Made by a program: the position numbers and the translations under genes
Shown here: piece by piece, positions 1 through 64,000 of the stretch
Position numbering within the stretch: position 1 is the stretch's first letter
Layout of the letters: every line of letters starts with the position of its first letter
The notes under the pieces: generated by a model
Databases searched by the model: none
What the model saw: only the letters and a program-made list of their open reading frames with translations
What the model was told of the DNA's origin: nothing
NCBI RefSeq assembly: GCF_017539065.1
Contig: NZ_JAFYHP010000026.1
Span: forward strand, 1-64,000
Reading direction: 5' to 3'
DNA length: 64,000 nt
Source: Methanobrevibacter sp.
GTDB lineage: Archaea; Methanobacteriota; Methanobacteria; Methanobacteriales; Methanobacteriaceae

Positions 1-114
1 AAATCAAAATTAAAAAAACAATTCAAGAAAATAATAAAATTAAAGGGAGTTAATAAGATTTAACCCCTTAAAAACAAAAAAATAAACAAGTAGTATATAA
101 ACTTATCCCTTAAT
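1..114. other. AT-rich intergenic sequence, no gene seen
   Basis: This stretch is made mostly of A and T runs. I see no open frame with a ribosome binding site, no tRNA-like fold and no strong inverted repeat. It lies downstream of the minus-strand gene that ends at 115 and probably holds that transcript's end. Confidence 0.5.
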
Positions 115-1146
115 TTATTTTTTTCTTATAACAGAAATGATTCTTGTTAAACTTCTATGCATTTTGATAGCATATTGCTCCACTATCACAAAACCAACTT
201 CGTCAACCATCGGTTTTAAATCAACATAATGCGGTGAGGCCATACATAAGTAAGCGTCATCCCTCATATTATCATAAATCGCATGGAAAAATTCCTTAAA
301 AATTTCATCACCATCAACATCCCCTGTTGAAGTAGAAATTCCATAAGGAGGATCTGTAACAACACTAGATACCTTTTCATACATTTTTAGTTCGCGGACA
401 TCAAGATGAAAGGTTCTATAATCGGTAATTCCATAATAATCAAGATTGATGGCCGTTCCATTTTTCATTTTCCAGTAAACATCAGACCCCACTACCTTAC
501 ATCCTATTAATCCGGCTTCTATAAGTATTCCTCCGGTACCGCAAAAAGGATCAAGCAATAATTCCCCTTCTTTGATTCTTGATAGATTAACCATGCATCT
601 TGCTAATTTCGGATTCATTGATCCGGGATAAAAGAATGGTCGTTTATGAGGTTTGCTGTCTTCAAAATGTTTCTTATTTAGTTTTATCCTTTCAATAGCT
701 ACATATAAATCATTTCCAAAAGCAGCGACTCTTATTAATGTTTTTGGTTTAGATAAATTAACTTTAATATTCTCGCTATTCTCCAGGATTAATGTTCCGA
801 TTTCTCTTTCAGTACCCACAGTATCAATTTCAGAGTGCAATCTTTTTACACGAACTGCGAATGTTTCATTAATGTATTTGGACCATTCCACAGTCTGGAG
901 GTCTTCAGCCAAATCATCGATGTTAGATTTAATTATCATTTCATGTATTTCATGAGTATAACCTAATCTTTTTGTCAGAATCTTATAGTACTCATATATT
1001 TTATCACTTGAGATATCTTTTAAGATAACTAAACCCTCGGCTACATCATCAATTTTAGCTTCAATATTTTCACATTCGATAACTGCTTTTAGTTCAGCTA
1101 AAGGCAATTCCGGGTGTTCTTGTGATTGTATACATAATAATTCCAT
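115..1146 (-). CDS. tRNA (guanine-10-N2) dimethyltransferase, Trm-G10 type
   Basis: 343 aa. The N-terminal part (to about residue 155) has the length and composition of a THUMP/ferredoxin-like RNA-binding region. The C-terminal half is a Rossmann methyltransferase with a DPFCGTGG SAM-binding loop at 199-206 and a DPPYG catalytic motif at 265-269, the N-DPPY signature of amino-methylating enzymes. This arrangement is that of the archaeal enzyme making m2G/m2,2G at tRNA position 10. The start lies 6 bases after the stop of the geranylgeranyl-reductase-like gene, so the two are probably cotranscribed with the PH-domain gene. Family is confident; the exact tRNA position is inferred from family knowledge. 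Confidence 0.85.
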   Translation of the reverse strand: MELLCIQSQEHPELPLAELKAVIECENIEAKIDDVAEGLVILKDISSDKIYEYYKILTKRLGYTHEIHEMIIKSNIDDLAEDLQTVEWSKYINETFAVRVKRLHSEIDTVGTEREIGTLILENSENIKVNLSKPKTLIRVAAFGNDLYVAIERIKLNKKHFEDSKPHKRPFFYPGSMNPKLARCMVNLSRIKEGELLLDPFCGTGGILIEAGLIGCKVVGSDVYWKMKNGTAINLDYYGITDYRTFHLDVRELKMYEKVSSVVTDPPYGISTSTGDVDGDEIFKEFFHAIYDNMRDDAYLCMASPHYVDLKPMVDEVGFVIVEQYAIKMHRSLTRIISVIRKK

Positions 1147-1152
1147 TAAAAT

Positions 1153-2346
1153 TCACCTAAATCCAAATATATTTGCCACTTTTTTAAAAAGAAATGTTGG
1201 AATAATCTTAAATATTAGACCTCTTTTTATAAATTCTTTTACAAGTTTTGATTGATTGTCCATATCTCCATATTCAGAGATAATTTTTTCACATTCATTT
1301 TCCCGTAATTTTTCAAATAGATAATCCAAATCTTTATCATTCAATAGATTAAGAGTGTTTTGTACTTTAAACTGATAGTTGAATTCTTTTGAATACTTTT
1401 TAATAAATTCTTCCTGATAACCACTTAATATTTTAATATTGTCCTTTTTAATAGCTTCTGTTATGTATTTGCTTGCTATTTTACAGCTATCAAATGCGAT
1501 TAGCAAACCTCCGCCTGAAGTTGGTTTTACCTGTGAGGCCGCATCACCAATTAAAAGCACTCTATTTTTTACCAGTTTATTTTTATTATTATAAATTGGA
1601 ATAAATCCTTTATATTTTTCTATAATTTCATAATTAAAATTTTCATTTAAAAAGTTTATTAAAAATTCGTTTTGCTGTTTGTGAGAATGATTTGAAAATA
1701 GTCCAACCCTATACTGATTGTTTTTCAGAGGAATAATCCATAAAAATCCCGGAAGAATATATTCAAACAAGTAAGTGTCCACATAATCATCCAATGTTTT
1801 ATTTGATTTTCTAAAACTATTCATAAATTCCCCATCTATTGAAACAAGCATTTGTGATGCCGGGAAATTTTGTTGAGCGTTCCCTATGATTGAGGATATT
1901 TTTGAGTTATACCCGTCACATGCCACAATAATTTTTGAAGTGATGAACTCATTATTGGAAAAATAGGTTATTCCCTTTTCAGCATTTACATCAATTACTT
2001 TATGATTTATAAGTTTGACACCATTTTCAATAGCTCGATTTAGCAAATATTGGTCATATCCACTTCTATCGATTACATAAGCAACATTTTCCTGTTTTTC
2101 AACATTGAGAATATGATTTTTGGTATGGAGAAACGCTCCTTTAACTGAATTTAAAATAACCTCCTCAGGCAGCTCATTATTTTCAAAAATATGTTTGCTT
2201 AAAATTCCTGCGCATTGTAGCGGATATCCTATTTGTTTTTTCTTTTCAACAACGGCTACATTTAATCCATTTTGTGCGAGGTAATATGAAATTGTTGAAC
2301 CTACTGGTCCCGCTCCAACAATTACAACATCATAATCAAAATTCAT
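1153..2346 (-). CDS. FAD-dependent geranylgeranyl reductase family protein
   Basis: 397 aa. The N-terminus carries a dinucleotide-binding GAGPVGS loop (residues 11-17) after a beta strand, and a second FAD motif beginning GDAAS lies near residue 272 followed by a glycine-rich PTSGGG segment. This is the layout of the geranylgeranyl reductase family, which in archaea saturates isoprenoid chains of membrane lipids or quinone-like side chains. It sits between a PH-domain membrane protein (9-base gap) and a tRNA methyltransferase (6-base gap), so an operon is likely. Substrate cannot be read from the sequence; several paralogues usually exist per methanogen genome. Confidence 0.8.
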   Translation of the reverse strand: MNFDYDVVIVGAGPVGSTISYYLAQNGLNVAVVEKKKQIGYPLQCAGILSKHIFENNELPEEVILNSVKGAFLHTKNHILNVEKQENVAYVIDRSGYDQYLLNRAIENGVKLINHKVIDVNAEKGITYFSNNEFITSKIIVACDGYNSKISSIIGNAQQNFPASQMLVSIDGEFMNSFRKSNKTLDDYVDTYLFEYILPGFLWIIPLKNNQYRVGLFSNHSHKQQNEFLINFLNENFNYEIIEKYKGFIPIYNNKNKLVKNRVLLIGDAASQVKPTSGGGLLIAFDSCKIASKYITEAIKKDNIKILSGYQEEFIKKYSKEFNYQFKVQNTLNLLNDKDLDYLFEKLRENECEKIISEYGDMDNQSKLVKEFIKRGLIFKIIPTFLFKKVANIFGFR

Positions 2347-2355
2347 TATCCTACC

Positions 2356-3318
2356 TTATTTCTTAAATTTGTCAAAATGTCTTTTTATGGCTTTTTCGGA
2401 CACGTCTTCAAAATCATCTTGGGGAACTTCTTCAACGACTTCCTCATAATAAATGTCGCGTTCATTATGAGGATAGTAATCCTCGTTTCTATAGGAATAA
2501 TCATCCCTTACTTGATTATAATGCCTGCCTTGGGAACGGCCATTTTGGCGGTTATGATATCCTGCATCATAAGGTTCATAATCATACTGATGCCTTGGGG
2601 GTTGGTTTTGTGAAAAATCTTCAGGATAATATTCATATTCCCTTCTTGGGGAGTAATTTCTCTCATGGGTTATTGGGGTGATTGGCTCGAATTCGTCATA
2701 GTAATCATTTCTTCCCAAGTAATCCTCATCCTCGGATAAAAGTCTTTCATGAGGTTCATATTGTGGAAATCTTTGAGGAGGAGCCTGAAAACTTCTTGGC
2801 CCAACCATTCTTGAGAATATGATCTCTTCAACTTCTGATGGATTTGATATGTTGCTTAACTCCAACAGATTATTGTCATAAGCACTGAATACTGAAACAG
2901 AGCCGACATTGAAAATCTTTTCAAGAATATTTTGAGAAGTATTGAGATCCTGAATTGTAGAATAAGGCATGTAATTTTTTTTAGTGGACAATACACCGGA
3001 TTTAATAATAATTTTTGTATCAGTTAAAATGTATTCAACTGAATACCAACCTATCAATTGCCAGATTATGTAAATAACATTGACAAGGATTATAACAAAA
3101 AAGGCAATAGCTAAATAACTTGTTAGGGGAAGTTTAATATAGGATATTAAATAAACTTGCATTTTCCCTATAAACTTAATAGCAATAGGTGAAAGTGATA
3201 AAATAACTATTAATAAAATAACTCCAAAAATTGCTTTCTTACAACCTAAAAGCATATTCGGCTTAGTTTGATAGAGTATTCTATCAGCAGTTCTTCCATC
3301 TTTATTATTAAATAACAT
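2356..3318 (-). CDS. membrane protein with bacterial-PH-like domain and long disordered acidic tail
   Basis: 320 aa. Two hydrophobic segments (about residues 28-52 and 68-92) are followed by a compact domain of about 80 residues that reads like a bPH_2/YdbS-type PH domain (YSVEYILTDTKIIIKSG, then TIQDLNTSQ and a segment ending SVFSA). From about residue 175 the chain is low complexity, rich in Tyr, Asp, Glu, Arg and Pro, with no fold visible. It heads the three-gene minus-strand group with the reductase and Trm-G10 genes. The PH domain is an inference from pattern; the long tail is unusual and may be a cytoplasmic interaction region. Confidence 0.65.
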   Translation of the reverse strand: MLFNNKDGRTADRILYQTKPNMLLGCKKAIFGVILLIVILSLSPIAIKFIGKMQVYLISYIKLPLTSYLAIAFFVIILVNVIYIIWQLIGWYSVEYILTDTKIIIKSGVLSTKKNYMPYSTIQDLNTSQNILEKIFNVGSVSVFSAYDNNLLELSNISNPSEVEEIIFSRMVGPRSFQAPPQRFPQYEPHERLLSEDEDYLGRNDYYDEFEPITPITHERNYSPRREYEYYPEDFSQNQPPRHQYDYEPYDAGYHNRQNGRSQGRHYNQVRDDYSYRNEDYYPHNERDIYYEEVVEEVPQDDFEDVSEKAIKRHFDKFKK

Positions 3319-3371
3319 AATTATACATTGAATTTACTTTTAAATAAAGTTTTAGTAAAAAAAGATATTAA

Positions 3372-3437
3372 AATAAGCCTCAGCTCGCCCATCATTCATC
3401 ACATATCAGAGCTCATAGGGTTCATCATAGGCTTATT
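3372..3437 (-). ncRNA. C/D box sRNA (2'-O-methylation guide)
   Basis: On the minus strand, in order: stem AATAAGCC (3437-3430), box C ATGATGA (3428-3422), a 12-nt spacer (3421-3410), box D' CTGA (3409-3406), 3 nt, box C' GTGATGA (3402-3396), a 12-nt spacer (3395-3384), box D CTGA (3383-3380), and the closing stem GGCTTATT (3379-3372). The 8-bp terminal stem is perfect. Boxes, order and 12-nt spacers are the textbook archaeal double-guide layout. It begins 12 bases after the pan stop codon and is followed by a run of seven T, so it is probably processed from, or terminates, the pan transcript. Confidence 0.85.
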
Positions 3438-3449
3438 ATTTAATTAGAT

Positions 3450-4706
3450 TTAACCAAACATTACGCCAGCTTCTGTTTTGAACAATTCATCTTCTTTAGA
3501 TTTGCTCATAACTTTATCAATAGCATCCATAAAGTCATCTACGGTAATCTTATCACGTTTTTCACGAATTGCAAACATACCGGCTTCAGTACATACTGCT
3601 TTTAAATCTGCACCAGACAATTCATCAGTTAGCTCAGCAAGCAAGTCAATATCTGCTTCTTCATCTAGTGACATGTTTTTAGTATGGATTTTAAGAATTT
3701 CGCGTCTTCCATCTATGTTCGGAAGTGGAACTTCAATGAATCTGTCAAAACGACCTGGACGTAAGAGTGCAGGGTCTAGAATATCCGGCCTATTGGTTGC
3801 ACCTATAATTCCAATGTCTCCTCTTGATTCAAATCCATCAAGTTCTGCTAAAAGTTGCATTAAAGTTCTTTGAACTTCCCTGTCTCCACTAGTTGAACTT
3901 TTAAGTCTTTTAGCGGCTACAGCATCTAATTCATCTATGAATATAATGGCAGGAGCTTTTTCCTTTGCAAGTTCGAATACTTCGCGAACAAGCCTTGCCC
4001 CTTCTCCAATGTATTTTTTAACGAATTCAGAAGCAACGATTTTGATAAAAGTTGCATTAGTTTCATTAGCTACCGCTTTAGCAAGTAAAGTCTTACCTGT
4101 TCCCGGCGGACCATATAACAATATACCTTTAGGCGGTTCAATACCTACCTTTTCGAATAGTTCCGGTTCAGTTAATGGAAGTTCCACAGTTTCTTTCACT
4201 TCTCTGATTTGTTCTTCCAAACCGCCGATTTGCTCATAAGTAATGTCCGGTTTAGTTTCTATTTCCATTCCAGATACATTTGCATCTTTTTCTGATGGTA
4301 ATACTTCCACAATACCAAAGGTTTGTTGATTTAATGCTACCCTTGAACCAGGCACTAATAATTTTTCATCTAAGAATTTTGAGTAATTAACAAGAAAACT
4401 AGGTCCAGTACTGCTTTTCACGGTCATTCTGTGATCATCTAAAACTTCTGTAATAGTAGCGAGTACTAAAGGAGGGGATCTGAATCTATCCACTTCGGAT
4501 CGTAAGGATTTAGTTTCTCTTTCAAGTCTAATTTTTTCATTCTCAATTAAGACTTTATCCTTTTCTAATTTCCTAACTTTCCACATTAAGTTACTTTTAG
4601 CTTTGGATTTTTCTTCTCTTAAAAGAACAATTTCCTCTTTTAAAGATTCAACTTGTTCAATTAATTCCTCTTTTGAAGAATTTTCCAAATCGTTAAAATC
4701 ATTCAT
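3450..4706 (-). CDS. pan: proteasome-activating nucleotidase (PAN)
   Basis: 418 aa from the ATG at 4706, chosen because GGAG lies 9 bases upstream; an in-frame TTG at 4715 has no such site. The chain has an N-terminal coiled coil (about 12-75), an OB domain (about 77-145), then an AAA+ ATPase with Walker A GPPGTGKT near residue 199 and Walker [10 protein letters not shown] near 256. It forms the hexameric unfoldase that feeds substrates to the 20S proteasome. The C-terminus ends VMFG, so the usual hydrophobic-Tyr-X gate-opening motif appears as Met-Phe-Gly. It is divergent from the MBF1 gene and followed by a C/D box sRNA. Confidence 0.95.
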
Positions 4707-4745
4707 GTGAATCAACTCCAGTTAGTTAATATATTTCTACAATAT

Positions 4746-4769
4746 GTTACTTTAATAACAATTAGTAAC
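4746..4769. promoter_or_regulatory. inverted repeat in the pan / MBF1 divergent promoter
   Basis: GTTACT (4746-4751) and AGTAAC (4764-4769) form a perfect 6-bp inverted repeat with a 12-base spacer, about 40 bases upstream of the pan start and 100 upstream of MBF1. It could be an operator for the divergent pair. The region is AT-rich, so chance cannot be excluded. Confidence 0.3.
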
Positions 4770-4869
4770 TTTAAAGTATTTAAAGGTATTCATTTTATTT
4801 TATACTAACAATAATTAAATAATAAAAATAATATAATATTAATTATAAAATGTGGAGGAACTGATTAAA

Positions 4870-5364
4870 ATGGAATGTGAAATCTGCGGTAAACCAGTAC
4901 CAGAAAACAATCCAATTAAAGCTAAAATTGAAGGATCAGTTATGGTTGTATGTAAAGAGTGCTCAAAACTTGGTAAAATTCAAAAAGCTCCACCAAAACC
5001 TAAATACGTAAAACAGAACAATAAATCAAAAAGACCTGCAACTACTCGAAATAGACCTTACTCCAGAAATGACGAACCGACAGAAGAGTTAATTGAAGAC
5101 TTTAGTTTAGAAGTTAGAAAAGCCAGAGAGTCTAAAAATTGGTCTCGCGAAGATTTAGGTAAAAAGATTAACGAAAGAGTTTCAGTTATAACAAGAATTG
5201 AAACAGGCAAAATGACTCCGGACAATAAACTTACAAAAAAATTAGAAAAAGCATTGAATATAAAGCTACTTGAAGATTTAGACAATGTTGATTTAAATCA
5301 ATTTATTAACAGTTCGTCTGGAGAAAGAACATTAGGCAACATTATGAAAATCAAAAGAAAATAG
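4870..5364 (+). CDS. multiprotein bridging factor 1 homologue (aMBF1), zinc ribbon plus HTH
   Basis: 164 aa from the ATG at 4870, preceded by GGAGG at 4854-4858; an upstream in-frame GTG at 4852 would place that site inside the coding region. The N-terminus is a zinc ribbon with CEICGKPV and CKEC pairs (residues 3-6 and about 30-33). A basic linker follows, then a Cro/C1-type helix-turn-helix (about 80-135) with the typical SREDLGKKIN and TRIETGK pieces. Archaeal MBF1 binds ribosomes or DNA and links regulators to TBP. It is divergent from pan and convergent with the DUF356 gene. Confidence 0.9.
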   Translation: MECEICGKPVPENNPIKAKIEGSVMVVCKECSKLGKIQKAPPKPKYVKQNNKSKRPATTRNRPYSRNDEPTEELIEDFSLEVRKARESKNWSREDLGKKINERVSVITRIETGKMTPDNKLTKKLEKALNIKLLEDLDNVDLNQFINSSSGERTLGNIMKIKRK

Positions 5365-5796
5365 CTATTTAGTATAGCTATTTAATTTATCATTTTTGAT
5401 GTGCCTTTCTTTTTTATTTATTTTATAGTCAATCATCCCATCATTAACAGCTTTTACAGAATTATAACCCTGAAAATTATCAGCTTTATTCAAAACATAT
5501 TCCAATTTAGAATATGCTCCATATTCATCACTTACAACTACAACATGAGCTGGAGGATGAATTTTTTTAACCTGCATAATGCTTAAAGTTGTGTCTTCTT
5601 TTACAAAAAATGCAATGGCAACATTGGATTTAGTTTTAAGCTTGGAATTTAAAATTCCCTCAACCAATGAATCTGCAAAAGAAGCATCAATAACTTTAGG
5701 CTTTGTAGTTAAAGTTAAATTACCATGACGTTCCATATCAGTGATTGCATTAAGCAATTTAGAATTATTCTCTCCTCTAACTAATATTAACGCCAT
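5365..5796 (-). CDS. DUF356-like methanogen protein
   Basis: 143 aa, beginning MALILVRGENN, a soluble alpha/beta protein without visible catalytic motif. The opening pattern and length match my memory of DUF356, a family almost confined to methanogens. It contains a KIHPPAHVVVVSDEYGAYS segment resembling a nucleotide-binding strand-turn, but nothing decisive. Its start lies 4 bases after the stop of the exported 421-aa gene, so it is the last gene of the long minus-strand run that starts at nikR. Function unknown. Confidence 0.6.
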   Translation of the reverse strand: MALILVRGENNSKLLNAITDMERHGNLTLTTKPKVIDASFADSLVEGILNSKLKTKSNVAIAFFVKEDTTLSIMQVKKIHPPAHVVVVSDEYGAYSKLEYVLNKADNFQGYNSVKAVNDGMIDYKINKKERHIKNDKLNSYTK

Positions 5797-5800
5797 GACC

Positions 5801-7066
5801 TCACCTATTCTGGAATGATTTTAACAATCTTGATCTAAAGACCACGAGAAGTATTAAAATAATACCTACCGCAGTTTGTATGCTTCCTAAAATATTTAAT
5901 ATATTGCCATCAATAGGCAAATCCCATGCTGGAGAAGACCTATCTCCAGGAAGGGCATTATAATAAACACCAACAGCCTTTGAACCTTGTTTTACATTAA
6001 TATCCTTAGGTTCAACATGGTCAACACCCATTAAAAGTCCATTATCAATTCCTCTATTAATGGAACCTGCAATAGCGGATGCATCATATCCATACTTTGC
6101 AACTGATGCATAAACAATTTCGGAAGTAGTGGATGCCAATCCCGGTTTATCACTTCCATAAACTGAAACACTGACTGCATTCGGACTGACTGTTAAAGCA
6201 TTACCTAATGATTCATAAGCATAAACAACTCTAATGTCTGCTCCACAAACAGGACATTTATCATAAGAGTCCGACAGAGGATAACCGACAGCCCATCCAC
6301 AATCGTCACAAACCTTAGAATATTGTTCATCCATCGGATACCCAGTTTGATTCATGTCTTTAGGAGTAAACATGTCTCCAGTGGAAATTCCTGAAACTAA
6401 ATTCACTCCACCTCCACCATATTTCTCTCCTGCATCTTTAGCTACTTCACCCATAGCTTCTGAAAGAATAGTAGTGGCCGGATATCCGTCCCTAATCATT
6501 TTTCCAATATTCATTGCCGTTTCTTTTCTAACGGAGTTTGCAGTACCATACATTGGATTTCCTTCAGTATTCCTTAAGTGAATAATAGCTCCTTTTTGAC
6601 CTGGCTGTAGAGTAGCCACTCCACTTGAATATGGAGTTACTTTAATATTATTACTGTATTCATCTACTGTGATAACATATGCATCAAAGGAACCGCCAAT
6701 TGCCGCACCAATTCCTGGACCTCCAACTAACAGACGAGCCCCCTTAAATCGGCTTGCAGATGCCGCTGCTGATGCTGCTGATGCATTATTTTCTAGACTT
6801 GCAACTGCATCAACAATAGATTCCAACCTAGTATCAGAACTACCAGTACCCCCGGAAAGAACCGCAAAATGATTATTTTTAGACATTAAAAATGTTGACT
6901 GGAACATGTTTTCTGCAAATGACATACTTCCAGCTGCAGCACCATTTGGATCGCTACCGGTAGGGTCAGTGATAATTATAACATTACAAGTAGCGGCAAC
7001 ACTACTCATAGTCATTAAAATTATAATTAAAAAAACAATTGACGCGTGAAATCTTTTATACTTCAT
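5801..7066 (-). CDS. exported, membrane-anchored protein with zinc-ribbon motif, unknown function
   Basis: 421 aa. An N-terminal signal-like hydrophobic stretch (about 8-26) is followed by a large Gly/Ala/Ser-rich region, a CxxC...CxxC zinc-ribbon-like element (CDDCGW, then CPVCGAD about 18 residues on, near 254-278) and one C-terminal transmembrane helix (about 390-412) with a basic tail. The topology implies an extracytoplasmic protein anchored at its C-terminus. Its start overlaps the stop of the next upstream gene by 4 bases. Position downstream of the pseudomurein genes suggests a cell-envelope role, but I do not recognise the family. Confidence 0.7.
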   Translation of the reverse strand: MKYKRFHASIVFLIIILMTMSSVAATCNVIIITDPTGSDPNGAAAGSMSFAENMFQSTFLMSKNNHFAVLSGGTGSSDTRLESIVDAVASLENNASAASAAASASRFKGARLLVGGPGIGAAIGGSFDAYVITVDEYSNNIKVTPYSSGVATLQPGQKGAIIHLRNTEGNPMYGTANSVRKETAMNIGKMIRDGYPATTILSEAMGEVAKDAGEKYGGGGVNLVSGISTGDMFTPKDMNQTGYPMDEQYSKVCDDCGWAVGYPLSDSYDKCPVCGADIRVVYAYESLGNALTVSPNAVSVSVYGSDKPGLASTTSEIVYASVAKYGYDASAIAGSINRGIDNGLLMGVDHVEPKDINVKQGSKAVGVYYNALPGDRSSPAWDLPIDGNILNILGSIQTAVGIILILLVVFRSRLLKSFQNR

Positions 7067-7506
7067 TTACTCGCCCCAGTTTTATTCTCAAATTCCACAG
7101 ACGAAAAGTCTTCTATAACGGTTACGGTCACAACACCAGTATTCTTATCTACTTGCACATCTGCAGCGGTAATCGGTTCTACAGATGTACCTGGCACTGT
7201 CGACCATGTTGCAAATTCCTGCGCCGTCTGTATCGCATCCTGCAGGGAAACTTCTCTTTTAGAAGTTTTTAAAATATCTCCATATATTACACTACCGTCC
7301 CTGAAACCCGCCTGCATTACATTAGCTCTAATTGAATCTACAGGAACAATATCATTACCTTTAATAATGACTCCAGATATTGGAACGCCATCATTAATAT
7401 CATCAGAGGATGCAAAAGCAACATATGTGATTAAACGGCCACAAAGAATTAAAATAAACGCTAACAATAAAATAATTAATGTGTCTCTTCTAATCTTTAT
7501 AAACAT
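7063..7506 (-). CDS. small membrane-anchored extracytoplasmic protein, unknown
   Basis: 147 aa with one N-terminal transmembrane segment (about 8-30) preceded by a short basic stretch, then a soluble domain of mixed strands ending EFENKTGASK. The stop overlaps the start of the 421-aa exported protein by 4 bases, so the two are translationally coupled and probably work as a pair outside the membrane. No catalytic residues stand out. The pair follows the Mur ligase gene on the same strand with a 76-base gap. Confidence 0.65.
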   Translation of the reverse strand: MFIKIRRDTLIILLLAFILILCGRLITYVAFASSDDINDGVPISGVIIKGNDIVPVDSIRANVMQAGFRDGSVIYGDILKTSKREVSLQDAIQTAQEFATWSTVPGTSVEPITAADVQVDKNTGVVTVTVIEDFSSVEFENKTGASK

Positions 7507-7582
7507 GTTTATTTCCTCTAAGCATCAATATTCTTAACAAAAGAATAAATTATACATTTATTATATTAAATTAATATAATAT

Positions 7583-9478
7583 TTAAATTTTTATTATGTC
7601 TTTTAAAAGTGACTCCGCAGGATCCATTCCCTGAGCACCAATCAGCAAAATAACATCTTTCTTATCTGCTTTTCCAAAAACTTCTTTTAAACAATCTTTT
7701 AAGTTATCAAAATGAGTATAATCAATGTTATTTTTATTTAAAGTGTTGAAGAATACTTCTCTTTCATCATCTTCAACAAAGTTTAATTCATTTACTACAT
7801 CTTTACTTGAAGACAAGTATAATTCTATATTCTCATTCATTGATTCAACTAATGCATCAACATTTAATTGATTAATCTCAACACCTCTGGAACCTCTTAT
7901 TGCACAAGCAACATGTAGTTTTTGATTTTTAGGAAGTAATTTAAGAGTTTCAGATATTGTTGCTTTGATTCCATCAGGATTATGGGCAAAATCATCATAA
8001 ATTAATGGCTCATCATTTAATTTTGCAAATCTTCTATTCAATGCTTTATAAGTTTTAACGCCTTCGACTATTTTATCAATATCGATGCCTAAAGAAATGC
8101 ATGCTCCAATAGCTGATAAGATATTTTGTATGAAGTGATTGCCTTTGAATGGCAGTTCATCAATTGTTAAAATTGAATTATTATTATAAACAATATTCTC
8201 TCCATCAAAATAAACAGCATTTTCTTCATTTAATGGAGACATTGATGTATAAAACGGATTTTTAGCATCGAGTTTTCTTACTAACTCATCATCATAATTT
8301 AAAACAGTTATTCCATCACCAATAGCATGCGGCACCGCTTTGATTTCATTGAAAACATCATCAATTGAATTTACAAGACCGATATGGTCCATTGCAATAT
8401 TGGTTATGACTCCCACATTAGGTTGAATGGCTTCACTCATTAATGCAGCATGATTTTCCATTAATTTGTCAAGCCATCCCTGAACTTCAGATACTTCAAT
8501 CACCAAATAATCCAGTTTGCCATTTGCAATAACTTCATCTGAGATTAATTTAGAAACCATAGGGTCAATTAATGTATTAAATTCGGATTCGCTATCAGTA
8601 TTTGTTAGTACGTGATAGCCGGCATTATTTAAAATATGATAAATTAAATGGGATGTTGTTGATTTTCCGTTTGTTCCTGTAATAACAATATTTGTTGAGT
8701 TTGGAGAATATTTTTTTACAGTGTGTGAAAGTGCAAATGCATTTGCAAGTTCTATTTTATCTGTAACTATTAATGGAAAGCCCAAACGTTGAGCAGTTTC
8801 AATAGCTCCATCTTTAGGAGTTTGTGTAATGAGGCAAGCAATATTTTTATTAAACGCCATTTCTACACCGGTTCCATTAATCCAATGCCTGATAACTATA
8901 TCTCCAGTGTGAGCTTCATTTAAAAAAGTGAATTTGCCTGTAAAACCTTCTATGGAGAAAAAGTCAGAGTTACCATAAAGTTTGCCGTTGACTTTTTGAA
9001 CTAACAAATTTATATCGCCTAATCCATTGTCTGGAAGTTTCTCTTCCTCATGTAAAAAGGGAATTTTATCTGTAATCTCCTCCAGAATATCCTCCTTATC
9101 GGGAATTTTATCTTCAACCTGATGAACCAAATTATGAATGGTGTCTCTTTTTCTGCTAGAAGCTTGTTTATTTTCTTCTGAATATTTAGATACATACTCC
9201 TTTGCTATTTCAATGTTGGGTATAACAATTAATGGGAAACATAAACGTTGAGCAGTTTCAATAGCTCCATCTTTAGGTTTGGGTGTTATAAGGCAAGCAA
9301 TATTCCTATTAAATGCCATTTCAACTCCTGTTGAATCAATTTCCTCTCTAATGACTATATCTCCAGTATGAGCATCACGTAAAAAAGTAATTTTTCCTGT
9401 AAAACCATCAATGGAAAAAAAGTCGTCATTCCCATAAAGTTTTCCATTTATAGATTTAACCAAATCCTGAATATCCAT
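7583..9478 (-). CDS. Mur ligase family protein (pseudomurein peptide ligase), duplicated N-terminal domain
   Basis: 631 aa from the ATG at 9478, chosen because GGGGATGG lies just upstream; the open frame continues upstream without ATG-plus-site. The central domain has the ATP-binding loop GTNGKST (268-274) and Mur-type motifs such as ITNIAMDH and DDFAHNPDG. Members ligate amino acids onto UDP-linked precursors; in Methanobacteriales homologues are called pMurC/pMurE and build the pseudomurein peptide. Unusually, the N-terminal nucleotide-binding-like domain occurs twice (residues 2-94 and 156-248, about 72% identical by eye), joined by a charged 61-residue linker. It lies 23 bases after the MraY-like gene. 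Which residue it adds is not readable. Confidence 0.85.
   Translation of the reverse strand: MDIQDLVKSINGKLYGNDDFFSIDGFTGKITFLRDAHTGDIVIREEIDSTGVEMAFNRNIACLITPKPKDGAIETAQRLCFPLIVIPNIEIAKEYVSKYSEENKQASSRKRDTIHNLVHQVEDKIPDKEDILEEITDKIPFLHEEEKLPDNGLGDINLLVQKVNGKLYGNSDFFSIEGFTGKFTFLNEAHTGDIVIRHWINGTGVEMAFNKNIACLITQTPKDGAIETAQRLGFPLIVTDKIELANAFALSHTVKKYSPNSTNIVITGTNGKSTTSHLIYHILNNAGYHVLTNTDSESEFNTLIDPMVSKLISDEVIANGKLDYLVIEVSEVQGWLDKLMENHAALMSEAIQPNVGVITNIAMDHIGLVNSIDDVFNEIKAVPHAIGDGITVLNYDDELVRKLDAKNPFYTSMSPLNEENAVYFDGENIVYNNNSILTIDELPFKGNHFIQNILSAIGACISLGIDIDKIVEGVKTYKALNRRFAKLNDEPLIYDDFAHNPDGIKATISETLKLLPKNQKLHVACAIRGSRGVEINQLNVDALVESMNENIELYLSSSKDVVNELNFVEDDEREVFFNTLNKNNIDYTHFDNLKDCLKEVFGKADKKDVILLIGAQGMDPAESLLKDIIKI
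8735..9475 (-). repeat. intragenic duplication encoding the tandem N-terminal domains of the Mur ligase
   Basis: The copies are encoded at about 9475-9197 and 9013-8735. Both carry INGKLYGN/VNGKLYGN, FTGK, AHTGDIVIR, TGVEMAFN and KDGAIETAQRL. At DNA level they are diverged, so this is not an assembly duplication. Confidence 0.85.
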
Positions 9479-9501
9479 TTTACCATCCCCAAAAAAAGAA
9501 A

Positions 9502-10572
9502 TTAGAATATGTACATCTTGGCTAGTATCCCAATGATACATAATAATACTGTAGTTCCCCAATATGTGAATACAATTTTAGTTTCAGACATACCATAATG
9601 ATTTAAAGTATGGTGTAGCGGTTCCACCGGTAATTTAATAATATGGGCACGATGTAATAAACTAACAACGACTGAAATAATCGGCACTCCTAATGCAAGA
9701 ACACCAAAGTAGGGAATATCGCCTATTAAAACTGCTGTTGCATAACCTACGCCCAATACAAATGATCCAGTATCCCCCATAAATATCTTTGCAGGATATT
9801 TATTAAATACTAAAAATCCAAAACATATTCCGGCTATGATTAAAAATGGTGGAAGAATTGTTGGCTGTCCAAATAACTCCCCATAAATACAACATGCGAG
9901 TGATGCGATTCCAACAATACCTGCTGCTAGACCGTCCATACCATCAATAAGATTAACTGAATTTATACATCCAAGGATTGCTATAATGCAAACTGGAATG
10001 GATAACCACCCTAATGTAAATCCGCCTAATGTTGTTACGACACCAGTCAATCCTAAAAATAAACCTATAACAATTTGACAAATGATTTTTTCAAGTTCTT
10101 CTGGTTCTGTTTTAATTGGAACTTCTCCAATGACTTCAACTTTACCTTCTTTAAGAAAATCTTCTACTTCCGCTTTTGCTTTTGGAGTTGCAACCCTCAC
10201 TTCCTCATTAGGTTGCACATCTAATCTTCCTAAAGTAATGACTTCATCTGAAATGTTTACCACAAGCTTTTGGACTTCTTTAATCTTGAGCCCGATTAAA
10301 TCATCCACTAACCCTACAATTCCTCCAATAAGCATCATGAAACATACAACAAGAATAGGAGTATCAGAGAAAAATAATGCTATGATGAGAGAACTAGTAA
10401 ATAAAAATGCAATGCCCCCCATTGTTGGAGTACCGCTCTTAAATCTATGTTCACTAACTATAGGGTTATCTGTAATCCTTGCTTGTAATAAAATCCTTTT
10501 AACATACCATGTGAAAAATATTGAAGCACATAGTGTTATCAAAAAAAGAATTAACATTTCAATATTATTCAT
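9502..10572 (-). CDS. MraY-like glycosyltransferase family 4 (lipid-linked pseudomurein precursor transferase)
   Basis: 356 aa from the ATG at 10572; an in-frame TTG at 10584 is the alternative. Multi-spanning membrane protein with the MraY/WecA motifs: VDDLIG for the Asp-Asp pair, NSVNLIDGMDGL for the active-site Asn/Asp loop, MGDTGSF, and a C-terminal HHTLNH histidine motif. The enzyme moves a phospho-sugar(-peptide) from UDP to undecaprenyl or another polyprenyl phosphate. A cytosolic insertion of roughly 65 residues (around 97-161), acidic and lysine-rich, follows the Asp-Asp motif and is longer than in bacterial MraY. Neighbours are the ATP-grasp ligase upstream and Mur ligase downstream. 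Confidence 0.88.
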   Translation of the reverse strand: MNNIEMLILFLITLCASIFFTWYVKRILLQARITDNPIVSEHRFKSGTPTMGGIAFLFTSSLIIALFFSDTPILVVCFMMLIGGIVGLVDDLIGLKIKEVQKLVVNISDEVITLGRLDVQPNEEVRVATPKAKAEVEDFLKEGKVEVIGEVPIKTEPEELEKIICQIVIGLFLGLTGVVTTLGGFTLGWLSIPVCIIAILGCINSVNLIDGMDGLAAGIVGIASLACCIYGELFGQPTILPPFLIIAGICFGFLVFNKYPAKIFMGDTGSFVLGVGYATAVLIGDIPYFGVLALGVPIISVVVSLLHRAHIIKLPVEPLHHTLNHYGMSETKIVFTYWGTTVLLCIIGILAKMYIF

Positions 10573-10648
10573 TATACCACGCAATAAATCTTTTAAACAA
10601 TTAGATTATTTATAGGTAATACTATATAATTATAACTTATAACAAAAT

Positions 10649-11743
10649 TTAAGTTAATTCATTAACTAAATTTTCAAGCTCTTCTTTTGATTTTGCTCTT
10701 GCTGTAACCCTTTGATACCCTTCAGGACCATGCACAACAAAATCATTGTCTTCAAAAGATTTAACCGGTTCTTTTGGTGCAGGGCCTTGGTAATTGCCTA
10801 CTGGAATTTCAGTTGAATAATAATATTGAAGTTTATCGGAAATATTAGCTAAACTAAACTCGCCGATTGCCATATCAACTAATTCACATAATGAGTTCAC
10901 ACCACAAGTAGCAGTGGTCAAATATCTTGTACCGTTAGGCCTTGTATTAACTTCAATAGCATATAATTGGTTGTTTTTACGAGAATACATGAAATCCATC
11001 TCAAAAATTCCATCTGAATCTAAATTTTTAGCTACTTTATAAGCAGTGTGTTGAATTAGATTATTATCCAATCCGTCAATCAAACAAGGGCCTGTTTTTA
11101 CTTTATTTAATGGATGAGTGCCTTCTAATGTAGTTTCACCTTTATATATAGGGGGCAAGGCCACATATTCCCCATTAAAACCCAATACCTCAATGGAAAT
11201 TTCGGCTCCTTCGATGAATTCTTCGCATAAAGCTTGGTTGAATTGTTTGAAATATTCCTCAACATCTTCAATTGATCTAGCCACTTTAATATCTTTTCCG
11301 CCTTGTCCTTCGCCTTGTTTTAAAACAACTGGAAAATCAAGTTTCAACTCATCGGGACTATTTAAAATTTGATAACTAGGAGTTGTGACGCCAATCTCTT
11401 TGTAAAATCCTTTTGTTTTAATTTTGTTGGAAGTTAGTTCAACTGCGCGTACACCCGCTGCAATAACCGGTATGTCATATTCTGCTTCAAGTTCTTCTTT
11501 CATATGGGCAACATCAATTAATGGCGGATCAATTCCAATTAATGGAACGACCGCATCAACATTTTGCATTAATGCAACTTGTTTAGGGCCTTCCATTCCA
11601 CGAGGAACAATAAATACCTGATCAGGCAAATCCAAGTTAATTGCGTTCTCATTAGATTCTGTTAAGACACTTTCTATGCCTTTAGATTTTACATACCAAT
11701 CAATATCATCATATAATCTTGAACCAATAAATAATAATTTCAT
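10649..11743 (-). CDS. ATP-grasp ligase, CarB-like, of the pseudomurein cluster
   Basis: 364 aa. The N-terminal pre-ATP-grasp region is followed by an ATP-grasp core with the glycine-rich loop VVLKQGEGQGGKDIKV (near 140) and the metal-binding end segment FEMDFMYSR...YAIEVNTRPNGTRYL. It resembles the large subunit of carbamoyl-phosphate synthase or D-Ala-D-Ala ligases but is a single, shorter unit. Members form amide bonds through acyl phosphates. The start overlaps the hycI-like stop by 4 bases (ATGA) with AAAGGA upstream. In Methanobacteriales such a gene is a recurring member of the pseudomurein cluster; its substrate is not established here. Confidence 0.8.
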   Translation of the reverse strand: MKLLFIGSRLYDDIDWYVKSKGIESVLTESNENAINLDLPDQVFIVPRGMEGPKQVALMQNVDAVVPLIGIDPPLIDVAHMKEELEAEYDIPVIAAGVRAVELTSNKIKTKGFYKEIGVTTPSYQILNSPDELKLDFPVVLKQGEGQGGKDIKVARSIEDVEEYFKQFNQALCEEFIEGAEISIEVLGFNGEYVALPPIYKGETTLEGTHPLNKVKTGPCLIDGLDNNLIQHTAYKVAKNLDSDGIFEMDFMYSRKNNQLYAIEVNTRPNGTRYLTTATCGVNSLCELVDMAIGEFSLANISDKLQYYYSTEIPVGNYQGPAPKEPVKSFEDNDFVVHGPEGYQRVTARAKSKEELENLVNELT

Positions 11744-12222
11744 AATATAATTCCTTTTAATGTTTCAATAAATTCATAAGCGGCTTTTTCAACTTTTGGT
11801 GTTGGCTTTTCTCCCCAATCCATAGTTTCAGGTTCAAAACCAACGAATATTATTCTAAAATCTGTGTCTTTTTCAAGGTATCTTACAAAGAAAGATAAAG
11901 ACATTGAATGGGTTGAAATACCAATATTTGCAAAATCCTCTTTATTAACAATCCGCATATCTCCAGGTTGCGATTCCATTAGGCATGCATCAACGATGAT
12001 TAGATGTGTAGGTTTTTCTTTCCTGATTTTTCCAGTGAAGTTTTCAGGTACGGTTTTTCCATCAATGAATAATAAATTATTATCCTCAATGTTTTCTTCT
12101 TTTAACTTTTTTATAATGAATGGGCCTACACCATCATCACTTTTAAGCTCGTTGCCAACACCCAATACTATTAATTTCTCACAATCTGTTAAAAAATTGT
12201 TTAATTGAGATTTGAAGGTCAA
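11740..12222 (-). CDS. hydrogenase maturation endopeptidase, HycI family
   Basis: 160 aa. The conserved VLGVGNELKSDDGVGP opening (about 19-34) and the DGKTVPENFT and DACLMESQPGDMRI segments match the family that clips the C-terminus of NiFe hydrogenase large subunits once nickel is inserted. The Asp of DACL and the Glu/Asp-rich strand are where nickel ligands sit in HycI/HybD. The likely start is a TTG at 12222 with AGGTGGT a few bases before. It lies between a methyltransferase (8-base gap) and the ATP-grasp ligase (4-base overlap), and nikR is two genes upstream, so nickel and wall genes share one transcript direction here. Confidence 0.82.
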   Translation of the reverse strand: MTFKSQLNNFLTDCEKLIVLGVGNELKSDDGVGPFIIKKLKEENIEDNNLLFIDGKTVPENFTGKIRKEKPTHLIIVDACLMESQPGDMRIVNKEDFANIGISTHSMSLSFFVRYLEKDTDFRIIFVGFEPETMDWGEKPTPKVEKAAYEFIETLKGIIL

Positions 12223-12230
12223 ATTACCAC

Positions 12231-12998
12231 CTATAAATATTTAGTTTTTATACTTTCAATCCCATTTCCCATAATATATTTTATCTCTACATCTATAAAG
12301 TCATTTACTTTTATTTGCTTTTCATCCAATGGGATTAATAATGGTGGGTTTAACATAGGCAGTGGCCCTGCAATTAAATTTTCATTAAGTTTAGTATAAG
12401 TAGTAATCTTTAATCCATTAACCAAACCATCTTTATTTGCTTTTAATTTTAGTGTTGTTTTAAATTCGGGATTAATTTCATCTAAAAAGTTAAATTGTGA
12501 ATAAACGATTTCATCAGAAAGAGTTTCATACTTTGATTCCTCATCCCAGTGCACATAATGCCGTTCTAAGTTTACTAATTCAACAGTGTTTATTATCCCT
12601 TGAGGAATGATTTTTCCATCAGATTTCAGGAATTTTTTAACATGGTTCAGGACAGGGATTTCCTCTTCATCGATTAATGCAGTATCAAGCATTTCACAAA
12701 CTATTAAATCTGCTTTTTTTGTGAAGTTATAATCTAATACGTCGCTGTTGATAACTTCAATATTTTCAAAATCATCTAAATTCTCTTTAGCACATTGAAA
12801 TGCTTTTTTATCAATCTCCAAAGATATAATTTCTCTAAATTTTGAACTTAGAAAATAAGATAGGACCCCACTTCCGCAACCTAAATCATATGCTAAATCA
12901 GTATTTGAATCATAATCATTAATAGCTTCGTGAAAAACAGCCAGCCTATCATTATCTTTCAATAAATCAAAATGATATGAAGTGGTTTTAAATTTCAT
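12231..12998 (-). CDS. class I SAM methyltransferase, protein-arginine-methyltransferase-like
   Basis: 255 aa. Rossmann methyltransferase with DLGCGSGVLSYF as the SAM loop (about 38-49), SLEIDK as motif II, and a CEMLDTALIDEEEIPVL segment that resembles the double-E loop of arginine methyltransferases. The C-terminal half is a beta-rich domain like the PRMT barrel. A methanogen-conserved family; the target protein is unknown. No clear ribosome binding site precedes the ATG, so it may be read through from nikR 21 bases upstream. Confidence 0.7.
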   Translation of the reverse strand: MKFKTTSYHFDLLKDNDRLAVFHEAINDYDSNTDLAYDLGCGSGVLSYFLSSKFREIISLEIDKKAFQCAKENLDDFENIEVINSDVLDYNFTKKADLIVCEMLDTALIDEEEIPVLNHVKKFLKSDGKIIPQGIINTVELVNLERHYVHWDEESKYETLSDEIVYSQFNFLDEINPEFKTTLKLKANKDGLVNGLKITTYTKLNENLIAGPLPMLNPPLLIPLDEKQIKVNDFIDVEIKYIMGNGIESIKTKYL

Positions 12999-13019
12999 AA
13001 AAAAAAGTAAAAAGAAGAT

Positions 13020-13469
13020 TTAATGAACATGTGGGTGGTCATGAGAATGACCTGGTTCTCTGAAATCTTCTCCGTTAGCGGTACTTGTAAGTTTTACGTG
13101 TTCAACCCCTTTTAATCTCATGATTTTTTCGGTTAAATCACGAATTTCAGCTATATCTCCATTCACAACTACAATTTCCATACAGTATTTATCAGTCATA
13201 TGAATGTGCATACTAGTGTTGATTTCATTTCTGAAACTGTGTTGGATTTCTGCAAGGCTTTCCATAACCCCTGTGTAGTGGTGATCATAGATAATTGTTA
13301 TTATACCAATTCTGTGTCCCTCCATGGAATTCATCCATTGATATCTCACAATATAATCTTGAAGCGCATCACGAATTCCTTTTGAACGAGACTGGTATCC
13401 CCTTTCTTTTAGTACTTCGTCAAAATCGGCCAGTAATTTTTTAGGTAATGACATACTTATTCTCATCAT
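13020..13469 (-). CDS. nikR: nickel-responsive transcriptional regulator NikR
   Basis: 149 aa from the first of two adjacent ATGs. A ribbon-helix-helix domain (RISMSLPKKLLADFDEVL onward, about 1-48) is followed by an ACT-like nickel-binding domain with GHRIG, YDHHYTG, HIHMTDKYCMEI: the His/His/Cys set that forms the high-affinity site in NikR. A histidine-rich tail (GHSHDHPHVH) adds likely metal ligands. It represses nickel uptake when nickel is plentiful. It lies at the head of the run leading to the hycI-like and pseudomurein genes. No GTATGA-type operator was seen in its own upstream region. Confidence 0.92.
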   Translation of the reverse strand: MMRISMSLPKKLLADFDEVLKERGYQSRSKGIRDALQDYIVRYQWMNSMEGHRIGIITIIYDHHYTGVMESLAEIQHSFRNEINTSMHIHMTDKYCMEIVVVNGDIAEIRDLTEKIMRLKGVEHVKLTSTANGEDFREPGHSHDHPHVH

Positions 13470-13584
13470 AAAAAACACATCATAATTTCAATATTATATT
13501 ATACTTTGATTTTTTAATTATATAAATATTATGATTAAAATAGAAATTAATAATACTTTCATATTAAGAAAAATGTAAAAAATA

Positions 13585-14052
13585 TTATCCAACGAGAAGA
13601 TAATATTCTCCATCGTCCTTATTAATTGTTTTTAAAAGTCCTTTATTTTGAAGAGACAATATAATATGGTACATTCTAAAATTACTAAGTTTTAAATCAC
13701 CATATAACAAATGACCCTCTAAAGTATATTTAGAAATAAGATTTTTATCATCAACTAAGTCTTGAATCAATTTATATGAATCCCTTTCTTTTTGGTTTAA
13801 CTCCAACTCTTCCAAATCCTTTTTGGAATTAACTGTATTGACTTCCTTTTCACTTTCAGATAAGATGGCCTTATTATCTTTAAAAATAATTAAATTCTTA
13901 TCCTGAAGCTCTTCAAGAATTTGAACTAAATCATATTCATGAAATCCCAACTCCTTTCTAAGTAGACTAACTGGAACACCATCAGGATATTCAATATTGA
14001 ATATTTTTATTTGATTTAGAACAACTTCCTCATTGCGTGTAATATTAATCAT
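13585..14052 (-). CDS. predicted two-winged-helix protein, unknown
   Basis: 155 aa, soluble. The N-terminal half (about 1-65) reads as a winged helix: helix, VPVSLLRKELGFHEYDLVQILEELQDKNLIIFKDN (a recognition helix followed by a beta wing). The C-terminal half has a second such pattern ending MYHIILSLQNKGLLKTI...YYLL. The middle is acidic and helical. DNA binding is an inference from shape only; no named family recognised. It stands alone between nikR and another hypothetical gene on the same strand. Confidence 0.55.
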   Translation of the reverse strand: MINITRNEEVVLNQIKIFNIEYPDGVPVSLLRKELGFHEYDLVQILEELQDKNLIIFKDNKAILSESEKEVNTVNSKKDLEELELNQKERDSYKLIQDLVDDKNLISKYTLEGHLLYGDLKLSNFRMYHIILSLQNKGLLKTINKDDGEYYLLVG

Positions 14053-14108
14053 ATAATCAGTTAACTTAATTGATAATAATAATTATGTAAGATAATAATA
14101 CTTAAATA

Positions 14109-14753
14109 TTAGGATAGTTGCATTTCATTTTCAAGTGCTTTAGCTTCTTGTTTGTTTTTCTCGGCAACTTCTTCAGGAGTCAAATCAAAAGGTCTTGTGA
14201 AAAATAAGTCAATGTCATTAACCACCTGACAAATTGACATGTGGACAAGTTCTTTTAAAGCCAAACTCTTCTGAACTCTATTTAAAGATTCGTCAGAGTA
14301 TATCCTCTCATGATCATTGTTATAATCTTCTAAGATTTTATCTTGATTTAAATCATTTTCGAGTTGATCTTTTTCATAATCTTCTGTTAGAAGTAAAAAA
14401 CTGATTAATTCATCTTTTTCATCAGTGAAATCCTTATCTGGATTATCAATTACCTCATGAAAATAGCTACTAACAGATTGGAAAACATCACGTGAAACAT
14501 TGCCATTAATAATATTGTCTATGAACAATTCGAAAGTATTTGAAATATAATACTTGCCGTTTTCCTCAAATGTATTAAAAACAAGTTCATTTTCAACATT
14601 AGCTACATATTGAATTAAAACAATATCCTTTGCTTTTTCAAATGATTTTACATTGAATTTAGTGTTTTTTAATTTATAATCGCTATTACTTTTTAAAGCA
14701 TTTTCAACATTTTCAATATCTTCTTTTGAAATCTCCATAAAATCTTCAACCAT
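14109..14753 (-). CDS. hypothetical acidic soluble protein
   Basis: 214 aa, rich in Glu, Asp, Asn and Lys, with no signal peptide, membrane segment or recognisable motif. The first half is mixed alpha/beta and the second half is mostly helical and acidic. The start is the ATG at 14753 preceded by GGGGTTAGA. Function unknown; divergent from the DUF2115 gene. Confidence 0.55.
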   Translation of the reverse strand: MVEDFMEISKEDIENVENALKSNSDYKLKNTKFNVKSFEKAKDIVLIQYVANVENELVFNTFEENGKYYISNTFELFIDNIINGNVSRDVFQSVSSYFHEVIDNPDKDFTDEKDELISFLLLTEDYEKDQLENDLNQDKILEDYNNDHERIYSDESLNRVQKSLALKELVHMSICQVVNDIDLFFTRPFDLTPEEVAEKNKQEAKALENEMQLS

Positions 14754-14831
14754 ATTCTAACCCCATATGTTAATAATATTGTCAAAGTGATTAATAGTTT
14801 TTATTAATTATAAATTTTATAAATTAATAAT

Positions 14832-15389
14832 ATGGAACCTGAAGACATACTGGCTGAACTTAAAAAATTATCTCAAAATGAAGAAATTCTAAAGTCAGGG
14901 ATAATGAAAATTCTCAAAAAATACGCCCGCATAATATCTGTGAACGATTTGATGCTGGCTACAGCGCGTATGAGAAAGGATGGAGAATTTGTTCATGCCA
15001 GTTACCGTGAAAAATATTTGACAATTTATATAAAATATTTTATCATGCGTATGAAGGAAGTTAAGGAAAAAGAAGACTATGTTGACTCAACTATTGATAA
15101 AACTTCCTTTGATGAATCATTTCCAATGCTTGAGAGAACTTTTGAAAAAGAAAAAGAACAAACATTTGGCAGCCAAGATGATAAATTCGCATTAATCTAT
15201 GTGATTACCGCACTTTACACCACATTCATTTTAGAAGAACCCGTTCATCCTGTGGGAAGCGAATTTCCAGGAAGTTTATTTGTCGAAGAAAGAAACGGAC
15301 AATATTACTGTCCTGTAAAAGATAATCAGGACGACAATCCTGATGCAATCTGTCATTTATGCCTCGCAGAACAAACACCCGATATTTAG
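14832..15389 (+). CDS. DUF2115 / UPF0305 family protein
   Basis: 185 aa. The C-terminal signature YYCPVKDNQDDNP followed by CHLCLAEQ matches the methanogen DUF2115 (UPF0305) family, in which three cysteines near the end are conserved and could hold a metal. The rest is helical. The 3' end is directly followed by the LOG-family gene, whose ATG lies 11 bases after the stop, so they are probably cotranscribed. Function unknown. Confidence 0.75.
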   Translation: MEPEDILAELKKLSQNEEILKSGIMKILKKYARIISVNDLMLATARMRKDGEFVHASYREKYLTIYIKYFIMRMKEVKEKEDYVDSTIDKTSFDESFPMLERTFEKEKEQTFGSQDDKFALIYVITALYTTFILEEPVHPVGSEFPGSLFVEERNGQYYCPVKDNQDDNPDAICHLCLAEQTPDI

Positions 15390-15399
15390 AGTTGATAAA

Positions 15400-15924
15400 A
15401 TGAACATTTGCTTTTATGGTTCAGGAAGTAGAAAAATCGATGAAATTTATACTGATAAAGCCTATGAATTAGGTTGTAAACTAGCTAAAGAAGGTCATAC
15501 TCTTGTTTTTGGTGGTGGAGACACTGGCATGATGGGAGCATGTGCAAAAGGAGTCCATGACAATGACGGAACCTCAATTGGAATTGCTCCAGAATGGATG
15601 AGGAACTTTGAACCATTATGTGAAAACTGCAGTGAATTTATTTATGTTGATTCTATGGATGAGAGAAAACAAAAGTTTTTTGATAATTCCGATGCATTCA
15701 TCATATCTCCCGGAGGAATTGGAACCCTAGATGAATTTTTTCAGATAATCACCCTTAAAAAATTAAAACAACACGATAAAGAAATTATAATCTTCAATAT
15801 TGACCATTTCTTTGATAAAATGCTTGAAATGATTGATGAAATGGATGAAAAAGGGTTTTTATACAAGCAGGAAGATCTTTTTAAAATAGCAAACAGTATT
15901 GATGAGATATTCATGATTTTGTAG
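15400..15924 (+). CDS. LOG family protein (Rossmann-fold phosphoribohydrolase-like)
   Basis: 174 aa from the ATG at 15400; the frame is open upstream but overlaps the DUF2115 gene and would add an unrelated leader. It has the family's GSGSRK opening, GGGDTGMMGA loop and the PGGIGTLDE signature (PGGxGTxxE) near residue 105, where the Glu is catalytic in LOG enzymes. Characterised relatives cleave nucleoside 5'-monophosphates to base and ribose phosphate. The archaeal substrate is not known. Confidence 0.8.
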   Translation: MNICFYGSGSRKIDEIYTDKAYELGCKLAKEGHTLVFGGGDTGMMGACAKGVHDNDGTSIGIAPEWMRNFEPLCENCSEFIYVDSMDERKQKFFDNSDAFIISPGGIGTLDEFFQIITLKKLKQHDKEIIIFNIDHFFDKMLEMIDEMDEKGFLYKQEDLFKIANSIDEIFMIL

Positions 15925-15932
15925 GTGAGATC

Positions 15933-16583
15933 ATGATAAGCGATGAAGATGTTTTAAAAATAGCTCAGAAAATGGAAGATGCCAATAATATTGACATTAA
16001 AAAAACAATCGAAAAAGCTTCAAATGTAGGATATCTCGGTGAAAAACATTTCTATTGCACTGTAATTGAAGATGGAGGATTAACCCATACCATACCCGAA
16101 ATCTTAGGCAACCCCTATAAATCACAGCCATTGGATAATTTATATTTCGATATTATCTCCAAAGCTCTTGACCATGATGGGATTTACATTTCCCTTGGAT
16201 ACTGCGCATCACATATAATCATTCCAGACAGTGAATGTAGTGAAATAATAGAATACGACGATTATGACCTTGATGAGGATGAATATGAATATATGGTTGA
16301 ATATTCTCTAATTACCTCTAACGGTGTTAAAAAATTTAAAGTTTATGCAGAGGAAGGTATCGCTGGCCATGACCGTACTGAAGACATCGGCCTTATGATT
16401 AACATCATTGATGGAGATTATAAAGCTTACTTTGCACTCAGGTCTACTGATCAATGCATGTCCAGTTTCAGAGTGATGCCATTAAAAATGGATTACCCGA
16501 AAGAGCACCCTTTATCTCTTAAAAATCCTATTAACAAAATAATGATTGAAATGATTGACAAGACAGTTGTTGAAAAAAATTAA
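15933..16583 (+). CDS. hypothetical acidic protein
   Basis: 216 aa, soluble, with a very acidic patch around residues 105-125 (EYDDYDLDEDEYEY). Beta-rich C-terminal half. No motif recognised. It starts 8 bases after the LOG-family gene on the same strand and is probably the last gene of that small operon. Confidence 0.5.
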   Translation: MISDEDVLKIAQKMEDANNIDIKKTIEKASNVGYLGEKHFYCTVIEDGGLTHTIPEILGNPYKSQPLDNLYFDIISKALDHDGIYISLGYCASHIIIPDSECSEIIEYDDYDLDEDEYEYMVEYSLITSNGVKKFKVYAEEGIAGHDRTEDIGLMINIIDGDYKAYFALRSTDQCMSSFRVMPLKMDYPKEHPLSLKNPINKIMIEMIDKTVVEKN

Positions 16584-16613
16584 TTAAAAAAAAGAAAAAG
16601 TAAGAAATAATAA

Positions 16614-17084
16614 TTATTTCTTAATTGAACTTATTGCACTTTGTGCGCCTTGTTTTACGAAACCACTTTCATCATCAAGTAATTCTTCAAGTGCAGGAAC
16701 AGCTTTTTCATCGCCAATATTACCAAGCGCCCATGCAGCTGCACCTCTTACTCTCCAATCTTCATCAGATAATGTTTCAATTAAAGGATCAACAGCAGGT
16801 TGGCCCATACGTGAAAGTGCGGTTGATGCTTCTCTTCTAACTAACTTGTTATTATCGTGTAATGTTTCAACTAAGGCAGGAATTGCTTTAGGATCATTAA
16901 TAGCACCTAATAAAGTGGCAGAATGTAATCTGATTCCTTTTTTTCTGCTTGATAGGCCATCAATCAAAGCATCAAGTGCTTCATTACCTCTTAATTCCAA
17001 TTCTCCAACAGCATCTTCAACAACAAAGTCATCTTTATCGTTTAATAATTCTATTAACTCATCAATACTTCTTTCCATTTTCAT
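16614..17084 (-). CDS. HEAT-repeat (PBS lyase-like) protein
   Basis: 156 aa from the ATG at 17084, which follows AAAGGA; an ATG six bases later is equally possible. Four or five HEAT units of about 30 residues are visible, e.g. RLHSATLLGAINDPKAIPAL, RREASTALSRMG, and RVRGAAAWALGNIGDEKAVPAL. Such proteins form curved helical scaffolds for protein-protein contact; some are lyase-like accessory factors of corrinoid or bilin proteins. No partner is suggested by the neighbours. Confidence 0.8.
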   Translation of the reverse strand: MKMERSIDELIELLNDKDDFVVEDAVGELELRGNEALDALIDGLSSRKKGIRLHSATLLGAINDPKAIPALVETLHDNNKLVRREASTALSRMGQPAVDPLIETLSDEDWRVRGAAAWALGNIGDEKAVPALEELLDDESGFVKQGAQSAISSIKK

Positions 17085-17171
17085 CAGTCCTTTGATTAAG
17101 GTGTTCAACTACTTTTTACTATGTAATTAATATCATTTATATTTAGTATAATATAAAAGTATTTCGATAAC

Positions 17172-17232
17172 ATACGAACAAAATTACAATTATATAATAT
17201 GACTTAAATATTATTAATATACGAACAAAATT
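17172..17232. promoter_or_regulatory. perfect 14-bp direct repeat upstream of the LeuB/AksF-type gene
   Basis: ATACGAACAAAATT occurs at 17172-17185 and again at 17219-17232, a period of 47 bp, on either side of a TATA-like ATATAATATG. The second copy ends 15 bases before the ATG at 17248. The arrangement suggests a dimeric regulator bound at two sites around the promoter. Confidence 0.55.
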
Positions 17233-17247
17233 GTTTTAAGTGAAATA

Positions 17248-18237
17248 ATGTATAACATTGCAGTGATTGGTGGAGACGGAATAGGTCAGGAGGTAATGTC
17301 TGCTTGCGAGTATTTACTTGATAAAATCGACGTAGATTTTAGTTTCCAATATGGAGAAGCAGGTTTTGAGTGTTTCAATAAAAATGGTACAACATTGCCT
17401 GAAGAAACAATAAAAATAGCCAACAATAGCGATGCGGTATTATTCGGAGCATCAACATCAACCCCCGGAGAACCTAGCCCAATTATAGATTTAAGAAAAG
17501 CATTAAATGTTTATGCAAATATAAGGCCTATAAAATCATATAAAGGAGTTAACTGCTTGCGTGATGATATTGACTTTGTAATTGTTAGAGAAAATACCGA
17601 AGGATTGTATTCCCAAATTGAATATCTTGACGAAGACAGGATGATTGCTGAAAGACATGTTACAAGGCACGCTTCTGAGAGAATTTCAAAAGCGGCATTT
17701 AACCTGTGCATTAAAAGAGGGCAAAATAAAGTCACATGTGTTCACAAAAGTAATGTCTTAAAAAAGACCGACGGTATTTTTAAAGAGTCTTTTTATAATG
17801 TATCTAAAGATTACCCTCAAATTAAAACTGAGGATTATTACGTTGATGCTATGGCAATGTATCTAATTACACAACCTCAAAATTTCGAGGTAATTGTTTC
17901 AACTAACCTATTTGGCGATATATTATCTGATGAAAGTGCAGGGCTTGTTGGAGGATTGGGTCTGGCGCCGTCTGGAAATATCGGCGATCACAACGGACTA
18001 TTTGAACCAGTCCATGGTTCAGCACCTGATATTGCAGGTAAAAATATAGCAAATCCATGTTCCATGATACTATCCGCGGCAATGATGCTTGATTATTTGG
18101 GAGAATGGGAAATCTCAAATAATATTAGAAATGCTGTTGAAAAAGTAATAGCTGACTGTAAAATAAGAACCCCTGATTTGGGAGGGGATGCTTGTACAAT
18201 GGATGTTACAAAAGCTATTGTTAAGGAGTTAATTTAA
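17248..18237 (+). CDS. isopropylmalate / homoisocitrate dehydrogenase family (LeuB or AksF)
   Basis: 329 aa. Complete beta-decarboxylating dehydrogenase: GGDGIG nucleotide loop at the start, LRKALNVYANIRP substrate helix, IVRENTEGLY, the catalytic Tyr/Lys region HKSNVLKKTDG, NLFGDILSDE metal-binding Asp residues, and GLFEPVHGSAPDIAGK. LeuB oxidises 3-isopropylmalate in leucine synthesis; AksF acts on homoisocitrate homologues in coenzyme B synthesis. The ENTEGLY and YYVDAM segments resemble methanogen LeuB, while the SPII-LRK stretch resembles AksF, so I leave the symbol open. Its stop overlaps the acyl-CoA ligase start by one base. Confidence 0.85.
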   Translation: MYNIAVIGGDGIGQEVMSACEYLLDKIDVDFSFQYGEAGFECFNKNGTTLPEETIKIANNSDAVLFGASTSTPGEPSPIIDLRKALNVYANIRPIKSYKGVNCLRDDIDFVIVRENTEGLYSQIEYLDEDRMIAERHVTRHASERISKAAFNLCIKRGQNKVTCVHKSNVLKKTDGIFKESFYNVSKDYPQIKTEDYYVDAMAMYLITQPQNFEVIVSTNLFGDILSDESAGLVGGLGLAPSGNIGDHNGLFEPVHGSAPDIAGKNIANPCSMILSAAMMLDYLGEWEISNNIRNAVEKVIADCKIRTPDLGGDACTMDVTKAIVKELI

Positions 18238-19706
18238 TGTTGAATATTACTACTTTTTTAGATGCGAATTCAAAAAGATTAGATAAAAATGTTTTATACA
18301 ATCCAACAACAGGACATAAATATAATTCTGGTGAAATTTTATCAATTGTTTCTGAAATTGGACGTACTTTGAAAGATTTGGGAATTAATAAAGGAGACCG
18401 AGTATTAATCTATTTAAACAACTCCGAAGAATATTTATTTTCACTCTTTGCAATTTGGAGAATTGGCGCAATAGCGATTCCCGGCAATAGAATTTTCACA
18501 ACAAATGAACTTGAATACATAATAAGTGATTCAAATGCTAAACTGATGATTACTGATGAAGATGCAAAAGATTTAATTGGCATAGAAACTTATATTCCAA
18601 AAGACGTTTCAAAATTTAAAGATTGTGAAGTTTTAGAAGCTGAAAACACTGATTGGGACGATTTATGCCAATTACAATACACCTCCGGTACAACCGGTAA
18701 ACCAAAAGGAGCAATGCTGACCCATGGTAATTATTTCACTGCAATTCACAATGAATGTGATGTGCTAACCTTGAAACAAGATGATGTTTATTTAGGAATT
18801 TATCCAATGGCCCACGTTGGTCTTTCATGGTCTATTTCTGCACTAAGATCTGCTGCTTATTATATTATGATGGAACAATTCAACCTTGATGAATACTTAG
18901 ATTTATGTCAAAAAGAACAAGTTACTGTTTTAAGCGGAATGCCCCCTGTCATACATTCATTAACAACAATGGATAAACGTGAAGAGTTAAAAACTGTTCG
19001 TGAAATCATTTCTGGTGGAGGACCCTTACATAAAAAAATATGGAAGGATTTTCATGAAACTTATGCAATACCTATAATAAATGCATATGGATTATCTGAA
19101 TCAATAGTTATTGGAACCGGCACTGTTATTAGACCGGAAGACTATCGTGAAGCAGATAGATTTGAAAGTGTAGGGCACCCTGTTTGTTTTTCAGAAGTGA
19201 AAATCGTTGATGAAGATGATTCCTCAAAGAGTTTGCCTCAATATGAACAAGGTGAAATTGCACTTAGAGGTCCTGCTATTGCTAAAGGATATTGGGGAAA
19301 TGAAGAAAAAACCAAATCAACCTTTTTAGAAGACGGATGGTTTTTAACAGGAGATATTGGGTATCTTGATGAAGATAACCGTTTATTTATCACAGACCGT
19401 AAAAAAGACATGATTGTGATGAGCGGATGGAAAATCTACCCTACAGAAGTAGAGGAAGTCTTAATAAAATATCCTGAAGTTAAAGAAATAGCTATTTTTA
19501 GTATAAATGACTGTCATAGAGGAGAAATTCCAGTTGCGGCAGTTGTTTGGGAAAACGAAGCTGACGATGAAGGATTAATTGATTTTGCTCGTGAAAACTT
19601 ATCCCGATATAAAGTTCCTAAAAGAATTTTTGAACTTGATGAACTTCCAAGAGTAAACGGATGGAAACTTCTTAGAAGAGAATTGAGAATAATGTTTAAA
19701 CAATAA
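18237..19706 (+). CDS. AMP-dependent acyl-CoA synthetase
   Basis: 489 aa, a full class I adenylate-forming enzyme. The P-loop YTSGTTGKPKGAML (about 149-162), the NAYGLSES motif, the TGD and RKKDMI hinge motifs and a C-terminal lysine in the KLLRRELR region are all present. It activates a carboxylic acid to acyl-AMP and then the CoA thioester. The start overlaps the dehydrogenase gene by one base, so coupling is tight; a branched-chain or short-chain acid is a reasonable guess, but the pocket cannot be read. Confidence 0.85.
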   Translation: MLNITTFLDANSKRLDKNVLYNPTTGHKYNSGEILSIVSEIGRTLKDLGINKGDRVLIYLNNSEEYLFSLFAIWRIGAIAIPGNRIFTTNELEYIISDSNAKLMITDEDAKDLIGIETYIPKDVSKFKDCEVLEAENTDWDDLCQLQYTSGTTGKPKGAMLTHGNYFTAIHNECDVLTLKQDDVYLGIYPMAHVGLSWSISALRSAAYYIMMEQFNLDEYLDLCQKEQVTVLSGMPPVIHSLTTMDKREELKTVREIISGGGPLHKKIWKDFHETYAIPIINAYGLSESIVIGTGTVIRPEDYREADRFESVGHPVCFSEVKIVDEDDSSKSLPQYEQGEIALRGPAIAKGYWGNEEKTKSTFLEDGWFLTGDIGYLDEDNRLFITDRKKDMIVMSGWKIYPTEVEEVLIKYPEVKEIAIFSINDCHRGEIPVAAVVWENEADDEGLIDFARENLSRYKVPKRIFELDELPRVNGWKLLRRELRIMFKQ

Positions 19707-19732
19707 AAAAAAAAAAGTAGAGTTAACCATGA

Positions 19733-20596
19733 TCATTTAAAAATCATGGTTCCGATTCCATCAGTTGTAAAGATTTCTAAAAGTAAAGAGTGTTTTTTCC
19801 TTCCATCGATGATGTGGCAGGATTTAACTCCCTCTTCAATAGCTTTTACACAGGTTTCTATTTTTGGAATCATGCCTCCGGAAATAACACCATCTTCAAT
19901 TAATTGTGGAATCTCGCAAACACGGATTTTTTGAATAAGAGAATCAGGATCATCCGGATTTCTTAAAACCCCTGGAACATCGGTTAGAATGATTAACTTT
20001 TCAGCACCAACGGCACTTGCAACTTCCCCTGCAACAGTATCTGCATTTAAATTTAGGCTGGTTCCATCTTTTGCAATACCTACCGGAGATATTACTGGAA
20101 TATAATCATTTTGCAAGAACATATCAAGTAAATCAGTATTTACACAATCAACTTCTCCAACAAGTCCTAAATCAATGATTTCTTCGTCAATCTTTTTAGC
20201 CTCTTTTTTATGTGCAAAAATTAAGCTGGAATCTTTTCCAGATAAACTTATTGCTTTACCGTCATGTTGAATGAGTTCAGATACAATTTCATTACTTATT
20301 TTACCAACCAATACCATTTCAATAATTTCCATGGTCTCTTCATCAGTCACCCTTAAACCTTGGATGAATTTTGGTTCTTTTCCGAGTTTATTCATGGATC
20401 TTGAGATATCTGGACCTCCGCCATGTACAATCAATGGTTGCATTCCAACATATTTGAGTAATACAGTATCTCGGGCTGTAGAAGACTTTGCTTCATCATC
20501 CACCATTGCATGTCCGCCATACTTAATTAAAATCTTCTTATCATGAAACTTTTTAATATATGGTAAAGCTTCAATTAATACATCTATATCTTTCAT
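19733..20596 (-). CDS. argB: acetylglutamate kinase
   Basis: 287 aa, the normal length. Amino-acid-kinase fold with [17 protein letters not shown], a GKDSSLI segment and the C-terminal GGMIPK motif that binds N-acetylglutamate and ATP. It makes N-acetylglutamyl phosphate, the second step of arginine synthesis by the acetylated route; argJ for the same pathway lies at 29.9-31.1 kb. It stands alone and converges with the acyl-CoA ligase gene. Confidence 0.95.
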
Positions 20597-20686
20597 TTAA
20601 TCACTACATTAAATATTTAACTTAATTATTTATAAGTGTATAAGTTAAAAATCATCTTTAAATATTTCTAAAATATAATCATTATT

Positions 20687-21361
20687 ATGTCTGAGATGAA
20701 TGATGTTAAAAATTATTTGATTGGGCTAGGAGCCAGCAAAGTTGGTTTTGCAGATGTCAAGGGATTGGCCAGCGAATTTGTTGACTTGCCTAATGGAATA
20801 AGTCTTGTTTTAAAGATTCCCAAAGAAGCAATGTATTTGGTTAAAGAAGAGGAATATGAAGAATACTGGAAATGTTTTCATGCCCAAATCGATAAGTTGA
20901 CTCAAATAGCCCTTGATGGTGAAGAGTATATCAAGAATCTCGGTTATGACGCTTTCGCCTTGACAATGACTAGAAACGAATGCGATATGGAAAGGCTGTT
21001 AAGCATTCTTCCATATAAAACAATAGCTACAAAATCAGGCCTCGGTTGGATTGGAAGATCTGCATTATTTGTAACTCCAGAATACGGTTCTGCCGTTGCT
21101 CTTGGTGCCATTTTGACTGATATGCCTCTGGATTTCGATGAACCCATTACCGATTCTCAATGTGACGAGTGCACCAACTGTCAGGATGCCTGTCCTGTAA
21201 ATGCAATAAATCCTCTAAAATGGAATGACCGGCTTAATCGTGAAGACATCATTGATATCGAAACATGTGGAGAATACATTATTGGACAGTATAAGGCAGG
21301 GCTTGGCTGTACAAAATGCATGAGCGAGTGCAAACTCACACTAGAGTATTTGAAAGGATAA
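20687..21361 (+). CDS. QueG-like 4Fe-4S protein
   Basis: 224 aa. An N-terminal domain of about 145 residues resembles the cobalamin-binding part of epoxyqueuosine reductase-like proteins (SGLGWIGRSALFVTPEYGS is the typical stretch). It is followed by a ferredoxin motif CDECTNCQDACPVNAI (about 156-171) and a second cysteine cluster CTKCMSEC near the end. Archaea lack queuosine, so the substrate must differ; many methanogens carry such proteins with unknown reactions. The promoter-like region after it belongs to the next small ORF. Confidence 0.75.
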   Translation: MSEMNDVKNYLIGLGASKVGFADVKGLASEFVDLPNGISLVLKIPKEAMYLVKEEEYEEYWKCFHAQIDKLTQIALDGEEYIKNLGYDAFALTMTRNECDMERLLSILPYKTIATKSGLGWIGRSALFVTPEYGSAVALGAILTDMPLDFDEPITDSQCDECTNCQDACPVNAINPLKWNDRLNREDIIDIETCGEYIIGQYKAGLGCTKCMSECKLTLEYLKG

Positions 21362-21412
21362 AACTAATTTTAGATATTGACTTTGGATGAGGGAATATTC
21401 TTTTTTAAAAAA

Positions 21413-21430
21413 ATTTAGGTATGCCTAAAT
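21413..21430. promoter_or_regulatory. DtxR/MntR-type metal regulator operator
   Basis: ATTTAGGTATGCCTAAAT is an inverted repeat with 7-bp arms (ATTTAGG/CCTAAAT) and a 4-base centre. TTAGG...CCTAA is the core of operators of iron- or manganese-sensing DtxR-family repressors, including archaeal ones. It touches a TATA-like TTTATATA at about 21432, so binding would block the promoter of the downstream 20-codon ORF. Confidence 0.65.
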
Positions 21431-21474
21431 ATTTATATATGATAAGGAAAATAATCACATATGGAGGTGAGAAT

Positions 21475-21537
21475 ATGATTATTGGAATTGAAAACCTAAA
21501 AGAAAAACAGAAAGACAAAGAAGATTCAAAAAATTAA
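21475..21537 (+). CDS. 20-aa ORF under a metal-type operator
   Basis: A 20-codon frame starting ATGATTATTGG and ending AAAAATTAA, preceded by a strong ribosome site GGAGGTGA (6 bases from the ATG). The peptide begins MIIGIENLK and then is almost wholly charged (Lys, Glu, Asp, Gln). It follows the DtxR-type operator and TATA element by about 40 bases. It may be a true metal-stress micropeptide, a leader peptide, or the truncated start of a lost gene. No larger frame continues from it. Confidence 0.45.
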   Translation: MIIGIENLKEKQKDKEDSKN

Positions 21538-21612
21538 AAACACCACTTTTCTAATTTTTACTATTCTCATCTACATCTGTCCAACACATTACCCTGATTT
21601 ATAAATGAAAAG

Positions 21613-21696
21613 TTAAATAATCAAATATACGATCAATATAATGATAAATGGACCAACGACATTGAGAATTATAAAACGAGAAATCAAGTAAAACAT
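21613..21696 (-). CDS. possible 27-aa hydrophobic membrane peptide
   Basis: Frame starting MFYLISRFIILNVVG, wholly hydrophobic except one Arg and ending in Leu/Ile, enough for one transmembrane helix. Its ATG lies 3 bases after the DUF998 stop on the same strand, so reinitiation could express it. There is no strong ribosome binding site. It could equally be chance in AT-rich DNA. Confidence 0.3.
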   Translation of the reverse strand: MFYLISRFIILNVVGPFIIILIVYLII

Positions 21697-21699
21697 GTC

Positions 21700-22287
21700 T
21701 TATTTTTTTACCAGAAATAGTCCTGCCAAGAAACTCCAGATGACCAACGGGTAAACTGAAAGCCTCTCAAAAACAGGCATGTAAATGCTTTCCATATTGA
21801 AAAACATTATCCAAAATGCCAGCAAACCGATGATTCCCAACGACAAGGTAATCTTTTGAAAATCTGAAAATTCACCCATTGATCTTGAAATGAATACCAA
21901 TAGGACATTTCCTCCAAATATGGCCATTATGGCACCCAATGCATGATAGCCCAAAGTCAGAGGATTTCCTCCATGAATCAAACCGACTATGATGACTCCC
22001 AAACCTGTTACCAATGTCAAAATGAAAAATATTGCCTTATTCTTTACAATGAAATCCCTGAATCTGTAGAAATTGGAAAATATTAGTGCCAAACCAATCA
22101 GTATAAATGCAGAATTCATTAACCAGAATAATGGCGAATTCAGAAGGGGAATTCCAAGTTCGGATATGGTGTGAAAAACATAAGTGTTAAAAATAGAATC
22201 ATTGAAATAAGCTGCAGAAATAGCTTCAGCTATAATATAATACAAACTGCCAATTATGAAGACGATTCCGGCAACTTTAGATTTCAT
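21700..22287 (-). CDS. DUF998 family membrane protein
   Basis: 195 aa with about six transmembrane segments. The opening SKVAGIVFIIGSLYYIIAEAISA and the TISELGIP loop match DUF998, a family of small integral membrane proteins of unknown activity found in bacteria and archaea. The start lies 2 bases after the stop of the SAP-domain gene, so they are likely cotranscribed. Confidence 0.8.
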   Translation of the reverse strand: MKSKVAGIVFIIGSLYYIIAEAISAAYFNDSIFNTYVFHTISELGIPLLNSPLFWLMNSAFILIGLALIFSNFYRFRDFIVKNKAIFFILTLVTGLGVIIVGLIHGGNPLTLGYHALGAIMAIFGGNVLLVFISRSMGEFSDFQKITLSLGIIGLLAFWIMFFNMESIYMPVFERLSVYPLVIWSFLAGLFLVKK

Positions 22288-22289
22288 TT

Positions 22290-23225
22290 TTAGATTCCGA
22301 ATTTCTTATTGAAGAATTTCTCTCTTAATTCAAAGTTTAACTCCTCAATATCTGCACCATTGATTGCCTTTTGTAATGTTTTATAACAAGTCTTTTTAGG
22401 TATAGTAGTGCTTTTAATATGAGATTTATTCCAGATTCTGTCAAATCTTTTCTTAAGACTTCCCAAATCAACTTTTTCTGTCACATTTTTTATATTGAGG
22501 ATATTCGCTTCACTAATGATTTCATAGGTGGCGTAAGTCTGTGCATCCATGACAATTGGATTCAAACCTAAAATGTAACGTTGCAAATCATAATCAAGGA
22601 ATGAGTCATAATCCTTTTCATATGCATATACGTGAGCCTTTGCGGTCAGTGCATCGATAAATACTAAAAAGTGATTTGAAACCAATGACCTTGAAAGGAT
22701 TTCGTCACAGAAATTCAGTGCTGTTTCAAAACTTCCAACATCGGATGCATTGTAATAGGTTTCATAATCTTCAAATCTGAATGCTACAAGAGCAAACATG
22801 TATAAGTCCATCCACTCATTTTCCTTTATGAAATCCTTTGCTTTTTGAGTTAATTCCAAATTTGCAAACGATTTGTTGGTATCAGCAGACACATCCAACT
22901 TGCGTGCATCCTTTGCTTCCTTTAATAATGGCAAGACTCTTTCCACCAATTCATGTTTTTTACCGGACACTTTCAGGCCGTTTTCCCTTAGGATATCCTT
23001 CAATTCAGCAACAACATAATTTTTAGAGATGTGTTCAGCAGTGATTTCAACATCAGCTGTTATTTCAACATCCCCTTCAAGATATCCTTCATCAATCAGA
23101 TAATTAATACATTCTTCTGCTGATGCGAATGTCCCGAATTGGCCTTCGTTTAATATATCTTCAAGTTCATAACCATGATCCAAAAAATTTAAAACATTAA
23201 ATACTTCTAATTTCTGTTCAGTCAC
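22290..23225 (-). CDS. SAP-domain protein
   Basis: 311 aa, starting at GTG with AAGGTG upstream. A SAP motif (YVVAELKDILRENGLKVSGKKHELVERVL, about 70-98) follows an acidic leader with a short VEITADVEITAEH repeat. SAP helices bind DNA or serve as docking modules. The C-terminal 200 residues are helical and Tyr/Phe-rich, with no enzyme motif. SAP proteins of this kind recur in Methanobrevibacter; function unknown. A perfect 16-bp palindrome lies just upstream of its start. Confidence 0.7.
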   Translation of the reverse strand: MTEQKLEVFNVLNFLDHGYELEDILNEGQFGTFASAEECINYLIDEGYLEGDVEITADVEITAEHISKNYVVAELKDILRENGLKVSGKKHELVERVLPLLKEAKDARKLDVSADTNKSFANLELTQKAKDFIKENEWMDLYMFALVAFRFEDYETYYNASDVGSFETALNFCDEILSRSLVSNHFLVFIDALTAKAHVYAYEKDYDSFLDYDLQRYILGLNPIVMDAQTYATYEIISEANILNIKNVTEKVDLGSLKKRFDRIWNKSHIKSTTIPKKTCYKTLQKAINGADIEELNFELREKFFNKKFGI

Positions 23226-23246
23226 TTAAACACCTTTTATACTTCA

Positions 23247-23262
23247 TTTGCAATATTGCAAA
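23247..23262. promoter_or_regulatory. perfect 16-bp palindrome upstream of the SAP-domain gene
   Basis: TTTGCAATATTGCAAA reads the same on both strands and lies 22-37 bases upstream of the GTG start, next to a TATA-like GTATAAAAG. It is a candidate operator for the SAP/DUF998 pair. Confidence 0.4.
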
Positions 23263-23381
23263 ATGTTATGATTAAACTTCCCCCTTAAGAAAGAAAAAAT
23301 TTGAAATAATAACTATTCCAAATATAGTATTTCTATTTCAATTAATTTAATACTTTGCTTAATAATATAACCAAAAAAAGA

Positions 23382-23642
23382 TTAAAACATGATTTGCTTT
23401 TCAATCATTTCCATCATAGGTTTGACATCATCAGAAAGATTAATCTCAGTTACTTTTTTAGAAGACCTCTTTTTTGAAGCATAATATGCTTGTGCAAAAC
23501 TCATGCTAATATAAAAAATTCCCTCAAAATCCATTATAAACTCCTTTTCATCCATTTGATTTATTTTATCAAATAAATCAGATGCAGATTTATTAAAATC
23601 CAAAGCAGTATTTATCTCATCTTTAAGCTTTATAATCATCAT
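23382..23642 (-). CDS. STAS-like (DUF4325-type) small protein, copy A
   Basis: 86 aa, starting ATGATGATT with GGTGTA upstream. It reads as one small alpha/beta domain: a strand (FIMDFEGIFYISMSFAQAYY), helix, and a NLSDDVKPMMEMI ending, as in STAS-like proteins that accompany histidine-kinase-type ATPases. It is a paralogue of the protein at 24632-24889. In bacteria STAS partners switch anti-sigma kinases; archaea have no sigma factors, so the target here must be different. Confidence 0.7.
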   Translation of the reverse strand: MMIIKLKDEINTALDFNKSASDLFDKINQMDEKEFIMDFEGIFYISMSFAQAYYASKKRSSKKVTEINLSDDVKPMMEMIEKQIMF

Positions 23643-23730
23643 TACACCAAATACGTGTAATTATTTAATTTTTGAGGCTCCAGCAATTCATAGATATTTT
23701 GAATTTCATGCTTATTTAATCTAACACTTA

Positions 23731-24462
23731 CTAATGTCCCATAATATGTTCATCATCTAATAAATAATAATTGTAATTGCCTCCTAAAATATGCAATGAA
23801 CCTTTTCTTGATATTATTAATAATTCACCACCATTACCTTCTCCAATTAATCTCGCAATAGTTCTCAAACCATTTCCGCGTTCATAAAAAGTATCTGAAA
23901 CAGTAGAAAAAGTCCCAATACCCATTTCTAGTGAATGACAATCATCAACAAAATCAACATTAGATTTCTCAAATAACCCCGGAATAGACAACCCATCATC
24001 GACAACTGAAACTTCCAATTTTTCATATTCCGAATATAATTTAGAATAGATATAACTTTGCAGAGGCCTATTTTCAATTTTTGCATGATCATAGACATTA
24101 TTTGCTAACTCTGATACGATGTGTCTTAAAGAGAAATAACCTCCATAACCTGAATCCAAATTATCCATATAACATGTGATAAAATCGATTTCATCACTTT
24201 TAATTCTAGATATTGGTAATTTAGAAAACAATACGTCCTATTTTAACATGCCCTCTAAAACTTCAAAAGCATTTCCCTTATTTGGGATATTAAAATTTTG
24301 TTTTTTAAACTCACATAACAATGGAAGGGATGTTGTTGGATTAAGTTCTACATCAGTTAAATCAATTTCACCATCACGTGCACTTTTTAATATTTCTTCA
24401 AATTCCATATAATTATCAAACAAGTCTTTAAGTGTTATAATAACACCACCTAAATCATTCAA
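23731..24462 (-). pseudogene. GHKL ATPase-type regulator split by an in-frame TAG
   Basis: One continuous frame of 244 codons is interrupted by TAG at 24240-24238. Upstream part: 74 codons, without a usable ATG after the AGGTGG site (24450-24445); ATA ATA stands where the flanking paralogues have ATG ATG. Downstream part: 166 codons from a TTG at 24231, with the Bergerat-fold N box ELANNVYDHA, the DDGLSIPG loop and GNGLRT, as in anti-sigma-type serine kinases. Both defects point to a decaying gene; coupled reinitiation at TTG with a weak AGGA site is the alternative. It lies between two STAS-like genes on the same strand. Confidence 0.75.
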
Positions 24463-24550
24463 TAATTAACCAGAAAGTGAAAAAATCCGGATTTAAACAA
24501 CTTTTCAGTTAACAAGATTAGTTTAGTCAAAAAGACATATAAAATAAGCA

Positions 24551-24573
24551 GTTGTAAATAATAACAATTTTAC
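24551..24573 (-). promoter_or_regulatory. promoter element GTAAAATTG-N6-TTTACAAC, copy 1
   Basis: On the minus strand GTAAAATTG (24573-24565), six bases, then TTTACAAC (24558-24551), followed 6 bases later by a TATA-like TTTTATATG, upstream of the split ATPase gene. The same element with the same spacing to a TATA box occurs at 25946-25968. Confidence 0.6.
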
Positions 24574-24631
24574 AATCGAAAAACAATATTTCAAACTCGT
24601 ACAACTTTTGTTTTAAAAAAATAAAAAAAGA

Positions 24632-24889
24632 TTAGGGATTGCATGCCTCATCCGCAGCCCCCATGACTACAGTTACTTCATCAGACAGGTTGATTTCGGA
24701 AATCTTTTTATCTGATTCATATTTGGCAGTATAGTATGCCTGTGCAAAATTCATTGTAACAAACATTACTTCCTTAAAATCGATTATAAAATCGTCTTTA
24801 GGGATTTTATTTAAAATATCAATTAATTCAGTTGCATCTTCGCTGGATTCCAAATGAGTGCCGAATTCGGCGCCAAGATTAATCATCAT
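24632..24889 (-). CDS. STAS-like (DUF4325-type) small protein, copy B
   Basis: 85 aa, starting ATGATGATT with AGGTG upstream. Same domain as the protein at 23382-23642: FIIDFKEVMFVTMNFAQAYY, then KKISEINLSDEV. The two proteins share the FAQAYY, EINLSD and DF core but differ elsewhere, so the duplication is not recent. It is upstream of the split ATPase gene, giving the order STAS B, ATPase, STAS A. Confidence 0.7.
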   Translation of the reverse strand: MMINLGAEFGTHLESSEDATELIDILNKIPKDDFIIDFKEVMFVTMNFAQAYYTAKYESDKKISEINLSDEVTVVMGAADEACNP

Positions 24890-24939
24890 TTTAACACCTA
24901 TATTAATATTTAAAATTCATCATTAATATATTAATTAAC

Positions 24940-25104
24940 ATGAAATGTCCATATTGTGAAAGAGAATTGGTCAAAGTATTTCACGGAGAGCCTGGTGATG
25001 AACTCGCCGAAGAATCCTTGGAAAATACTGTGATAATTGGAAACTGCTGTGAAAGCGAATACAATTATTATTGTGAAAACTGTGATGAATTCTATCAGTT
25101 TTAA
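24940..25104 (+). CDS. 54-aa zinc-ribbon protein
   Basis: 54 aa, starting MKCPYCEREL. Cysteine pairs CPYC (3-6), CC (36-37) and CENC (45-48) form a probable zinc ribbon; the middle is acidic. No ribosome site precedes the ATG, and TATA-like sequence lies about 25 bases upstream, so a leaderless transcript is likely. Not conserved in any family I can name. Confidence 0.6.
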   Translation: MKCPYCERELVKVFHGEPGDELAEESLENTVIIGNCCESEYNYYCENCDEFYQF

Positions 25105-25165
25105 AAAAAAAAAAGAAAAGAGACCTTATTATAATATAATAAGGTTTATTTAATTGCACTTGCTT

Positions 25166-25378
25166 CTAGTCTGCTGTAATATATGCATCATAAGCAGCGT
25201 AAATAGCAATAAACAAATTAATTATGTATACAACCCATGATCTAAAGATCCATGATGCAATAATTCCCATAATTAACGCAAGTACGAACAATATTATACC
25301 TTTTTTAATATCACCATTTATAGCTTGACCTAATCCTGGGATAATGAAAGATAATATAGCTGAGATTATAGGTATCAT
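25166..25378 (-). CDS. small TM2-like membrane protein
   Basis: 70 aa, with GGAGGG upstream. Two to three hydrophobic segments with the IIPGLGQAINGDIKKG turn typical of small TM2/DUF5683-like membrane proteins, ending AYDAYITAD. Function unknown. It stands alone between the zinc ribbon and the next hypothetical gene. Confidence 0.65.
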   Translation of the reverse strand: MIPIISAILSFIIPGLGQAINGDIKKGIILFVLALIMGIIASWIFRSWVVYIINLFIAIYAAYDAYITAD

Positions 25379-25513
25379 ACTTTCCCTCCATCATTTTTAA
25401 GGCAATATGCCAAACATTATTATTCACTCTATTAAATAATAATTAATATTAAGTTTATATTTCTTTTATATAAATATTTGCTTATTTTTTAATAATTCAG
25501 CGAAAAAAAATTG

Positions 25514-25975
25514 TTATAATCCTAAAATGTCCTTATCAGGATTTGAATTTTTAAACAAGTTAATTTTTACATCTCTTTTCCATGTGAATTTCAAAAGACC
25601 CTCATGAACCAATTTTAAATCGTCATCTGAGAAATCTTCCAGATAATAGATTTTTCCCCTTTCGCCAACATTCACTAAGAATCTTATAAGATGCCTGTAC
25701 ACCATCACTGAATGAGGCTTATAGACTACAATATCATCTGTGATGTATTCAATCAACTGCTCCATTTCAAAAACATCGGGAGTCATGACTTCGACATCAC
25801 ATGTTGGGAATTTTTCACGAATTATTGCCTCATAATCCACATCATCACCACTAATAGATTTCAATATAATAAATATTAAAATTAATGGAATGAAAATTCG
25901 AGGATTGAAAAAACAATAACAATCTATAAAAACTGTTTTAACTTCGTAAAATTGATTTATTTTACAACTTACCAA
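25514..25975 (-). CDS. hypothetical protein with N-terminal membrane segment
   Basis: Up to 153 aa; the start is unclear because the frame opens with TTG and no good ribosome site, and the first in-frame ATG lies well inside. A hydrophobic stretch (FIPLILIFIIL, about 28-38) precedes a soluble domain with VEVMTPDVFEMEQLIEYI and a final DILGL. No family recognised. The promoter element at 25946-25968 overlaps the 5' end of this frame, which argues for a later true start. Confidence 0.4.
   Translation of the reverse strand: MVSCKINQFYEVKTVFIDCYCFFNPRIFIPLILIFIILKSISGDDVDYEAIIREKFPTCDVEVMTPDVFEMEQLIEYITDDIVVYKPHSVMVYRHLIRFLVNVGERGKIYYLEDFSDDDLKLVHEGLLKFTWKRDVKINLFKNSNPDKDILGL
25946..25968 (+). 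promoter_or_regulatory. promoter element GTAAAATTG-N6-TTTACAAC, copy 2
   Basis: GTAAAATTG (25946-25954), six bases, TTTACAAC (25961-25968), then 7 bases to a TATA-like TTTATAAAA (25976-25984), upstream of the gene at 26033. Seventeen of seventeen defined bases match copy 1, in the same orientation to the gene. Confidence 0.6.
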
Positions 25976-26032
25976 TTTATAAAAGATAAGAATGTATATA
26001 GAAAATGCAAATTAAATTACGAAGGTTAAAAT

Positions 26033-26560
26033 ATGAATAAAAAGGATTTTGATATAAGAGCTAAAATCATTAAAGAAACGTTCAAGGACAACCGCCCCAT
26101 AAAATGTGAAACCCCTGAAGATGAAAGAAAGCTTGATGAAAATGTTCACCCCGGAGGAGACATTTTCACAACCGAAGATGGAGAATTCATAGATTTTGAA
26201 CTGCAGCTAAACGATTTTAATGAGGAAGAACTTACAAAGTATATCGAATTTGCTGAAAACCTTTATGAAAAGCACCAAAAGCACGTCTCTGTTTACTTGC
26301 TATGTCCTAAAAATATCAGTGTCAGTGTCAGGGAATGTACAATAAAATCAGAATCAGACTTCACAATAAAATTGGCATGTTCACAAGAAGACCCCTGCCA
26401 TATAATCCTTAATGGAATTAAAAATAAGCTTAAAAATAAGGAAATGCTTGATGGGGATGATTTGCACGCTCTTGCAATGCTTCCAATAATGTGCGATAGA
26501 AAGGACAGGAACTACTTTAGATTGGAATACTTGAAGATAATTAATAGATACTTCTATTGA
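26033..26560 (+). CDS. PD-(D/E)XK / Rpn-like nuclease-type protein
   Basis: 175 aa. A GGDIFTTEDGEFIDFELQL segment (about 41-60) followed by strands and helices resembles the Asp/Glu-x-Gln core of Rpn (PDDEXK) family proteins, where the acidic pair and the E-x-Q motif bind metal. The C-terminal LHALAMLPIMC helix also fits Rpn-type proteins. GAAGGTTAAA precedes the ATG. It shares its promoter element with the split ATPase gene at 24.5 kb. Nuclease assignment is tentative. Confidence 0.5.
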   Translation: MNKKDFDIRAKIIKETFKDNRPIKCETPEDERKLDENVHPGGDIFTTEDGEFIDFELQLNDFNEEELTKYIEFAENLYEKHQKHVSVYLLCPKNISVSVRECTIKSESDFTIKLACSQEDPCHIILNGIKNKLKNKEMLDGDDLHALAMLPIMCDRKDRNYFRLEYLKIINRYFY

Positions 26561-27577
26561 TTATTTATTCCATTTTAAAATAGTTTTACCGAAGTTTGAG
26601 TTATTGTCTATATCGAATGCTTCCTTCAAATCATTTAAAGTGGTTATTTCACAAACATTGGTCACTAGCTTTTCCAGATACTCAAATAGCTGAGGGTTTT
26701 GTTTGAGGGTTTCAACGACTCCAATAAAGTCTTCCCTTTCGGACCTGCTGTTTCCCTGAACAGTCAATCCTTTCTCTAAAACCATTCTTGTATTGATTGG
26801 TATCGGATATTCGCTTACACCAAATAAGCTTATTACACCTTGCGGATTGATTAAATCAATAATCTGTTCAATAGCTGACTGGGAAGCGCTGGAACCTACG
26901 CATTCGAAAGCATGGTCTATTGTCAGGTCATCGGGGACATTATGTATTTGATAATTTCCGTCTGCAAATGAAAACAAGTTCAAGTTTTCAAGATGTTTCC
27001 CAAAAACAATTACTTTTGAATCCGGAAACCTCTCCTTTAGAAACAGTGCTGTAATGAATCCTAAGTTTCCATCTCCCCAAACGCCCAAAGTATCCTTTGG
27101 AGTTATTGCAAGTTCTGAAAACTTAGTTATTCCCTGATAAGCCACAGTAATCAATTCTATAAATGCTGAAACAGCAGGATTAAATCCATCAGGAAGCCTG
27201 ACAACACGGCTGGATTCCAATTTAATCAAATCTGAGGTGAATCCGTCGAATCCACTACCTCTAAATTTTGAATTGTAGGAATAATTGGCTCTGCAGACAT
27301 CTTCCCCCAGAGGAGTATTTGGAATCATTACTACTATGTCTCCCGGCCCGAATTCCCCTGAAGCATCATGGACAACCTCACCTATTCCTTCATGGATCAA
27401 TGCCATAGGCAGCTTTTCCTCTAAAACTTCAGCAGGCCTGGAACCCTGATAGTATCTTTGATCCGCCTGGCAAATTGAAAGATATGTCGGCCTTACAACC
27501 ACTCCGTCAAGTTCAATTTCATCTATTGCCTCCTCAAAGAATTTTGGGGCCTTAAGTCTGTATACAATATTAATCAT
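26561..27577 (-). CDS. TarJ-like ribulose-5-phosphate reductase (zinc alcohol dehydrogenase fold)
   Basis: 338 aa from the ATG at 27577, with GAGG six bases upstream. Medium-chain dehydrogenase layout: an N-terminal GroES-like catalytic domain (STLSICQADQRYY-type cysteine, HEGIGEV histidine/glutamate), then a Rossmann domain with GVWGDGNLG. TarJ reduces D-ribulose 5-phosphate to D-ribitol 5-phosphate. The partner cytidylyltransferase gene overlaps its start by 8 bases, the same pairing as bacterial tarI-tarJ. The product would be CDP-ribitol for a surface polymer. Confidence 0.75.
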   Translation of the reverse strand: MINIVYRLKAPKFFEEAIDEIELDGVVVRPTYLSICQADQRYYQGSRPAEVLEEKLPMALIHEGIGEVVHDASGEFGPGDIVVMIPNTPLGEDVCRANYSYNSKFRGSGFDGFTSDLIKLESSRVVRLPDGFNPAVSAFIELITVAYQGITKFSELAITPKDTLGVWGDGNLGFITALFLKERFPDSKVIVFGKHLENLNLFSFADGNYQIHNVPDDLTIDHAFECVGSSASQSAIEQIIDLINPQGVISLFGVSEYPIPINTRMVLEKGLTVQGNSRSEREDFIGVVETLKQNPQLFEYLEKLVTNVCEITTLNDLKEAFDIDNNSNFGKTILKWNK

Positions 27578-28280
27578 TTGAATCCTCAAGAATTGTATTT
27601 GCTAATCTTAAATCATAAGGGTATGTAATTTTGATATTTGTGACCTCGCCCATAACCAGATGAACATCCTCATCCTTAAGTGTGAATATCTTGCATGCAT
27701 CGGTCAGTATATTGGCTTCCTCTTCTGTTAGACTGTTAATCAAATTGAAAAGTTTCCTTACATTGAAGCTCTGTGGAGTTTGGCCTTGGTAATAATAATC
27801 CCTTACTGGAATGCTTTGTATAGTTTCACCGTTTATGCTCTCAACGATAGTGTCAGTTGCCGGAACAACAGTATCACATGCCCCATATTTTCTTGCAGCA
27901 TCAATATTGTCTTTAATTATCCTATGGGTGACGAATGGACGAACTGAATCATGTGTGATGATTATGGAATCGTCATCTATTCCAAAATTCTCTTCAATGT
28001 ATTTCATGCTGTTCATTAAGGTATCGTTTCTAGTTTCTCCACCTTCAATAACAATGATGTTTTCACTATCTCCAATGTAGTCATTAATTAACTTATTAGT
28101 ATGTGTTATAAAATTTTTAGGTGTTAAAACAATGATCTTATCGATATTTTCATTAATTACGAATTTTTCGATTGTATGGACAATAACAGGCTTGTTGCCT
28201 AAGGTTAAAAATTGTTTAGGAGTATCTGTACCTCCCATTCTTGAACCAATTCCCCCTGCCAATATTGCTGCAAAAATCAT
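27570..28280 (-). CDS. TarI-like D-ribitol-5-phosphate cytidylyltransferase
   Basis: 236 aa. The IspD/TarI fold is shown by AAILAGGIGSRMGG and KQFLTLGNKPV at the start, the HDSVRPF motif near residue 111 and the QTPQSFN segment. Archaea make isoprenoids by mevalonate and do not need IspD, and the neighbour is TarJ-like, so CDP-ribitol synthesis is the better reading. The start lies 5 bases after the stop of a methyltransferase gene, so an operon of methyltransferase, tarI and tarJ is likely. Confidence 0.78.
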   Translation of the reverse strand: MIFAAILAGGIGSRMGGTDTPKQFLTLGNKPVIVHTIEKFVINENIDKIIVLTPKNFITHTNKLINDYIGDSENIIVIEGGETRNDTLMNSMKYIEENFGIDDDSIIITHDSVRPFVTHRIIKDNIDAARKYGACDTVVPATDTIVESINGETIQSIPVRDYYYQGQTPQSFNVRKLFNLINSLTEEEANILTDACKIFTLKDEDVHLVMGEVTNIKITYPYDLRLANTILEDSND

Positions 28281-28285
28281 CTAAA

Positions 28286-28873
28286 TTACTCCTTTTCAAA
28301 TATAATTAAATAGTGAGACTTGGTTTCACCAATATCACTACCAATGTCCACTGTTAAATAAGTCTTTTTAAGACCATAATCATTAAATATTTTTTCCAGT
28401 TCAATGTGTGAAATTCTAACATCAATTGGAGGTCCGAATGTCATTTCAATTGGTTTGAATTCCATTATGGCTATTTTACCATCTGATTTAATAATCCTTT
28501 TTAATTCGTTGATAACATCTTCCCTTTGACCTGATTCCTTAAATCCGTGGAAAACATTGAGCATGAGAACAACATCCACAGATTCATCATCAACCCCCTG
28601 AATGGTTTTAGTAATATCTGCTTCAACAGGTATAAGATTATCAATATCATTCTCGTCTACAAAACTTTTCAACTCAATGATGGATTCTGAATATAAATCA
28701 ACTGCATAAACCTTACCTTCCGGGAGATATTTTTCAATAGCTTTTTTAGAAATATAACCGTCACCGCATCCGGCATCCAAAAAAGTCTCATTACCGTTAA
28801 GATTCAATTCAGATAATATTTCATCTGAATCAAGGAATTTTGCACTTGATTTTCCATGATGTTTATGTTCCAT
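28286..28873 (-). CDS. class I SAM methyltransferase, tandem copy 1
   Basis: 195 aa from the ATG at 28873 (a second in-frame ATG nine bases upstream). DAGCGDGYISKKAIE as SAM loop, AVDLYSES as motif II, VDVVLMLNVFHGF as motif III, KIAIMEF as motif IV. It resembles small-molecule methyltransferases of the UbiE/arsenite type, but no metal-binding cysteines are seen. Its closest relative in the window is the next gene upstream at 28969-29571; the two are a tandem duplication. Confidence 0.75.
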   Translation of the reverse strand: MEHKHHGKSSAKFLDSDEILSELNLNGNETFLDAGCGDGYISKKAIEKYLPEGKVYAVDLYSESIIELKSFVDENDIDNLIPVEADITKTIQGVDDESVDVVLMLNVFHGFKESGQREDVINELKRIIKSDGKIAIMEFKPIEMTFGPPIDVRISHIELEKIFNDYGLKKTYLTVDIGSDIGETKSHYLIIFEKE

Positions 28874-28968
28874 TTTATACACCTTAGATTATAATCTTTA
28901 AAAAATAGTATATAATAATTTTCAAAAAAAAAAGTTTTAGAGAGTTTAAAACTCCCAATTAAAAAAAG

Positions 28969-29571
28969 TTATTCTTTTTCAAACATGATTAAATAGTGAG
29001 ATTTACCTTCAGGAATATCTTCACCAATTTCCTCATTTAAATAAGTCATTTTAAGACCATGGCTTGCAAAAAGTTTTTCTAAATCTTCAGGTGAAGATCT
29101 CATTTGGGTTGGAGGTCCTTTTGGAACATCCCACGCTTTGTAATCCATAATGGCAATTTTTCCATCTTTTTTGATTATTCTGGCAAGTTCATCAACCGCT
29201 TCATCAAGTTTTCTTGATGCTTTAAAACCATGGAAAACATTAACAAGCAACACCACATCAATCGATTCGTCATCTACTCCAGGAATCCCTTCAGTAATGT
29301 CAGCTTCAATGTTTGTCAAATTTTCAATATTATTTTCTTTCTTATAAGTTTCCATATCTTCAATTGAAGCATCATAAACGTCTACTGCATAAACATGACC
29401 TTCAGGAAGATATTCCTCAATTACTTTTATTGCAATGTGGCCATCACCACAACCTGCATCCATAAAAGTCTCATTTCCCTTTAAGTCCAACTCTTTTATA
29501 ATTTCATCAGAATCAAGGAAAAATGCACTAGAAAATCCATGAGCTCTGTGTCCGTTTTCGGGCATCATCAT
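28969..29571 (-). CDS. class I SAM methyltransferase, tandem copy 2
   Basis: 200 aa from the ATG at 29571, after AGGTGATA. The same motifs as its neighbour: DAGCGDGHIAIKVIEE, AVDVYDAS, VDVVLLVNVFHGF, KIAIMDY. The pair shares the GHxxHG/S-x-FLDSDEI opening and the final KSHYLIIFEKE/KSHYLIMFEKE. The gap to the downstream copy is 95 bases. Substrate unknown. Confidence 0.75.
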   Translation of the reverse strand: MMMPENGHRAHGFSSAFFLDSDEIIKELDLKGNETFMDAGCGDGHIAIKVIEEYLPEGHVYAVDVYDASIEDMETYKKENNIENLTNIEADITEGIPGVDDESIDVVLLVNVFHGFKASRKLDEAVDELARIIKKDGKIAIMDYKAWDVPKGPPTQMRSSPEDLEKLFASHGLKMTYLNEEIGEDIPEGKSHYLIMFEKE

Positions 29572-29685
29572 ATTATCACCTATGATAATAATATTTAAAA
29601 AATAGTATATAATTATTGTCAATGTGAAAATTAGTAAATAACAGTTAAAAATAGTTAAAAATAATAAAAAAAAGATATAAGAGGA

Positions 29686-29790
29686 TTATTTTTTCCAGGT
29701 TTGTTTTACTCCTCTTCCTCTTTTACTACCAGGTTTAGTATAACTTCTTTTTTGTCTAGTTCTTCTGTTAGTTCCTTTAACTTTTGCCAT
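29686..29790 (-). CDS. 34-aa highly basic protein
   Basis: 34 aa with GGAGGG six bases before the ATG, one of the best ribosome sites in the window. Fourteen of 34 residues are Lys or Arg and none is acidic; it begins MAKVKGTNRRTRQK and ends KQTWKK. Composition and length suggest a nucleic-acid or ribosome-associated peptide. It is read from its own promoter region between the methyltransferase pair and argJ. No family recognised. Confidence 0.7.
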   Translation of the reverse strand: MAKVKGTNRRTRQKRSYTKPGSKRGRGVKQTWKK

Positions 29791-29880
29791 ATCTTACCCT
29801 CCTTAAAATTTATCATTACAAAATTAGAATTAAATCTATAACAAAAAAATATTTGTTTTTAAGATATTTAAAGCTTTTCT

Positions 29881-31104
29881 TTAAGTGGTGTATTCTGCAT
29901 TAATTTTAACATAATCATATGTTAAATCACAACCCCAAGCAGTAGCCTCGCCATCACCTAAATACATATCAATATTTACTGAGATATTTTTTGACTGCAT
30001 AATCTTTTCAGCTCTTTCAAGATAAGGAGTGTCTTCAAATGCTAAAATTTCCCCTTTTTTAACAAGATCAACATCATCTACATCATCTGCAATAGATATT
30101 GTTACAATATCCGGATTCAAATCACATCCGGAGTATCCTATTGCTGAGACAATTCTTCCCCAATTAGGATCTCCTCCGAATACTGCTGATTTAAATAAAC
30201 TTGAAGATATTATGGATTTTGCTGCAAGACGTGCATCTTCATCATTTTTTGCACCACACACATTTGCTTCAATAAATTTGGTGGCACCTTCACCATCACG
30301 GGCCATTTTCTTAGCCAAATCAATGCATAAATAATTTAAAGCATCTTGGAAGTTTGAATCGATTTCACCATCTTTTATGACATTTACCCCTGAGGCACCA
30401 TTTGCCATCATTAAACATGTATCATTTGTACTTTCATCCCCATCAACGACAATCATGTTAAAACTGATATCAGCAGATGCCTTTAATGCTTTTTTAATCT
30501 CATCTGATGGAATAATGGCATCAGTTACAATAAATGACAACATTGTCCCCATATTAGGAGCAATCATTCCACTACCTTTAGTGATTCCTGCAATTCTTAC
30601 AGTCTCGCCATTAGTTAATGTAACTTCAACAGCACATTCTTTTGGAAATGTATCAGTTGTCATTATGGCCTTTGCAGCTGCAAGGGAATTTTCAGGACTA
30701 TTGCCCAATTTAGATAAAGATTCAAATGCAACTTTGGAAATAATGTCGATTGGCATTTCACGACCAATAACTCCGGTTGATGAAATAGCTATCTCATCCT
30801 TTGGCAATTTTAAATCATTGGATACTAATTCCACTAAGGTTTCACAATCTTTAAATCCTTGTTGGCCAGTAAAACAATTAGCATTCCCGCTATTTACAAA
30901 AACTGCGGAAACGATTCCTTTTTTTAAAACATTTTTTGTATACTTAACAGGAGCGGCAACTACTTTATTTGAAGTGAAAACCGCTGAAGCACTACTGTTA
31001 GGACAAACAATAATGCTAACACCATATTTTCCTTCGCGAGCTCCGGATACTTTTAGATTTTCAATTACTGAAAATCCTCCATCAAGTTCTTTAATATAAT
31101 TCAT
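29881..31104 (-). CDS. argJ: glutamate N-acetyltransferase / amino-acid acetyltransferase
   Basis: 407 aa from the ATG at 31104 (a GTG nine bases upstream is possible). ArgJ is a self-cleaving Ntn-type enzyme; the cleavage/nucleophile segment IMTTDTFPKE lies near residue 150 and the AGITKGSGMIAPNMGTML motif near 175. It moves the acetyl group from N-acetylornithine to glutamate, closing the cyclic arginine pathway with argB at 19.7 kb. It follows the small basic membrane protein by 14 bases. Confidence 0.93.
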   Translation of the reverse strand: MNYIKELDGGFSVIENLKVSGAREGKYGVSIIVCPNSSASAVFTSNKVVAAPVKYTKNVLKKGIVSAVFVNSGNANCFTGQQGFKDCETLVELVSNDLKLPKDEIAISSTGVIGREMPIDIISKVAFESLSKLGNSPENSLAAAKAIMTTDTFPKECAVEVTLTNGETVRIAGITKGSGMIAPNMGTMLSFIVTDAIIPSDEIKKALKASADISFNMIVVDGDESTNDTCLMMANGASGVNVIKDGEIDSNFQDALNYLCIDLAKKMARDGEGATKFIEANVCGAKNDEDARLAAKSIISSSLFKSAVFGGDPNWGRIVSAIGYSGCDLNPDIVTISIADDVDDVDLVKKGEILAFEDTPYLERAEKIMQSKNISVNIDMYLGDGEATAWGCDLTYDYVKINAEYTT

Positions 31105-31118
31105 AAAAATCACAGAAA

Positions 31119-31523
31119 TTATTCTTCAACCGTCTGATATTCTATCTCTGTCAGTGTAGACGTATTTTCATTATAATCGACACGATCAACATCGGCATCG
31201 AATAAATAAACATCATCAGTCTGGTTTACATTGCTGGTCATTTCTTTGGTAACATTTTCATAATGGGGTCCATCATCACTACCATCACTCAAACTTAATG
31301 AAACGCCAATTCCGGCACCAATAACAAATGCAATTAATGCAATAATCATTATGAAAACAAGAGACTTATTAGCTTTTCTTTTTGGTTTATTTCTCTTATT
31401 TATAGGGGGCCTTTTTGGTTGGGCGAATTTACGAGTATTATTTCTTCTCCTTCTTCTTCTAGAATTTTTTTGTTGACCGTTTCCAGGTCGCAATACTCGT
31501 TTATCGTCTTTTTTTCGTCTCAT
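31119..31523 (-). CDS. single-pass membrane protein with extremely basic N-terminus
   Basis: 134 aa. Residues 1-52 hold more than 20 Arg/Lys (RRKKDDKR, SRRRRRR, PKRPP, KPKRKAN); one transmembrane helix follows (about 54-76), then an acidic extracytoplasmic tail rich in Asp, Thr and Glu. This is the charge layout of an anchor binding nucleic acid or phospholipid inside and cations or wall outside. It lies 22 bases after the palm-domain gene and 14 before argJ on the same strand. Family unknown. Confidence 0.6.
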   Translation of the reverse strand: MRRKKDDKRVLRPGNGQQKNSRRRRRRNNTRKFAQPKRPPINKRNKPKRKANKSLVFIMIIALIAFVIGAGIGVSLSLSDGSDDGPHYENVTKEMTSNVNQTDDVYLFDADVDRVDYNENTSTLTEIEYQTVEE

Positions 31524-31545
31524 ATTATCTTTATTCTGATTTATT

Positions 31546-32748
31546 TTAAGAAACTAATGCATATACAAGAGCTAAAATTACCCCAATGAAGCTGAATATT
31601 CCTAATCCTAAAATTGACATTAAATAAGCAAATAAAAATACAAAAATGAACACACCAATTAATTTAGGTTTTTCATTTTCAACTAAGTTAATCAATGTCC
31701 TTGTGAATTCAGACGGAATATTATAAGCATATAATCCATTAGCTAATTCGAAAACAACTAATGACAATGGAGCCGCAGACTCTAAATCATCAACTATTTG
31801 AGCTCTTTCACCTGCTTCACGCCTACTTCTTCCAATACCTGCTCTTATTTTTGCACCATTGTCCAATGCAAACCAAGCAGCATCGAGTCCTGCACGAATT
31901 GCTAAGTCTTTTGATGGGAATCTTGCAATAAAATCGTCTCCACCTTCTCTGTAACCTTCTAATTCGCCGTCACACTCAGTTTCAATGAAATTTTTGATTG
32001 CAGTCATTAAATCAACAAGTTGAGTTCTGCCGTTTTTATTGATAAATTTAGTAGAATCAATCAAATCAATGAATAAGTAATTTTCTAAATCAACAGGCCT
32101 TGATTCTTGAAGCAAAAATGGTGAATCAAATACTAATGCATATTCCCCACCAAGTTTAGTGAATGAAATACCTGGAAAACTACCTATATTTTGAGTATAA
32201 TGAATTGCCCGTTCGATTGCAGCCGCACCAGTCATTCCAACAGCAGATGTGACTTGCATTCCTTCAGACAAACCTATTCCGATTAATTCAATAGCGACAC
32301 GTATAGCATCATTCTTACTTAACATTTTTGCAACAAGTTCTGTTGCTGTTTTTTCCACAATCTCCCCTTTTTCATTTTGAATGATTTTAACAAATATATC
32401 AATCAAACGGGAAGGATGCTGAATTTCTAGGTAAAGATAACGGTCACTACCCATTATAATATTGCTTACTAAAGCATATTCTTCTATTTTATTTTCCGCA
32501 GGTTTTAGTTCATGGAAAGTATAATCTTTCGGGAGATTTTCTGCACCCACGTCACGGATTAGATTTTTTAAAATTGTATCTGAAGTTATTTCTGCTTTTT
32601 CAATTTCAAAGAGAATAGTTTGAGTGTAATTGAATAATTCTACATACTCTGTCTCTAAAGAGTTTGTTGGAAAAAATTTAGTTCCAACAGCAATGGGTTT
32701 AAGCTTAGTTGTAAACTTAATAAAAGACTTAGTTAGACTATTAGCCAT
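31546..32748 (-). CDS. membrane-anchored palm / GTP-cyclohydrolase-III-like domain protein
   Basis: 400 aa. Residues about 222-320 read as a GGDEF-type palm: LFIDLIDSTKF with Asp228 and Asp231, EGGDDF at 268-273, and AGIGRSRREAGERA at 303-316, close to the AGIG-IGRTAEDA stretch of archaeal GTP cyclohydrolase III. Two transmembrane helices fill 364-400. The N-terminal 200 residues may be a worn first palm or a sensor. The start overlaps the RNase gene by 8 bases. Nucleotide cyclisation or GTP opening is an inference from motif only; this is not a standard diguanylate cyclase. Confidence 0.6.
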   Translation of the reverse strand: MANSLTKSFIKFTTKLKPIAVGTKFFPTNSLETEYVELFNYTQTILFEIEKAEITSDTILKNLIRDVGAENLPKDYTFHELKPAENKIEEYALVSNIIMGSDRYLYLEIQHPSRLIDIFVKIIQNEKGEIVEKTATELVAKMLSKNDAIRVAIELIGIGLSEGMQVTSAVGMTGAAAIERAIHYTQNIGSFPGISFTKLGGEYALVFDSPFLLQESRPVDLENYLFIDLIDSTKFINKNGRTQLVDLMTAIKNFIETECDGELEGYREGGDDFIARFPSKDLAIRAGLDAAWFALDNGAKIRAGIGRSRREAGERAQIVDDLESAAPLSLVVFELANGLYAYNIPSEFTRTLINLVENEKPKLIGVFIFVFLFAYLMSILGLGIFSFIGVILALVYALVS

Positions 32749-33766
32749 CTAAGCCCCCTCCCTTCTCTAATTCAATCTCAAATTCCCCTGGTTTTTCTAA
32801 AAGCATGTCTGGTTTTACGGATACAAATGGGAATTTCCAGGACCCAAGCCTTCCGGCAATAGTGCTTGCAATATTTCTTGAATTTCTTTTAATGAATACT
32901 TCATCATGCTCACTTACACGCACTAAAATATTATATGGAGCAGTTTCTGTAACTTCATCTGCAAGCAAAATATTTAATTCAAAGGTTCCTGGTTTTGTAA
33001 ATAAATCATTACGTACTGCAATTAAAGGTTTTTTCTCAAGACCTAATCTATCTGCAACAGTAACAGAAATGTTACCTGCATTTTTTACAGCAATTTTATA
33101 ATCTTTAGGATGCACCAATACAAAAATCACATATGGAGCGGCTATTTCTACATCATCTACCATTTCTACAATCTTATTAAACATTGGTATTTTTGCAAAA
33201 ATATTTTCCAGTTTGGATTCTGCATTATTCTCATTATCAATACGAATAATAGCTTGTTTAGCAATATTTAATGGAGAAATTTCTAATCCTTCTTTGCCTT
33301 TATAAATTTCCCATTTTTTGAAGTTTAATTCTTTAATAATTTCATCACAAATGTGTTGAAGAATATTTTTATCTTTTTTAGGTTTTTTTGGTTTTCCGAA
33401 GGTGAGTCTTCCTCTATCAATAATGAATGGTATTCTCATTGAAGATATATTTCTAAATTCAGCAGCATAATCTCTGAATTTATCATTTGACAAGATTTTT
33501 GCTTTTTCACGAGTAGCAATATCTAAAATAAAATGATCTGCATCATTTCCCGCTGGAACTTCTTCTACATTCTCATTTTCCAACAATTTCAAAAAGTTTT
33601 CCTTATCATCAATATCATGACGAAGTGATGCATCGGCAATAATTACAAATTCATCTTCACTTTCTTCTAATGCTTTAACAGCTGCAAGGATATTGGACAA
33701 TTGAGGTTGTCCATTTTCGTTTTTAACATGATAAGCTACATTAGAAGCATCTACAACAACTTTCAT
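32741..33766 (-). CDS. Zc3h12a-type (NYN/PIN) ribonuclease with two C-terminal repeats
   Basis: 341 aa. The N-terminal domain (1-125) has VVVDASN (Asp6), a conserved Asp near 45, GNDADHF (73-79) and ILSNDKFRD (91-99), the acidic set of Regnase-like RNases. Residues 211-266 and 277-333 are two copies of one module (IFVLVHPKDYKIAV.../NILVRVSEHDEVFI...), each ending in PG-x-FEL/FEI. The stop overlaps the palm-domain gene by 8 bases, so the two are translationally coupled. Expected role: cleavage of structured RNA; target unknown. Confidence 0.75.
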   Translation of the reverse strand: MKVVVDASNVAYHVKNENGQPQLSNILAAVKALEESEDEFVIIADASLRHDIDDKENFLKLLENENVEEVPAGNDADHFILDIATREKAKILSNDKFRDYAAEFRNISSMRIPFIIDRGRLTFGKPKKPKKDKNILQHICDEIIKELNFKKWEIYKGKEGLEISPLNIAKQAIIRIDNENNAESKLENIFAKIPMFNKIVEMVDDVEIAAPYVIFVLVHPKDYKIAVKNAGNISVTVADRLGLEKKPLIAVRNDLFTKPGTFELNILLADEVTETAPYNILVRVSEHDEVFIKRNSRNIASTIAGRLGSWKFPFVSVKPDMLLEKPGEFEIELEKGGGLDG

Positions 33767-33826
33767 AATATCACCTTAAATTAATTCAGTTTATTATATA
33801 TATTCTATTCAATATTTAAATCTATT

Positions 33827-34570
33827 TTAAAATTTATTTCTTGGATATTTTCCAAATAAGAATTTTTCACCATTGACTTCATTTAGATAAATTTCAATTT
33901 CGTTTTCAGTTATATCATAAACAATATATGAATTTTTGTTTTTACCTCTAAGCTTATTAGAAGCTATTGAACCGGCATTAACAATTATAGTCTCATTTAA
34001 TTTCCAAATATTCGGAACATGTTTGTGTCCAGATAAAACTAAATCCACTTCATGTGTTGTTAGGGTTTTTAATATGTCCCCCGCATCTGATAAAACATTA
34101 CGTTCACGTCCAGTTTGAGGAATTGGAACAATATGATGATGCAAAGCAACAATTGTAAAATTTTCATTAATGACACATTCGTCTAATTGATGTTCCAACC
34201 ACATGTGCTGAGGGTTTCCAACATGACCTGTATCTTGATCAGGAGAACTGCTGTCAAGCCCTATAACAGTAAAATCATCATCCATAGTTAATTTCCAACT
34301 TTTCTCGCCAATTAACTCTTCGAATGTTTGATAACCTAAATTACGGGCATCGTGGTTTCCTGGAACTGCAAACAATGGAGCTTCAAACATTTCTAAATAT
34401 TTAGTGGATTGCTCAAACTCCCTATAATAACCATTGTTTGTAATATCTCCAGTTAAAATAATCATATCCGGCTGTAAATCATTTATTTCACTTACAGCAA
34501 GCTTAAATGTCTCTTCATCAAATGTGGCTTCTGATATATGCAAATCAGAAATGTGTGCAATTAAAGTCAT
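33827..34570 (-). CDS. calcineurin-like metallophosphoesterase, CpdA/Icc-like
   Basis: 247 aa. All five metal motifs are present: ISDLHIS, LTGDITNNG, PGNHDAR, LHHHIVP and GHKHVPN. This arrangement is that of the 3',5'-cyclic nucleotide phosphodiesterase subgroup, though many members act on other phosphoesters. It starts 5 bases after the NAC stop and is followed by the RNase/palm pair after a 60-base gap. Confidence 0.85.
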   Translation of the reverse strand: MTLIAHISDLHISEATFDEETFKLAVSEINDLQPDMIILTGDITNNGYYREFEQSTKYLEMFEAPLFAVPGNHDARNLGYQTFEELIGEKSWKLTMDDDFTVIGLDSSSPDQDTGHVGNPQHMWLEHQLDECVINENFTIVALHHHIVPIPQTGRERNVLSDAGDILKTLTTHEVDLVLSGHKHVPNIWKLNETIIVNAGSIASNKLRGKNKNSYIVYDITENEIEIYLNEVNGEKFLFGKYPRNKF

Positions 34571-34575
34571 ATTAT

Positions 34576-34926
34576 CTATTGATTTAATTTCATGATAGCT
34601 TCTGCAAGATCTCCTTTACATTCTTCAAGTGCTTCTCTTGCTTTATCTGCACTAACACCTGCACTATTAGCTACCATTTCGACATCTTCATCAGGAATCT
34701 CAATTTCATATTCTAATTCTACTTCACGGGCTTTACCTTCAACTTGATATGTTTCTTGCCCCATTATATTCATTAAACTTACATTAGGATTATCAATAAT
34801 TAATTCTTTATCTTCAAAACGGATAATGACTTCTTGAACTCCTTGAAGTTCGTCCATTTTCATACCCATTTTCTTCATTTGTCTTTCCATTTGCTTCATT
34901 TGTTTTTTATTCATACCAGGTATCAT
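34576..34926 (-). CDS. nac: nascent polypeptide-associated complex protein (archaeal NAC)
   Basis: 116 aa from the ATG at 34926 with GAAGGT upstream; an in-frame TTG 15 bases earlier would include that site. A Met/Lys/Gln-rich start (MIPGMNKKQMKQMERQMKK), the NAC beta-barrel (about 30-75) and a C-terminal UBA domain (about 78-116) are visible. It binds emerging peptides at the ribosome exit. First gene of the run to the phosphoesterase. Confidence 0.9.
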   Translation of the reverse strand: MIPGMNKKQMKQMERQMKKMGMKMDELQGVQEVIIRFEDKELIIDNPNVSLMNIMGQETYQVEGKAREVELEYEIEIPDEDVEMVANSAGVSADKAREALEECKGDLAEAIMKLNQ

Positions 34927-35011
34927 ATTTAAAACCTTCAATATAATTTAACTATTTATAAATATGTTAATAATTATTATTTAAATTTACTTAAATTAAA
35001 AAAAACACGGA

Positions 35012-36154
35012 CTAATCTGTGAATCCATAAATTTCAGTTTCAAAAGTTTTAGCAACATCTTTTAAAACTTCAGGAATGTTTATTTGTTGCGGGCATTCCT
35101 CAATACATACTTCACATTCAATACAATCAGAAGCTATTCCCACACCATCAAGCTTTGAATAATTTAAATAAGCATTTCCATGGGGTGTCCACTCATCAGT
35201 ATCCAAAAGCTTATGTTTATTGTATAAATCAAATAATCTGGCAATATCAATTTCTTCAGAACATGAATCCACGCAATATCGGCATTTTGTACAATTTACA
35301 GTGATATTATTGTTGATAATCTCTGAAACCTCTTCAAGAATAGTTAATTCCTCATCATTTAAAGGATCGGCATTATTAAATTCTTCAATATTATTTTCAA
35401 GTTGTTCTAGGTTACTTGCGCCTGTTAAAACAACACAAACGTCATCAAGATTAGCTACAAATCTCATTGCCCATGAAACAATTGATCTGTCAGGGTTATA
35501 CTCTTTCATTAATTTCTCAGCTTCTTTTGGAACGTCGGCTAAAAATCCGCCTTTATACGGTTCCATAATCATTATGGATTTATTATATTTTCTTGCAACT
35601 TCCCAACATTTTTTAGCTTCAATATTTTCATCTTCCCAATCAAGATAATTAATTTGAAGCAACACAAATTCCAATTCAGGATGTTCAAATAAAATTTCTT
35701 CTAAAAATTCAGAATTCCCATGAGTGGATATTCCAATATGCTTAATGTATCCCTCTTCTTTTTTCTTTTGAATGAATGAGAATAAGTCTACATTTTTCCA
35801 TGCATTTTCTGTGAATCCGCTAACATTATGCAACATGAAATAATCAATGTAGTCAACACCACAATTTTCAAGTTGTTGGTTGAAAATTGGTTCCAATTGT
35901 GATTCTTCAGTGATGATGAATAATGGCAATTTAGTTGAAATTTTAAATGATTCGCGCGGATATCTGTCAACGACACATTTTTTAAATGTTTGTTCCCCTA
36001 TACCTTCATGATAGACGAATGCAGTGTCAAAATGATTGAATCCCGCATCCATATATGCATCTACCATCTTATTGACTTGTTCATAATCTATATTTGTAAA
36101 ATCATTTTCATCCAATAATGGAAGTCTCATCATCCCCATGCCTAATTTTGCCAT
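35012..36154 (-). CDS. aldo/keto reductase with C-terminal 4Fe-4S domain
   Basis: 380 aa. TIM-barrel aldo/keto reductase with the FDTAFVYH segment (catalytic Asp/Tyr), a barrel Lys and a final CTKCRYCVDSC and CIECEVCIEECPQQ ferredoxin pair (about 282-350). This fused form is common in anaerobes and methanogens and may use ferredoxin-type electron transfer. Alone between NAC and the acyltransferase genes; substrate unknown. Confidence 0.85.
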   Translation of the reverse strand: MAKLGMGMMRLPLLDENDFTNIDYEQVNKMVDAYMDAGFNHFDTAFVYHEGIGEQTFKKCVVDRYPRESFKISTKLPLFIITEESQLEPIFNQQLENCGVDYIDYFMLHNVSGFTENAWKNVDLFSFIQKKKEEGYIKHIGISTHGNSEFLEEILFEHPELEFVLLQINYLDWEDENIEAKKCWEVARKYNKSIMIMEPYKGGFLADVPKEAEKLMKEYNPDRSIVSWAMRFVANLDDVCVVLTGASNLEQLENNIEEFNNADPLNDEELTILEEVSEIINNNITVNCTKCRYCVDSCSEEIDIARLFDLYNKHKLLDTDEWTPHGNAYLNYSKLDGVGIASDCIECEVCIEECPQQINIPEVLKDVAKTFETEIYGFTD

Positions 36155-36172
36155 AAAAACACATCCCTCTTT

Positions 36173-37258
36173 TTATTTAGCTCCAATAACCTTATTAATA
36201 TATGGTACTTTCTCTAATAAATACATAGTCAGCATTGAACTTATTACAATTAATATAAATATTTCTATGAAATTTGTATAAAATTCATGGTAAGGCAAAA
36301 TCTGAGAATAAATGCACAGGAATAATCCTTGAATCAAATAAATACCATAACTATATTTTGCAATATCGAAAACAATCCGTCTGAATAATTTATCTAATGT
36401 TTCATTAAAGTTTAAGTTTATATTAAATTTGTGGAAATTCTTGAACAATAAGAATATTCCCGCCACCTCAACAGATAAGAACAATGAATACCTATTTACT
36501 GTGTGAAACTCGGATGTTGTTGAATACATTGTTACATTGACAATTGTTAGAGCTGCTGAGACTAATATTAATGCTAGGGCGAAATAAGGATTGTTAAGAA
36601 GTTTTCTTTCAGTGTGCCTTAAATAATACCCTAAGACAACAAGGCCTATCGGGCTTGTAAAGTAAGACAGCTTAATTGGGAAATCAACATTGATGGTAAA
36701 GTCAAATAAACAGGTAACCAACCATATCACCAAGAAGTATTCAGCTTCTTTTAAATCAGAATGGAGCAGCCATTTATTGAATACCGGCATGATCAGATAA
36801 GTTCCCAATATCATCCAGAAGAACCAATAAGGCGAAAACCCTGGAGATTTGGCCATGAAAACACCTTGCATGAATGTGAGTATGGAATTGATGTCAAAGT
36901 GGTATATGAACTTAAATCCAAAGTAATATGAGATTATGATGGCAATGACTCCAGTCACGGATCCCCAAAAGATAAATGGGCCGACAATTCTTGGAATTCG
37001 CTTTCCTAAAAATTCCCTGATTGTCCAAACGCGACCAAGGGATAATGCTCCTGCCAACATTAAGAATAAATCTACACCAAATCTGAAACAGTTCCCAGTA
37101 ATTTGTGCGAAAATCCATCTTAAAGAAGGTATTGTACTATATTCTGCCATTACATGCATTCTTGTAACGGCATAAACATGAACAACAATAACCGACAGTA
37201 TTGCCGCTGCCCTTAGAGCATCTAAATAAAAAATACGCTTTGATTTCTTAACTGTCAT
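36173..37258 (-). CDS. acyltransferase-3 family membrane protein, copy 1
   Basis: 361 aa from the ATG at 37258, after AGGATT. About ten transmembrane helices. The start YLDALRAAAILSVIVVHV carries the conserved Arg and His of the acyltransferase-3 (OafA-like) domain, whose members O-acylate surface sugars. Paralogue follows upstream at 37314; both are transcribed the same way with a 55-base gap. Confidence 0.8.
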   Translation of the reverse strand: MTVKKSKRIFYLDALRAAAILSVIVVHVYAVTRMHVMAEYSTIPSLRWIFAQITGNCFRFGVDLFLMLAGALSLGRVWTIREFLGKRIPRIVGPFIFWGSVTGVIAIIISYYFGFKFIYHFDINSILTFMQGVFMAKSPGFSPYWFFWMILGTYLIMPVFNKWLLHSDLKEAEYFLVIWLVTCLFDFTINVDFPIKLSYFTSPIGLVVLGYYLRHTERKLLNNPYFALALILVSAALTIVNVTMYSTTSEFHTVNRYSLFLSVEVAGIFLLFKNFHKFNINLNFNETLDKLFRRIVFDIAKYSYGIYLIQGLFLCIYSQILPYHEFYTNFIEIFILIVISSMLTMYLLEKVPYINKVIGAK

Positions 37259-37313
37259 AATCCTGCCCACAACATTTCCTTTTTCTCTTAAACATCACCA
37301 GAAAATTTTCGCA

Positions 37314-38378
37314 TTACTTTACCCCACTGCCAATTTTTAATATTGGTATTTTACTCATAACATAAATTAGAGTCCATGACATTCCGATAATGATTACCGC
37401 GGCCAATGGGAAGTAGATAAATATGTTTTTGTAACCCCACCAGCGCATAAATCCAAAACGGTGCAAGTACAACAGGATAATATAATGGGAGAAGTAGATT
37501 CCAAAACTGCATGAACTGAACGTTACGATGATTTTACCAAGAGTCTGTTCTTTTATAGGTTTTATATTATCTGAAATCATCTTAACGTCCGCATATTTAA
37601 ATGCAATGAATACACCCATGGTTTCCATTACCACAAATATGTCGAACAGGTCAATAGGAGCTAATGCGAATCCTCCCAATCCCTTATAATAAATCTTTAA
37701 GAAATGGCCAGTGATTCCTACAATGAACATCAAAACTCCAATTAAAAACATCTTATTGTTTGAATACTTGAATTCATGATTATGGATATAGGAACCTAAT
37801 ATAAAGTAACCCAATACGGGGAAGAAGTTAAATACTACCCTGAAGTCATGTTTTATGTGCTGGTCATTGAAAAATCCCACAGCTACAAGCACAGACAATA
37901 TGATTGTAATTATGATCAGATATCTTGAACCGAAATCCCCATATTCTCTGATGAAACTGCTTAAGACAGGAATCAATAAATAAACCCCGATTAAAGACCA
38001 TATGAACCAGAACAATTCACATAATGGATGGATTCCGAATGTTATTTCATAGGCATATTGCAATGTGAACTCATAATGCCATATTAAAACGCCTAAAATC
38101 ATATAAACAATGATCCAAAAGGCAAAAGGCAAAAATACACGCTTGAATCGCTTTTCCAAGAATAATTTAATATCATGCTTTCTTGTCAGCAGCAATGCTC
38201 CACTAACAGTGAAAAATAAGGGAACGCCAATTCTTGTTAAAGAAAAAACTGCTGAGCAAATCTGCCAACTCGCAAAATCATGCGAAAAAATACGTATTAA
38301 ATGACCCAAAACCACTAAAATAATAGCTAAGGATCTTACTTCATCTAAATATAAAATACGATTAGGAGAAATTTTCAT
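37314..38378 (-). CDS. acyltransferase-3 family membrane protein, copy 2
   Basis: 354 aa, ten or so helices. YLDEVRSLAIILVVLGHLIRI shows the same Arg/His signature as the neighbouring gene. Together they probably add acyl groups (often acetyl) to a cell-surface glycan. No sugar or carrier partner gene adjoins. Divergent from the tag gene with a 39-base promoter region. Confidence 0.8.
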   Translation of the reverse strand: MKISPNRILYLDEVRSLAIILVVLGHLIRIFSHDFASWQICSAVFSLTRIGVPLFFTVSGALLLTRKHDIKLFLEKRFKRVFLPFAFWIIVYMILGVLIWHYEFTLQYAYEITFGIHPLCELFWFIWSLIGVYLLIPVLSSFIREYGDFGSRYLIIITIILSVLVAVGFFNDQHIKHDFRVVFNFFPVLGYFILGSYIHNHEFKYSNNKMFLIGVLMFIVGITGHFLKIYYKGLGGFALAPIDLFDIFVVMETMGVFIAFKYADVKMISDNIKPIKEQTLGKIIVTFSSCSFGIYFSHYIILLYLHRFGFMRWWGYKNIFIYFPLAAVIIIGMSWTLIYVMSKIPILKIGSGVK

Positions 38379-38417
38379 TAAATAAATATTTAAATTAAGT
38401 TTCTAATAAGTATTTTT

Positions 38418-38954
38418 ATGACTAAAAACCGATGCTCATGGGCAGGACCTGATGAAATTTATATAAGATATCATGATGAGGAATGGGGAATTCCAACCCA
38501 TGACGATAAGGACCTCTTTGAAATGCTTGTTTTGGAGTCTTTCCAGGCAGGTCTGTCTTGGATAACAATTCTTAAAAAGCGTGAAAACTTTAGAGAAGCC
38601 TTTGATGACTTTGATGTGGAAAAGGTAGCAAATTATGATGATGATAAAATGGAAGAGCTTAGATTGAACGAAGGGATTATCCGCCATAAAGGCAAAATTG
38701 CCTCAGCAATCAACAATGCAAAAATTTTTATTGAAATTCAAAAGGAATTCGGAAGCTTTGACTCATACATCTGGGGCTTTACCGAGGGTGAAGTTATAAA
38801 AGCGGAATATTTAACTGAATCTGACTTATCTAAACACATTTCAAAAGATCTGAAAAAGCGCGGAATGAAATTTGTTGGCCCAACAATAATCTATTCATAT
38901 CTTGAATCGATTGGAATTATTGATAACCACCAGAAGGATTGTTTTAAATATTAA
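38418..38954 (+). CDS. tag: DNA-3-methyladenine glycosylase I
   Basis: 178 aa, the usual length. RCSWAG at the start, HDEEWG, FQAGLSWITILKKR and NHQKDC near the end supply the zinc ligands (Cys4/His17/His175/Cys179 pattern in the E. coli enzyme) and the 3-methyladenine pocket. It removes 3-methyladenine from DNA by base excision. Alone between the acyltransferase pair and modC. Confidence 0.93.
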   Translation: MTKNRCSWAGPDEIYIRYHDEEWGIPTHDDKDLFEMLVLESFQAGLSWITILKKRENFREAFDDFDVEKVANYDDDKMEELRLNEGIIRHKGKIASAINNAKIFIEIQKEFGSFDSYIWGFTEGEVIKAEYLTESDLSKHISKDLKKRGMKFVGPTIIYSYLESIGIIDNHQKDCFKY

Positions 38955-38977
38955 TTTCAAAACTAGTATAGAAGAAG

Positions 38978-40012
38978 CTACTCTTCCAATAGGATTATAT
39001 CTTTAGGGTCTACCTTTAAGTATTTAGGAAGCACAAATTCATGCTCATGAATCTGCTTATCATATTTCCACCATAAACCATTTCCTAAGGTCACTTCCCA
39101 TTCAAAAGGCATTTCCAATATTGATGAATCTTTAGTATCCAACACATTTACGGCATCTTTTTCACAAGGAGCAAAATCATGCGCCCTTATTCCAATATGA
39201 GTAATGTTAGGTGAAATTTTTTTAGAAACTTCGAATGTTATGCCCCAATCAATGGATTTAAGATGATAATCATCTATTATTTCGACTTTAGAAATATTTT
39301 TACAGCCTGTAAGTCTTGCAACCTGAACTTTTCTAGGATTCTCAAATACATCATAAGTATCTCCTTTTGCTATGATTTTGCCTTCATCCAATACTATAAG
39401 TTCATCACAAAACTGGAATGCCTCATCACGGTCATGAGTAACCATAATAGAAAATCCTTCGAAATCTTTCAGTAAATTAACAAGTTCAAGACGCAGCTGT
39501 TCTTTTAAAAAAGTGTCCATGGCACTAAACGGTTCATCCAACAATATGACATCCGGACGATAAGCCAATATGCGAGCTAAAGCTACCCTTTGTTGTTGGC
39601 CTCCGGACAATTGTCTTGGATATCTTTTTTCCAATCCCTCTAAATGAAAACGCTTAATCATTTGGGATACCCTTTTTCCATCGTCATCCTTAGGCAAACC
39701 AATGGCAACATTTTCTTCAACAGTCATATTGGGAAACAAAGCATAATTCTGAAATAAATAGCCCACATTTCTTTTTTGAGGTTTCAAATTAATTTTCTTA
39801 TTAGAATCAAAATAAACAGTTTCCTCATCAGTTGTTAAACTTACAATGCCCTTATCCGGATCTACAATGCCTGCAATGGATTTCAATGTCATACTTTTAC
39901 CGCATCCAGAAGGACCTAGAATACCCAAACGCCTTTTTTCCATTTCGAATTCAACATCCAAGTCAAATTCCTTTAGTTCCTTTTGGATATCTACTTTTAA
40001 TTTATTACTCAT
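38978..40012 (-). CDS. modC: molybdate/tungstate ABC transporter ATP-binding protein
   Basis: 344 aa from the ATG at 40012, just after GGGGGAGG. ABC ATPase with Walker A GPSGCGKS, Q-loop LFQNYALFPN, signature LSGGQQQR and Walker B VILLDEPFSAMD, then a C-terminal domain of about 110 residues resembling the regulatory/TOBE region of ModC. Third gene of modABC, 53 bases after modB. Confidence 0.88.
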   Translation of the reverse strand: MSNKLKVDIQKELKEFDLDVEFEMEKRRLGILGPSGCGKSMTLKSIAGIVDPDKGIVSLTTDEETVYFDSNKKINLKPQKRNVGYLFQNYALFPNMTVEENVAIGLPKDDDGKRVSQMIKRFHLEGLEKRYPRQLSGGQQQRVALARILAYRPDVILLDEPFSAMDTFLKEQLRLELVNLLKDFEGFSIMVTHDRDEAFQFCDELIVLDEGKIIAKGDTYDVFENPRKVQVARLTGCKNISKVEIIDDYHLKSIDWGITFEVSKKISPNITHIGIRAHDFAPCEKDAVNVLDTKDSSILEMPFEWEVTLGNGLWWKYDKQIHEHEFVLPKYLKVDPKDIILLEE

Positions 40013-40065
40013 AATCCTCCCCCATGACATATACAAAATATATTTAGATCATCCCAAATAATAAA

Positions 40066-40743
40066 TTATTTCCATTGCTTTTCCTTACGTAAAGACACAT
40101 AATCCATTATAAAAATAGCTATAAACGATATGACAACAATGACTACTACATAATTAAAAGCTTCTCCCATATTACCTGCAGCCACTTCAGAATAAACTGC
40201 CATAGGGAGTGTTCTTGTTTGTCCGGCAATATTACCAGCAAGCATAGCTGTAGCACCGAATTCTCCTAAACCCCGAGCATAAGCAAGAATTCCTCCGCTG
40301 ATAATTCCCGGCAATGCATTTGCAAATAAAACTTTCCAGAAAATTTTCCACTCGGACATACCTAATGTACGGCCGGCGTCTAACAAGTTGGAATCCACTT
40401 GTTCATATGCGCCCCTAGCGGAACGATACATTAAAGGAAAAGACATGACTACTGCAGCAATAACAGTAGCCGGCCATGAAAAAGCAATTTTCACGGCAAA
40501 AAAGTCTATAAAGAACTTTCCTATTGGTCCCCTAACACCAAAAATGTACAAAAGAAAGAAACCTACTACAGTAGGTGGCAATACAATCGGTAGTGTAAAA
40601 ATACCGTCCAGTACAATTTTTGCAGTGTCGTTTTTCATCTTAACAATACCCCAAGCTACAACCAAACCTACAAAAAAGGTTATGAATATTGATAAACTTG
40701 CGGTTTTCATTGAAATGAAAATTGGAGACCAGTCAACTGCCAT
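40066..40743 (-). CDS. modB: molybdate/tungstate ABC transporter permease
   Basis: 225 aa with five to six helices. The permease EAA-type loop reads EQVDSNLLDAGRTLGMSEWKIFWKVLFANALPG, and ARGLGEFGATAMLAGNI is the ModB-typical segment. Between modA (56-base gap) and modC (53-base gap). Molybdate and tungstate cannot be told apart from the permease alone. Confidence 0.88.
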   Translation of the reverse strand: MAVDWSPIFISMKTASLSIFITFFVGLVVAWGIVKMKNDTAKIVLDGIFTLPIVLPPTVVGFFLLYIFGVRGPIGKFFIDFFAVKIAFSWPATVIAAVVMSFPLMYRSARGAYEQVDSNLLDAGRTLGMSEWKIFWKVLFANALPGIISGGILAYARGLGEFGATAMLAGNIAGQTRTLPMAVYSEVAAGNMGEAFNYVVVIVVISFIAIFIMDYVSLRKEKQWK

Positions 40744-40799
40744 GTCTTTATCACCTTTAATATAATATATTATTCACAAAGAATAACACTATTTGAAAT

Positions 40800-41624
40800 C
40801 TATTCGTGAATAGTGAAACCGTATTCAACGAAAACATCTTTAGCTTCTTGAGTTTGTAAGAAGTCCATGAATGCTTGTGTAGCGTCTGAATCTGTTGAAT
40901 TTTTAAGTGCAGCTACAGGATAGATAACTGGAGTTTTTAAAGCATCATCAGGAGCTTCACAAATTACTTTAACATCATCAGTGGATTTAGCATCAGTAGC
41001 ATATACAATACCACAATCAGCAGATCCTTGTGCAACTTGGTTTAATACAGCGGTTACATCAGTACCTAAGGATAATTTAGGTTCAACAGTATCCCAAAGG
41101 CCAGTGTTGTTTAATACTTCTTGAGCATATTGACCTGCAGGTACGGATTCTGGATCACCAATAGCAATGTTACCTTCTACATCTTTTAAGTCATCGAATG
41201 AAGTTATATTAGCATCTGAGTCTGCAGGTACAATTAATACAACTTTATTTTCTAAAAATTGAAGATTGGTATCATTATCAACTAATCCTTCATCAGCTAA
41301 AGCGTTCATCTGTTTATTAGCTGCAGACATGAACACATCTGCTTCTAAACCGTTTTCAATTTGAGTTTGTAAATCCCCACTTGAAGCGTAAGTTGGAGTA
41401 ACGGTTACACCAGGGTATTTTTCTTCAAACATAGGAATTAATTTTTCGTCAAAGGCATTTTTCAAACTTGCAGCAGCAGCTAAATTAACTTCTTGTCCAT
41501 CTAAGCTAGTGTCAGTAGTATCACCAGTGATGAAATCAAACAAACCAGCAGAACATGAACCTATTGTAACTGCAGCAATCAGTACTATAGCAGAAATAAC
41601 TAACAATTTCCTCATAGATTTCAT
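40800..41624 (-). CDS. modA: molybdate/tungstate-binding lipoprotein
   Basis: 274 aa from the ATG at 41624, which lies 8 bases after GGAGG; an in-frame ATG at 41639 overlaps that site. A hydrophobic signal segment ends TIGSC, a probable lipobox-like Cys. The mature part has the ModA anion site pieces LAAASLKNAF, YASSGDLQTQI, ADVFMSAANKQMNAL and CGIVYATDAKS. It delivers the oxyanion to ModB. A palindromic candidate operator lies in its leader at 41665-41682. Confidence 0.9.
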   Translation of the reverse strand: MKSMRKLLVISAIVLIAAVTIGSCSAGLFDFITGDTTDTSLDGQEVNLAAAASLKNAFDEKLIPMFEEKYPGVTVTPTYASSGDLQTQIENGLEADVFMSAANKQMNALADEGLVDNDTNLQFLENKVVLIVPADSDANITSFDDLKDVEGNIAIGDPESVPAGQYAQEVLNNTGLWDTVEPKLSLGTDVTAVLNQVAQGSADCGIVYATDAKSTDDVKVICEAPDDALKTPVIYPVAALKNSTDSDATQAFMDFLQTQEAKDVFVEYGFTIHE

Positions 41625-41664
41625 TGATTTTTCCTCCATTTTTTCAATAACTTGTTAAAACCGA

Positions 41665-41682
41665 TGTGAAAATAAATTCACA
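41665..41682. promoter_or_regulatory. TGTGAA-N6-TTCACA palindrome in the modA leader
   Basis: A perfect 6-bp inverted repeat with 6-base spacer, 41-58 bases upstream of the modA ATG and about 20-30 bases downstream of a TATA-like TTTATATATA on the minus strand (about 41713-41704). It overlaps the expected transcription start, a position suited to repression. It does not match the ModE operator of E. coli. Confidence 0.5.
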
Positions 41683-41921
41683 CATGTTAAGATTTATAGA
41701 GTTGTATATATAAAAGTTTTGTTATGAAATCACTGTTTAAAAAATTATATCGAAAATAAAAAATCAATGCAAAACTTTGTAAAACGAAAAATATTATGTT
41801 TAAAAAGAAATGATGAATGGAAACAATTGTCATATCCATGATGAAAAAAGCGAAAATAAAACAGATTAATATGGAACATTTAAATAAGGATTAAATAATA
41901 TAAACTATTAGAGGTATCAAA

Positions 41922-42329
41922 ATGTCAGACATAGAAAAAATAAATGATATAATAACCAAAGCAGAAGTATTTTACCTTGCAACCGTAGACGGAGACAAAC
42001 CAAAAGTAAGGCCGCTAGGTTTCCACTTGTTATTTGAAGATAAAATCTACTTTGGGGTTGGAACCCATAAAGATGTCTACAAACAATTGGAAGCAAATCA
42101 AAGCGCAGAAATTGCAGCATGGGATGGAGAACACTTTTTAAGATACTATGGAACCGCTGACTTAACTGGAAATGAAGCAGTAGTTGAAAAAGCATTTGAA
42201 CTCATGCCTGAAATAGCTGAAGCATATAAAGCCAATAACTGGGAAATGGGAGTCTTTTTCCTCAACGATGCAACAGCTGAAATCAGAAATATGTTTGCAA
42301 TTGAAGAATCTTATGAATTCAAGTATTAA
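41922..42329 (+). CDS. pyridoxamine-phosphate-oxidase-fold flavin protein
   Basis: 135 aa. A split-barrel FMN-binding protein: EVFYLATVDGDKPKVRPLGF, DKIYFGVGTHKDVYKQLEANQSAEI and MGVFFLNDATAEIRNM are the typical strands. Members bind FMN, F420 or haem; true pyridoxamine oxidation is unlikely at this length. Alone, with its own AT-rich promoter upstream. Confidence 0.8.
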   Translation: MSDIEKINDIITKAEVFYLATVDGDKPKVRPLGFHLLFEDKIYFGVGTHKDVYKQLEANQSAEIAAWDGEHFLRYYGTADLTGNEAVVEKAFELMPEIAEAYKANNWEMGVFFLNDATAEIRNMFAIEESYEFKY

Positions 42330-42423
42330 TGTCCAACATTAATACTCAAACTTTTTTTAAAACCTTGCCTAATTCAGCCATTTGAAATAATGCTAAGAGC
42401 CCTTGAAAGAACATTAGGGGATT

Positions 42424-43590
42424 TCATTTTAATGAATACAAACAAATCGGCAAAGCCAATAAGGTAATTATTGATGATATGAAATACAATGGAGCATATC
42501 CTGTACTTGCTGATACAAAACAACCCAATAATGCGGGTCCAAAGCCAATAGTTGCATCACAGAATATAAAAAATGTAGAAAGAGCATAGGATCTGCGATG
42601 TTCCGGAGTATTTCTTGTTATGATTGCAGTGCATGCCGAATTCAGGGTTCCAAAACCTAAAGCTGCACAAATTGCACAAATGATAACTGTAATATTTGAT
42701 GGTATTAATGCAATCAACATCAAACCAATGGATTGGGCGATGATTCCAACAACACATACAATCTTGTCTCCACCGTTATCCTGAATTTTACCTGCCAGAG
42801 GCCTTGTAAGGACTAAACAGATTGAATATATTATGAAAAACCATGAAAAGACAGCAGTTAGATTGACTTCAGCAGCATATAATCTGTAAAATGATAAAAT
42901 TGATACATATCCTAGGCTTGTAAGTGCTGTAAAAAATGAAACCGGAACAGCACCGAACTCAATGACCTTTTCAATGCCGGAATATTGCTTTTCTTCAGAT
43001 AATTTATCTTTAGTATCATATTTATCAATGTCTATCAGACTCATGAATATCAATGCCAATGCTGAAAATACTCCCGCCGCTATAAAACAGCCATGAGAAC
43101 CGACAGTATCATATAAAAAACCACCTATGAATGGGCCTAGACCTACCGCTATTGTGGTTCCAAGCATGAAGTATCCGAATGCCTCTGAAAATCGTTTTTT
43201 AGGCAATATTGCAGAAGCCACCGTTACGATTGCATTGGCTGATGCGCCGAAACCGATACCGTGAACAAATCTGACAATGATTAACAAGGTAACATTATCC
43301 ACTATAAAATACAGCAAACAAGCAAGAAAATGAATGCTCATGAAAACAAGCGCTATTTTTCTCCAGCCGATTCTCTGTAAAGCGTCACCGGAGTATATCC
43401 TTGAGCACAATCCTCCAAAAACATATATCCCTGATACCAATCCTGCAATTGTTGCGGTTGACCCCATTGCAGTTGCATATTCAGTTACCGTTGACATCAA
43501 TGCATACATTACAAGGGCCGTGAAAAGCAACGCACCAAATATCAGGAAAAATGATTTTGTGAAAATTTTTTCAGATTCGTCAACTGTCAT
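42424..43590 (-). CDS. MFS transporter
   Basis: 388 aa with about twelve helices. The loop GDALQRIGWRKIALV is the MFS signature (GxLaDrxGrkxxl-like) after helix 2. The charge pattern and the GIGFGASANAIVTV segment suggest a drug- or metabolite-efflux type, substrate unknown. Alone between the flavin-fold gene and the YhgE gene. Confidence 0.8.
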   Translation of the reverse strand: MTVDESEKIFTKSFFLIFGALLFTALVMYALMSTVTEYATAMGSTATIAGLVSGIYVFGGLCSRIYSGDALQRIGWRKIALVFMSIHFLACLLYFIVDNVTLLIIVRFVHGIGFGASANAIVTVASAILPKKRFSEAFGYFMLGTTIAVGLGPFIGGFLYDTVGSHGCFIAAGVFSALALIFMSLIDIDKYDTKDKLSEEKQYSGIEKVIEFGAVPVSFFTALTSLGYVSILSFYRLYAAEVNLTAVFSWFFIIYSICLVLTRPLAGKIQDNGGDKIVCVVGIIAQSIGLMLIALIPSNITVIICAICAALGFGTLNSACTAIITRNTPEHRRSYALSTFFIFCDATIGFGPALLGCFVSASTGYAPLYFISSIITLLALPICLYSLK

Positions 43591-43661
43591 CGTTAAGAAT
43601 TATGTTTTTAATAATTTATAAAAGTTTAAAAAATAGAAAGATAGAAGTTGAAAAACAACTT

Positions 43662-45542
43662 CTAGAATAATCCGCTTTCGTCCAAACGTTTTTCAAAGTA
43701 ATGGGCAGCCTTATCCGCTTTTTCTTTAATGATTAATGAAACAACTTCAGTAGCAAGTCCAATGCCTATTAGCATGACTAATGCAGGCCAGTAATTTGAC
43801 CAGATTAAACCTAATTGTGCTTCACGCATTAAATCAATACCGTATGTCATCGGCAGGAACGGATATAATGTTTTGAATAGTGTACCCATAATCTCTATCG
43901 GATAGATTCCTCCAGTTCCGGATATCTGGAACAGCAGAAGAATTATGGCAATTCCTTTTCCAACATTTCCCAAAGCCGAACTCAAAGAATATATCAATGC
44001 CATAAATACTACCGATACAAGTATCGCCGACAGCGTGAATAATGGAAGATTAGTTATATAAATTCCTAAAATGATTGAACCTGTAACAGTAACCAATGCC
44101 TGTAATACTGCCATGGCTAAGAACAAGGCTAACTTACCAAAGTACATTTCAAGAGGAGAATATTTGGTTCCTTCACTAATTCCCGGTCTCAACATTGTAT
44201 TTGTAATCAAAGCTCCAACCCACATGGACAATACTAAGTAGAACGGGGCAACTTGAGATCCATAATCAGGAACAGGGAACAGTTCATGTCTGTCCAATTT
44301 GATTGGGGAATAGAAATATTCTCCGAGAATTGTTTCATTGATTCCAGTGATTCCTGCAAGAGACTCCGCAGATGAAGCTAACGCACCTGATGCAGTGAAT
44401 AATGCTTGAGTTGCACCATTTGAAAGCAATTGGGAACCTGCTGCAAGGGCTAATGAACCTTCAGCCAGTTCAACTGAACCATCAGCTAAATCGGATGCGC
44501 CTCCGGCTACCTTACTAGCGCCTCCTGCAACTTGACCAGAACCGTTAGCAAGTTTTGATGAACCTTCTGCAAGTGATGCGGAACCACCTGCTAACTTACT
44601 AGCTCCTTCAGCCACTTGGCCACTTCCATTTGCAAGCTTGACATTACCCTCAACATATTCTTTCACAGGCCCTTCAGGGATTACGGACGGGTCAATTGCT
44701 GATTGTATCTCTTCAGATCCTTTTTCAACTTGACTTGCTCCCTCTTGAACCGCAGAAGAACCTTTTTTAACATCATTTGCTCCCTTATTAACTGCAGGTA
44801 CTCCTTTTTGAACCTTATCTGCACCCTTTTCGACTTGACTTGCACCATCTTTGACTTGACTTGCACCGTCTTTGACCTGGTCTGCACCATCTTGAACTTG
44901 GCTTGCACCGGATGCGACCTTCGCCGAACCTGCAGCAAGTTGATTTCCACCACTGGCCAACTTGCTTGCACCGGAAGCAAGACCTTCCTGCAATTCCCCA
45001 AGTTTTCCGTAAGCTGCAAGATTGATAATTTCAACAATTTTTGCATTTAATGACAAGTAAACCGCATTTGAAGCAGAATCTGTTAATTTAGCCGCTACAG
45101 GATTCGCCTTCATGTTAACAATGTATTCAAGTTTTGCTTGCTGAGGATCATCTGTAGTGATTGATAGAACATTTTCCGTCAGGTTTTTGGGAATTACAAT
45201 TCCCGCATAATAATCTCCTTTATAAACACCCTCGCGCAGTTCATCTTCAGTTACAAAAGTCCAATCGAACTTGTCATTGTTCTTTAAGTCTTTAACAAGC
45301 TCATTTCCAATATTCAATTGTTTTCCTTCAAAACTTGACCCATTATCCAAATTAGCTATTGCAAATTGAACATCACCCGTATTCCCATAAGGGTCCCAAC
45401 ATGCCTGAATATTAATAAGAGCATAAAGGGAAGGCAGAATAATCAAAGCAATTAGAACAAATGTTACAATAGGGTTTGAAAATGCAGCTTTGAAATCATT
45501 TTTGATAATTTCAATAATGTTTCCCAAGTCTCTCCCACTCAT
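43662..45542 (-). CDS. YhgE/Pip-type membrane protein with long heptad-repeat ectodomain
   Basis: 626 aa from the ATG at 45542, with GGTGAGG upstream. One N-terminal transmembrane helix, a large outer region with a heptad series (about residues 188-280 and 298-376), and a C-terminal ABC-2-type permease block of five or six helices. This is the YhgE/Pip family, related to ESX/phage-infection proteins of Gram-positives; in archaea its role is not known. Confidence 0.8.
   Translation of the reverse strand: MSGRDLGNIIEIIKNDFKAAFSNPIVTFVLIALIILPSLYALINIQACWDPYGNTGDVQFAIANLDNGSSFEGKQLNIGNELVKDLKNNDKFDWTFVTEDELREGVYKGDYYAGIVIPKNLTENVLSITTDDPQQAKLEYIVNMKANPVAAKLTDSASNAVYLSLNAKIVEIINLAAYGKLGELQEGLASGASKLASGGNQLAAGSAKVASGASQVQDGADQVKDGASQVKDGASQVEKGADKVQKGVPAVNKGANDVKKGSSAVQEGASQVEKGSEEIQSAIDPSVIPEGPVKEYVEGNVKLANGSGQVAEGASKLAGGSASLAEGSSKLANGSGQVAGGASKVAGGASDLADGSVELAEGSLALAAGSQLLSNGATQALFTASGALASSAESLAGITGINETILGEYFYSPIKLDRHELFPVPDYGSQVAPFYLVLSMWVGALITNTMLRPGISEGTKYSPLEMYFGKLALFLAMAVLQALVTVTGSIILGIYITNLPLFTLSAILVSVVFMALIYSLSSALGNVGKGIAIILLLFQISGTGGIYPIEIMGTLFKTLYPFLPMTYGIDLMREAQLGLIWSNYWPALVMLIGIGLATEVVSLIIKEKADKAAHYFEKRLDESGLF
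44415..44981 (-). repeat. degenerate 21-bp (7-residue) repeats in the YhgE-type gene
   Basis: About two dozen Gly-Ala/Ser-x-x-Val/Leu units such as GASQVKD, GADKVQK and GASKLAG, encoded by imperfect 21-bp repeats. They predict a long coiled or beta-helical stalk. Antisense frames through this region are open only because of the repeat. Confidence 0.8.
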
Positions 45543-45726
45543 CTTATACCTCACCGTATTACTATAAAAAGGGATTTACATGAAATAGTTCAATCTCCCC
45601 TAAACTAAATATATATTTCATTCTTTTAATATTAAATAATTTTGGAATATCGATTATACTTTGTCAAAAAAACCTTGAAAAGTATTTAATGTATAATCAT
45701 CAAACATTAGAGCAAGGGGAATAAAA

Positions 45727-47208
45727 ATGAAATACGGGAAGATTTTTTTAACGTTATGTTTAATTTTCTTCATGCTGAGTATCTTCAGTGTTTCGGCCAG
45801 TGATTTGAATGATACAATTACTGCAACTGAAGATGGTGATATGCTTGAAATTACTGAAGAAAACGGGATAATTGAATCTGCACAGGAAGACATTCTCTCA
45901 GCAAGCGACAATGGAACTTTCACAGCATTGCAACAAAAGATTGATGAGGCAAATGCAAGTTCTACAATCACATTGGACAGAGATTACACCTTTGATGAAG
46001 GATTCAGTACCAGAGGAATCATAATTGATAAAGATTTAACAATCAACGGAAATGGACATACCATAAACGGATTGTCAAAATCCAGAATTTTCTTGATAAA
46101 ATTAGGTAAACTCGCCCCTAATAAAGTCGTGTTGAATAACATTAAATTAATAAACGGGGACACAAACCTTTATGGGGGAGCATTATTCAATTATGCGGAT
46201 TTAACTGTCAACAATTGCCAATTTGATGGCAACCATGCGAAATACGCTGGCGGAGCAATTTGTTCTATTGGATATCTGGAATGTAAAAATTCCAAATTTA
46301 ACAAGAATATAGCTGATGGTGATGGAGGCGCTATCTTTACATTATCATGGAGAGGAACCCTTGAAAACATGATATGGATTTTAATCAATTCATCACAAGA
46401 GGGCAACCTGGACTTTTTAACCGACTATGCAAATGACGATACCCTTGTATATGCACAGGAAACCATAAGCAATTGCGTATTCACAAACAATGAGGCAAAA
46501 GGCCGTGGCGGTGGAGCAATTTATGGATTCGGACATATCAATATTAAAAAATCCACATTTACTTCAAATAAAGCCGGTGAAAAAGGCGGAGCCGTATTCG
46601 GTAATAAAAATCTGTTCATCTCAGATTCAAAATTCACCAGCAATCAAGCCCCTGTATACGGTGGAGCGGTTTACTTCAGATGCCATGACCAAGGAGGACA
46701 TTATGAAAATAAAACATGGGTTTCAAAAATCAACTATTACTCAAATTCCATAACAAACTCCATTTTTACAAAAAACACCGCCGGCAAAGGTGGGGCAATA
46801 TATGCATTCAGATACAGTGATTCCGATACAGTCCATTGTGCCAAAGCGGTAAAATGTACCTTTGAAGCTAATAAAGCATCAAAAGGAAGGGACATTTACG
46901 GTGGAACCACTTCAAAATGCATATTCAACTATCCGAAATTAACATTGAAAAAGGTAAAAATCAAAAAATCCGCCAAAAAGCTTGTTTTAACCGCAAAGCT
47001 TAAAAAAGGTTTAAACCCTATCAAACATAAAAAAGTTACTTTTAAATTTAAAGGCAAAACCTATAAAGCAAAAACCAACAAAAAGGGAATAGCTAAAGTA
47101 AAAATTAATAAGAAAGTACTTAAAAAGCTCAAAGTTGGTAAGAAAGTTAAATACCAAGCTAAATACGGCAAATTAGTTGTGAAAAGAACAGCAAAAGTTA
47201 AAAAGTAA
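45727..47208 (+). CDS. adhesin-like protein, parallel beta-helix with C-terminal Ig-like domain
   Basis: 493 aa. Signal peptide (about 1-25, MKYGKIFLTLCLIFFMLSIFS), a right-handed beta-helix region (about 60-400) with repeated GGAIY/GGAVF turns (e.g. GRGGGAIYGFGHINIK, GEKGGAVFGNK), and a very lysine-rich C-terminal module (about 405-493) like Big/Ig-type domains with KKVTFKFKGKTYKAKTNKKG. Methanobrevibacter species carry families of such adhesin-like proteins that sit on the cell surface. This copy is short and alone; no gene cluster of relatives adjoins. Confidence 0.85.
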   Translation: MKYGKIFLTLCLIFFMLSIFSVSASDLNDTITATEDGDMLEITEENGIIESAQEDILSASDNGTFTALQQKIDEANASSTITLDRDYTFDEGFSTRGIIIDKDLTINGNGHTINGLSKSRIFLIKLGKLAPNKVVLNNIKLINGDTNLYGGALFNYADLTVNNCQFDGNHAKYAGGAICSIGYLECKNSKFNKNIADGDGGAIFTLSWRGTLENMIWILINSSQEGNLDFLTDYANDDTLVYAQETISNCVFTNNEAKGRGGGAIYGFGHINIKKSTFTSNKAGEKGGAVFGNKNLFISDSKFTSNQAPVYGGAVYFRCHDQGGHYENKTWVSKINYYSNSITNSIFTKNTAGKGGAIYAFRYSDSDTVHCAKAVKCTFEANKASKGRDIYGGTTSKCIFNYPKLTLKKVKIKKSAKKLVLTAKLKKGLNPIKHKKVTFKFKGKTYKAKTNKKGIAKVKINKKVLKKLKVGKKVKYQAKYGKLVVKRTAKVKK

Positions 47209-47260
47209 ATGCATCTGCATTTGCTTTTCTATTTTTTTAAAATAAAAAAAAGTAGGAGAA

Positions 47261-47371
47261 TCAATCTCCCTTATTCCAGTTTATAACACCATAAACAACA
47301 CATAAAAGTGTGGATAAGATAATTCCCAAATATACTCCCCAAATCATTGGATCTTCTATTCCTAAAATCAT
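47261..47371 (-). CDS. symporter small accessory protein
   Basis: 36 aa, MILGIEDPMIWGVYLGII as its start, one transmembrane helix and a charged end. Its ATG overlaps the stop of the sodium:solute symporter gene by 4 bases (ATGA), the usual place for the small partner of these symporters. It was too short for ordinary ORF calling but the overlap and composition support it. Confidence 0.75.
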   Translation of the reverse strand: MILGIEDPMIWGVYLGIILSTLLCVVYGVINWNKGD

Positions 47372-48981
47372 CTTGCATCACTTCCTTTTCTGTCTATGTT
47401 TTCAAATGCTTTGTCAACAACCTCTTTAGCAGGAGGTTTTGTAAGCAAACTTACTACAATAGTAAATATTGCAGATATCGGTACAGCTATCAACATTACG
47501 TCAATAAACGGCCATGGTGCTGCAGACAATAATGTATCTACACCGAATATGAAACTACATAAGCCAAGACCAACAGCGGTTTTTTTGAATACGAATACCA
47601 TCCAGAATAGACTTACAAGTGTTCCGGACAATATTCCTGCAATTGCTCCAAGTCTTGTGATTCCTTTCCAGTAAAGCGCACCGAAAAATACAGGTAAGAA
47701 AGCTGCTGCGCAGATTTCGAAGAACAGACTTGTACCTAATGCAACTACACTTCCTGGAAGTGAAAATGCCATGACCAATGCTAAAATGATAGCTATCAAA
47801 ATACCTACTCTTGAAATACTTACTTGGTCAAGTTTTTGTTTGGATTTGTCTCTTATTGTTCCATAGATATCCACACCGAATGCGGTTCCTTGAGTGTGCA
47901 ATTGTGATGATATTGTTGACATTGCAGCAGCAATCAAGGATAACAGGAAAATGTAGACAAACCATTCAGGCAATGCCATAGTAATGAATGTAGGAATAAT
48001 CTTATCGATGTTTCCTCCAACTACATCTACAGCGATTTTACCTAATTTATCATAGAAATATACATTTGAAAGAGATCCTACAATATAAGCGGTTGTCGGC
48101 ATGATTGCAATGAAAATTCCACCAATTAAAACTGACCTATTCAATTCTTTATCTGTCTTAACTGTCATGAATCTTACAATCAATGAAGGCTGTGCGAGTA
48201 CACCGATACCAACACCGATTAAGGTAGATGATACAAGTGACCACCAGAACGGTGTTCCAAACGTTGGGAAGGCCGTCCATCCCGTACCTCCGGTAGCAGT
48301 AGCTTCAGCAGGATACAAATTAACCATATTTGTTAATGCGGTGTTTGCAGTATCCACTCCTCCAAGCAACCAATATACAAATGCGAGAAGGAATATCATT
48401 GCAACAACCATGATGGTTCCTTGCAATGCGTCTGTATACATTACACCACGGATTCCACCGAACAATACATAAAATGTGATAATAATTGACAAAATTAAAA
48501 GTGCAATACTGAAATCAATTAATAATGAAGATTCCAAAAATCTTGCAGCTCCAATCAATACAACAGCTGCATATAAAGGCATTGCACAGAATATGATTAA
48601 CCCTGAAACGTAATGGATGAATTTAGAATCAAAACGTTTTCCTAAAAACTCAGGGAAGGTTAATGATCCTAAAGCATGCCCCATACGACGGGTTCTCTTT
48701 CCTAAAAATACAAATGCAATAAATACTCCAATAATAATATTTAAGAATGCCAGCCATAAGACACTCATACCATATTCACCGGCTACTCCCCCAAAACCAA
48801 CGATAGCTGCTGTCGAAATAAATGTTGCACCATAACTCATTGCCATAATGAATGGGTGGGTATCTTTACCAGCAATCATGAAGTCTTCAGAGGAATTAGT
48901 TTTTTTGTAGGCGTAATATCCTACAAACACTAAGGCAAATATGTACACTATAAATATTATTGCTAAAATCATAACGTCCAT
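47368..48981 (-). CDS. sodium:solute symporter (SSS family)
   Basis: 537 aa with about thirteen helices. Typical SSS segments: KKTNSSEDFMIAGKDTHPFIMAMSYGATFISTAAIVGFGG at the start, and GALYWKGITRLGAIAG near the end. Possible substrates include acetate, pantothenate, proline or aryl acids; the divergent neighbour is an aryl-acetate-type CoA ligase, which favours an organic acid. Its promoter shares the TGTACA half-sites at 49076-49095. Confidence 0.85.
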   Translation of the reverse strand: MDVMILAIIFIVYIFALVFVGYYAYKKTNSSEDFMIAGKDTHPFIMAMSYGATFISTAAIVGFGGVAGEYGMSVLWLAFLNIIIGVFIAFVFLGKRTRRMGHALGSLTFPEFLGKRFDSKFIHYVSGLIIFCAMPLYAAVVLIGAARFLESSLLIDFSIALLILSIIITFYVLFGGIRGVMYTDALQGTIMVVAMIFLLAFVYWLLGGVDTANTALTNMVNLYPAEATATGGTGWTAFPTFGTPFWWSLVSSTLIGVGIGVLAQPSLIVRFMTVKTDKELNRSVLIGGIFIAIMPTTAYIVGSLSNVYFYDKLGKIAVDVVGGNIDKIIPTFITMALPEWFVYIFLLSLIAAAMSTISSQLHTQGTAFGVDIYGTIRDKSKQKLDQVSISRVGILIAIILALVMAFSLPGSVVALGTSLFFEICAAAFLPVFFGALYWKGITRLGAIAGILSGTLVSLFWMVFVFKKTAVGLGLCSFIFGVDTLLSAAPWPFIDVMLIAVPISAIFTIVVSLLTKPPAKEVVDKAFENIDRKGSDAR

Positions 48982-49075
48982 AAATAATTACCTCTAAAAA
49001 AATATTAAATGAATTCAATTAATACAATTAACTATATAACTAAATAGTTATATAAATATTACCATTGTATACATT

Positions 49076-49095
49076 AATGTACCTATTTGTACATT
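49076..49095. promoter_or_regulatory. AATGTAC-N6-GTACATT inverted repeat, TRP-box-like
   Basis: Perfect 7-bp arms with a 6-base centre, and a third half-site TTGTATACATT just upstream (49066-49075). TGTACA is the known TRP-box core of TrpY in Methanothermobacter. It lies between the symporter and the aryl-acid CoA ligase genes, about 120 bases before the ligase ATG. Confidence 0.55.
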
Positions 49096-49212
49096 ACAAT
49101 ATAAAATTTTAATAATGAAAAATACATCCAAAATTAAACAATAAAACAAAGTTTTTTATTCAACAAATATGATAATTTAAAATATTGAAAAAAATGGTGT
49201 AAAAGGGATACT

Positions 49213-50517
49213 ATGTATTGGAATGAAGAAGCCGAGTGTATGGGCAAAGAAGAAAAAGAAAAGATACAACTGGAAAGACTGCAAAAGACTGTAAAGCTCG
49301 CATATGAAAATGTGGAGTTTTATAAAAAACGATTCGACGAAATTGGCCTAAAACCAGAAGACATTAAAACCTTAAAAGATATCGAAAAAATTCCATTTAC
49401 AACAAAAAGTGACCTTAGGGAAGCATATCCTTTAGGACTTCTTGCAGTTCCTCGTGAAGAGATTGTAGAAGTGCATGCATCTTCAGGAACAACAGGAAAA
49501 CCAACTGTAACTGCATATACCCAAAACGATTTGGACATTTGGGGAGAATGTATTGCTCGTGGACTTAAAATGGCCGGTGCTGAAAAAGACTACATTATCC
49601 AAAACGCATACGGATACGGTCTGTTCACAGGAGGATTCGGTATCCACCATGGAGGAAATAAGATGGGTGCAATCACCATTCCAATTTCCGCGGGAAATAC
49701 CCAAAGACAGTTAGACACAATGGTTGATTTCCAAAGTGAAATCTTGACATGTACTCCCTCTTATGCAATGTATCTCGGTGAATCCAGAGAAAAGGCAGGA
49801 ATATCCCTTGATGACATAAACTTAAAAATAGGAATTCACGGAGCTGAAATGTGGACCAACGAGATGAGAAAAAGAATTGAAGCATCTCTTGGAATAAAAA
49901 CATACAACATTTATGGTTTGACAGAGGTAATGGGTCCGGGTGTTGCTCAAGAATGCGGCGAACAGAACGGAATGCACATTCAAGATGACCAATTCTATCC
50001 TGAAATCATCAATCCGGAAACTGGCGAAACCCTTGATTATGGTGAAAAAGGAGAATTAGTATTAACTTCTTTAACCAAGACCGGAATGCCAATTATAAGA
50101 TTCAGAACTAAAGATTTAACTTCCATTATTGGCGAAAAATGTGAATGCGGAAGAACTACCGTAAGAATGACTAGAATTACTGGTAGAAGCGATGACATGT
50201 TAAAAATCAAAGGAGTTATGGTTTTCCCATCACAAATTGAGAAAGCATTGCTTAAAGTCAGCGACGTCAGCCCTAACTACATGATCCATGTGACAAGGCC
50301 TGATATTTTAGATGAAGTGGAAGTTAAAGTAGAAGCTACTAAAGACTTGTTCTTCGATGAAATGAAAGAGATGGAAAGATTAGAAAAACAAATACAAGCA
50401 TCTATCCGATCAGAAACCGGACTTAGAGTAGATGTAAGTATCGTTGAACCGGAATCACTTCCAAGAAGTGAAGGTAAAGCTGTTCGTGTAATTGATGAAA
50501 GGAATTTGGAGGGGTGA
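49213..50517 (+). CDS. phenylacetate-CoA ligase family (aryl-acetate activation)
   Basis: 434 aa. PaaK layout: the P-loop SSGTTGKPT near residue 91, [11 protein letters not shown], and a C-terminal region with SDDMLKIKG and [22 protein letters not shown] precedes the ATG. It converts phenylacetate, indoleacetate or similar acids to CoA thioesters, which IorAB can carboxylate reductively to 2-oxo acids for aromatic amino-acid synthesis. The ACT gene overlaps its stop region and iorAB lie 1 kb further. Confidence 0.85.
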
Positions 50518-50522
50518 GAAAA

Positions 50523-50954
50523 ATGGTAGTTAAACAAATTTCAATTTTTGTGGAAAACAAAGAAGGGAGAATTAAAAAAGCTATTGACACATTAGCAAAA
50601 GAAAATATTAACATTCGTGCATTATCAATTGCAGACACAACAAAATACGGAATTTTAAGATTGATTGTTTCTGACAATGAAAACGCAATTGAAGCTCTTG
50701 AAAAAGATGGTTTTATTGTTAAAGAGAATGAGGTGCTTCTTTTAACTGTTCCTGATAGGCCTAATGGATTAAATTCAACATTAGCAGTGTTTGATGAAAA
50801 AGGCATTAACTTAGAATATTTATATGCTTTTGTAAGTAGCAAAACAGATGAAGCTATTGTTGTAATGAGATTGGAAAATATGGAAAAAGCTATCGAAGCA
50901 CTTGAAGCTAAAAACATTAAAATTTTAGAAACAGAAGACATTAAAGATTTATAG
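50523..50954 (+). CDS. ACT-domain regulator
   Basis: 143 aa from the ATG at 50523, after GGAGGGGTG; an in-frame ATG or GTG at 50514 is possible. Two ACT domains (about 1-70 and 71-143), each beginning with a KQISIFVENKEGRI or VPDRPNGLNSTLAV strand. Such proteins sense amino acids; the position 5 bases after the ligase stop suggests it tunes aryl-acid metabolism. Confidence 0.85.
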   Translation: MVVKQISIFVENKEGRIKKAIDTLAKENINIRALSIADTTKYGILRLIVSDNENAIEALEKDGFIVKENEVLLLTVPDRPNGLNSTLAVFDEKGINLEYLYAFVSSKTDEAIVVMRLENMEKAIEALEAKNIKILETEDIKDL

Positions 50955-51023
50955 AAAAGATTAACTTCTTTTCTACAACTTATTTTTTTTAATCAGACCT
51001 TAAAAATAGTAAAAAGAAAATAG

Positions 51024-51302
51024 CTAGAATTCTTTTAATAAATTAGCTATATCTTCTTTTGAATAACCTAAACGTACAAAAAGACTTTTCAATGGTTCAT
51101 TTTCAGGAATTTTACCTAATTCCCTCCAACTTTTAAAGTCGTTTGTTAAAATACCATTAATTAAAAGTTGAATTGTGATTAAATCATCACTTTTAATTGC
51201 AATAAATGCATCCTCATCTTTGAAAACATTTTCTGGGTCAATTAAGGTTATTTTACCATTTCTATCTTTTTTTACAATAGCATTGTCAATTTTGTAAACC
51301 AT
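51024..51302 (-). CDS. small hypothetical protein
   Basis: 92 aa, alpha/beta, ending VRLGYSKEDIANLLKEF. It opens with MVYKIDNAIVKKDRNGKI and a GKITLIDPENVF strand. No motif recognised. It lies 52 bases after iorB on the same strand and may be the last gene of that operon. Confidence 0.5.
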   Translation of the reverse strand: MVYKIDNAIVKKDRNGKITLIDPENVFKDEDAFIAIKSDDLITIQLLINGILTNDFKSWRELGKIPENEPLKSLFVRLGYSKEDIANLLKEF

Positions 51303-51354
51303 AATACCACAACTTCTATATAGTTAATAGTTTAGTTTAAATACTATATAAAAT

Positions 51355-51939
51355 TTAACCCTTGATGGATTTATACCCACTTTCAATTGCTTTTAAATTC
51401 ATTTCATGGAATTTAGGTTTTAAATTATTTTTCATTGCATCAATAACAGATTCTTTTGTAAGTGGAAATTTATCATCAGCAGTGACTGCCCCTAAAAGAA
51501 CCATATTTAAAGATAAAACGCTTCCAGCATCAATGGCTAAATGTGTTCCATCAATTGGGAGAACATGCTTAAAATTTTCTTTTAAAGTTTTTGTTATTCC
51601 ATCAACACTTGGATAAGGTTTGTTAGTTGAAGACGGAATGATTGGATGGGTATTATAAACGATTTTAGTTTCGGAGTTTACTTTATCAAGCCCTCTTATT
51701 GTTTCGACAGGTTCAAAGGAAAGCAACATGTCCGCACCATGATTTGGGATGATTGAAGAATTGAAACCTCCAATTTTTAATTCTGTAGAAACAGAACCTC
51801 CTCTTTGAGACATTCCGTGAATTTCACTCATCACTACATCCAAACCTTGATTCATTGCAGCTTCACCGATAATTGTGGAGGTTTTGATAATGCCTTGGCC
51901 TCCTACACCACAAATATAAATACAATAATGATTATCCAT
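51355..51939 (-). CDS. iorB: indolepyruvate:ferredoxin oxidoreductase subunit beta
   Basis: 194 aa. Gamma-type 2-oxoacid oxidoreductase domain: GVGGQGIIKTSTIIGEAA at the start, MSQRGGSVSTELKIG as the conserved loop, LLSFEPVETIRGL. Together with IorA it interconverts aryl-pyruvates and aryl-acetyl-CoA using ferredoxin. Starts 4 bases after the iorA stop. Confidence 0.92.
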   Translation of the reverse strand: MDNHYCIYICGVGGQGIIKTSTIIGEAAMNQGLDVVMSEIHGMSQRGGSVSTELKIGGFNSSIIPNHGADMLLSFEPVETIRGLDKVNSETKIVYNTHPIIPSSTNKPYPSVDGITKTLKENFKHVLPIDGTHLAIDAGSVLSLNMVLLGAVTADDKFPLTKESVIDAMKNNLKPKFHEMNLKAIESGYKSIKG

Positions 51940-51943
51940 ACTA

Positions 51944-53836
51944 TCACCTACCTGCCTCTAGAGCACCATATTTACAGACCTGTATACAAACGTTACATCC
52001 GTCACATTGTGCCTTGTCGATTGTGATTTTTCCATTGACCTTTGAAATTGCAGGACAAGCCAATTCATTTACACATTTATCGCAATAATTACAGTTGCCT
52101 TCAACAAAATCAACTGGAGGTTTTTTAGCCAAACCTTTGATTAAAGTACATGGAGCTTTTGATATAATTACTGCGGTGTCGTCTCTTTGGAAAGCTTCCT
52201 TATAAGTTTTTACAACTTGATCCAAGTTAAACGGATTGATTACGCGCACATAATCGCATCCGCAGGCAAGTGCCAGTTTACGGATTGACACTTCAGGAGC
52301 TTCGTCGCCCATTCCATCAATAGGAATTCCGGGGTTAGGTTGGCCCCCAGTCATTGCGGTGATTCTATTGTCCAAAACTGTCAAAACAAAATTATGTTTA
52401 TTGTGGACTGCATTGATTAATGGTGAAACACCACTGTGGAAAAATGTAGAATCTCCAATGAAGCTTGCTACCTTCTGGTCTGTTGAAACTGAAAATCCGC
52501 AGCCGTCCCCTACACTTGAACCCATTGATAACAGGTAATCAGCGGCATTGTATGGCGGATTGATTCCTAATGTATAACATCCTATATCGGATGCAAAAAT
52601 TACATCTTCAGGTTTCAAGCCCAATTCGCCAATTGCAAGATTAATTCCATAATACATCGCCCTGTGAGGACATCCTGCACATAATACCGGAGCACGGGAA
52701 GGCAAATCCTCTTCCAGTTTGTTCAAGCTTGATGAATAACTGATTTCATCGTCGTTCTTAAAGTTGAATGTTTTATCCAAACCCTCTGCAACAACATCTG
52801 AGTTGAATTCATGGTACAATGGGAATGTGCCATCTAATTTACCATGTACAGTTACATTTAACTTTTCAGCACCAATAGCCGCCAAAGTATCTCTTTCAAT
52901 AATAGGGTCAACCTCTTCAACAATGAATACCTCATCAACATCCTTTAAGAATTCACAAACTTTTTTGCTTGGGAATGGATATGAAAATCCAAGTTTTAAA
53001 ATGTTAATGTCTAAATTGTTGAATTTGCAAACATCATAAGCATAATTATAAGCGCTGCTTGAAGCAATTAAAGCATATTTTTTATTATCAGATAAATTCA
53101 TTTCTTTATTGAATTCACTTTTATTAGTTACTTCTTCAAGTTTATGTACTTTATCCCATAATCTAATATGCATATCCCCTGCAAATGCTGGAACTGGAAC
53201 ATATTTTGACGGGTCTTTATTAAAGTGACCTCTCTTCCAGTGGTTATCATTATTTGATGAGTTATCTTTAACATCACCAAATTCAACTACTCCCCTCATA
53301 TGAGACACACGAGTTGTGGTTCTGACAATGACAGGTAAACCAAATTGTTCAGATAAATCAAATGCATATTTAACCATGTCTTTTACTTCCTGACAATTTG
53401 ATGGTTCCAAAATAGGCACATTTGCTAATCTTGCATAGTTACGTGTATCCTGTTCATTTTGAGATGAAAAGAGAGATGGATCATCTGCAGATAAAATTAC
53501 CATTCCACCTGTTACCCCGGAGTATGCAGTAGTCATAAATGAATCCGCGGCAACATTCATACCCACATGCTTCATAAATGTAAATGACCTTAAACCTGAA
53601 GCAGCCGCAGTAGCTGCAACTTCCATAGCAACTTTTTCATTAGTGGAAAATTCAAAGTAAATATTAGCATCTTTAGCCAATACTGATAATACATTACCAA
53701 TTTCTGATGAAGGAGTTCCTGGATATGTAGCTGCAATAGAAACACCTGCTTCTATTACTCCTCTTACAGCAGCTTCATTACCTAGTAAAAATTGTTTTTC
53801 ACCAGACACTCCTGTGACTAATTCTTTTAAATTCAT
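51944..53836 (-). CDS. iorA: indolepyruvate:ferredoxin oxidoreductase subunit alpha
   Basis: 630 aa. Thiamine-diphosphate enzyme: the opening LLGNEAAVRGVIEAGVSIA, TYPGTPSSEIG, a GDSTFFHSGV TPP-binding motif near residue 466, and C-terminal CNYCDKCVNELACPA plus CDGCNVCIQVCKYGAL ferredoxin clusters. It decarboxylates indole- or phenylpyruvate to acyl-CoA, or works in reverse to make aromatic amino acids from aryl acetates. Divergent from tfrB across an AT-rich promoter region. Confidence 0.95.
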   Translation of the reverse strand: MNLKELVTGVSGEKQFLLGNEAAVRGVIEAGVSIAATYPGTPSSEIGNVLSVLAKDANIYFEFSTNEKVAMEVAATAAASGLRSFTFMKHVGMNVAADSFMTTAYSGVTGGMVILSADDPSLFSSQNEQDTRNYARLANVPILEPSNCQEVKDMVKYAFDLSEQFGLPVIVRTTTRVSHMRGVVEFGDVKDNSSNNDNHWKRGHFNKDPSKYVPVPAFAGDMHIRLWDKVHKLEEVTNKSEFNKEMNLSDNKKYALIASSSAYNYAYDVCKFNNLDINILKLGFSYPFPSKKVCEFLKDVDEVFIVEEVDPIIERDTLAAIGAEKLNVTVHGKLDGTFPLYHEFNSDVVAEGLDKTFNFKNDDEISYSSSLNKLEEDLPSRAPVLCAGCPHRAMYYGINLAIGELGLKPEDVIFASDIGCYTLGINPPYNAADYLLSMGSSVGDGCGFSVSTDQKVASFIGDSTFFHSGVSPLINAVHNKHNFVLTVLDNRITAMTGGQPNPGIPIDGMGDEAPEVSIRKLALACGCDYVRVINPFNLDQVVKTYKEAFQRDDTAVIISKAPCTLIKGLAKKPPVDFVEGNCNYCDKCVNELACPAISKVNGKITIDKAQCDGCNVCIQVCKYGALEAGR

Positions 53837-53941
53837 TATTTTTTCCTCAAAATTATGATTTTTACTATATTATTTATAATACTTCAAACTATAAATATTA
53901 TAGTATAATATTTTATTAGCTTATAACATCGGAGGGAAAAG

Positions 53942-55417
53942 ATGATTAAAGTTTATGTTTCTAGATTTAATAGAGAAACTGATACAGAACCACATTTGGA
54001 GTGTTATGAAATAGAAAAAACACCTCACATGAAAGTTCTTGATGCTTTACAAGCTATTAATGAAAAATATGATGCTGATATTAGCTTTAGAAGCTCCTGT
54101 AGAGCAGGCCAATGCGGGTCTTGCGGTATCTTATTTAAAGGAAATGGAGCCCTGGCTTGTCAAAAAGAAATTAAAGATGGAGCAATTATTGAACCTCTTA
54201 AATTTCCAGTTATCAAAGATTTGGTTGTTGACAAATCAAGTATTGAAGCTAAAGTTAAAGATTTGGAATTGTCTCTTCAATGCGACCACAAATGCAATGA
54301 ACTTGACACCAGCATAACTAAAGAAGACTCTCAAGAAACTAAAAAGGTAAGAAGTTGTATAGAATGTTACTCCTGCTATTCAACTTGCCCTGTTGTCAAT
54401 ATTGCAACTGAAGAGTTTGGCGGCCCTTATCTAATGAGATACATTAGAAAATTTGAAAGTGACCCGAGAGATAACTTTGATAGACTTAAAGAAGCACTGG
54501 ATGATGGATTATACAACTGTACCAGTTGCGGCAAATGTTTAGCCGTTTGTCCTAAAAATATTAATACATTTGGAGATGCAATTGAAAAAATGAGAGCAAT
54601 TGCAGTCGCAAATGGCTCCGGACCTCTTCCAGAACATGTCGTGTTTAAAGAAAACATCTTAAAAAATGGAAGGTCCGTTACAACAGACAAAGCTTCATTT
54701 ATCGAAGAAGCGGAGAACGATACCGGTTCAAAAATAGCTTTCTTTACAGGGTGTATGATTGATTATAAATTCCCTGAAATAGGTCACAAATTAGTCAAAA
54801 TTCTTAAAGAAAATGGTATTGATATTGATGTGCCTGAAGGCCAAGTTTGCTGCGGGTCTCCACTTTTAAGAACCGGTCAGACTGACATAGTGCAAGACCT
54901 TGTCGACAAAAACAAAGAGGTCTTTAAAGATTATGATACAGTAATAACAATCTGTTCAGGTTGTGGAGCCACTTTAAAGAATAATCACCCACAATACGGT
55001 TCAAAGTTAAATGTTATGGACATTAGTGAGTTTCTTGTAGATAAACTTGATGCCTCTAAATTAAAAGAAGTGGATATGAAAGTAACTTATCATGACCCAT
55101 GCCACTTAGGAAGAGGCCAAGGAATTAAAGACCAGCCAAGGGAAATCATTGAAATGATTCCTGGCGTTGAACTTGAAGAAATGAAATATCCTTGCCAATG
55201 CTGCGGTGCAGGTGGCGGAATTAAATCAGGCCGACCTGAAATCGCACTAGATTTATCCAAATCAAAAGCTGAAATGATTAAGGATACTGGTGCTGAAGCA
55301 GTAGTGACAATTTGTCCATTCTGTGAGTTGAACTTACAAGATGGTTTAAATTCAATTGGATGTGAAGATGTCAAATCAATGCACATTCTTGAATTATTAG
55401 ACAAAGCTTATGATTAA
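53942..55417 (+). CDS. tfrB: thiol:fumarate reductase subunit B
   Basis: 491 aa, with GGAGGG upstream. A 2Fe-2S domain (SSCRAGQCGSCGILF, ALAC), two 4Fe-4S motifs (CIECYSCYSTCPV and CTSCGKCLAVCPK), then two CCG domains (GCMIDYKFPEIG, CCGSPLLR; HDPCHLGRGQGIKDQPR, CCGAGGGIKSGR). This fusion is TfrB of methanogens: it oxidises coenzyme M and B thiols to the heterodisulfide while TfrA reduces fumarate. TfrA is not in the window. Confidence 0.95.
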   Translation: MIKVYVSRFNRETDTEPHLECYEIEKTPHMKVLDALQAINEKYDADISFRSSCRAGQCGSCGILFKGNGALACQKEIKDGAIIEPLKFPVIKDLVVDKSSIEAKVKDLELSLQCDHKCNELDTSITKEDSQETKKVRSCIECYSCYSTCPVVNIATEEFGGPYLMRYIRKFESDPRDNFDRLKEALDDGLYNCTSCGKCLAVCPKNINTFGDAIEKMRAIAVANGSGPLPEHVVFKENILKNGRSVTTDKASFIEEAENDTGSKIAFFTGCMIDYKFPEIGHKLVKILKENGIDIDVPEGQVCCGSPLLRTGQTDIVQDLVDKNKEVFKDYDTVITICSGCGATLKNNHPQYGSKLNVMDISEFLVDKLDASKLKEVDMKVTYHDPCHLGRGQGIKDQPREIIEMIPGVELEEMKYPCQCCGAGGGIKSGRPEIALDLSKSKAEMIKDTGAEAVVTICPFCELNLQDGLNSIGCEDVKSMHILELLDKAYD

Positions 55418-55423
55418 ATTAAA

Positions 55424-56338
55424 TTGGAGTTGATTGAAATAGGGGATGCAGCTGTAAGTGAAGAAAAAGTAGTTGAAACAACTGCTATGGCTTCAACTGA
55501 AAATAAAGAAGAAAGCAAATCCGAGAAAAAGTCAACTTCCACTAAAAAAGCTATATCAACAAAGCAAGCAAGAGGCACAGGTAAAGTAAAACTTCTTCGT
55601 GAAAAGGAAGATGAAGAAATAAGCCTCTTTAAAGAAAATATTTATATTGTATTTGTAGAGTGTGAAACTCCTGGAAATGTGGGTTTCCTTGCAAGAACAA
55701 TGGCAAACTTTGGATTAAAAAACCTCGTGTTAATTAATCCAACAACATTAACAAATGAAGCTTATTATCAAGCTACACATGGAAAATATATTGTAGAAAA
55801 TGCTAAAATCTACCCGACATTAGCTGATTTCTACCAATCCCAAAGGATTGATTTCAAAGTTGCTTCGACCGGAATGGCTGGCGGCAGTTATAATCTATCA
55901 AGAATTCCGATTAAACCTGAAGAACTGGGCAAATCAATCAATGTAGAAAATAAAACGGCGATTCTGTTTGGAAGGGAAGGCGATGGATTATCCAATAAGG
56001 AAATTGGAGATTGTGATATTTGCGTATCAATACCAACTGACCCGACTTATCCAATAATGAATATTTCCCATGCGGCTGCAATAATATTTTATGAATTATT
56101 TAAAAACAAGCATGAATTTGGAGTTGAAGGCCTTTCAGAAAGTAGTCCTCTAGAAAAAGAATATTTGCAAAAAGATATGGATTATTTAATTGATTGTCTT
56201 GACATTCCAGAACATAAAAAGAGAAATGGTAAAAAAACATTTAATAATATCATTTCACGGGCATTCATTACAGGCCGTGAAGCACATACTTTAAAAGGCA
56301 TTTTAAGAAGATTAAAAAATAAAATTGGTGAACAATGA
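55424..56338 (+). CDS. TrmH/SpoU-family RNA methyltransferase with charged N-terminal extension
   Basis: 304 aa as annotated from a TTG at 55424; an ATG at 55487 is another possible start, and neither has a clear site. Residues 1-60 are Lys/Glu/Ser/Thr-rich and disordered. The SPOUT domain follows: ECETPGNVGFLARTMANFGLKNLVLINP, ILFGREGDGLSNKE and ISIPTDPTYPIMNISHAAAI, the knot motifs of 2'-O-methyltransferases of the TrmJ type. The stop overlaps the next gene by 4 bases. Confidence 0.85.
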   Translation: MELIEIGDAAVSEEKVVETTAMASTENKEESKSEKKSTSTKKAISTKQARGTGKVKLLREKEDEEISLFKENIYIVFVECETPGNVGFLARTMANFGLKNLVLINPTTLTNEAYYQATHGKYIVENAKIYPTLADFYQSQRIDFKVASTGMAGGSYNLSRIPIKPEELGKSINVENKTAILFGREGDGLSNKEIGDCDICVSIPTDPTYPIMNISHAAAIIFYELFKNKHEFGVEGLSESSPLEKEYLQKDMDYLIDCLDIPEHKKRNGKKTFNNIISRAFITGREAHTLKGILRRLKNKIGEQ

Positions 56339-57165
56339 AAAAAATTAGTTTCGCAGACATCAGCATCTCCGTCCTTAAATATATCTTTAATTGGAGGTTC
56401 TGGATAGCGGAAATTACAAAAAAATCAAAGATTTACAAAAAAATCGTCGACAAATTACTCTTTGAAGATGATGAAATCATTGTTATTCCAAATACAATAA
56501 GCGTTAATAAAAAAATCGAATCGGAAGGATCCGAATTCCTGCCGACCGAAATCATTAAAGAGGTTATCAAACGCAGTAATGATATTGTTATTATGGATTC
56601 ATGCCTTTGCAGAACATCTAACCAATGCAAAGATTATCCTCATGATATAGGATGTATCTTTTTAGGGCCTACAACAAGAAAAATCCCAAAAAATATAGGT
56701 CATAAGGCAACTGTTGAGGAAGCTTTAAACCAAGTTGATATGGCGGATGCCGCTGGTTTAAGCCATATTATTGGAAGAAATAAAATTGATACCGTTTGGA
56801 TGAATGTTAGGCCTGGAAAAGGACTTTTAACCATTTGTCATTGTTGCCCATGCTGTTGCTTGTGGAAAGTTTATCCGAATTTAGATAAGGATATAAGTAA
56901 TAAATTAGAAAAACTTGATGGCGTTAGTGTAAAACTTCATGAGGACAACTGCAGACTATGTGAAAAATGTTTAGACGATGTTTGTATGTTCCAAGCCATC
57001 AGTTTAAAAGATAATAAAATTACAATTGATAACGATACTTGTAAAGGCTGTGGCCTTTGCGTGAATACATGTAAATTCGATGCTATTACAATTGACTACA
57101 GTAATGAAACTATTGATAATGTGGTCAACAGACTCGATGATTTAATTGAAATTAAAGAGTTATAA
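56335..57165 (+). CDS. cysteine-rich 4Fe-4S protein, unknown
   Basis: 276 aa. An N-terminal helical and beta part of about 175 residues with a CLCRTSNQC piece, then HCCPCCCLW (five cysteines within seven residues), and two C-terminal ferredoxin clusters, CRLCEKCLDDVC and CKGCGLCVNTCK. The last cluster set is a typical 2x4Fe-4S electron carrier. Overlaps the methyltransferase gene by 4 bases. Partner unknown. Confidence 0.75.
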   Translation: MKKISFADISISVLKYIFNWRFWIAEITKKSKIYKKIVDKLLFEDDEIIVIPNTISVNKKIESEGSEFLPTEIIKEVIKRSNDIVIMDSCLCRTSNQCKDYPHDIGCIFLGPTTRKIPKNIGHKATVEEALNQVDMADAAGLSHIIGRNKIDTVWMNVRPGKGLLTICHCCPCCCLWKVYPNLDKDISNKLEKLDGVSVKLHEDNCRLCEKCLDDVCMFQAISLKDNKITIDNDTCKGCGLCVNTCKFDAITIDYSNETIDNVVNRLDDLIEIKEL

Positions 57166-57184
57166 AACTTATTTGTGTGAAAAT

Positions 57185-57772
57185 ATGGCAATTTTAAGTG
57201 ATAAAACTATAAAAGAATATTTAAAAGAAGGGAAAATAGGTTTTGAACCCCTTCAAGATGAAAAACAAATCCAACCCTCTTCTATTGATATGAGATTAGG
57301 GGACGAGTTCAAAGTATTTAAAGTGATTAGAGAACCTTATATTGATCCTAAAGATGAAGATGACCTTGCATCATATATGGAATCAATGACTGTAAAAGAA
57401 GGCGAAGCATTTATAATCCACCCAAATGAATTTGCCCTAGCCACTACTTTAGAGTATGTCAAATTACCTGACGATTTAGTTGCTAGAGTAGAAGGCCGTT
57501 CCAGTATGGGCAGATTAGGTGTTACAATGCATGTTACAGCAGGTTTCATTGACCCAGGTTTTGAAGGGAAGATCACTTTAGAGATATCAAACATCGGCGC
57601 AATGCCGGTTGCTTTGTATCCTGGTCAAAGAGTTTGTCAAATTGTTTTTGAAACTATGACAACCCCTTCTGAATTGCCTTATGGACACCCAGATAGAAAT
57701 AGTAAATATATGGGTCAGACCCGCCCGGAAAGTAGTAGAGTAAAACTAGACTATGAATTAAAAAGAGATTAG
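57185..57772 (+). CDS. dcd: dCTP deaminase
   Basis: 195 aa from the ATG at 57185; a frame open upstream overlaps the Fe-S gene. DUTPase-like trimer fold: QPSSIDMRLGDEFKVF, then VARVEGRSSMGRLGVTMHVTAGFIDPGFEGKITLE holds the catalytic and nucleotide-binding residues. It deaminates dCTP toward dUTP or directly to dUMP, as in methanogen homologues. Follows the Fe-S gene by 19 bases and is followed by glyS after 12. Confidence 0.92.
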   Translation: MAILSDKTIKEYLKEGKIGFEPLQDEKQIQPSSIDMRLGDEFKVFKVIREPYIDPKDEDDLASYMESMTVKEGEAFIIHPNEFALATTLEYVKLPDDLVARVEGRSSMGRLGVTMHVTAGFIDPGFEGKITLEISNIGAMPVALYPGQRVCQIVFETMTTPSELPYGHPDRNSKYMGQTRPESSRVKLDYELKRD

Positions 57773-57784
57773 GAGTTAATACTT

Positions 57785-59479
57785 ATGAATCATGATAAAA
57801 TGAATAATATTAGTGCAAAAAGAGGATTTTTATGGCCGTCTTTTGAGATTTACTCAGGAGTATCAGGTTTTACCGATTATGGACCGCTTGGAGCAAGCCT
57901 CAAAAATAATATCATGCAAAAATGGAGAAAACAGTACGTTTCAGGTGAAGGATTTTATGAAATCGAAGGACCTACCGTAATGCCCAAAGAAGTCCTTAAA
58001 GCATCAGGGCACGTTGATAATTTTACCGACCCAATGTGCAAATGTGAACAATGTGGAGAAGTATTTAGAGCAGACCACATTATTGAAGATGTAATCGGTG
58101 AAGATGTGGAAAGTTTAGAAAATGAAGAACTTGACCAAATCGTAATCGACAATAATATTGTCTGTCCAGAATGCGGAGGCAAATTATCAAACATTTGGAA
58201 TTATAACTTAATGTTTAAAACCGAAATCGGTGCTAAAGGTGATAAAGTAGGTTACATGAGGCCTGAAACTGCACAAGGAATTTTCATTTTATTCAAACGT
58301 TTAGAAAGATTTTTCAGAGGAAAATTGCCATTTGGAGCCGTACAACTTGGAAAAGCCTATCGTAACGAAATTTCACCTAGGCAAGGAGTAATCAGGCTCA
58401 GAGAATTCACACAAGCCGAAGCTGAAATCTTTTTAAATCCAAAAGATAAAACCCACCCTAAATTTTCACAAATCGAAGATGTAGTTTTACGCTTAAATTC
58501 ACAAGAAGTTCAAGAAAAAGATTTAGAGCCTTTAGAAATAACCGCTCGTGAAGCATTAGATAAAGGCATTGTAGCTAATGAAATGTTAATTTACCAATTG
58601 TATTTAGCCCGTAAATTCCTTACAGAAATTGGAATTCCGGAAGATGTTTTAAGATTTAGACAACACCTGGCAGGAGAAATGGCCCATTATGCCCTTGACT
58701 GTTGGGATGTTGAAGTTTTAACAGACAAATACGGTTGGGTTGAAATAATCGGAATTGCTGATAGAGGAGATTATGATTTAAGTTCACATACAAAATTCAG
58801 TAATGAAGAATTAAATGTATTTGTTGAGTATGATGAACCTAAAAAAGTTCAAAAAACTATTGTAAAACCTAACTTATCCAAATTTGGACCAATCTTTAAA
58901 GGCGATTCCCCTAAAGTAAAACAGGCAATTGAAGATGCTGATATTGAAGATATTAAAGAAGCTCTTGAAAAAGAAGGCAAATTCACTGTAGAATTAGATA
59001 AAGTTTATGAAATAACTGAAGATTTGCTTATCTTTGAAGATATTGAAGAAGACATAACCGGTGAGAAAATAGTTCCCCATGTCATTGAACCATCATTCGG
59101 TATTGATCGTATAACTTACTCCGTTTTATTACATTCATTTACCGAAACTGAAGAAAAAGACTACTTTAAATTTGATAAATCAGTTGCTCCAGTTCAACTC
59201 GGAATATTCCCTCTTGTTAACAAAGAAGGACCACGTGAAATAGCTCAAGAATTAACAGAAACCTTAAGAATGGCTGGTTTTACTGTTGAATATGATGCCA
59301 CTGGAACCATTGGTAAAAGGTATGCAAGAGCAGATGAAATTGGGGTGCCCCTTGCTGTAACAGTTGACTTTGACAGTTTAGAAGACAATCAAGTAACTGT
59401 AAGAGACAGAGACACCGAAGAACAAGAAAGAATACCAATTGCCGATTTAAAAGACTACTTGGAAAATTATTATAAATGA
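57785..59479 (+). CDS. glyS: glycyl-tRNA synthetase, archaeal/eukaryotic type
   Basis: 564 aa. Class II synthetase of the alpha2 type: an opening GFLWPSFEIYSGVSGFTDYGP (motif 1 region), CKCEQCGEVFRADH and CPECGG cysteine pairs, GYMRPETAQGIFILFKRL (motif 2), and EPSFGIDRI (motif 3), then an anticodon-binding domain. It attaches glycine to tRNA-Gly. Last gene of the run starting with tfrB or the methyltransferase; convergent with the regulator at 59489. Confidence 0.96.
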   Translation: MNHDKMNNISAKRGFLWPSFEIYSGVSGFTDYGPLGASLKNNIMQKWRKQYVSGEGFYEIEGPTVMPKEVLKASGHVDNFTDPMCKCEQCGEVFRADHIIEDVIGEDVESLENEELDQIVIDNNIVCPECGGKLSNIWNYNLMFKTEIGAKGDKVGYMRPETAQGIFILFKRLERFFRGKLPFGAVQLGKAYRNEISPRQGVIRLREFTQAEAEIFLNPKDKTHPKFSQIEDVVLRLNSQEVQEKDLEPLEITAREALDKGIVANEMLIYQLYLARKFLTEIGIPEDVLRFRQHLAGEMAHYALDCWDVEVLTDKYGWVEIIGIADRGDYDLSSHTKFSNEELNVFVEYDEPKKVQKTIVKPNLSKFGPIFKGDSPKVKQAIEDADIEDIKEALEKEGKFTVELDKVYEITEDLLIFEDIEEDITGEKIVPHVIEPSFGIDRITYSVLLHSFTETEEKDYFKFDKSVAPVQLGIFPLVNKEGPREIAQELTETLRMAGFTVEYDATGTIGKRYARADEIGVPLAVTVDFDSLEDNQVTVRDRDTEEQERIPIADLKDYLENYYK

Positions 59480-59488
59480 GTTTAAAAC

Positions 59489-60256
59489 TCATTTATTCTT
59501 TTTTTTAAAATATAAAAACAGATTGTTGGCCCATTTTAGAGAGTCCCTGCTATTTGAAATTAATAATCTATTTTGATCGAAAAAAGCATTTTTCCTAAAA
59601 AGGCCAAAAAGCATTATCTCATTTGTAACAATTAACAGGAAATTGTTTTCCCCATTAAATAAAGATAAATTTTTGACTTTTGAGTTTTTTTCATAAGCAT
59701 CAAAAACAGACCCTGAAACCTTAATTTCAACAAATTTCTCTTGTGAAATTAAATCATTTAATCTAGAGCTAATATTCTCATGATAAATTGGCAGTATGCA
59801 ACGTACACTATTGGCCTTAGCTAAAGTATCATCAATGAAATTAAATGTTTTATCAATATCGACACAATCCGATTCCAATAATTTTGATTCCCCAAGTAAG
59901 TACATCTCTTCAACTGATTTTTTAGGAATCCCCTCAATTGCATGGTCTTCAATAATATTAAAAATCTCCTCTAACAAGTTTACTGTTACAGAAAACTCTA
60001 AAATGTTTTTCACTTGTAATTTTAGTAAATTAACTAAAAAATATTTATTTGATTTTCGATATACCATCTTTTTTAATTCCAAGCCATGCAATACTCCGGA
60101 TATAGAGCTATAACCTAATTTTGTATTTATAGATAACTCTTTCATATTGCTGGGTTTCTCATATAGTGCTTTTAATACTTTTAATCTAATTAATGAATTA
60201 GATACGAATTTTACATCGTCAGAAATTGTATTGTAACTATTTAAATATTCATTCAA
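59489..60256 (-). CDS. winged-helix regulator with DUF1724 domain (FilR1-type)
   Basis: 255 aa. An N-terminal winged helix (LKVLKALYEKPSNMKELSINTKLGYSSISGVLHGLELKKMVYR, about 27-69) and a C-terminal sensor of about 130 residues matching DUF1724, the FilR1 methanogenesis-regulator domain. Probably an AMP/metabolite-responsive repressor. A 10-bp direct repeat with 21-bp period lies in its promoter. Confidence 0.8.
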   Translation of the reverse strand: MNEYLNSYNTISDDVKFVSNSLIRLKVLKALYEKPSNMKELSINTKLGYSSISGVLHGLELKKMVYRKSNKYFLVNLLKLQVKNILEFSVTVNLLEEIFNIIEDHAIEGIPKKSVEEMYLLGESKLLESDCVDIDKTFNFIDDTLAKANSVRCILPIYHENISSRLNDLISQEKFVEIKVSGSVFDAYEKNSKVKNLSLFNGENNFLLIVTNEIMLFGLFRKNAFFDQNRLLISNSRDSLKWANNLFLYFKKKNK

Positions 60257-60272
60257 AATACCACAACCTTAG

Positions 60273-60303
60273 TATTACTTAAATTAATATTTTTATTACT
60301 TAA
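60273..60303. promoter_or_regulatory. TATTACTTAA direct repeat, 21-bp period
   Basis: TATTACTTAA at 60273-60282 and 60294-60303, two helical turns apart, within 50 bases upstream of the FilR1-type gene's start. Same-face spacing fits a dimer of the regulator itself or another protein. AT-rich, so chance is possible. Confidence 0.35.
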
Positions 60304-60403
60304 GATATAAAAGCTCCCAAACTACACAGATGTGCAAAATCACACATTAAAATTAGACATTATTATAAAATATGAAAAACAGATTTAGTGACTAGTGGTA
60401 AAA

Positions 60404-61159
60404 ATGATTGATACACATATGCACGCAGATGCTAGAAGTGGCGAAGACTTCAGAGAAATGTATTTGGCAGGTATTGAAACAGCAGTGACTTGCAGTTATT
60501 ACCCCTATAAGATACCTCATGAAATGATTCTGTTAAACCATTTAAATAGAATATTGGAATTTGATACTAAAAGAGCTAAAGAACATGGGCTTGATTTGAA
60601 AGTAGCTTTAGGAATTCATCCAACCAATTCAAATGTTAATCCAGAAACAATCTTTGAAAATTTATATAAATGGATAGAGTCCGACCAAATTGTAGCCATT
60701 GGCGAAATCGGTCTTGAAGATTTAACCGACAATGAGATAACTATTTTTAAACAACAACTGGACATTGCTAGTGAAACAAATTCCAAAGTGATTATTCATA
60801 CACCCAGAAAAAACAAAAGGGAAGTCTTGAATGTTATTTTGGATATTCTTCCACAGCATATTGATGAAAATCAGGCCGTTATTGACCATATTAATCCTCA
60901 AGTTGTTGGCGATGCAATCAATACCGAGTGCATGTTAGGTTTAACAGTGCAGCCACAAAAAATGGATAAATTTGAAGCAATATCAATTTTAGATGAGTAT
61001 GGCTTTGAAAAATTCTTATTAAATTCAGATATCAGTAACAAAGCATCTGATCCGCTTTCTGTTCCAAAAACCGTTGATGAATTAATCAGACAAGGCTATA
61101 AAAAAAGTGAAATCGAAAAAGTAGCTAGTGAAAATGCTCAAAAATTCTTTAAAATTTAG
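60404..61159 (+). CDS. TatD-family metal-dependent hydrolase
   Basis: 251 aa from the ATG at 60404 (a GTG nine bases upstream also possible). IDTHMHADARSG opens the metal site, with ALGIHPTNSN, GEIGLED, VIIHTPRK and LLNSDIS following the TatD/amidohydrolase order. It may act as a DNase or on another phosphodiester; in archaea the role is unknown. The transporter gene starts 5 bases after its stop. Confidence 0.8.
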   Translation: MIDTHMHADARSGEDFREMYLAGIETAVTCSYYPYKIPHEMILLNHLNRILEFDTKRAKEHGLDLKVALGIHPTNSNVNPETIFENLYKWIESDQIVAIGEIGLEDLTDNEITIFKQQLDIASETNSKVIIHTPRKNKREVLNVILDILPQHIDENQAVIDHINPQVVGDAINTECMLGLTVQPQKMDKFEAISILDEYGFEKFLLNSDISNKASDPLSVPKTVDELIRQGYKKSEIEKVASENAQKFFKI

Positions 61160-61164
61160 ATAAC

Positions 61165-62067
61165 ATGGATATAATTAAAAAGCTGCCAATACCTCTTTCG
61201 GGACTAATTCTTGCATTGTTATCTCTTGGAAATCTGCTGCAGGATATTCATCCATGCCTCAGATATGCTTTTGGAGCAATAGGTGCAATATTTATTATTT
61301 TAATGATTCTGAAAGTGGTTTTATATCCTCAAGACATTAAGAATGACTTTAAAAATCCCATCATTGTTAGCAGTTCCGGTACTTTTTCAATGAGTTTGAT
61401 GCTTTTATCTACATATCTTGTATCAATTACGCCAAGTATTGCATATACCATATGGATAATTGGAGTAGTCCTTCATATTTTGCTAGTAATTTATTTTACT
61501 TTTAATTTTATTATTCGTGAATTTGATATTTCGACAGTTTATCCTAGCTACTGGATAGTCTTTGTCGGAATTACAATGGCATCCATTACAGGACACTTTC
61601 ATGGACTTCAGGAAATCGACTTTATTTTCTTCATACTAGGATTTATCGGAATGCTGGCTTCAACACCATTAGTATTATACCGAGAATTCATCTATAAGGA
61701 AATCCCGAAAATGAACAAACCATTGACCTGCATTTTTACAGCTTTATTTAGCATACTGATTTTCGGGTATTTGAATTCGGCTCAAAACATCTCAAATGAA
61801 TTCGTTATCGGAATGTATGTAATTGCATGTGCATTTTACATATTTTCATTCTACAAATTAATAAGTTTTAGAAACCTTGATTTTTACCCAAGCTTTTCAG
61901 CATTCACATTCCCATTCGTAATCAGCGCTCTTGCAACAAAAGGAGTGGCTAGCATGGTCTGGAAAAATAACTTTTTAAATAGCTTATTAATTATAGAAAC
62001 AGTAATAGCAACAATTTTAGTAGTTTATGTGCTGTTAAGATACGTCAAATTCTTAAAAAATAGTTGA
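61165..62067 (+). CDS. TDT-family (tellurite/dicarboxylate) transporter
   Basis: 300 aa with about ten helices. PIPLSGLILALLSLGNLLQDI at the start and the general TehA/Mae1 layout identify the SLAC1/TDT family, which moves anions such as C4-dicarboxylates, sulfite or tellurite. It follows the TatD gene by 5 bases. Substrate unknown. Confidence 0.78.
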   Translation: MDIIKKLPIPLSGLILALLSLGNLLQDIHPCLRYAFGAIGAIFIILMILKVVLYPQDIKNDFKNPIIVSSSGTFSMSLMLLSTYLVSITPSIAYTIWIIGVVLHILLVIYFTFNFIIREFDISTVYPSYWIVFVGITMASITGHFHGLQEIDFIFFILGFIGMLASTPLVLYREFIYKEIPKMNKPLTCIFTALFSILIFGYLNSAQNISNEFVIGMYVIACAFYIFSFYKLISFRNLDFYPSFSAFTFPFVISALATKGVASMVWKNNFLNSLLIIETVIATILVVYVLLRYVKFLKNS

Positions 62068-62086
62068 AAAGTAGAAATTAATCTAC

Positions 62087-62650
62087 TTAACCTTTATTGA
62101 TTACTTTTACTTTTTTAGGAGAAACAATAATCAAGTTTTTCTCCTCACTGCGGGCAAGCAATAATGCTTGAACGCCATATCTTTCTCTCATTTGATTAAT
62201 TTTATCGCCAGCTAATTTGAAATTAGCAGCACTTTCCTTTTCTAAGAAAGATAAATCTAAAATAACCGGGTTTTGCTCTTCAATCACCTGATCAACAACA
62301 TAATTAATATCATCAAGTGATTTCGGCCTAATTAAAACAATTTCATAGTATGATTGTTCTGGAATAATTACAAAATCATCATAATCCTCATAGACAGGAA
62401 CTTGTTTAGGTTGAGGACGAGGATTTGGCTTTTGTGCAGGTTTTGGAACTTGTCCATATTGCTGTTGTTGATTTTGCACATATTGTTGTTGATTTTTTCT
62501 TGATTGTTGTTGTTTATTAATTTGTTGTCCCACATTATCTACAATAGGTTTTACAGCATCACGTATTGAATCAATAACGCTAGGACCTTCTCTTTTTTCA
62601 TCTGTTTCATCAAAACCTAGACTTCTTTTTAAATCATCTGTGAAACTCAT
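62087..62650 (-). CDS. sepF: cell division protein SepF
   Basis: 187 aa. An N-terminal amphipathic stretch (FTDDLKRSLGF) for membrane binding, a Gln/Pro-rich linker (about 45-85) and a SepF globular domain (about 95-187) with ILDLSFLEKESAANFKLAGDKI, the strand-helix that contacts FtsZ. Archaeal SepF anchors FtsZ at the membrane, as shown in Methanobrevibacter smithii. The DUF1611 gene ends 5 bases before its start. Confidence 0.9.
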   Translation of the reverse strand: MSFTDDLKRSLGFDETDEKREGPSVIDSIRDAVKPIVDNVGQQINKQQQSRKNQQQYVQNQQQQYGQVPKPAQKPNPRPQPKQVPVYEDYDDFVIIPEQSYYEIVLIRPKSLDDINYVVDQVIEEQNPVILDLSFLEKESAANFKLAGDKINQMRERYGVQALLLARSEEKNLIIVSPKKVKVINKG

Positions 62651-62655
62651 TCAAA

Positions 62656-63654
62656 TTACCCCTCTAAATATTCTAGTATAGCATCTAATAATTTAGAAGC
62701 CCCATTATTATAAACATCCTCCGCAGGTAAATTGTATGTATCTTCAAAGTATTCAGGACACATATCTAAACTAGCGTTTTTAAGGTTGATTGAAAGGCCA
62801 ACAACTTTTGTTGGTTCAACAGCTTCAATAGCTTTAATTTCTTCTTCAATTCCTTTAGGTTCTCTGTACGGGTGATTAGGCCTGTGTCCAACAATAACCG
62901 CATCAGGAGCCGCACCGATTAAAATAGCTGCAGACAATCCTCTTGGGTGAGGATTTCCATTTTCAGTTAAACTGGATTGGCCTTCTATAAAAATAATATC
63001 CGGTTTTTTAGTTTCTTCAACATGTTTAATTGCAGATAAAACAGCTGAAGGAACATCCATAGCGGATAAACTTCCTGCCCTAAAATTAAAATCAGTAGGT
63101 TCTTCCAAACCCATTTCATCAGTTGATATTATTGCCGGATTTAAACCTCTTTCGCTACTAGCTATACCGAGCATTTTGGTGGTAGTTCTTTTACCACATT
63201 CTTGTGAGGTTCCTCCAACGAAAATTACAGGAGCTTTAGGAGTATAGGATATTTTAGGTAAAACTTCACAGGATTTCTTAGGGGCAATACCTGCAATTCT
63301 TTTAACTACGTCCAATCTTGGACTAATCTCTTTAATAACAACATTCTTTGAATCAGCAAATCTCTTTAAAGACATATTTTCTTCAATAGATAATGATCTA
63401 AATGAGGTAATAACATTCAATCCCGCATCAATTGCTTGAACAGAATATTTTAATGCAGTGCCTTCAGCACCAATTGGCAACATTATAGCTAATGATTTAG
63501 CTTCAGGAGATTGTTTTAAACATTCCTCTAAACTGCCTGAAATAACATTACCGCAAAACTGTTTTCCTTGTTTTTTAACATCATCATCGATGAATCCTAC
63601 GGTTTCGACACCGTCAAGATTGGAGAATTTCTCTCCTCCACCTCCGCAACCCAC
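62656..63654 (-). CDS. DUF1611-family P-loop protein with an unusual 5' end
   Basis: 332 aa from the GTG at 63654. P-loop-like [20 protein letters not shown] near residue 144 and IIFIEGQSS as a following strand place it with the DUF1611 (NAD-epimerase-like) family. The conserved first strand reads in frame upstream of the GTG as far as 63690, where a TAA (63693-63691) blocks it; no ATG lies between. A GGGGTGA site stands at 63720-63714 before a TTG at 63708 that would hit that TAA after five codons. Either the start is non-standard or the gene has lost it. Confidence 0.7.
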
Positions 63655-63901
63655 TACAATGAATGGATTTAAGTCTTGAATTTCTTTTACTTATTTTACT
63701 GAATACAAAAATTTCACCCCTATCCTATAATTTATAACTTATAAGTAATCATTAAATTTATTTTATTAATTTTTCGAAAAAATTTCAAAAAAATGTTATT
63801 ATTATTAATTATAATTTTTTTCATTTATAAAGTATAATGTTTTTAAGTAAAAATTACATATATTAGAAATAATAAAAAAAACTTTTTAGGAGAAAATTAA
63901 C

Positions 63902-64000
63902 ATGAGAAAACCTTATGTTATTCTAATTGGAAGTGCATCAGGGATTGGAAAATCCACTATTGCCGCAGAACTGGCTAAAAAATTAAATATTAAACATTTA
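63902..64000 (+). CDS. P-loop kinase, 2-phosphoglycerate-kinase-like (partial, runs off the window)
   Basis: The first 33 codons are visible, with AGGAG 10 bases before the [15 protein letters not shown] is a Walker A loop, and the sequence resembles the start of methanogen 2-phosphoglycerate kinases, which make 2,3-diphosphoglycerate for cyclic DPG. The rest lies outside, so the family is only probable. Confidence 0.6.

Follow-up and report, generated by a model that had tools for sequence, protein, structure and literature searches.

The minus-strand element at positions 3372 to 3437 of the window (the whole 64,000-nt stretch of Methanobrevibacter sp. DNA that was analyzed) is very probably a canonical archaeal double-guide C/D box sRNA whose D' guide directs methylation of C34 in the elongator pre-tRNA-Met. 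The sRNA is the Methanobacteriales counterpart of the known guides for C34 of tRNA-Met, its mechanism being one known from Haloferax. What goes beyond the routine is that both guides are frozen across the order, that the intron appears to be used for specificity, and that a fold switch in this intron is possible. The outcome is a specific guide-target pair that can be checked and that applies to an entire order of methanogens from guts and the environment. No description of this sRNA in Methanobacteriales was found in the open-licence literature, supplements excluded, and older predictions may exist.

The sRNA gene, its conservation and its position behind pan

Direct reading of the minus strand gives, in 5' to 3' order, the first strand of a terminal stem, AATAAGCC (3430-3437), a single T, box C, ATGATGA (3422-3428), the 12-nt D' guide ACCCTATGAGCT (3410-3421), box D', CTGA (3406-3409), the spacer TAT (3403-3405), box C', GTGATGA (3396-3402), the 12-nt D guide ATGATGGGCGAG (3384-3395), box D, CTGA (3380-3383), and the second strand of the stem, GGCTTATT (3372-3379), which closes it with 8 bp. 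This bears out the claim of an earlier note on this DNA that the exact archaeal C/D layout is present, as the boxes, both 12-nt guides and the stem are all as described there. The C/D box layout, with no stem demanded, occurs once in the window and in none of 300 dinucleotide-preserving shuffles. A strict C-D'-C' pattern has two matches in the whole 1.84-Mb assembly, one being the sRNA and the other having a D'-C' spacer of 1 nt; as this strict pattern matches only twice, canonical double-guide C/D sRNAs would seem to be very few in this genome. Rfam returned no match in the window at gathering scores and, at relaxed scores, listed 44 matches, mostly to C/D box families; the best was sR1 (38.4 bits, gathering score 45), with sR2 at 37.5 (42), snoPyro_CD at 27.9 (45) and sR49 at 14.5 (50). 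All of these are below gathering, which would place the sRNA outside every curated Rfam family. The assignment to the C/D class is supported by conservation, by covariation of the stem, and by the presence in the same genome of the fibrillarin and Nop5 genes, which are adjacent and in tandem.

The sRNA was sought in other genomes with a pattern that required a C box, then a guide carrying TATGAG in register, then a D box. The earlier note had proposed checking whether related Methanobrevibacter genomes have the block conserved at this position, and such a block was found in 64 of the 67 genomes of the genus and in 138 of the 150 genomes of the order, where it covers three families and the backward control gives 2; among the order genomes that are at least 90% complete it was present in 89 out of 90. 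One genome from another order of the same class also carries the pattern, behind pan, and all 43 exact matches in a named genome collection were from Methanobrevibacter. Of the 12 order genomes lacking the pattern 11 are less than 90% complete, and the exception (G074) also yielded no full tRNA-Met. Genomes G005 and G033 (89 and 77% complete) have the tRNA-Met with no sRNA found; conversely, G136 and G140 carry the sRNA and yielded no full elongator tRNA-Met; as the genomes are drafts, these gaps may be read as missing sequence. That an intergenic sequence should resemble a C/D box RNA by chance alone is hardly credible given the shuffles, and is refuted by the conservation of a near-invariant element in 138 of 150 genomes.

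Reading of 146 loci yielded 137 complete sRNAs, three that are truncated by contig ends (L150, L154 and L156, intact up to the end and excluded from the 137) and six that are not sRNAs. Loci L367 and L372-L375 were discarded as fortuitous, since they fit the guide pattern but lack the remaining parts of the sRNA, and L158 (in G033) was a weak match without an sRNA. Box C reads RTGATGA in 137/137 complete copies, a form which the reading pattern itself required, and boxes D', C' and D are likewise found in the copies of relatives. The D' core CCCTATGAGC (guide positions 2 to 11) is identical in all 137 complete copies and the D core TGATGGGCGA in 136 of them. In both guides positions 1 and 12 vary around the frozen positions 2 to 11, as if they outlined a ten-pair duplex, while stem and spacer drift. 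This fits the ten-pair guide-target duplex of archaeal C/D RNPs. The freezing of both guides across an order contrasts with the rapid evolution of archaeal guides that is stressed in the accessible text of a review (PMC7994747). The D'-C' spacer is 3 nt long in 108 of the 137 copies and 4 to 6 nt in 29. The terminal stem covaries: across 53 distinct stems 354 of 424 positions are paired, against a mean of 297 and a maximum of 318 with shuffled partners (2000 trials), with the outer pairs 6 to 8, counted from the box side, kept only in part. The base at position 1 of the D guide (G, A or T) depends on the genus (L269-L280, L352-L356 and others), and that at position 12 (A, C or T) on the lineage.

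Directly upstream on the same strand lies pan, encoding the proteasome-activating nucleotidase (3450-4715, minus strand; TIGR01242, 634 bits, cut-off 500), the stop codon of which (3450-3452) is 12 nt ahead of the sRNA stem. Upstream pan on the same strand was found in 135 of the 137 copies; in the remaining two, a contig end lies within 90 nt of the start of the sRNA. Between the pan match and box C there are never more than 290 nt, and about half of the copies have under 30 nt, so that a separate promoter for the sRNA would in most cases hardly fit; together with the conserved order this makes expression linked with pan plausible, as the earlier note had suggested, and pan the probable co-transcribed gene. 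According to the accessible text of PMC7994747, most of the archaeal C/D genes reviewed there give RNAs that are processed out of longer transcripts. It could also be argued that the element mainly regulates pan, as an L7Ae-bound kink-turn within its 3' untranslated region, with no guide function. The regular presence of pan upstream agrees with this, but such a regulator has no need of two frozen 10-nt guides and an exact tRNA target, and there are copies in which more than 100 nt separate the element from the end of the pan match, so that we consider it extremely unlikely.

A run of seven T (3357-3363, minus strand) may be an archaeal transcription end, and relatives have T-runs there too. 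The gene directly downstream of the sRNA encodes a bPH_2-domain protein (2356-3318, minus strand); ahead of its start, relatives within the genus share a TTTATTTA-like block that may be the promoter of that gene. The same strand also carries, three genes downstream of pan, a TIGR01177-family methyltransferase (115-1146; 355 bits, cut-off 317), a family which we take to be the archaeal tRNA G10 methyltransferase group, and this gene is probably a tRNA modification gene.

The D' guide and the elongator pre-tRNA-Met

Of the near matches in the genome to the complement of the D' guide, AGCTCATAGGGT, one falls in a tRNA (GGCTCATAGGGT at C14:12618). This site sits in a 110-nt match to the tRNA covariance model, which ARAGORN resolved as a tRNA-Met(CAT) in which a 36-nt intron follows CTCATA. 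It should be noted that ARAGORN run without introns found no tRNA at the near-match loci of both guide targets and missed the tRNA-Met in L002, which was recovered by the covariance model. The D' guide spans the exon-intron junction between GGCUCAUA and GGGU, covering exon bases 30 to 37 and intron bases 1 to 4, and because the last four target bases are intronic the target is CTCATAGGGT rather than CTCATAACC. All 12 positions pair, with one G-U, the best result among 31 tRNAs (strand picked by the T-loop), and the base given by the N+5 rule, five bases from box D', is C34. The proposal of the earlier note that C34 of a tRNA-Met is a candidate target is upheld, and can be sharpened to the elongator precursor.

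Two other tRNAs share the sequence GCTCATA in the anticodon loop, which in both continues with AACC: the initiator tRNA-Met (L103) and tRNA-Ile(CAU) (L093). The former was recognized by its G-C-rich anticodon stem, a criterion for initiator tRNAs in the accessible text of PMC7668247, and the latter by our own reading. The computed duplex energy of the D' guide is -21.0 kcal/mol at the pre-tRNA-Met junction, compared with -10.7 for the spliced tRNA-Met, -10.8 for the initiator and -11.6 for tRNA-Ile(CAU). Judged by this complementarity, it is through the intron bases that the guide is predicted to discriminate the elongator tRNA-Met from the two others with the same anticodon loop. The sRNA and the tRNA-Met are on different contigs (G000:C25 and G000:C14), the guide being thus encoded outside the tRNA intron.

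In the mechanism that we infer the sRNA would probably be trimmed from the pan transcript and assembled into an sRNP with L7Ae, Nop5 and fibrillarin, the D' guide would pair with the intron-containing elongator pre-tRNA-Met across its 5' splice junction, and fibrillarin would add a 2'-O-methyl group to the wobble base C34 following the N+5 rule. Since three of the ten core pairs involve intron bases, methylation should come before splicing, and the initiator tRNA-Met and tRNA-Ile(CAU), which have no intron there, should be passed over.

On the target side, we collected 86 tRNA-Met loci (58 from the genus and 28 from other genera) with 36 distinct introns. The intron starts with GGG in 86/86 and with GGGT in 85/86 loci, and intron bases 5 to 12 vary. 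Bases 2 and 3 face CC in the intron stem and so may be held by the splice motif rather than by the guide; T4 faces a T in 68 of the 86 loci and is therefore not accounted for by the intron stem. Guide position 12 tolerates mismatch, with a guide T against an intron T in G080 and an intron G against a guide A in G067, neither of them compensated. Covariation between guide and target is absent, since hardly any variation exists on either side.

Guides for the same base are known from several systems, here taken from the accessible text of the sources. In Haloferax volcanii a C/D RNA guides modification of C34 in the elongator pre-tRNA-Met with intron bases taking part in the pairing (PMC2584109, PMC5372725; the Cm34 guide is that of Joardar et al. 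2011, as cited in PMC5372725). Alike are the separate C/D RNA, the base, the intron-containing precursor and the pairing of intron bases; this likeness is one of description and not of aligned sequences, Haloferax is of another lineage, and the cited title speaks of "unique features", whereas the Methanobacteriales sRNA is a plain double-guide RNA located behind pan with a second guide that is frozen order-wide. Pyrococcus sR49 (Rfam RF01303) is a predicted guide for Cm34 of tRNA-Met (PMC2584109) and so has the same predicted target, but its Rfam model scores only the 14.5 bits given above. In the archaeal pre-tRNA-Trp, C34 of the intron-containing precursor is also addressed by a C/D guide (PMC2584109, PMC7994747), the difference being that there the guide is formed by the intron itself, whereas the Methanobacteriales tRNA-Met has its guide encoded by a separate gene. 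Human SNORD97 and SCARNA97 are two eukaryotic C/D guides for C34 of the elongator tRNA-Met (PMC6601510) which pair with the anticodon stem-loop, and in the accessible text no reading of an intron is mentioned.

A candidate ribosomal target for the D guide

Aligning the guides to the 31 tRNAs, as the earlier note had suggested for tRNA genes, placed the D' guide on the pre-tRNA-Met but failed to place the D guide; the best core match of the latter was 9/10 with three G-U, and a tRNA target was rejected. As the D guide is as conserved as the D' guide, it probably has a target of its own. A search with rRNA families in five genomes of the genus gave one partial SSU and no LSU, these stretches being written as N. 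In the rRNA operon of Haloarcula, used as a stand-in, the sole site matching the D core at 10/10 is the 23S A-loop TCGCCTATTA (L294:10865), with two G-U, and shuffled D cores match this rRNA equally well in 8.3% of cases. The N+5 base would be what we take to be C2558 in E. coli numbering. What we presume to be the methanogen A-loop would pair better with the D guide (one G-U), which we do not count as evidence. The stand-in result weakly suggests the 23S A-loop as the best candidate target.

A ribosomal site for the D guide raises the question of whether the sRNA might be mainly ribosomal, the D guide serving on rRNA as a methylation guide or folding chaperone and the pairing with pre-tRNA-Met being secondary or unused. 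The D core is indeed as frozen as the D' core and the A-loop is its only complete match in the Haloarcula operon, but an equal rRNA site is also obtained with one in about twelve shuffled cores, and a mainly ribosomal role sits badly with a D' core that is invariant in 137/137 copies, a perfect junction site and a register putting C34 at N+5. We regard it as very unlikely, and retain C34 of the elongator pre-tRNA-Met as the target of the D' guide.

According to the accessible text of PMC4644070 (Dennis et al.), the A-loop is predicted to be methylated at U2552 and C2556 in other archaea but not at all in Methanococcus maripaludis. A literature search by the letters of the A-loop sequence found nothing. 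For the tRNA-targeting sRNAs of Pyrobaculum one guide is used and the other is without a target, according to the accessible text of PMC7994747; in the Methanobacteriales sRNA, by contrast, both guides look to be used.

Folding of the tRNA-Met intron

The tRNA-Met intron of this genome (L109:1539-1574, on G000:C14) and related introns contain a segment complementary to a strand of their own exon, GGTTAGAGCGC. This strand comprises the 3' part of the D-arm and the start of the anticodon stem, and the complementary segment lies between the splice ends of the intron. A literature search and the accessible text of PMC7714728 showed no description of such an intron-exon helix. Our hypothesis is that the intron may let the precursor alternate between two folds, one accessible to the guide and one competent for splicing. 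The intron segment (GUGCUCUGAC-like) would pair with its own D-arm strand GGUUAGAGCGC, leaving the anticodon loop and the 5' splice junction open for the guide, and later refolding would give the tRNA shape with a splice-competent bulge-helix-bulge, by which methylation would be timed before splicing. It is kept as a hypothesis because the introns are related, the exon is invariant and the folding energies are rough (37 C, without proteins or modifications). If real, the conserved helix would make directly testable a way for the guide RNP to reach an anticodon that is buried in the splice motif.

We also considered the broader proposal that one sRNA joins tRNA and ribosome, with the D' guide acting on C34 of the elongator pre-tRNA-Met, the D guide on the 23S A-loop (the docking site for the acceptor end of the A-site tRNA), and the tRNA-Met intron providing a fold switch that times methylation before splicing; taken as a whole this is tentative and rather unlikely.

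Among the 36 distinct introns of the 86 loci, 32 could form an intron-exon helix of 9 to 11 continuous pairs, the exceptions being those of L239/L240, L319, L320 and L322. The segment occurs in the forms GTGCTCTAGC, GTGCTCTGAC and GCTCTAACC, all of which pair with the exon strand. Shuffled intron bodies reached at least 8 pairs in 3.9% of cases, and of four control stretches one gave 5 to 8 pairs and three mostly none. When three pre-tRNAs were folded the helix was part of the minimum-energy fold, which was 1.8 to 3.4 kcal/mol under the fold with enforced tRNA arms. Accessibility was computed for 26 pre-tRNAs only, in which the mean unpaired probability of the guide target was 0.48 with the real introns and 0.27 with shuffled ones.

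Follow-up and report, generated by a model that had tools for sequence, protein, structure and literature searches.

Promoter-proximal activators of archaea include Ptr2 and GvpE as well as TFB-RF1, and to our knowledge each site of a TFB-RF1-type activator is single or palindromic, with one or a few genes under its control. TFB-RF1 itself has a site just upstream of the BRE/TATA region, from which TBP or TFB can be recruited (PMC5937170). The element described here was found in a stretch of 64,000 nucleotides from Methanobrevibacter sp. (contig NZ_JAFYHP010000026.1, positions 1 to 64,000; hereafter the window). It likewise lies just upstream of BRE/TATA, a position that would fit an activator site, but it differs in consisting of direct 19-bp repeats, variable in number, which stand before dozens of unrelated genes. 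Direct-repeat rows at several promoters are also known from the bacterial plasmid pSM19035, where the ribbon-helix-helix protein omega binds cooperatively to rows of short, 7-bp units that act as both operator and partition site; the units described here are 19 bp long and lie on archaeal chromosomes.

Tandem repeats scattered over the host genus and abundant in M. ruminantium have been reported as satellites, and in this respect they resemble the present element; that study highlights satellites with units over 30 nt and calls those of M. ruminantium mutually unrelated (PMC6749651). A term search of its main text turned up neither promoters nor any 19-base family. The main text of the M. ruminantium genome paper contains none of the terms 'tandem', 'repeats' or 'promoter', and in the open literature no paper was found that joins Methanobrevibacter with such a promoter motif or regulon. 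Within this literature, the 19-bp promoter array is a previously undescribed, switch-like DNA element.

Matching blocks in two promoters of the window

A preliminary description of the window had drawn attention to a 23-bp block shared by the promoters of two unrelated genes, a broken GHKL ATPase gene and an Rpn-like nuclease gene. Both blocks are present (Table 1), 17 of 17 defined bases are identical, each block is oriented toward its gene, and the distance to the TATA-like box amounts to exactly 7 bases in both promoters. As a regulon signature, the pattern GTAAAATTG-N6-TTTACAAC fared worse. The two exact matches remained the only ones in the whole genome (1.84 Mb, 31 contigs), and near copies with at most two mismatches appeared at the control rate (4 vs 3 in the reversed control). 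By the refuting criterion set out in that earlier description, the pattern fails. Roughly a dozen other words of the same 9-N6-8 form are each common to two unrelated places in the window. The bare word match is weak evidence by itself.

The matched block is evidently the small visible part of a longer element of 19-bp repeats that lies far beyond chance, since in both promoters a second core is found 19 bp upstream and the arrangement is conserved in orthologues. The functionally matching part can be narrowed to GTAAAATTG, which is the core of one unit, and to AAC seven bases before the TATA box; this terminal AAC is a member of a conserved block preceding TATA. Relatives do not conserve the intervening TTTAC, and its identity in the two promoters is coincidence.

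Table 1. Positions of promoter elements and neighbouring genes in the window
Feature	Position	Strand	Basis
ATPase-side block GTAAAATTGTTATTATTTACAAC	24573-24551	-	sequence
Nuclease-side block GTAAAATTGATTTATTTTACAAC	25946-25968	+	sequence
ATPase-promoter array (cores ATATTG 24589-24584, AAATTG 24570-24565)	24550..24592	-	model R1, orthologues
ATPase TATA box TTTATATG	24536..24543	-	sequence and equal offset in orthologues; 27 bp from last core
Nuclease-promoter array (cores AAACTG 25930-25935, AAATTG 25949-25954; AAC 25966-25968)	25927..25970	+	model R1, footprint, 19-bp scan
Nuclease TATA box TTTATAAAA	25976..25984	+	nearly invariant TTTATA in 37-locus footprint; spacing constant across sites
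Rpn-like PD-(D/E)XK nuclease-type protein, 175 aa (predicted)	26033..26560	+	profile match, AlphaFold model
Broken GHKL ATPase gene	23734..24462	-	translations, orthologues, HATPase_c_2 E 0.001
Small STAS-like ORF upstream of ATPase	24632..24889	-	ORF list
Second STAS-like ORF, downstream of ATPase	23382..23642	-	weak DUF4325 (STAS-like) match, E 0.028, below cut-off
SAP-domain protein beside the STAS/ATPase cluster	22290-23225	-	E 1e-10

Genes behind the two promoters

The 175-aa protein matched the profile of the array-associated Rpn set (prob 96, E 3.4e-9) and no Pfam family above cut-off. Its family has conserved GD and E-x-Q columns, and its AlphaFold model (pLDDT 91) shows the expected order of helices and strands. 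The best PDB match of the model was the NucS/EndoMS repair endonuclease (prob 1.0, E 1e-3), a weak match with a low TM. The conserved columns and the model together give a helix-strand core with acidic D...E-x-Q residues, and the protein is of a predicted nuclease type. Compared with the curated Rpn family (TIGR01784), it is a distant relative and shorter than the roughly 300-aa Rpn proteins.

The ATPase gene is indeed broken, as had been described, and is a pseudogene here: an in-frame TAG occupies 24238-24240, and the reading frame shifts close to the 3' end, at about 23740-23750. Its orthologues are intact, about 271-279 aa long and located behind a like promoter. The small ORF upstream of the ATPase gave no significant Pfam STAS match. 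In both G017 and G018, two relatives, 44-53 bp separate the end of an ORF of about 80 aa from the array that follows it, an overlapping ORF of 85-90 aa is located at the position of the downstream STAS-like ORF, and the order small ORF-array-ATPase-small ORF is intact. No support was found for the notion that the STAS gene has its own copy of the element: the array is placed after the upstream STAS-like gene and before the ATPase.

Architecture and conservation of the 19-bp array

The array is a tandem repeat with an exact period of 19 bp, a core AAAATTG and a unit of about GTAAAATTGnTTTcAcTTC. A 19-bp scan of the window showed, in each of the two promoters, a pair of cores with a spacing of exactly 19 bp, and the last core starts 27 bp before the TATA box in each; in the nuclease promoter, the distance from the last core to the ATG is 84 bp. 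The sequence-only model R1, trained solely on nuclease and ATPase promoters, matched the nuclease-promoter array with 35 bits (E 2.7e-8) and the ATPase-promoter array with 31.7 bits (E 3.1e-7), both promoters being members of its training set.

Orthologous promoters were compared at 37 loci for the nuclease (40-84% protein identity in orthologues from other species) and at 4 loci for the ATPase (60-66%). The upstream regions align without gaps around the exact 19-bp repeat, with the consensus AAATTGATTTAACCTTATT-AAATTGCTTTAAAAAATAA-CTTACTAATTTATAA for the nuclease promoter and (TTCGTAAAATTGnTnTCAn)n-TTTAAAACTGCTTATTTTATA for the ATPase promoter, whose architecture is repeated in three relatives (L038, L039 and L040). 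Across the 37 loci, the information per column is 0.12 bits in the upstream flank, 0.48, 0.80 and 0.97 bits in successive units and 1.14 bits in BRE/TATA. Just before TATA, array promoters carry a special AAAACTGA block where general promoters of these genomes have only a slight excess of A. Outside the core the units differ, with ATTTAAC in the nuclease class vs TTCTCA in the ATPase class, and this difference allows for the possibility of two related regulators instead of one. From the claim of a common element at two unrelated genes, what survives is a promoter element of the same type, kept across species at a fixed distance from TATA, while the 23-bp unit as such recurs at chance.

Abundance and distribution of arrays

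In the genome of the window, R1 found further sites at E 5e-7, 1e-5 and 8e-5, along with weaker ones, and several of these sites contain three units in step. Independently of any model, intergenic AwATTG pairs were counted by their spacing. In 399 kb of G018, there were 32 pairs at 19 bp, 17 at 38 bp and 6 at 57 bp; other spacings gave about 0.4, and within genes no pair at 19 bp was seen. The genome of the window contained 9 pairs at 19 bp and 4 at 38 bp. Dinucleotide shuffles gave means of 0.45 (maximum 3) and 0.48 (maximum 5) pairs at 19 bp. The 19-bp peak in G018 corresponds to a Poisson p of about 1e-48, and this model-free spacing count is the decisive evidence.

Exact AAAATTG-N12-AAAATTG pairs, summed over 38 genomes of the host genus, numbered 366 vs 15 in the reversed control; in most other genera they stayed at control level. 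A two-unit model, R2, was applied at a threshold of E<=0.01. Because R2 includes matches from the genome of the window, the model-free counts carry the main weight. Of 25 host-genus genomes, 24 had R2 matches, and none of the 16 genomes outside the genus did, with 14 in the genome of the window, 59 in G018, 50 in G024, 38 in G017 and none in G020. Across the family, they were confined to the host genus and genus g16, except for one weak match elsewhere. Two near-complete genomes of the host genus, G020 and G096, are devoid of exact array pairs. Most of the genomes compared are draft MAGs, and gene calling followed a simple ORF rule. A viral origin of the arrays was also considered and rejected; two patterns had no match in 2.9 million viral contigs.

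Placement relative to genes

All 16 arrays in 399 kb of G018 adjoin a gene start, and none lies between convergent genes. At 75 sites in five genomes, the spacing between the last core and TATA clusters at 25-28 bp, with a further 19 bp at sites whose last unit has degenerated. Genome-wide matches of the 19-bp array show the expected promoter bias strongly. A minority of arrays face the end of a converging gene, and in part of this minority TATA is missing at the expected phase. Several of these are situated just upstream of a divergent gene, and orientation is not strict. Such end-pointing arrays appear to serve the divergent gene on their other side, and an array may act in both directions. 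In a separate subclass (L151, L155, L159, L166, L174 and L207), the array is followed by a common CATAgTATTTAAATTTAACTATTTT-like block with no co-directional gene start nearby; short non-coding transcripts could originate from these arrays.

Genes associated with arrays

When 52 proteins encoded downstream of arrays were clustered, 12 turned out to be Rpn-type nucleases, to which the window protein is linked, and 8 belonged to a family with an HNHP/HSHT motif. There were also two-member clusters of ERCC4 nucleases, of GNATs and of STAS-linked ATPases, and HEPN proteins were present too. Array-bearing genes are mostly accessory, and nuclease genes are the commonest among them. Because nuclease promoters had formed part of the training set of the model that picked these downstream genes, a reverse test was run in which Rpn genes were located by TIGR01784 alone, blind to arrays. 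The strict 19-bp pair was present upstream of 6 of the 8 intact Rpn genes vs 17 of 645 background genes (p 2.6e-8); by eye, the sequences in front of the remaining two look like degenerate arrays.

The second family is a frequent neighbour of arrays and carries the motif HNHP/HSHT...PS..NF. Its members (L149, L152, L177, L188, L189, L190, L194 and L198) are unannotated and measure 174-246 aa where intact. The single member tested against Pfam (L177) gave no match; the family is possibly JAB-like. Elsewhere in the genome of the window, two near-identical three-unit arrays (L209 and L210, contigs C14 and C27) both lie near contig ends. Behind each of them, a small protein and a HEPN-domain gene resemble a toxin-antitoxin pair.

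In the ruminantium-like genome G066 (genus g16), loci L318-L334 contain arrays of up to about 20 copies of the 19-bp unit, with locally repeated super-units of 38 and 57 bp. These arrays also precede housekeeping genes, for example MoaC-like and LeuA-like ones (named by reading the sequences), and a narrow regulon fits them less well. The small regulon of STAS, ATPase and nuclease genes that had been envisaged found no support; the actual unit is a 19-bp tandem repeat preceding dozens of genes, some of them housekeeping in the M. ruminantium-like genome. The downstream genes do include many Rpn-type nucleases, toxin-antitoxin-type or defence-type genes and, in several species, the STAS-linked ATPase, but the set is much wider. 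A PADLOC scan of the downstream genes gave few convincing matches apart from one PDC-S01 AAA/DUF4143 gene. A 'defence regulon' is not claimed; given the housekeeping genes behind the G066 arrays, the label would be an overstatement. As candidates for the regulator, an HTH-like gene behind the L160 array and a RhuM-like gene beside L335 (seen by eye) were rejected as single cases.

A model of array function and its alternatives

The repeat element, its period, its phase to TATA, its conservation, its distribution and the classes of genes behind it are established at the level of sequence. Quite probably, the element is a genus-specific, promoter-proximal regulatory array of two or more direct 19-bp units that is bound by a protein and switches scattered genes together. 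According to this model, a Methanobrevibacter DNA-binding protein would sit side by side on the 19-bp units and contact or recruit TBP/TFB at the adjacent core promoter. The scattered array-bearing genes would then switch together, and the nuclease and ATPase promoters of the window would represent two members of the set. A single regulator for these two genes is plausible, and one regulator probably controls the large scattered set. An activator is moderately favoured over a repressor, since the array comes to an end immediately before the core promoter, leaving both TATA and the start site uncovered.

Repression is nevertheless a possible, if less likely, mode of action, in which a protein coating the repeats would block TBP/TFB; until a signal releases this protein, costly nucleases and toxin-like genes would remain silent. 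It draws on the same sequence evidence as activation, many downstream genes (Rpn, HEPN) are potentially self-toxic, and arrays occur in either orientation near divergent genes. The units, however, stop before the TATA box and leave the start site uncovered, and a fixed phase to TATA would be less necessary for an operator. We regard as speculative, and less likely still, that a global regulator specific to Methanobrevibacter polymerises on the arrays and puts a dispersed pool of nucleases and toxin-like genes under a single programme, for instance one directed at invading DNA; in the ruminantium lineage, the arrays would have lengthened into tracts that also help to organise the chromosome. 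A purely structural role, with the arrays as centromere-like or iteron sites of a DNA-segregation or chromosome-organising protein that lie in promoters incidentally, comparable to the sites of omega on pSM19035, seems improbable. The repeats would suit such a role in being direct, tandem and of iteron length, in their scatter over the chromosome and in the length that they reach in G066, but the rigid distance to TATA and the tie to particular gene families would be unexpected.

Neutral satellites generated by replication slippage are more improbable again. The large potential of M. ruminantium to grow satellites, 83 of which have been counted (PMC6749651), and the long G066 arrays with their super-units are in line with slippage. 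Against it, orthologous arrays keep their core, period and phase across species while the flanks are unconserved, arrays are found at gene starts and not between convergent genes, and the units of short arrays differ from one another except in the core, and hence do not stem from recent slippage. That the two copies in the window match by chance and have nothing functional in common hardly deserves credence. The peer words in the window and the lack of a genome-wide excess would agree with it, but the 19-bp arrays of both promoters are conserved in orthologues, and the G018 peak is far outside random expectation. Judged by these alignments and counts, chance is refuted for the underlying array and holds only for the TTTAC part.

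Implications

Methanobrevibacter is the dominant methane producer of the rumen and of the human gut, and little is known about its gene regulation. An element defined by its sequence and present at tens of genes per genome offers a testable regulon as well as a bait for its regulator, and the array-free genomes G020 and G096 are useful for tracing a lost regulator. Common control would also group proteins that have so far gone unnamed, namely the Rpn-like proteins, the HNHP family and the small partners of HEPN proteins.
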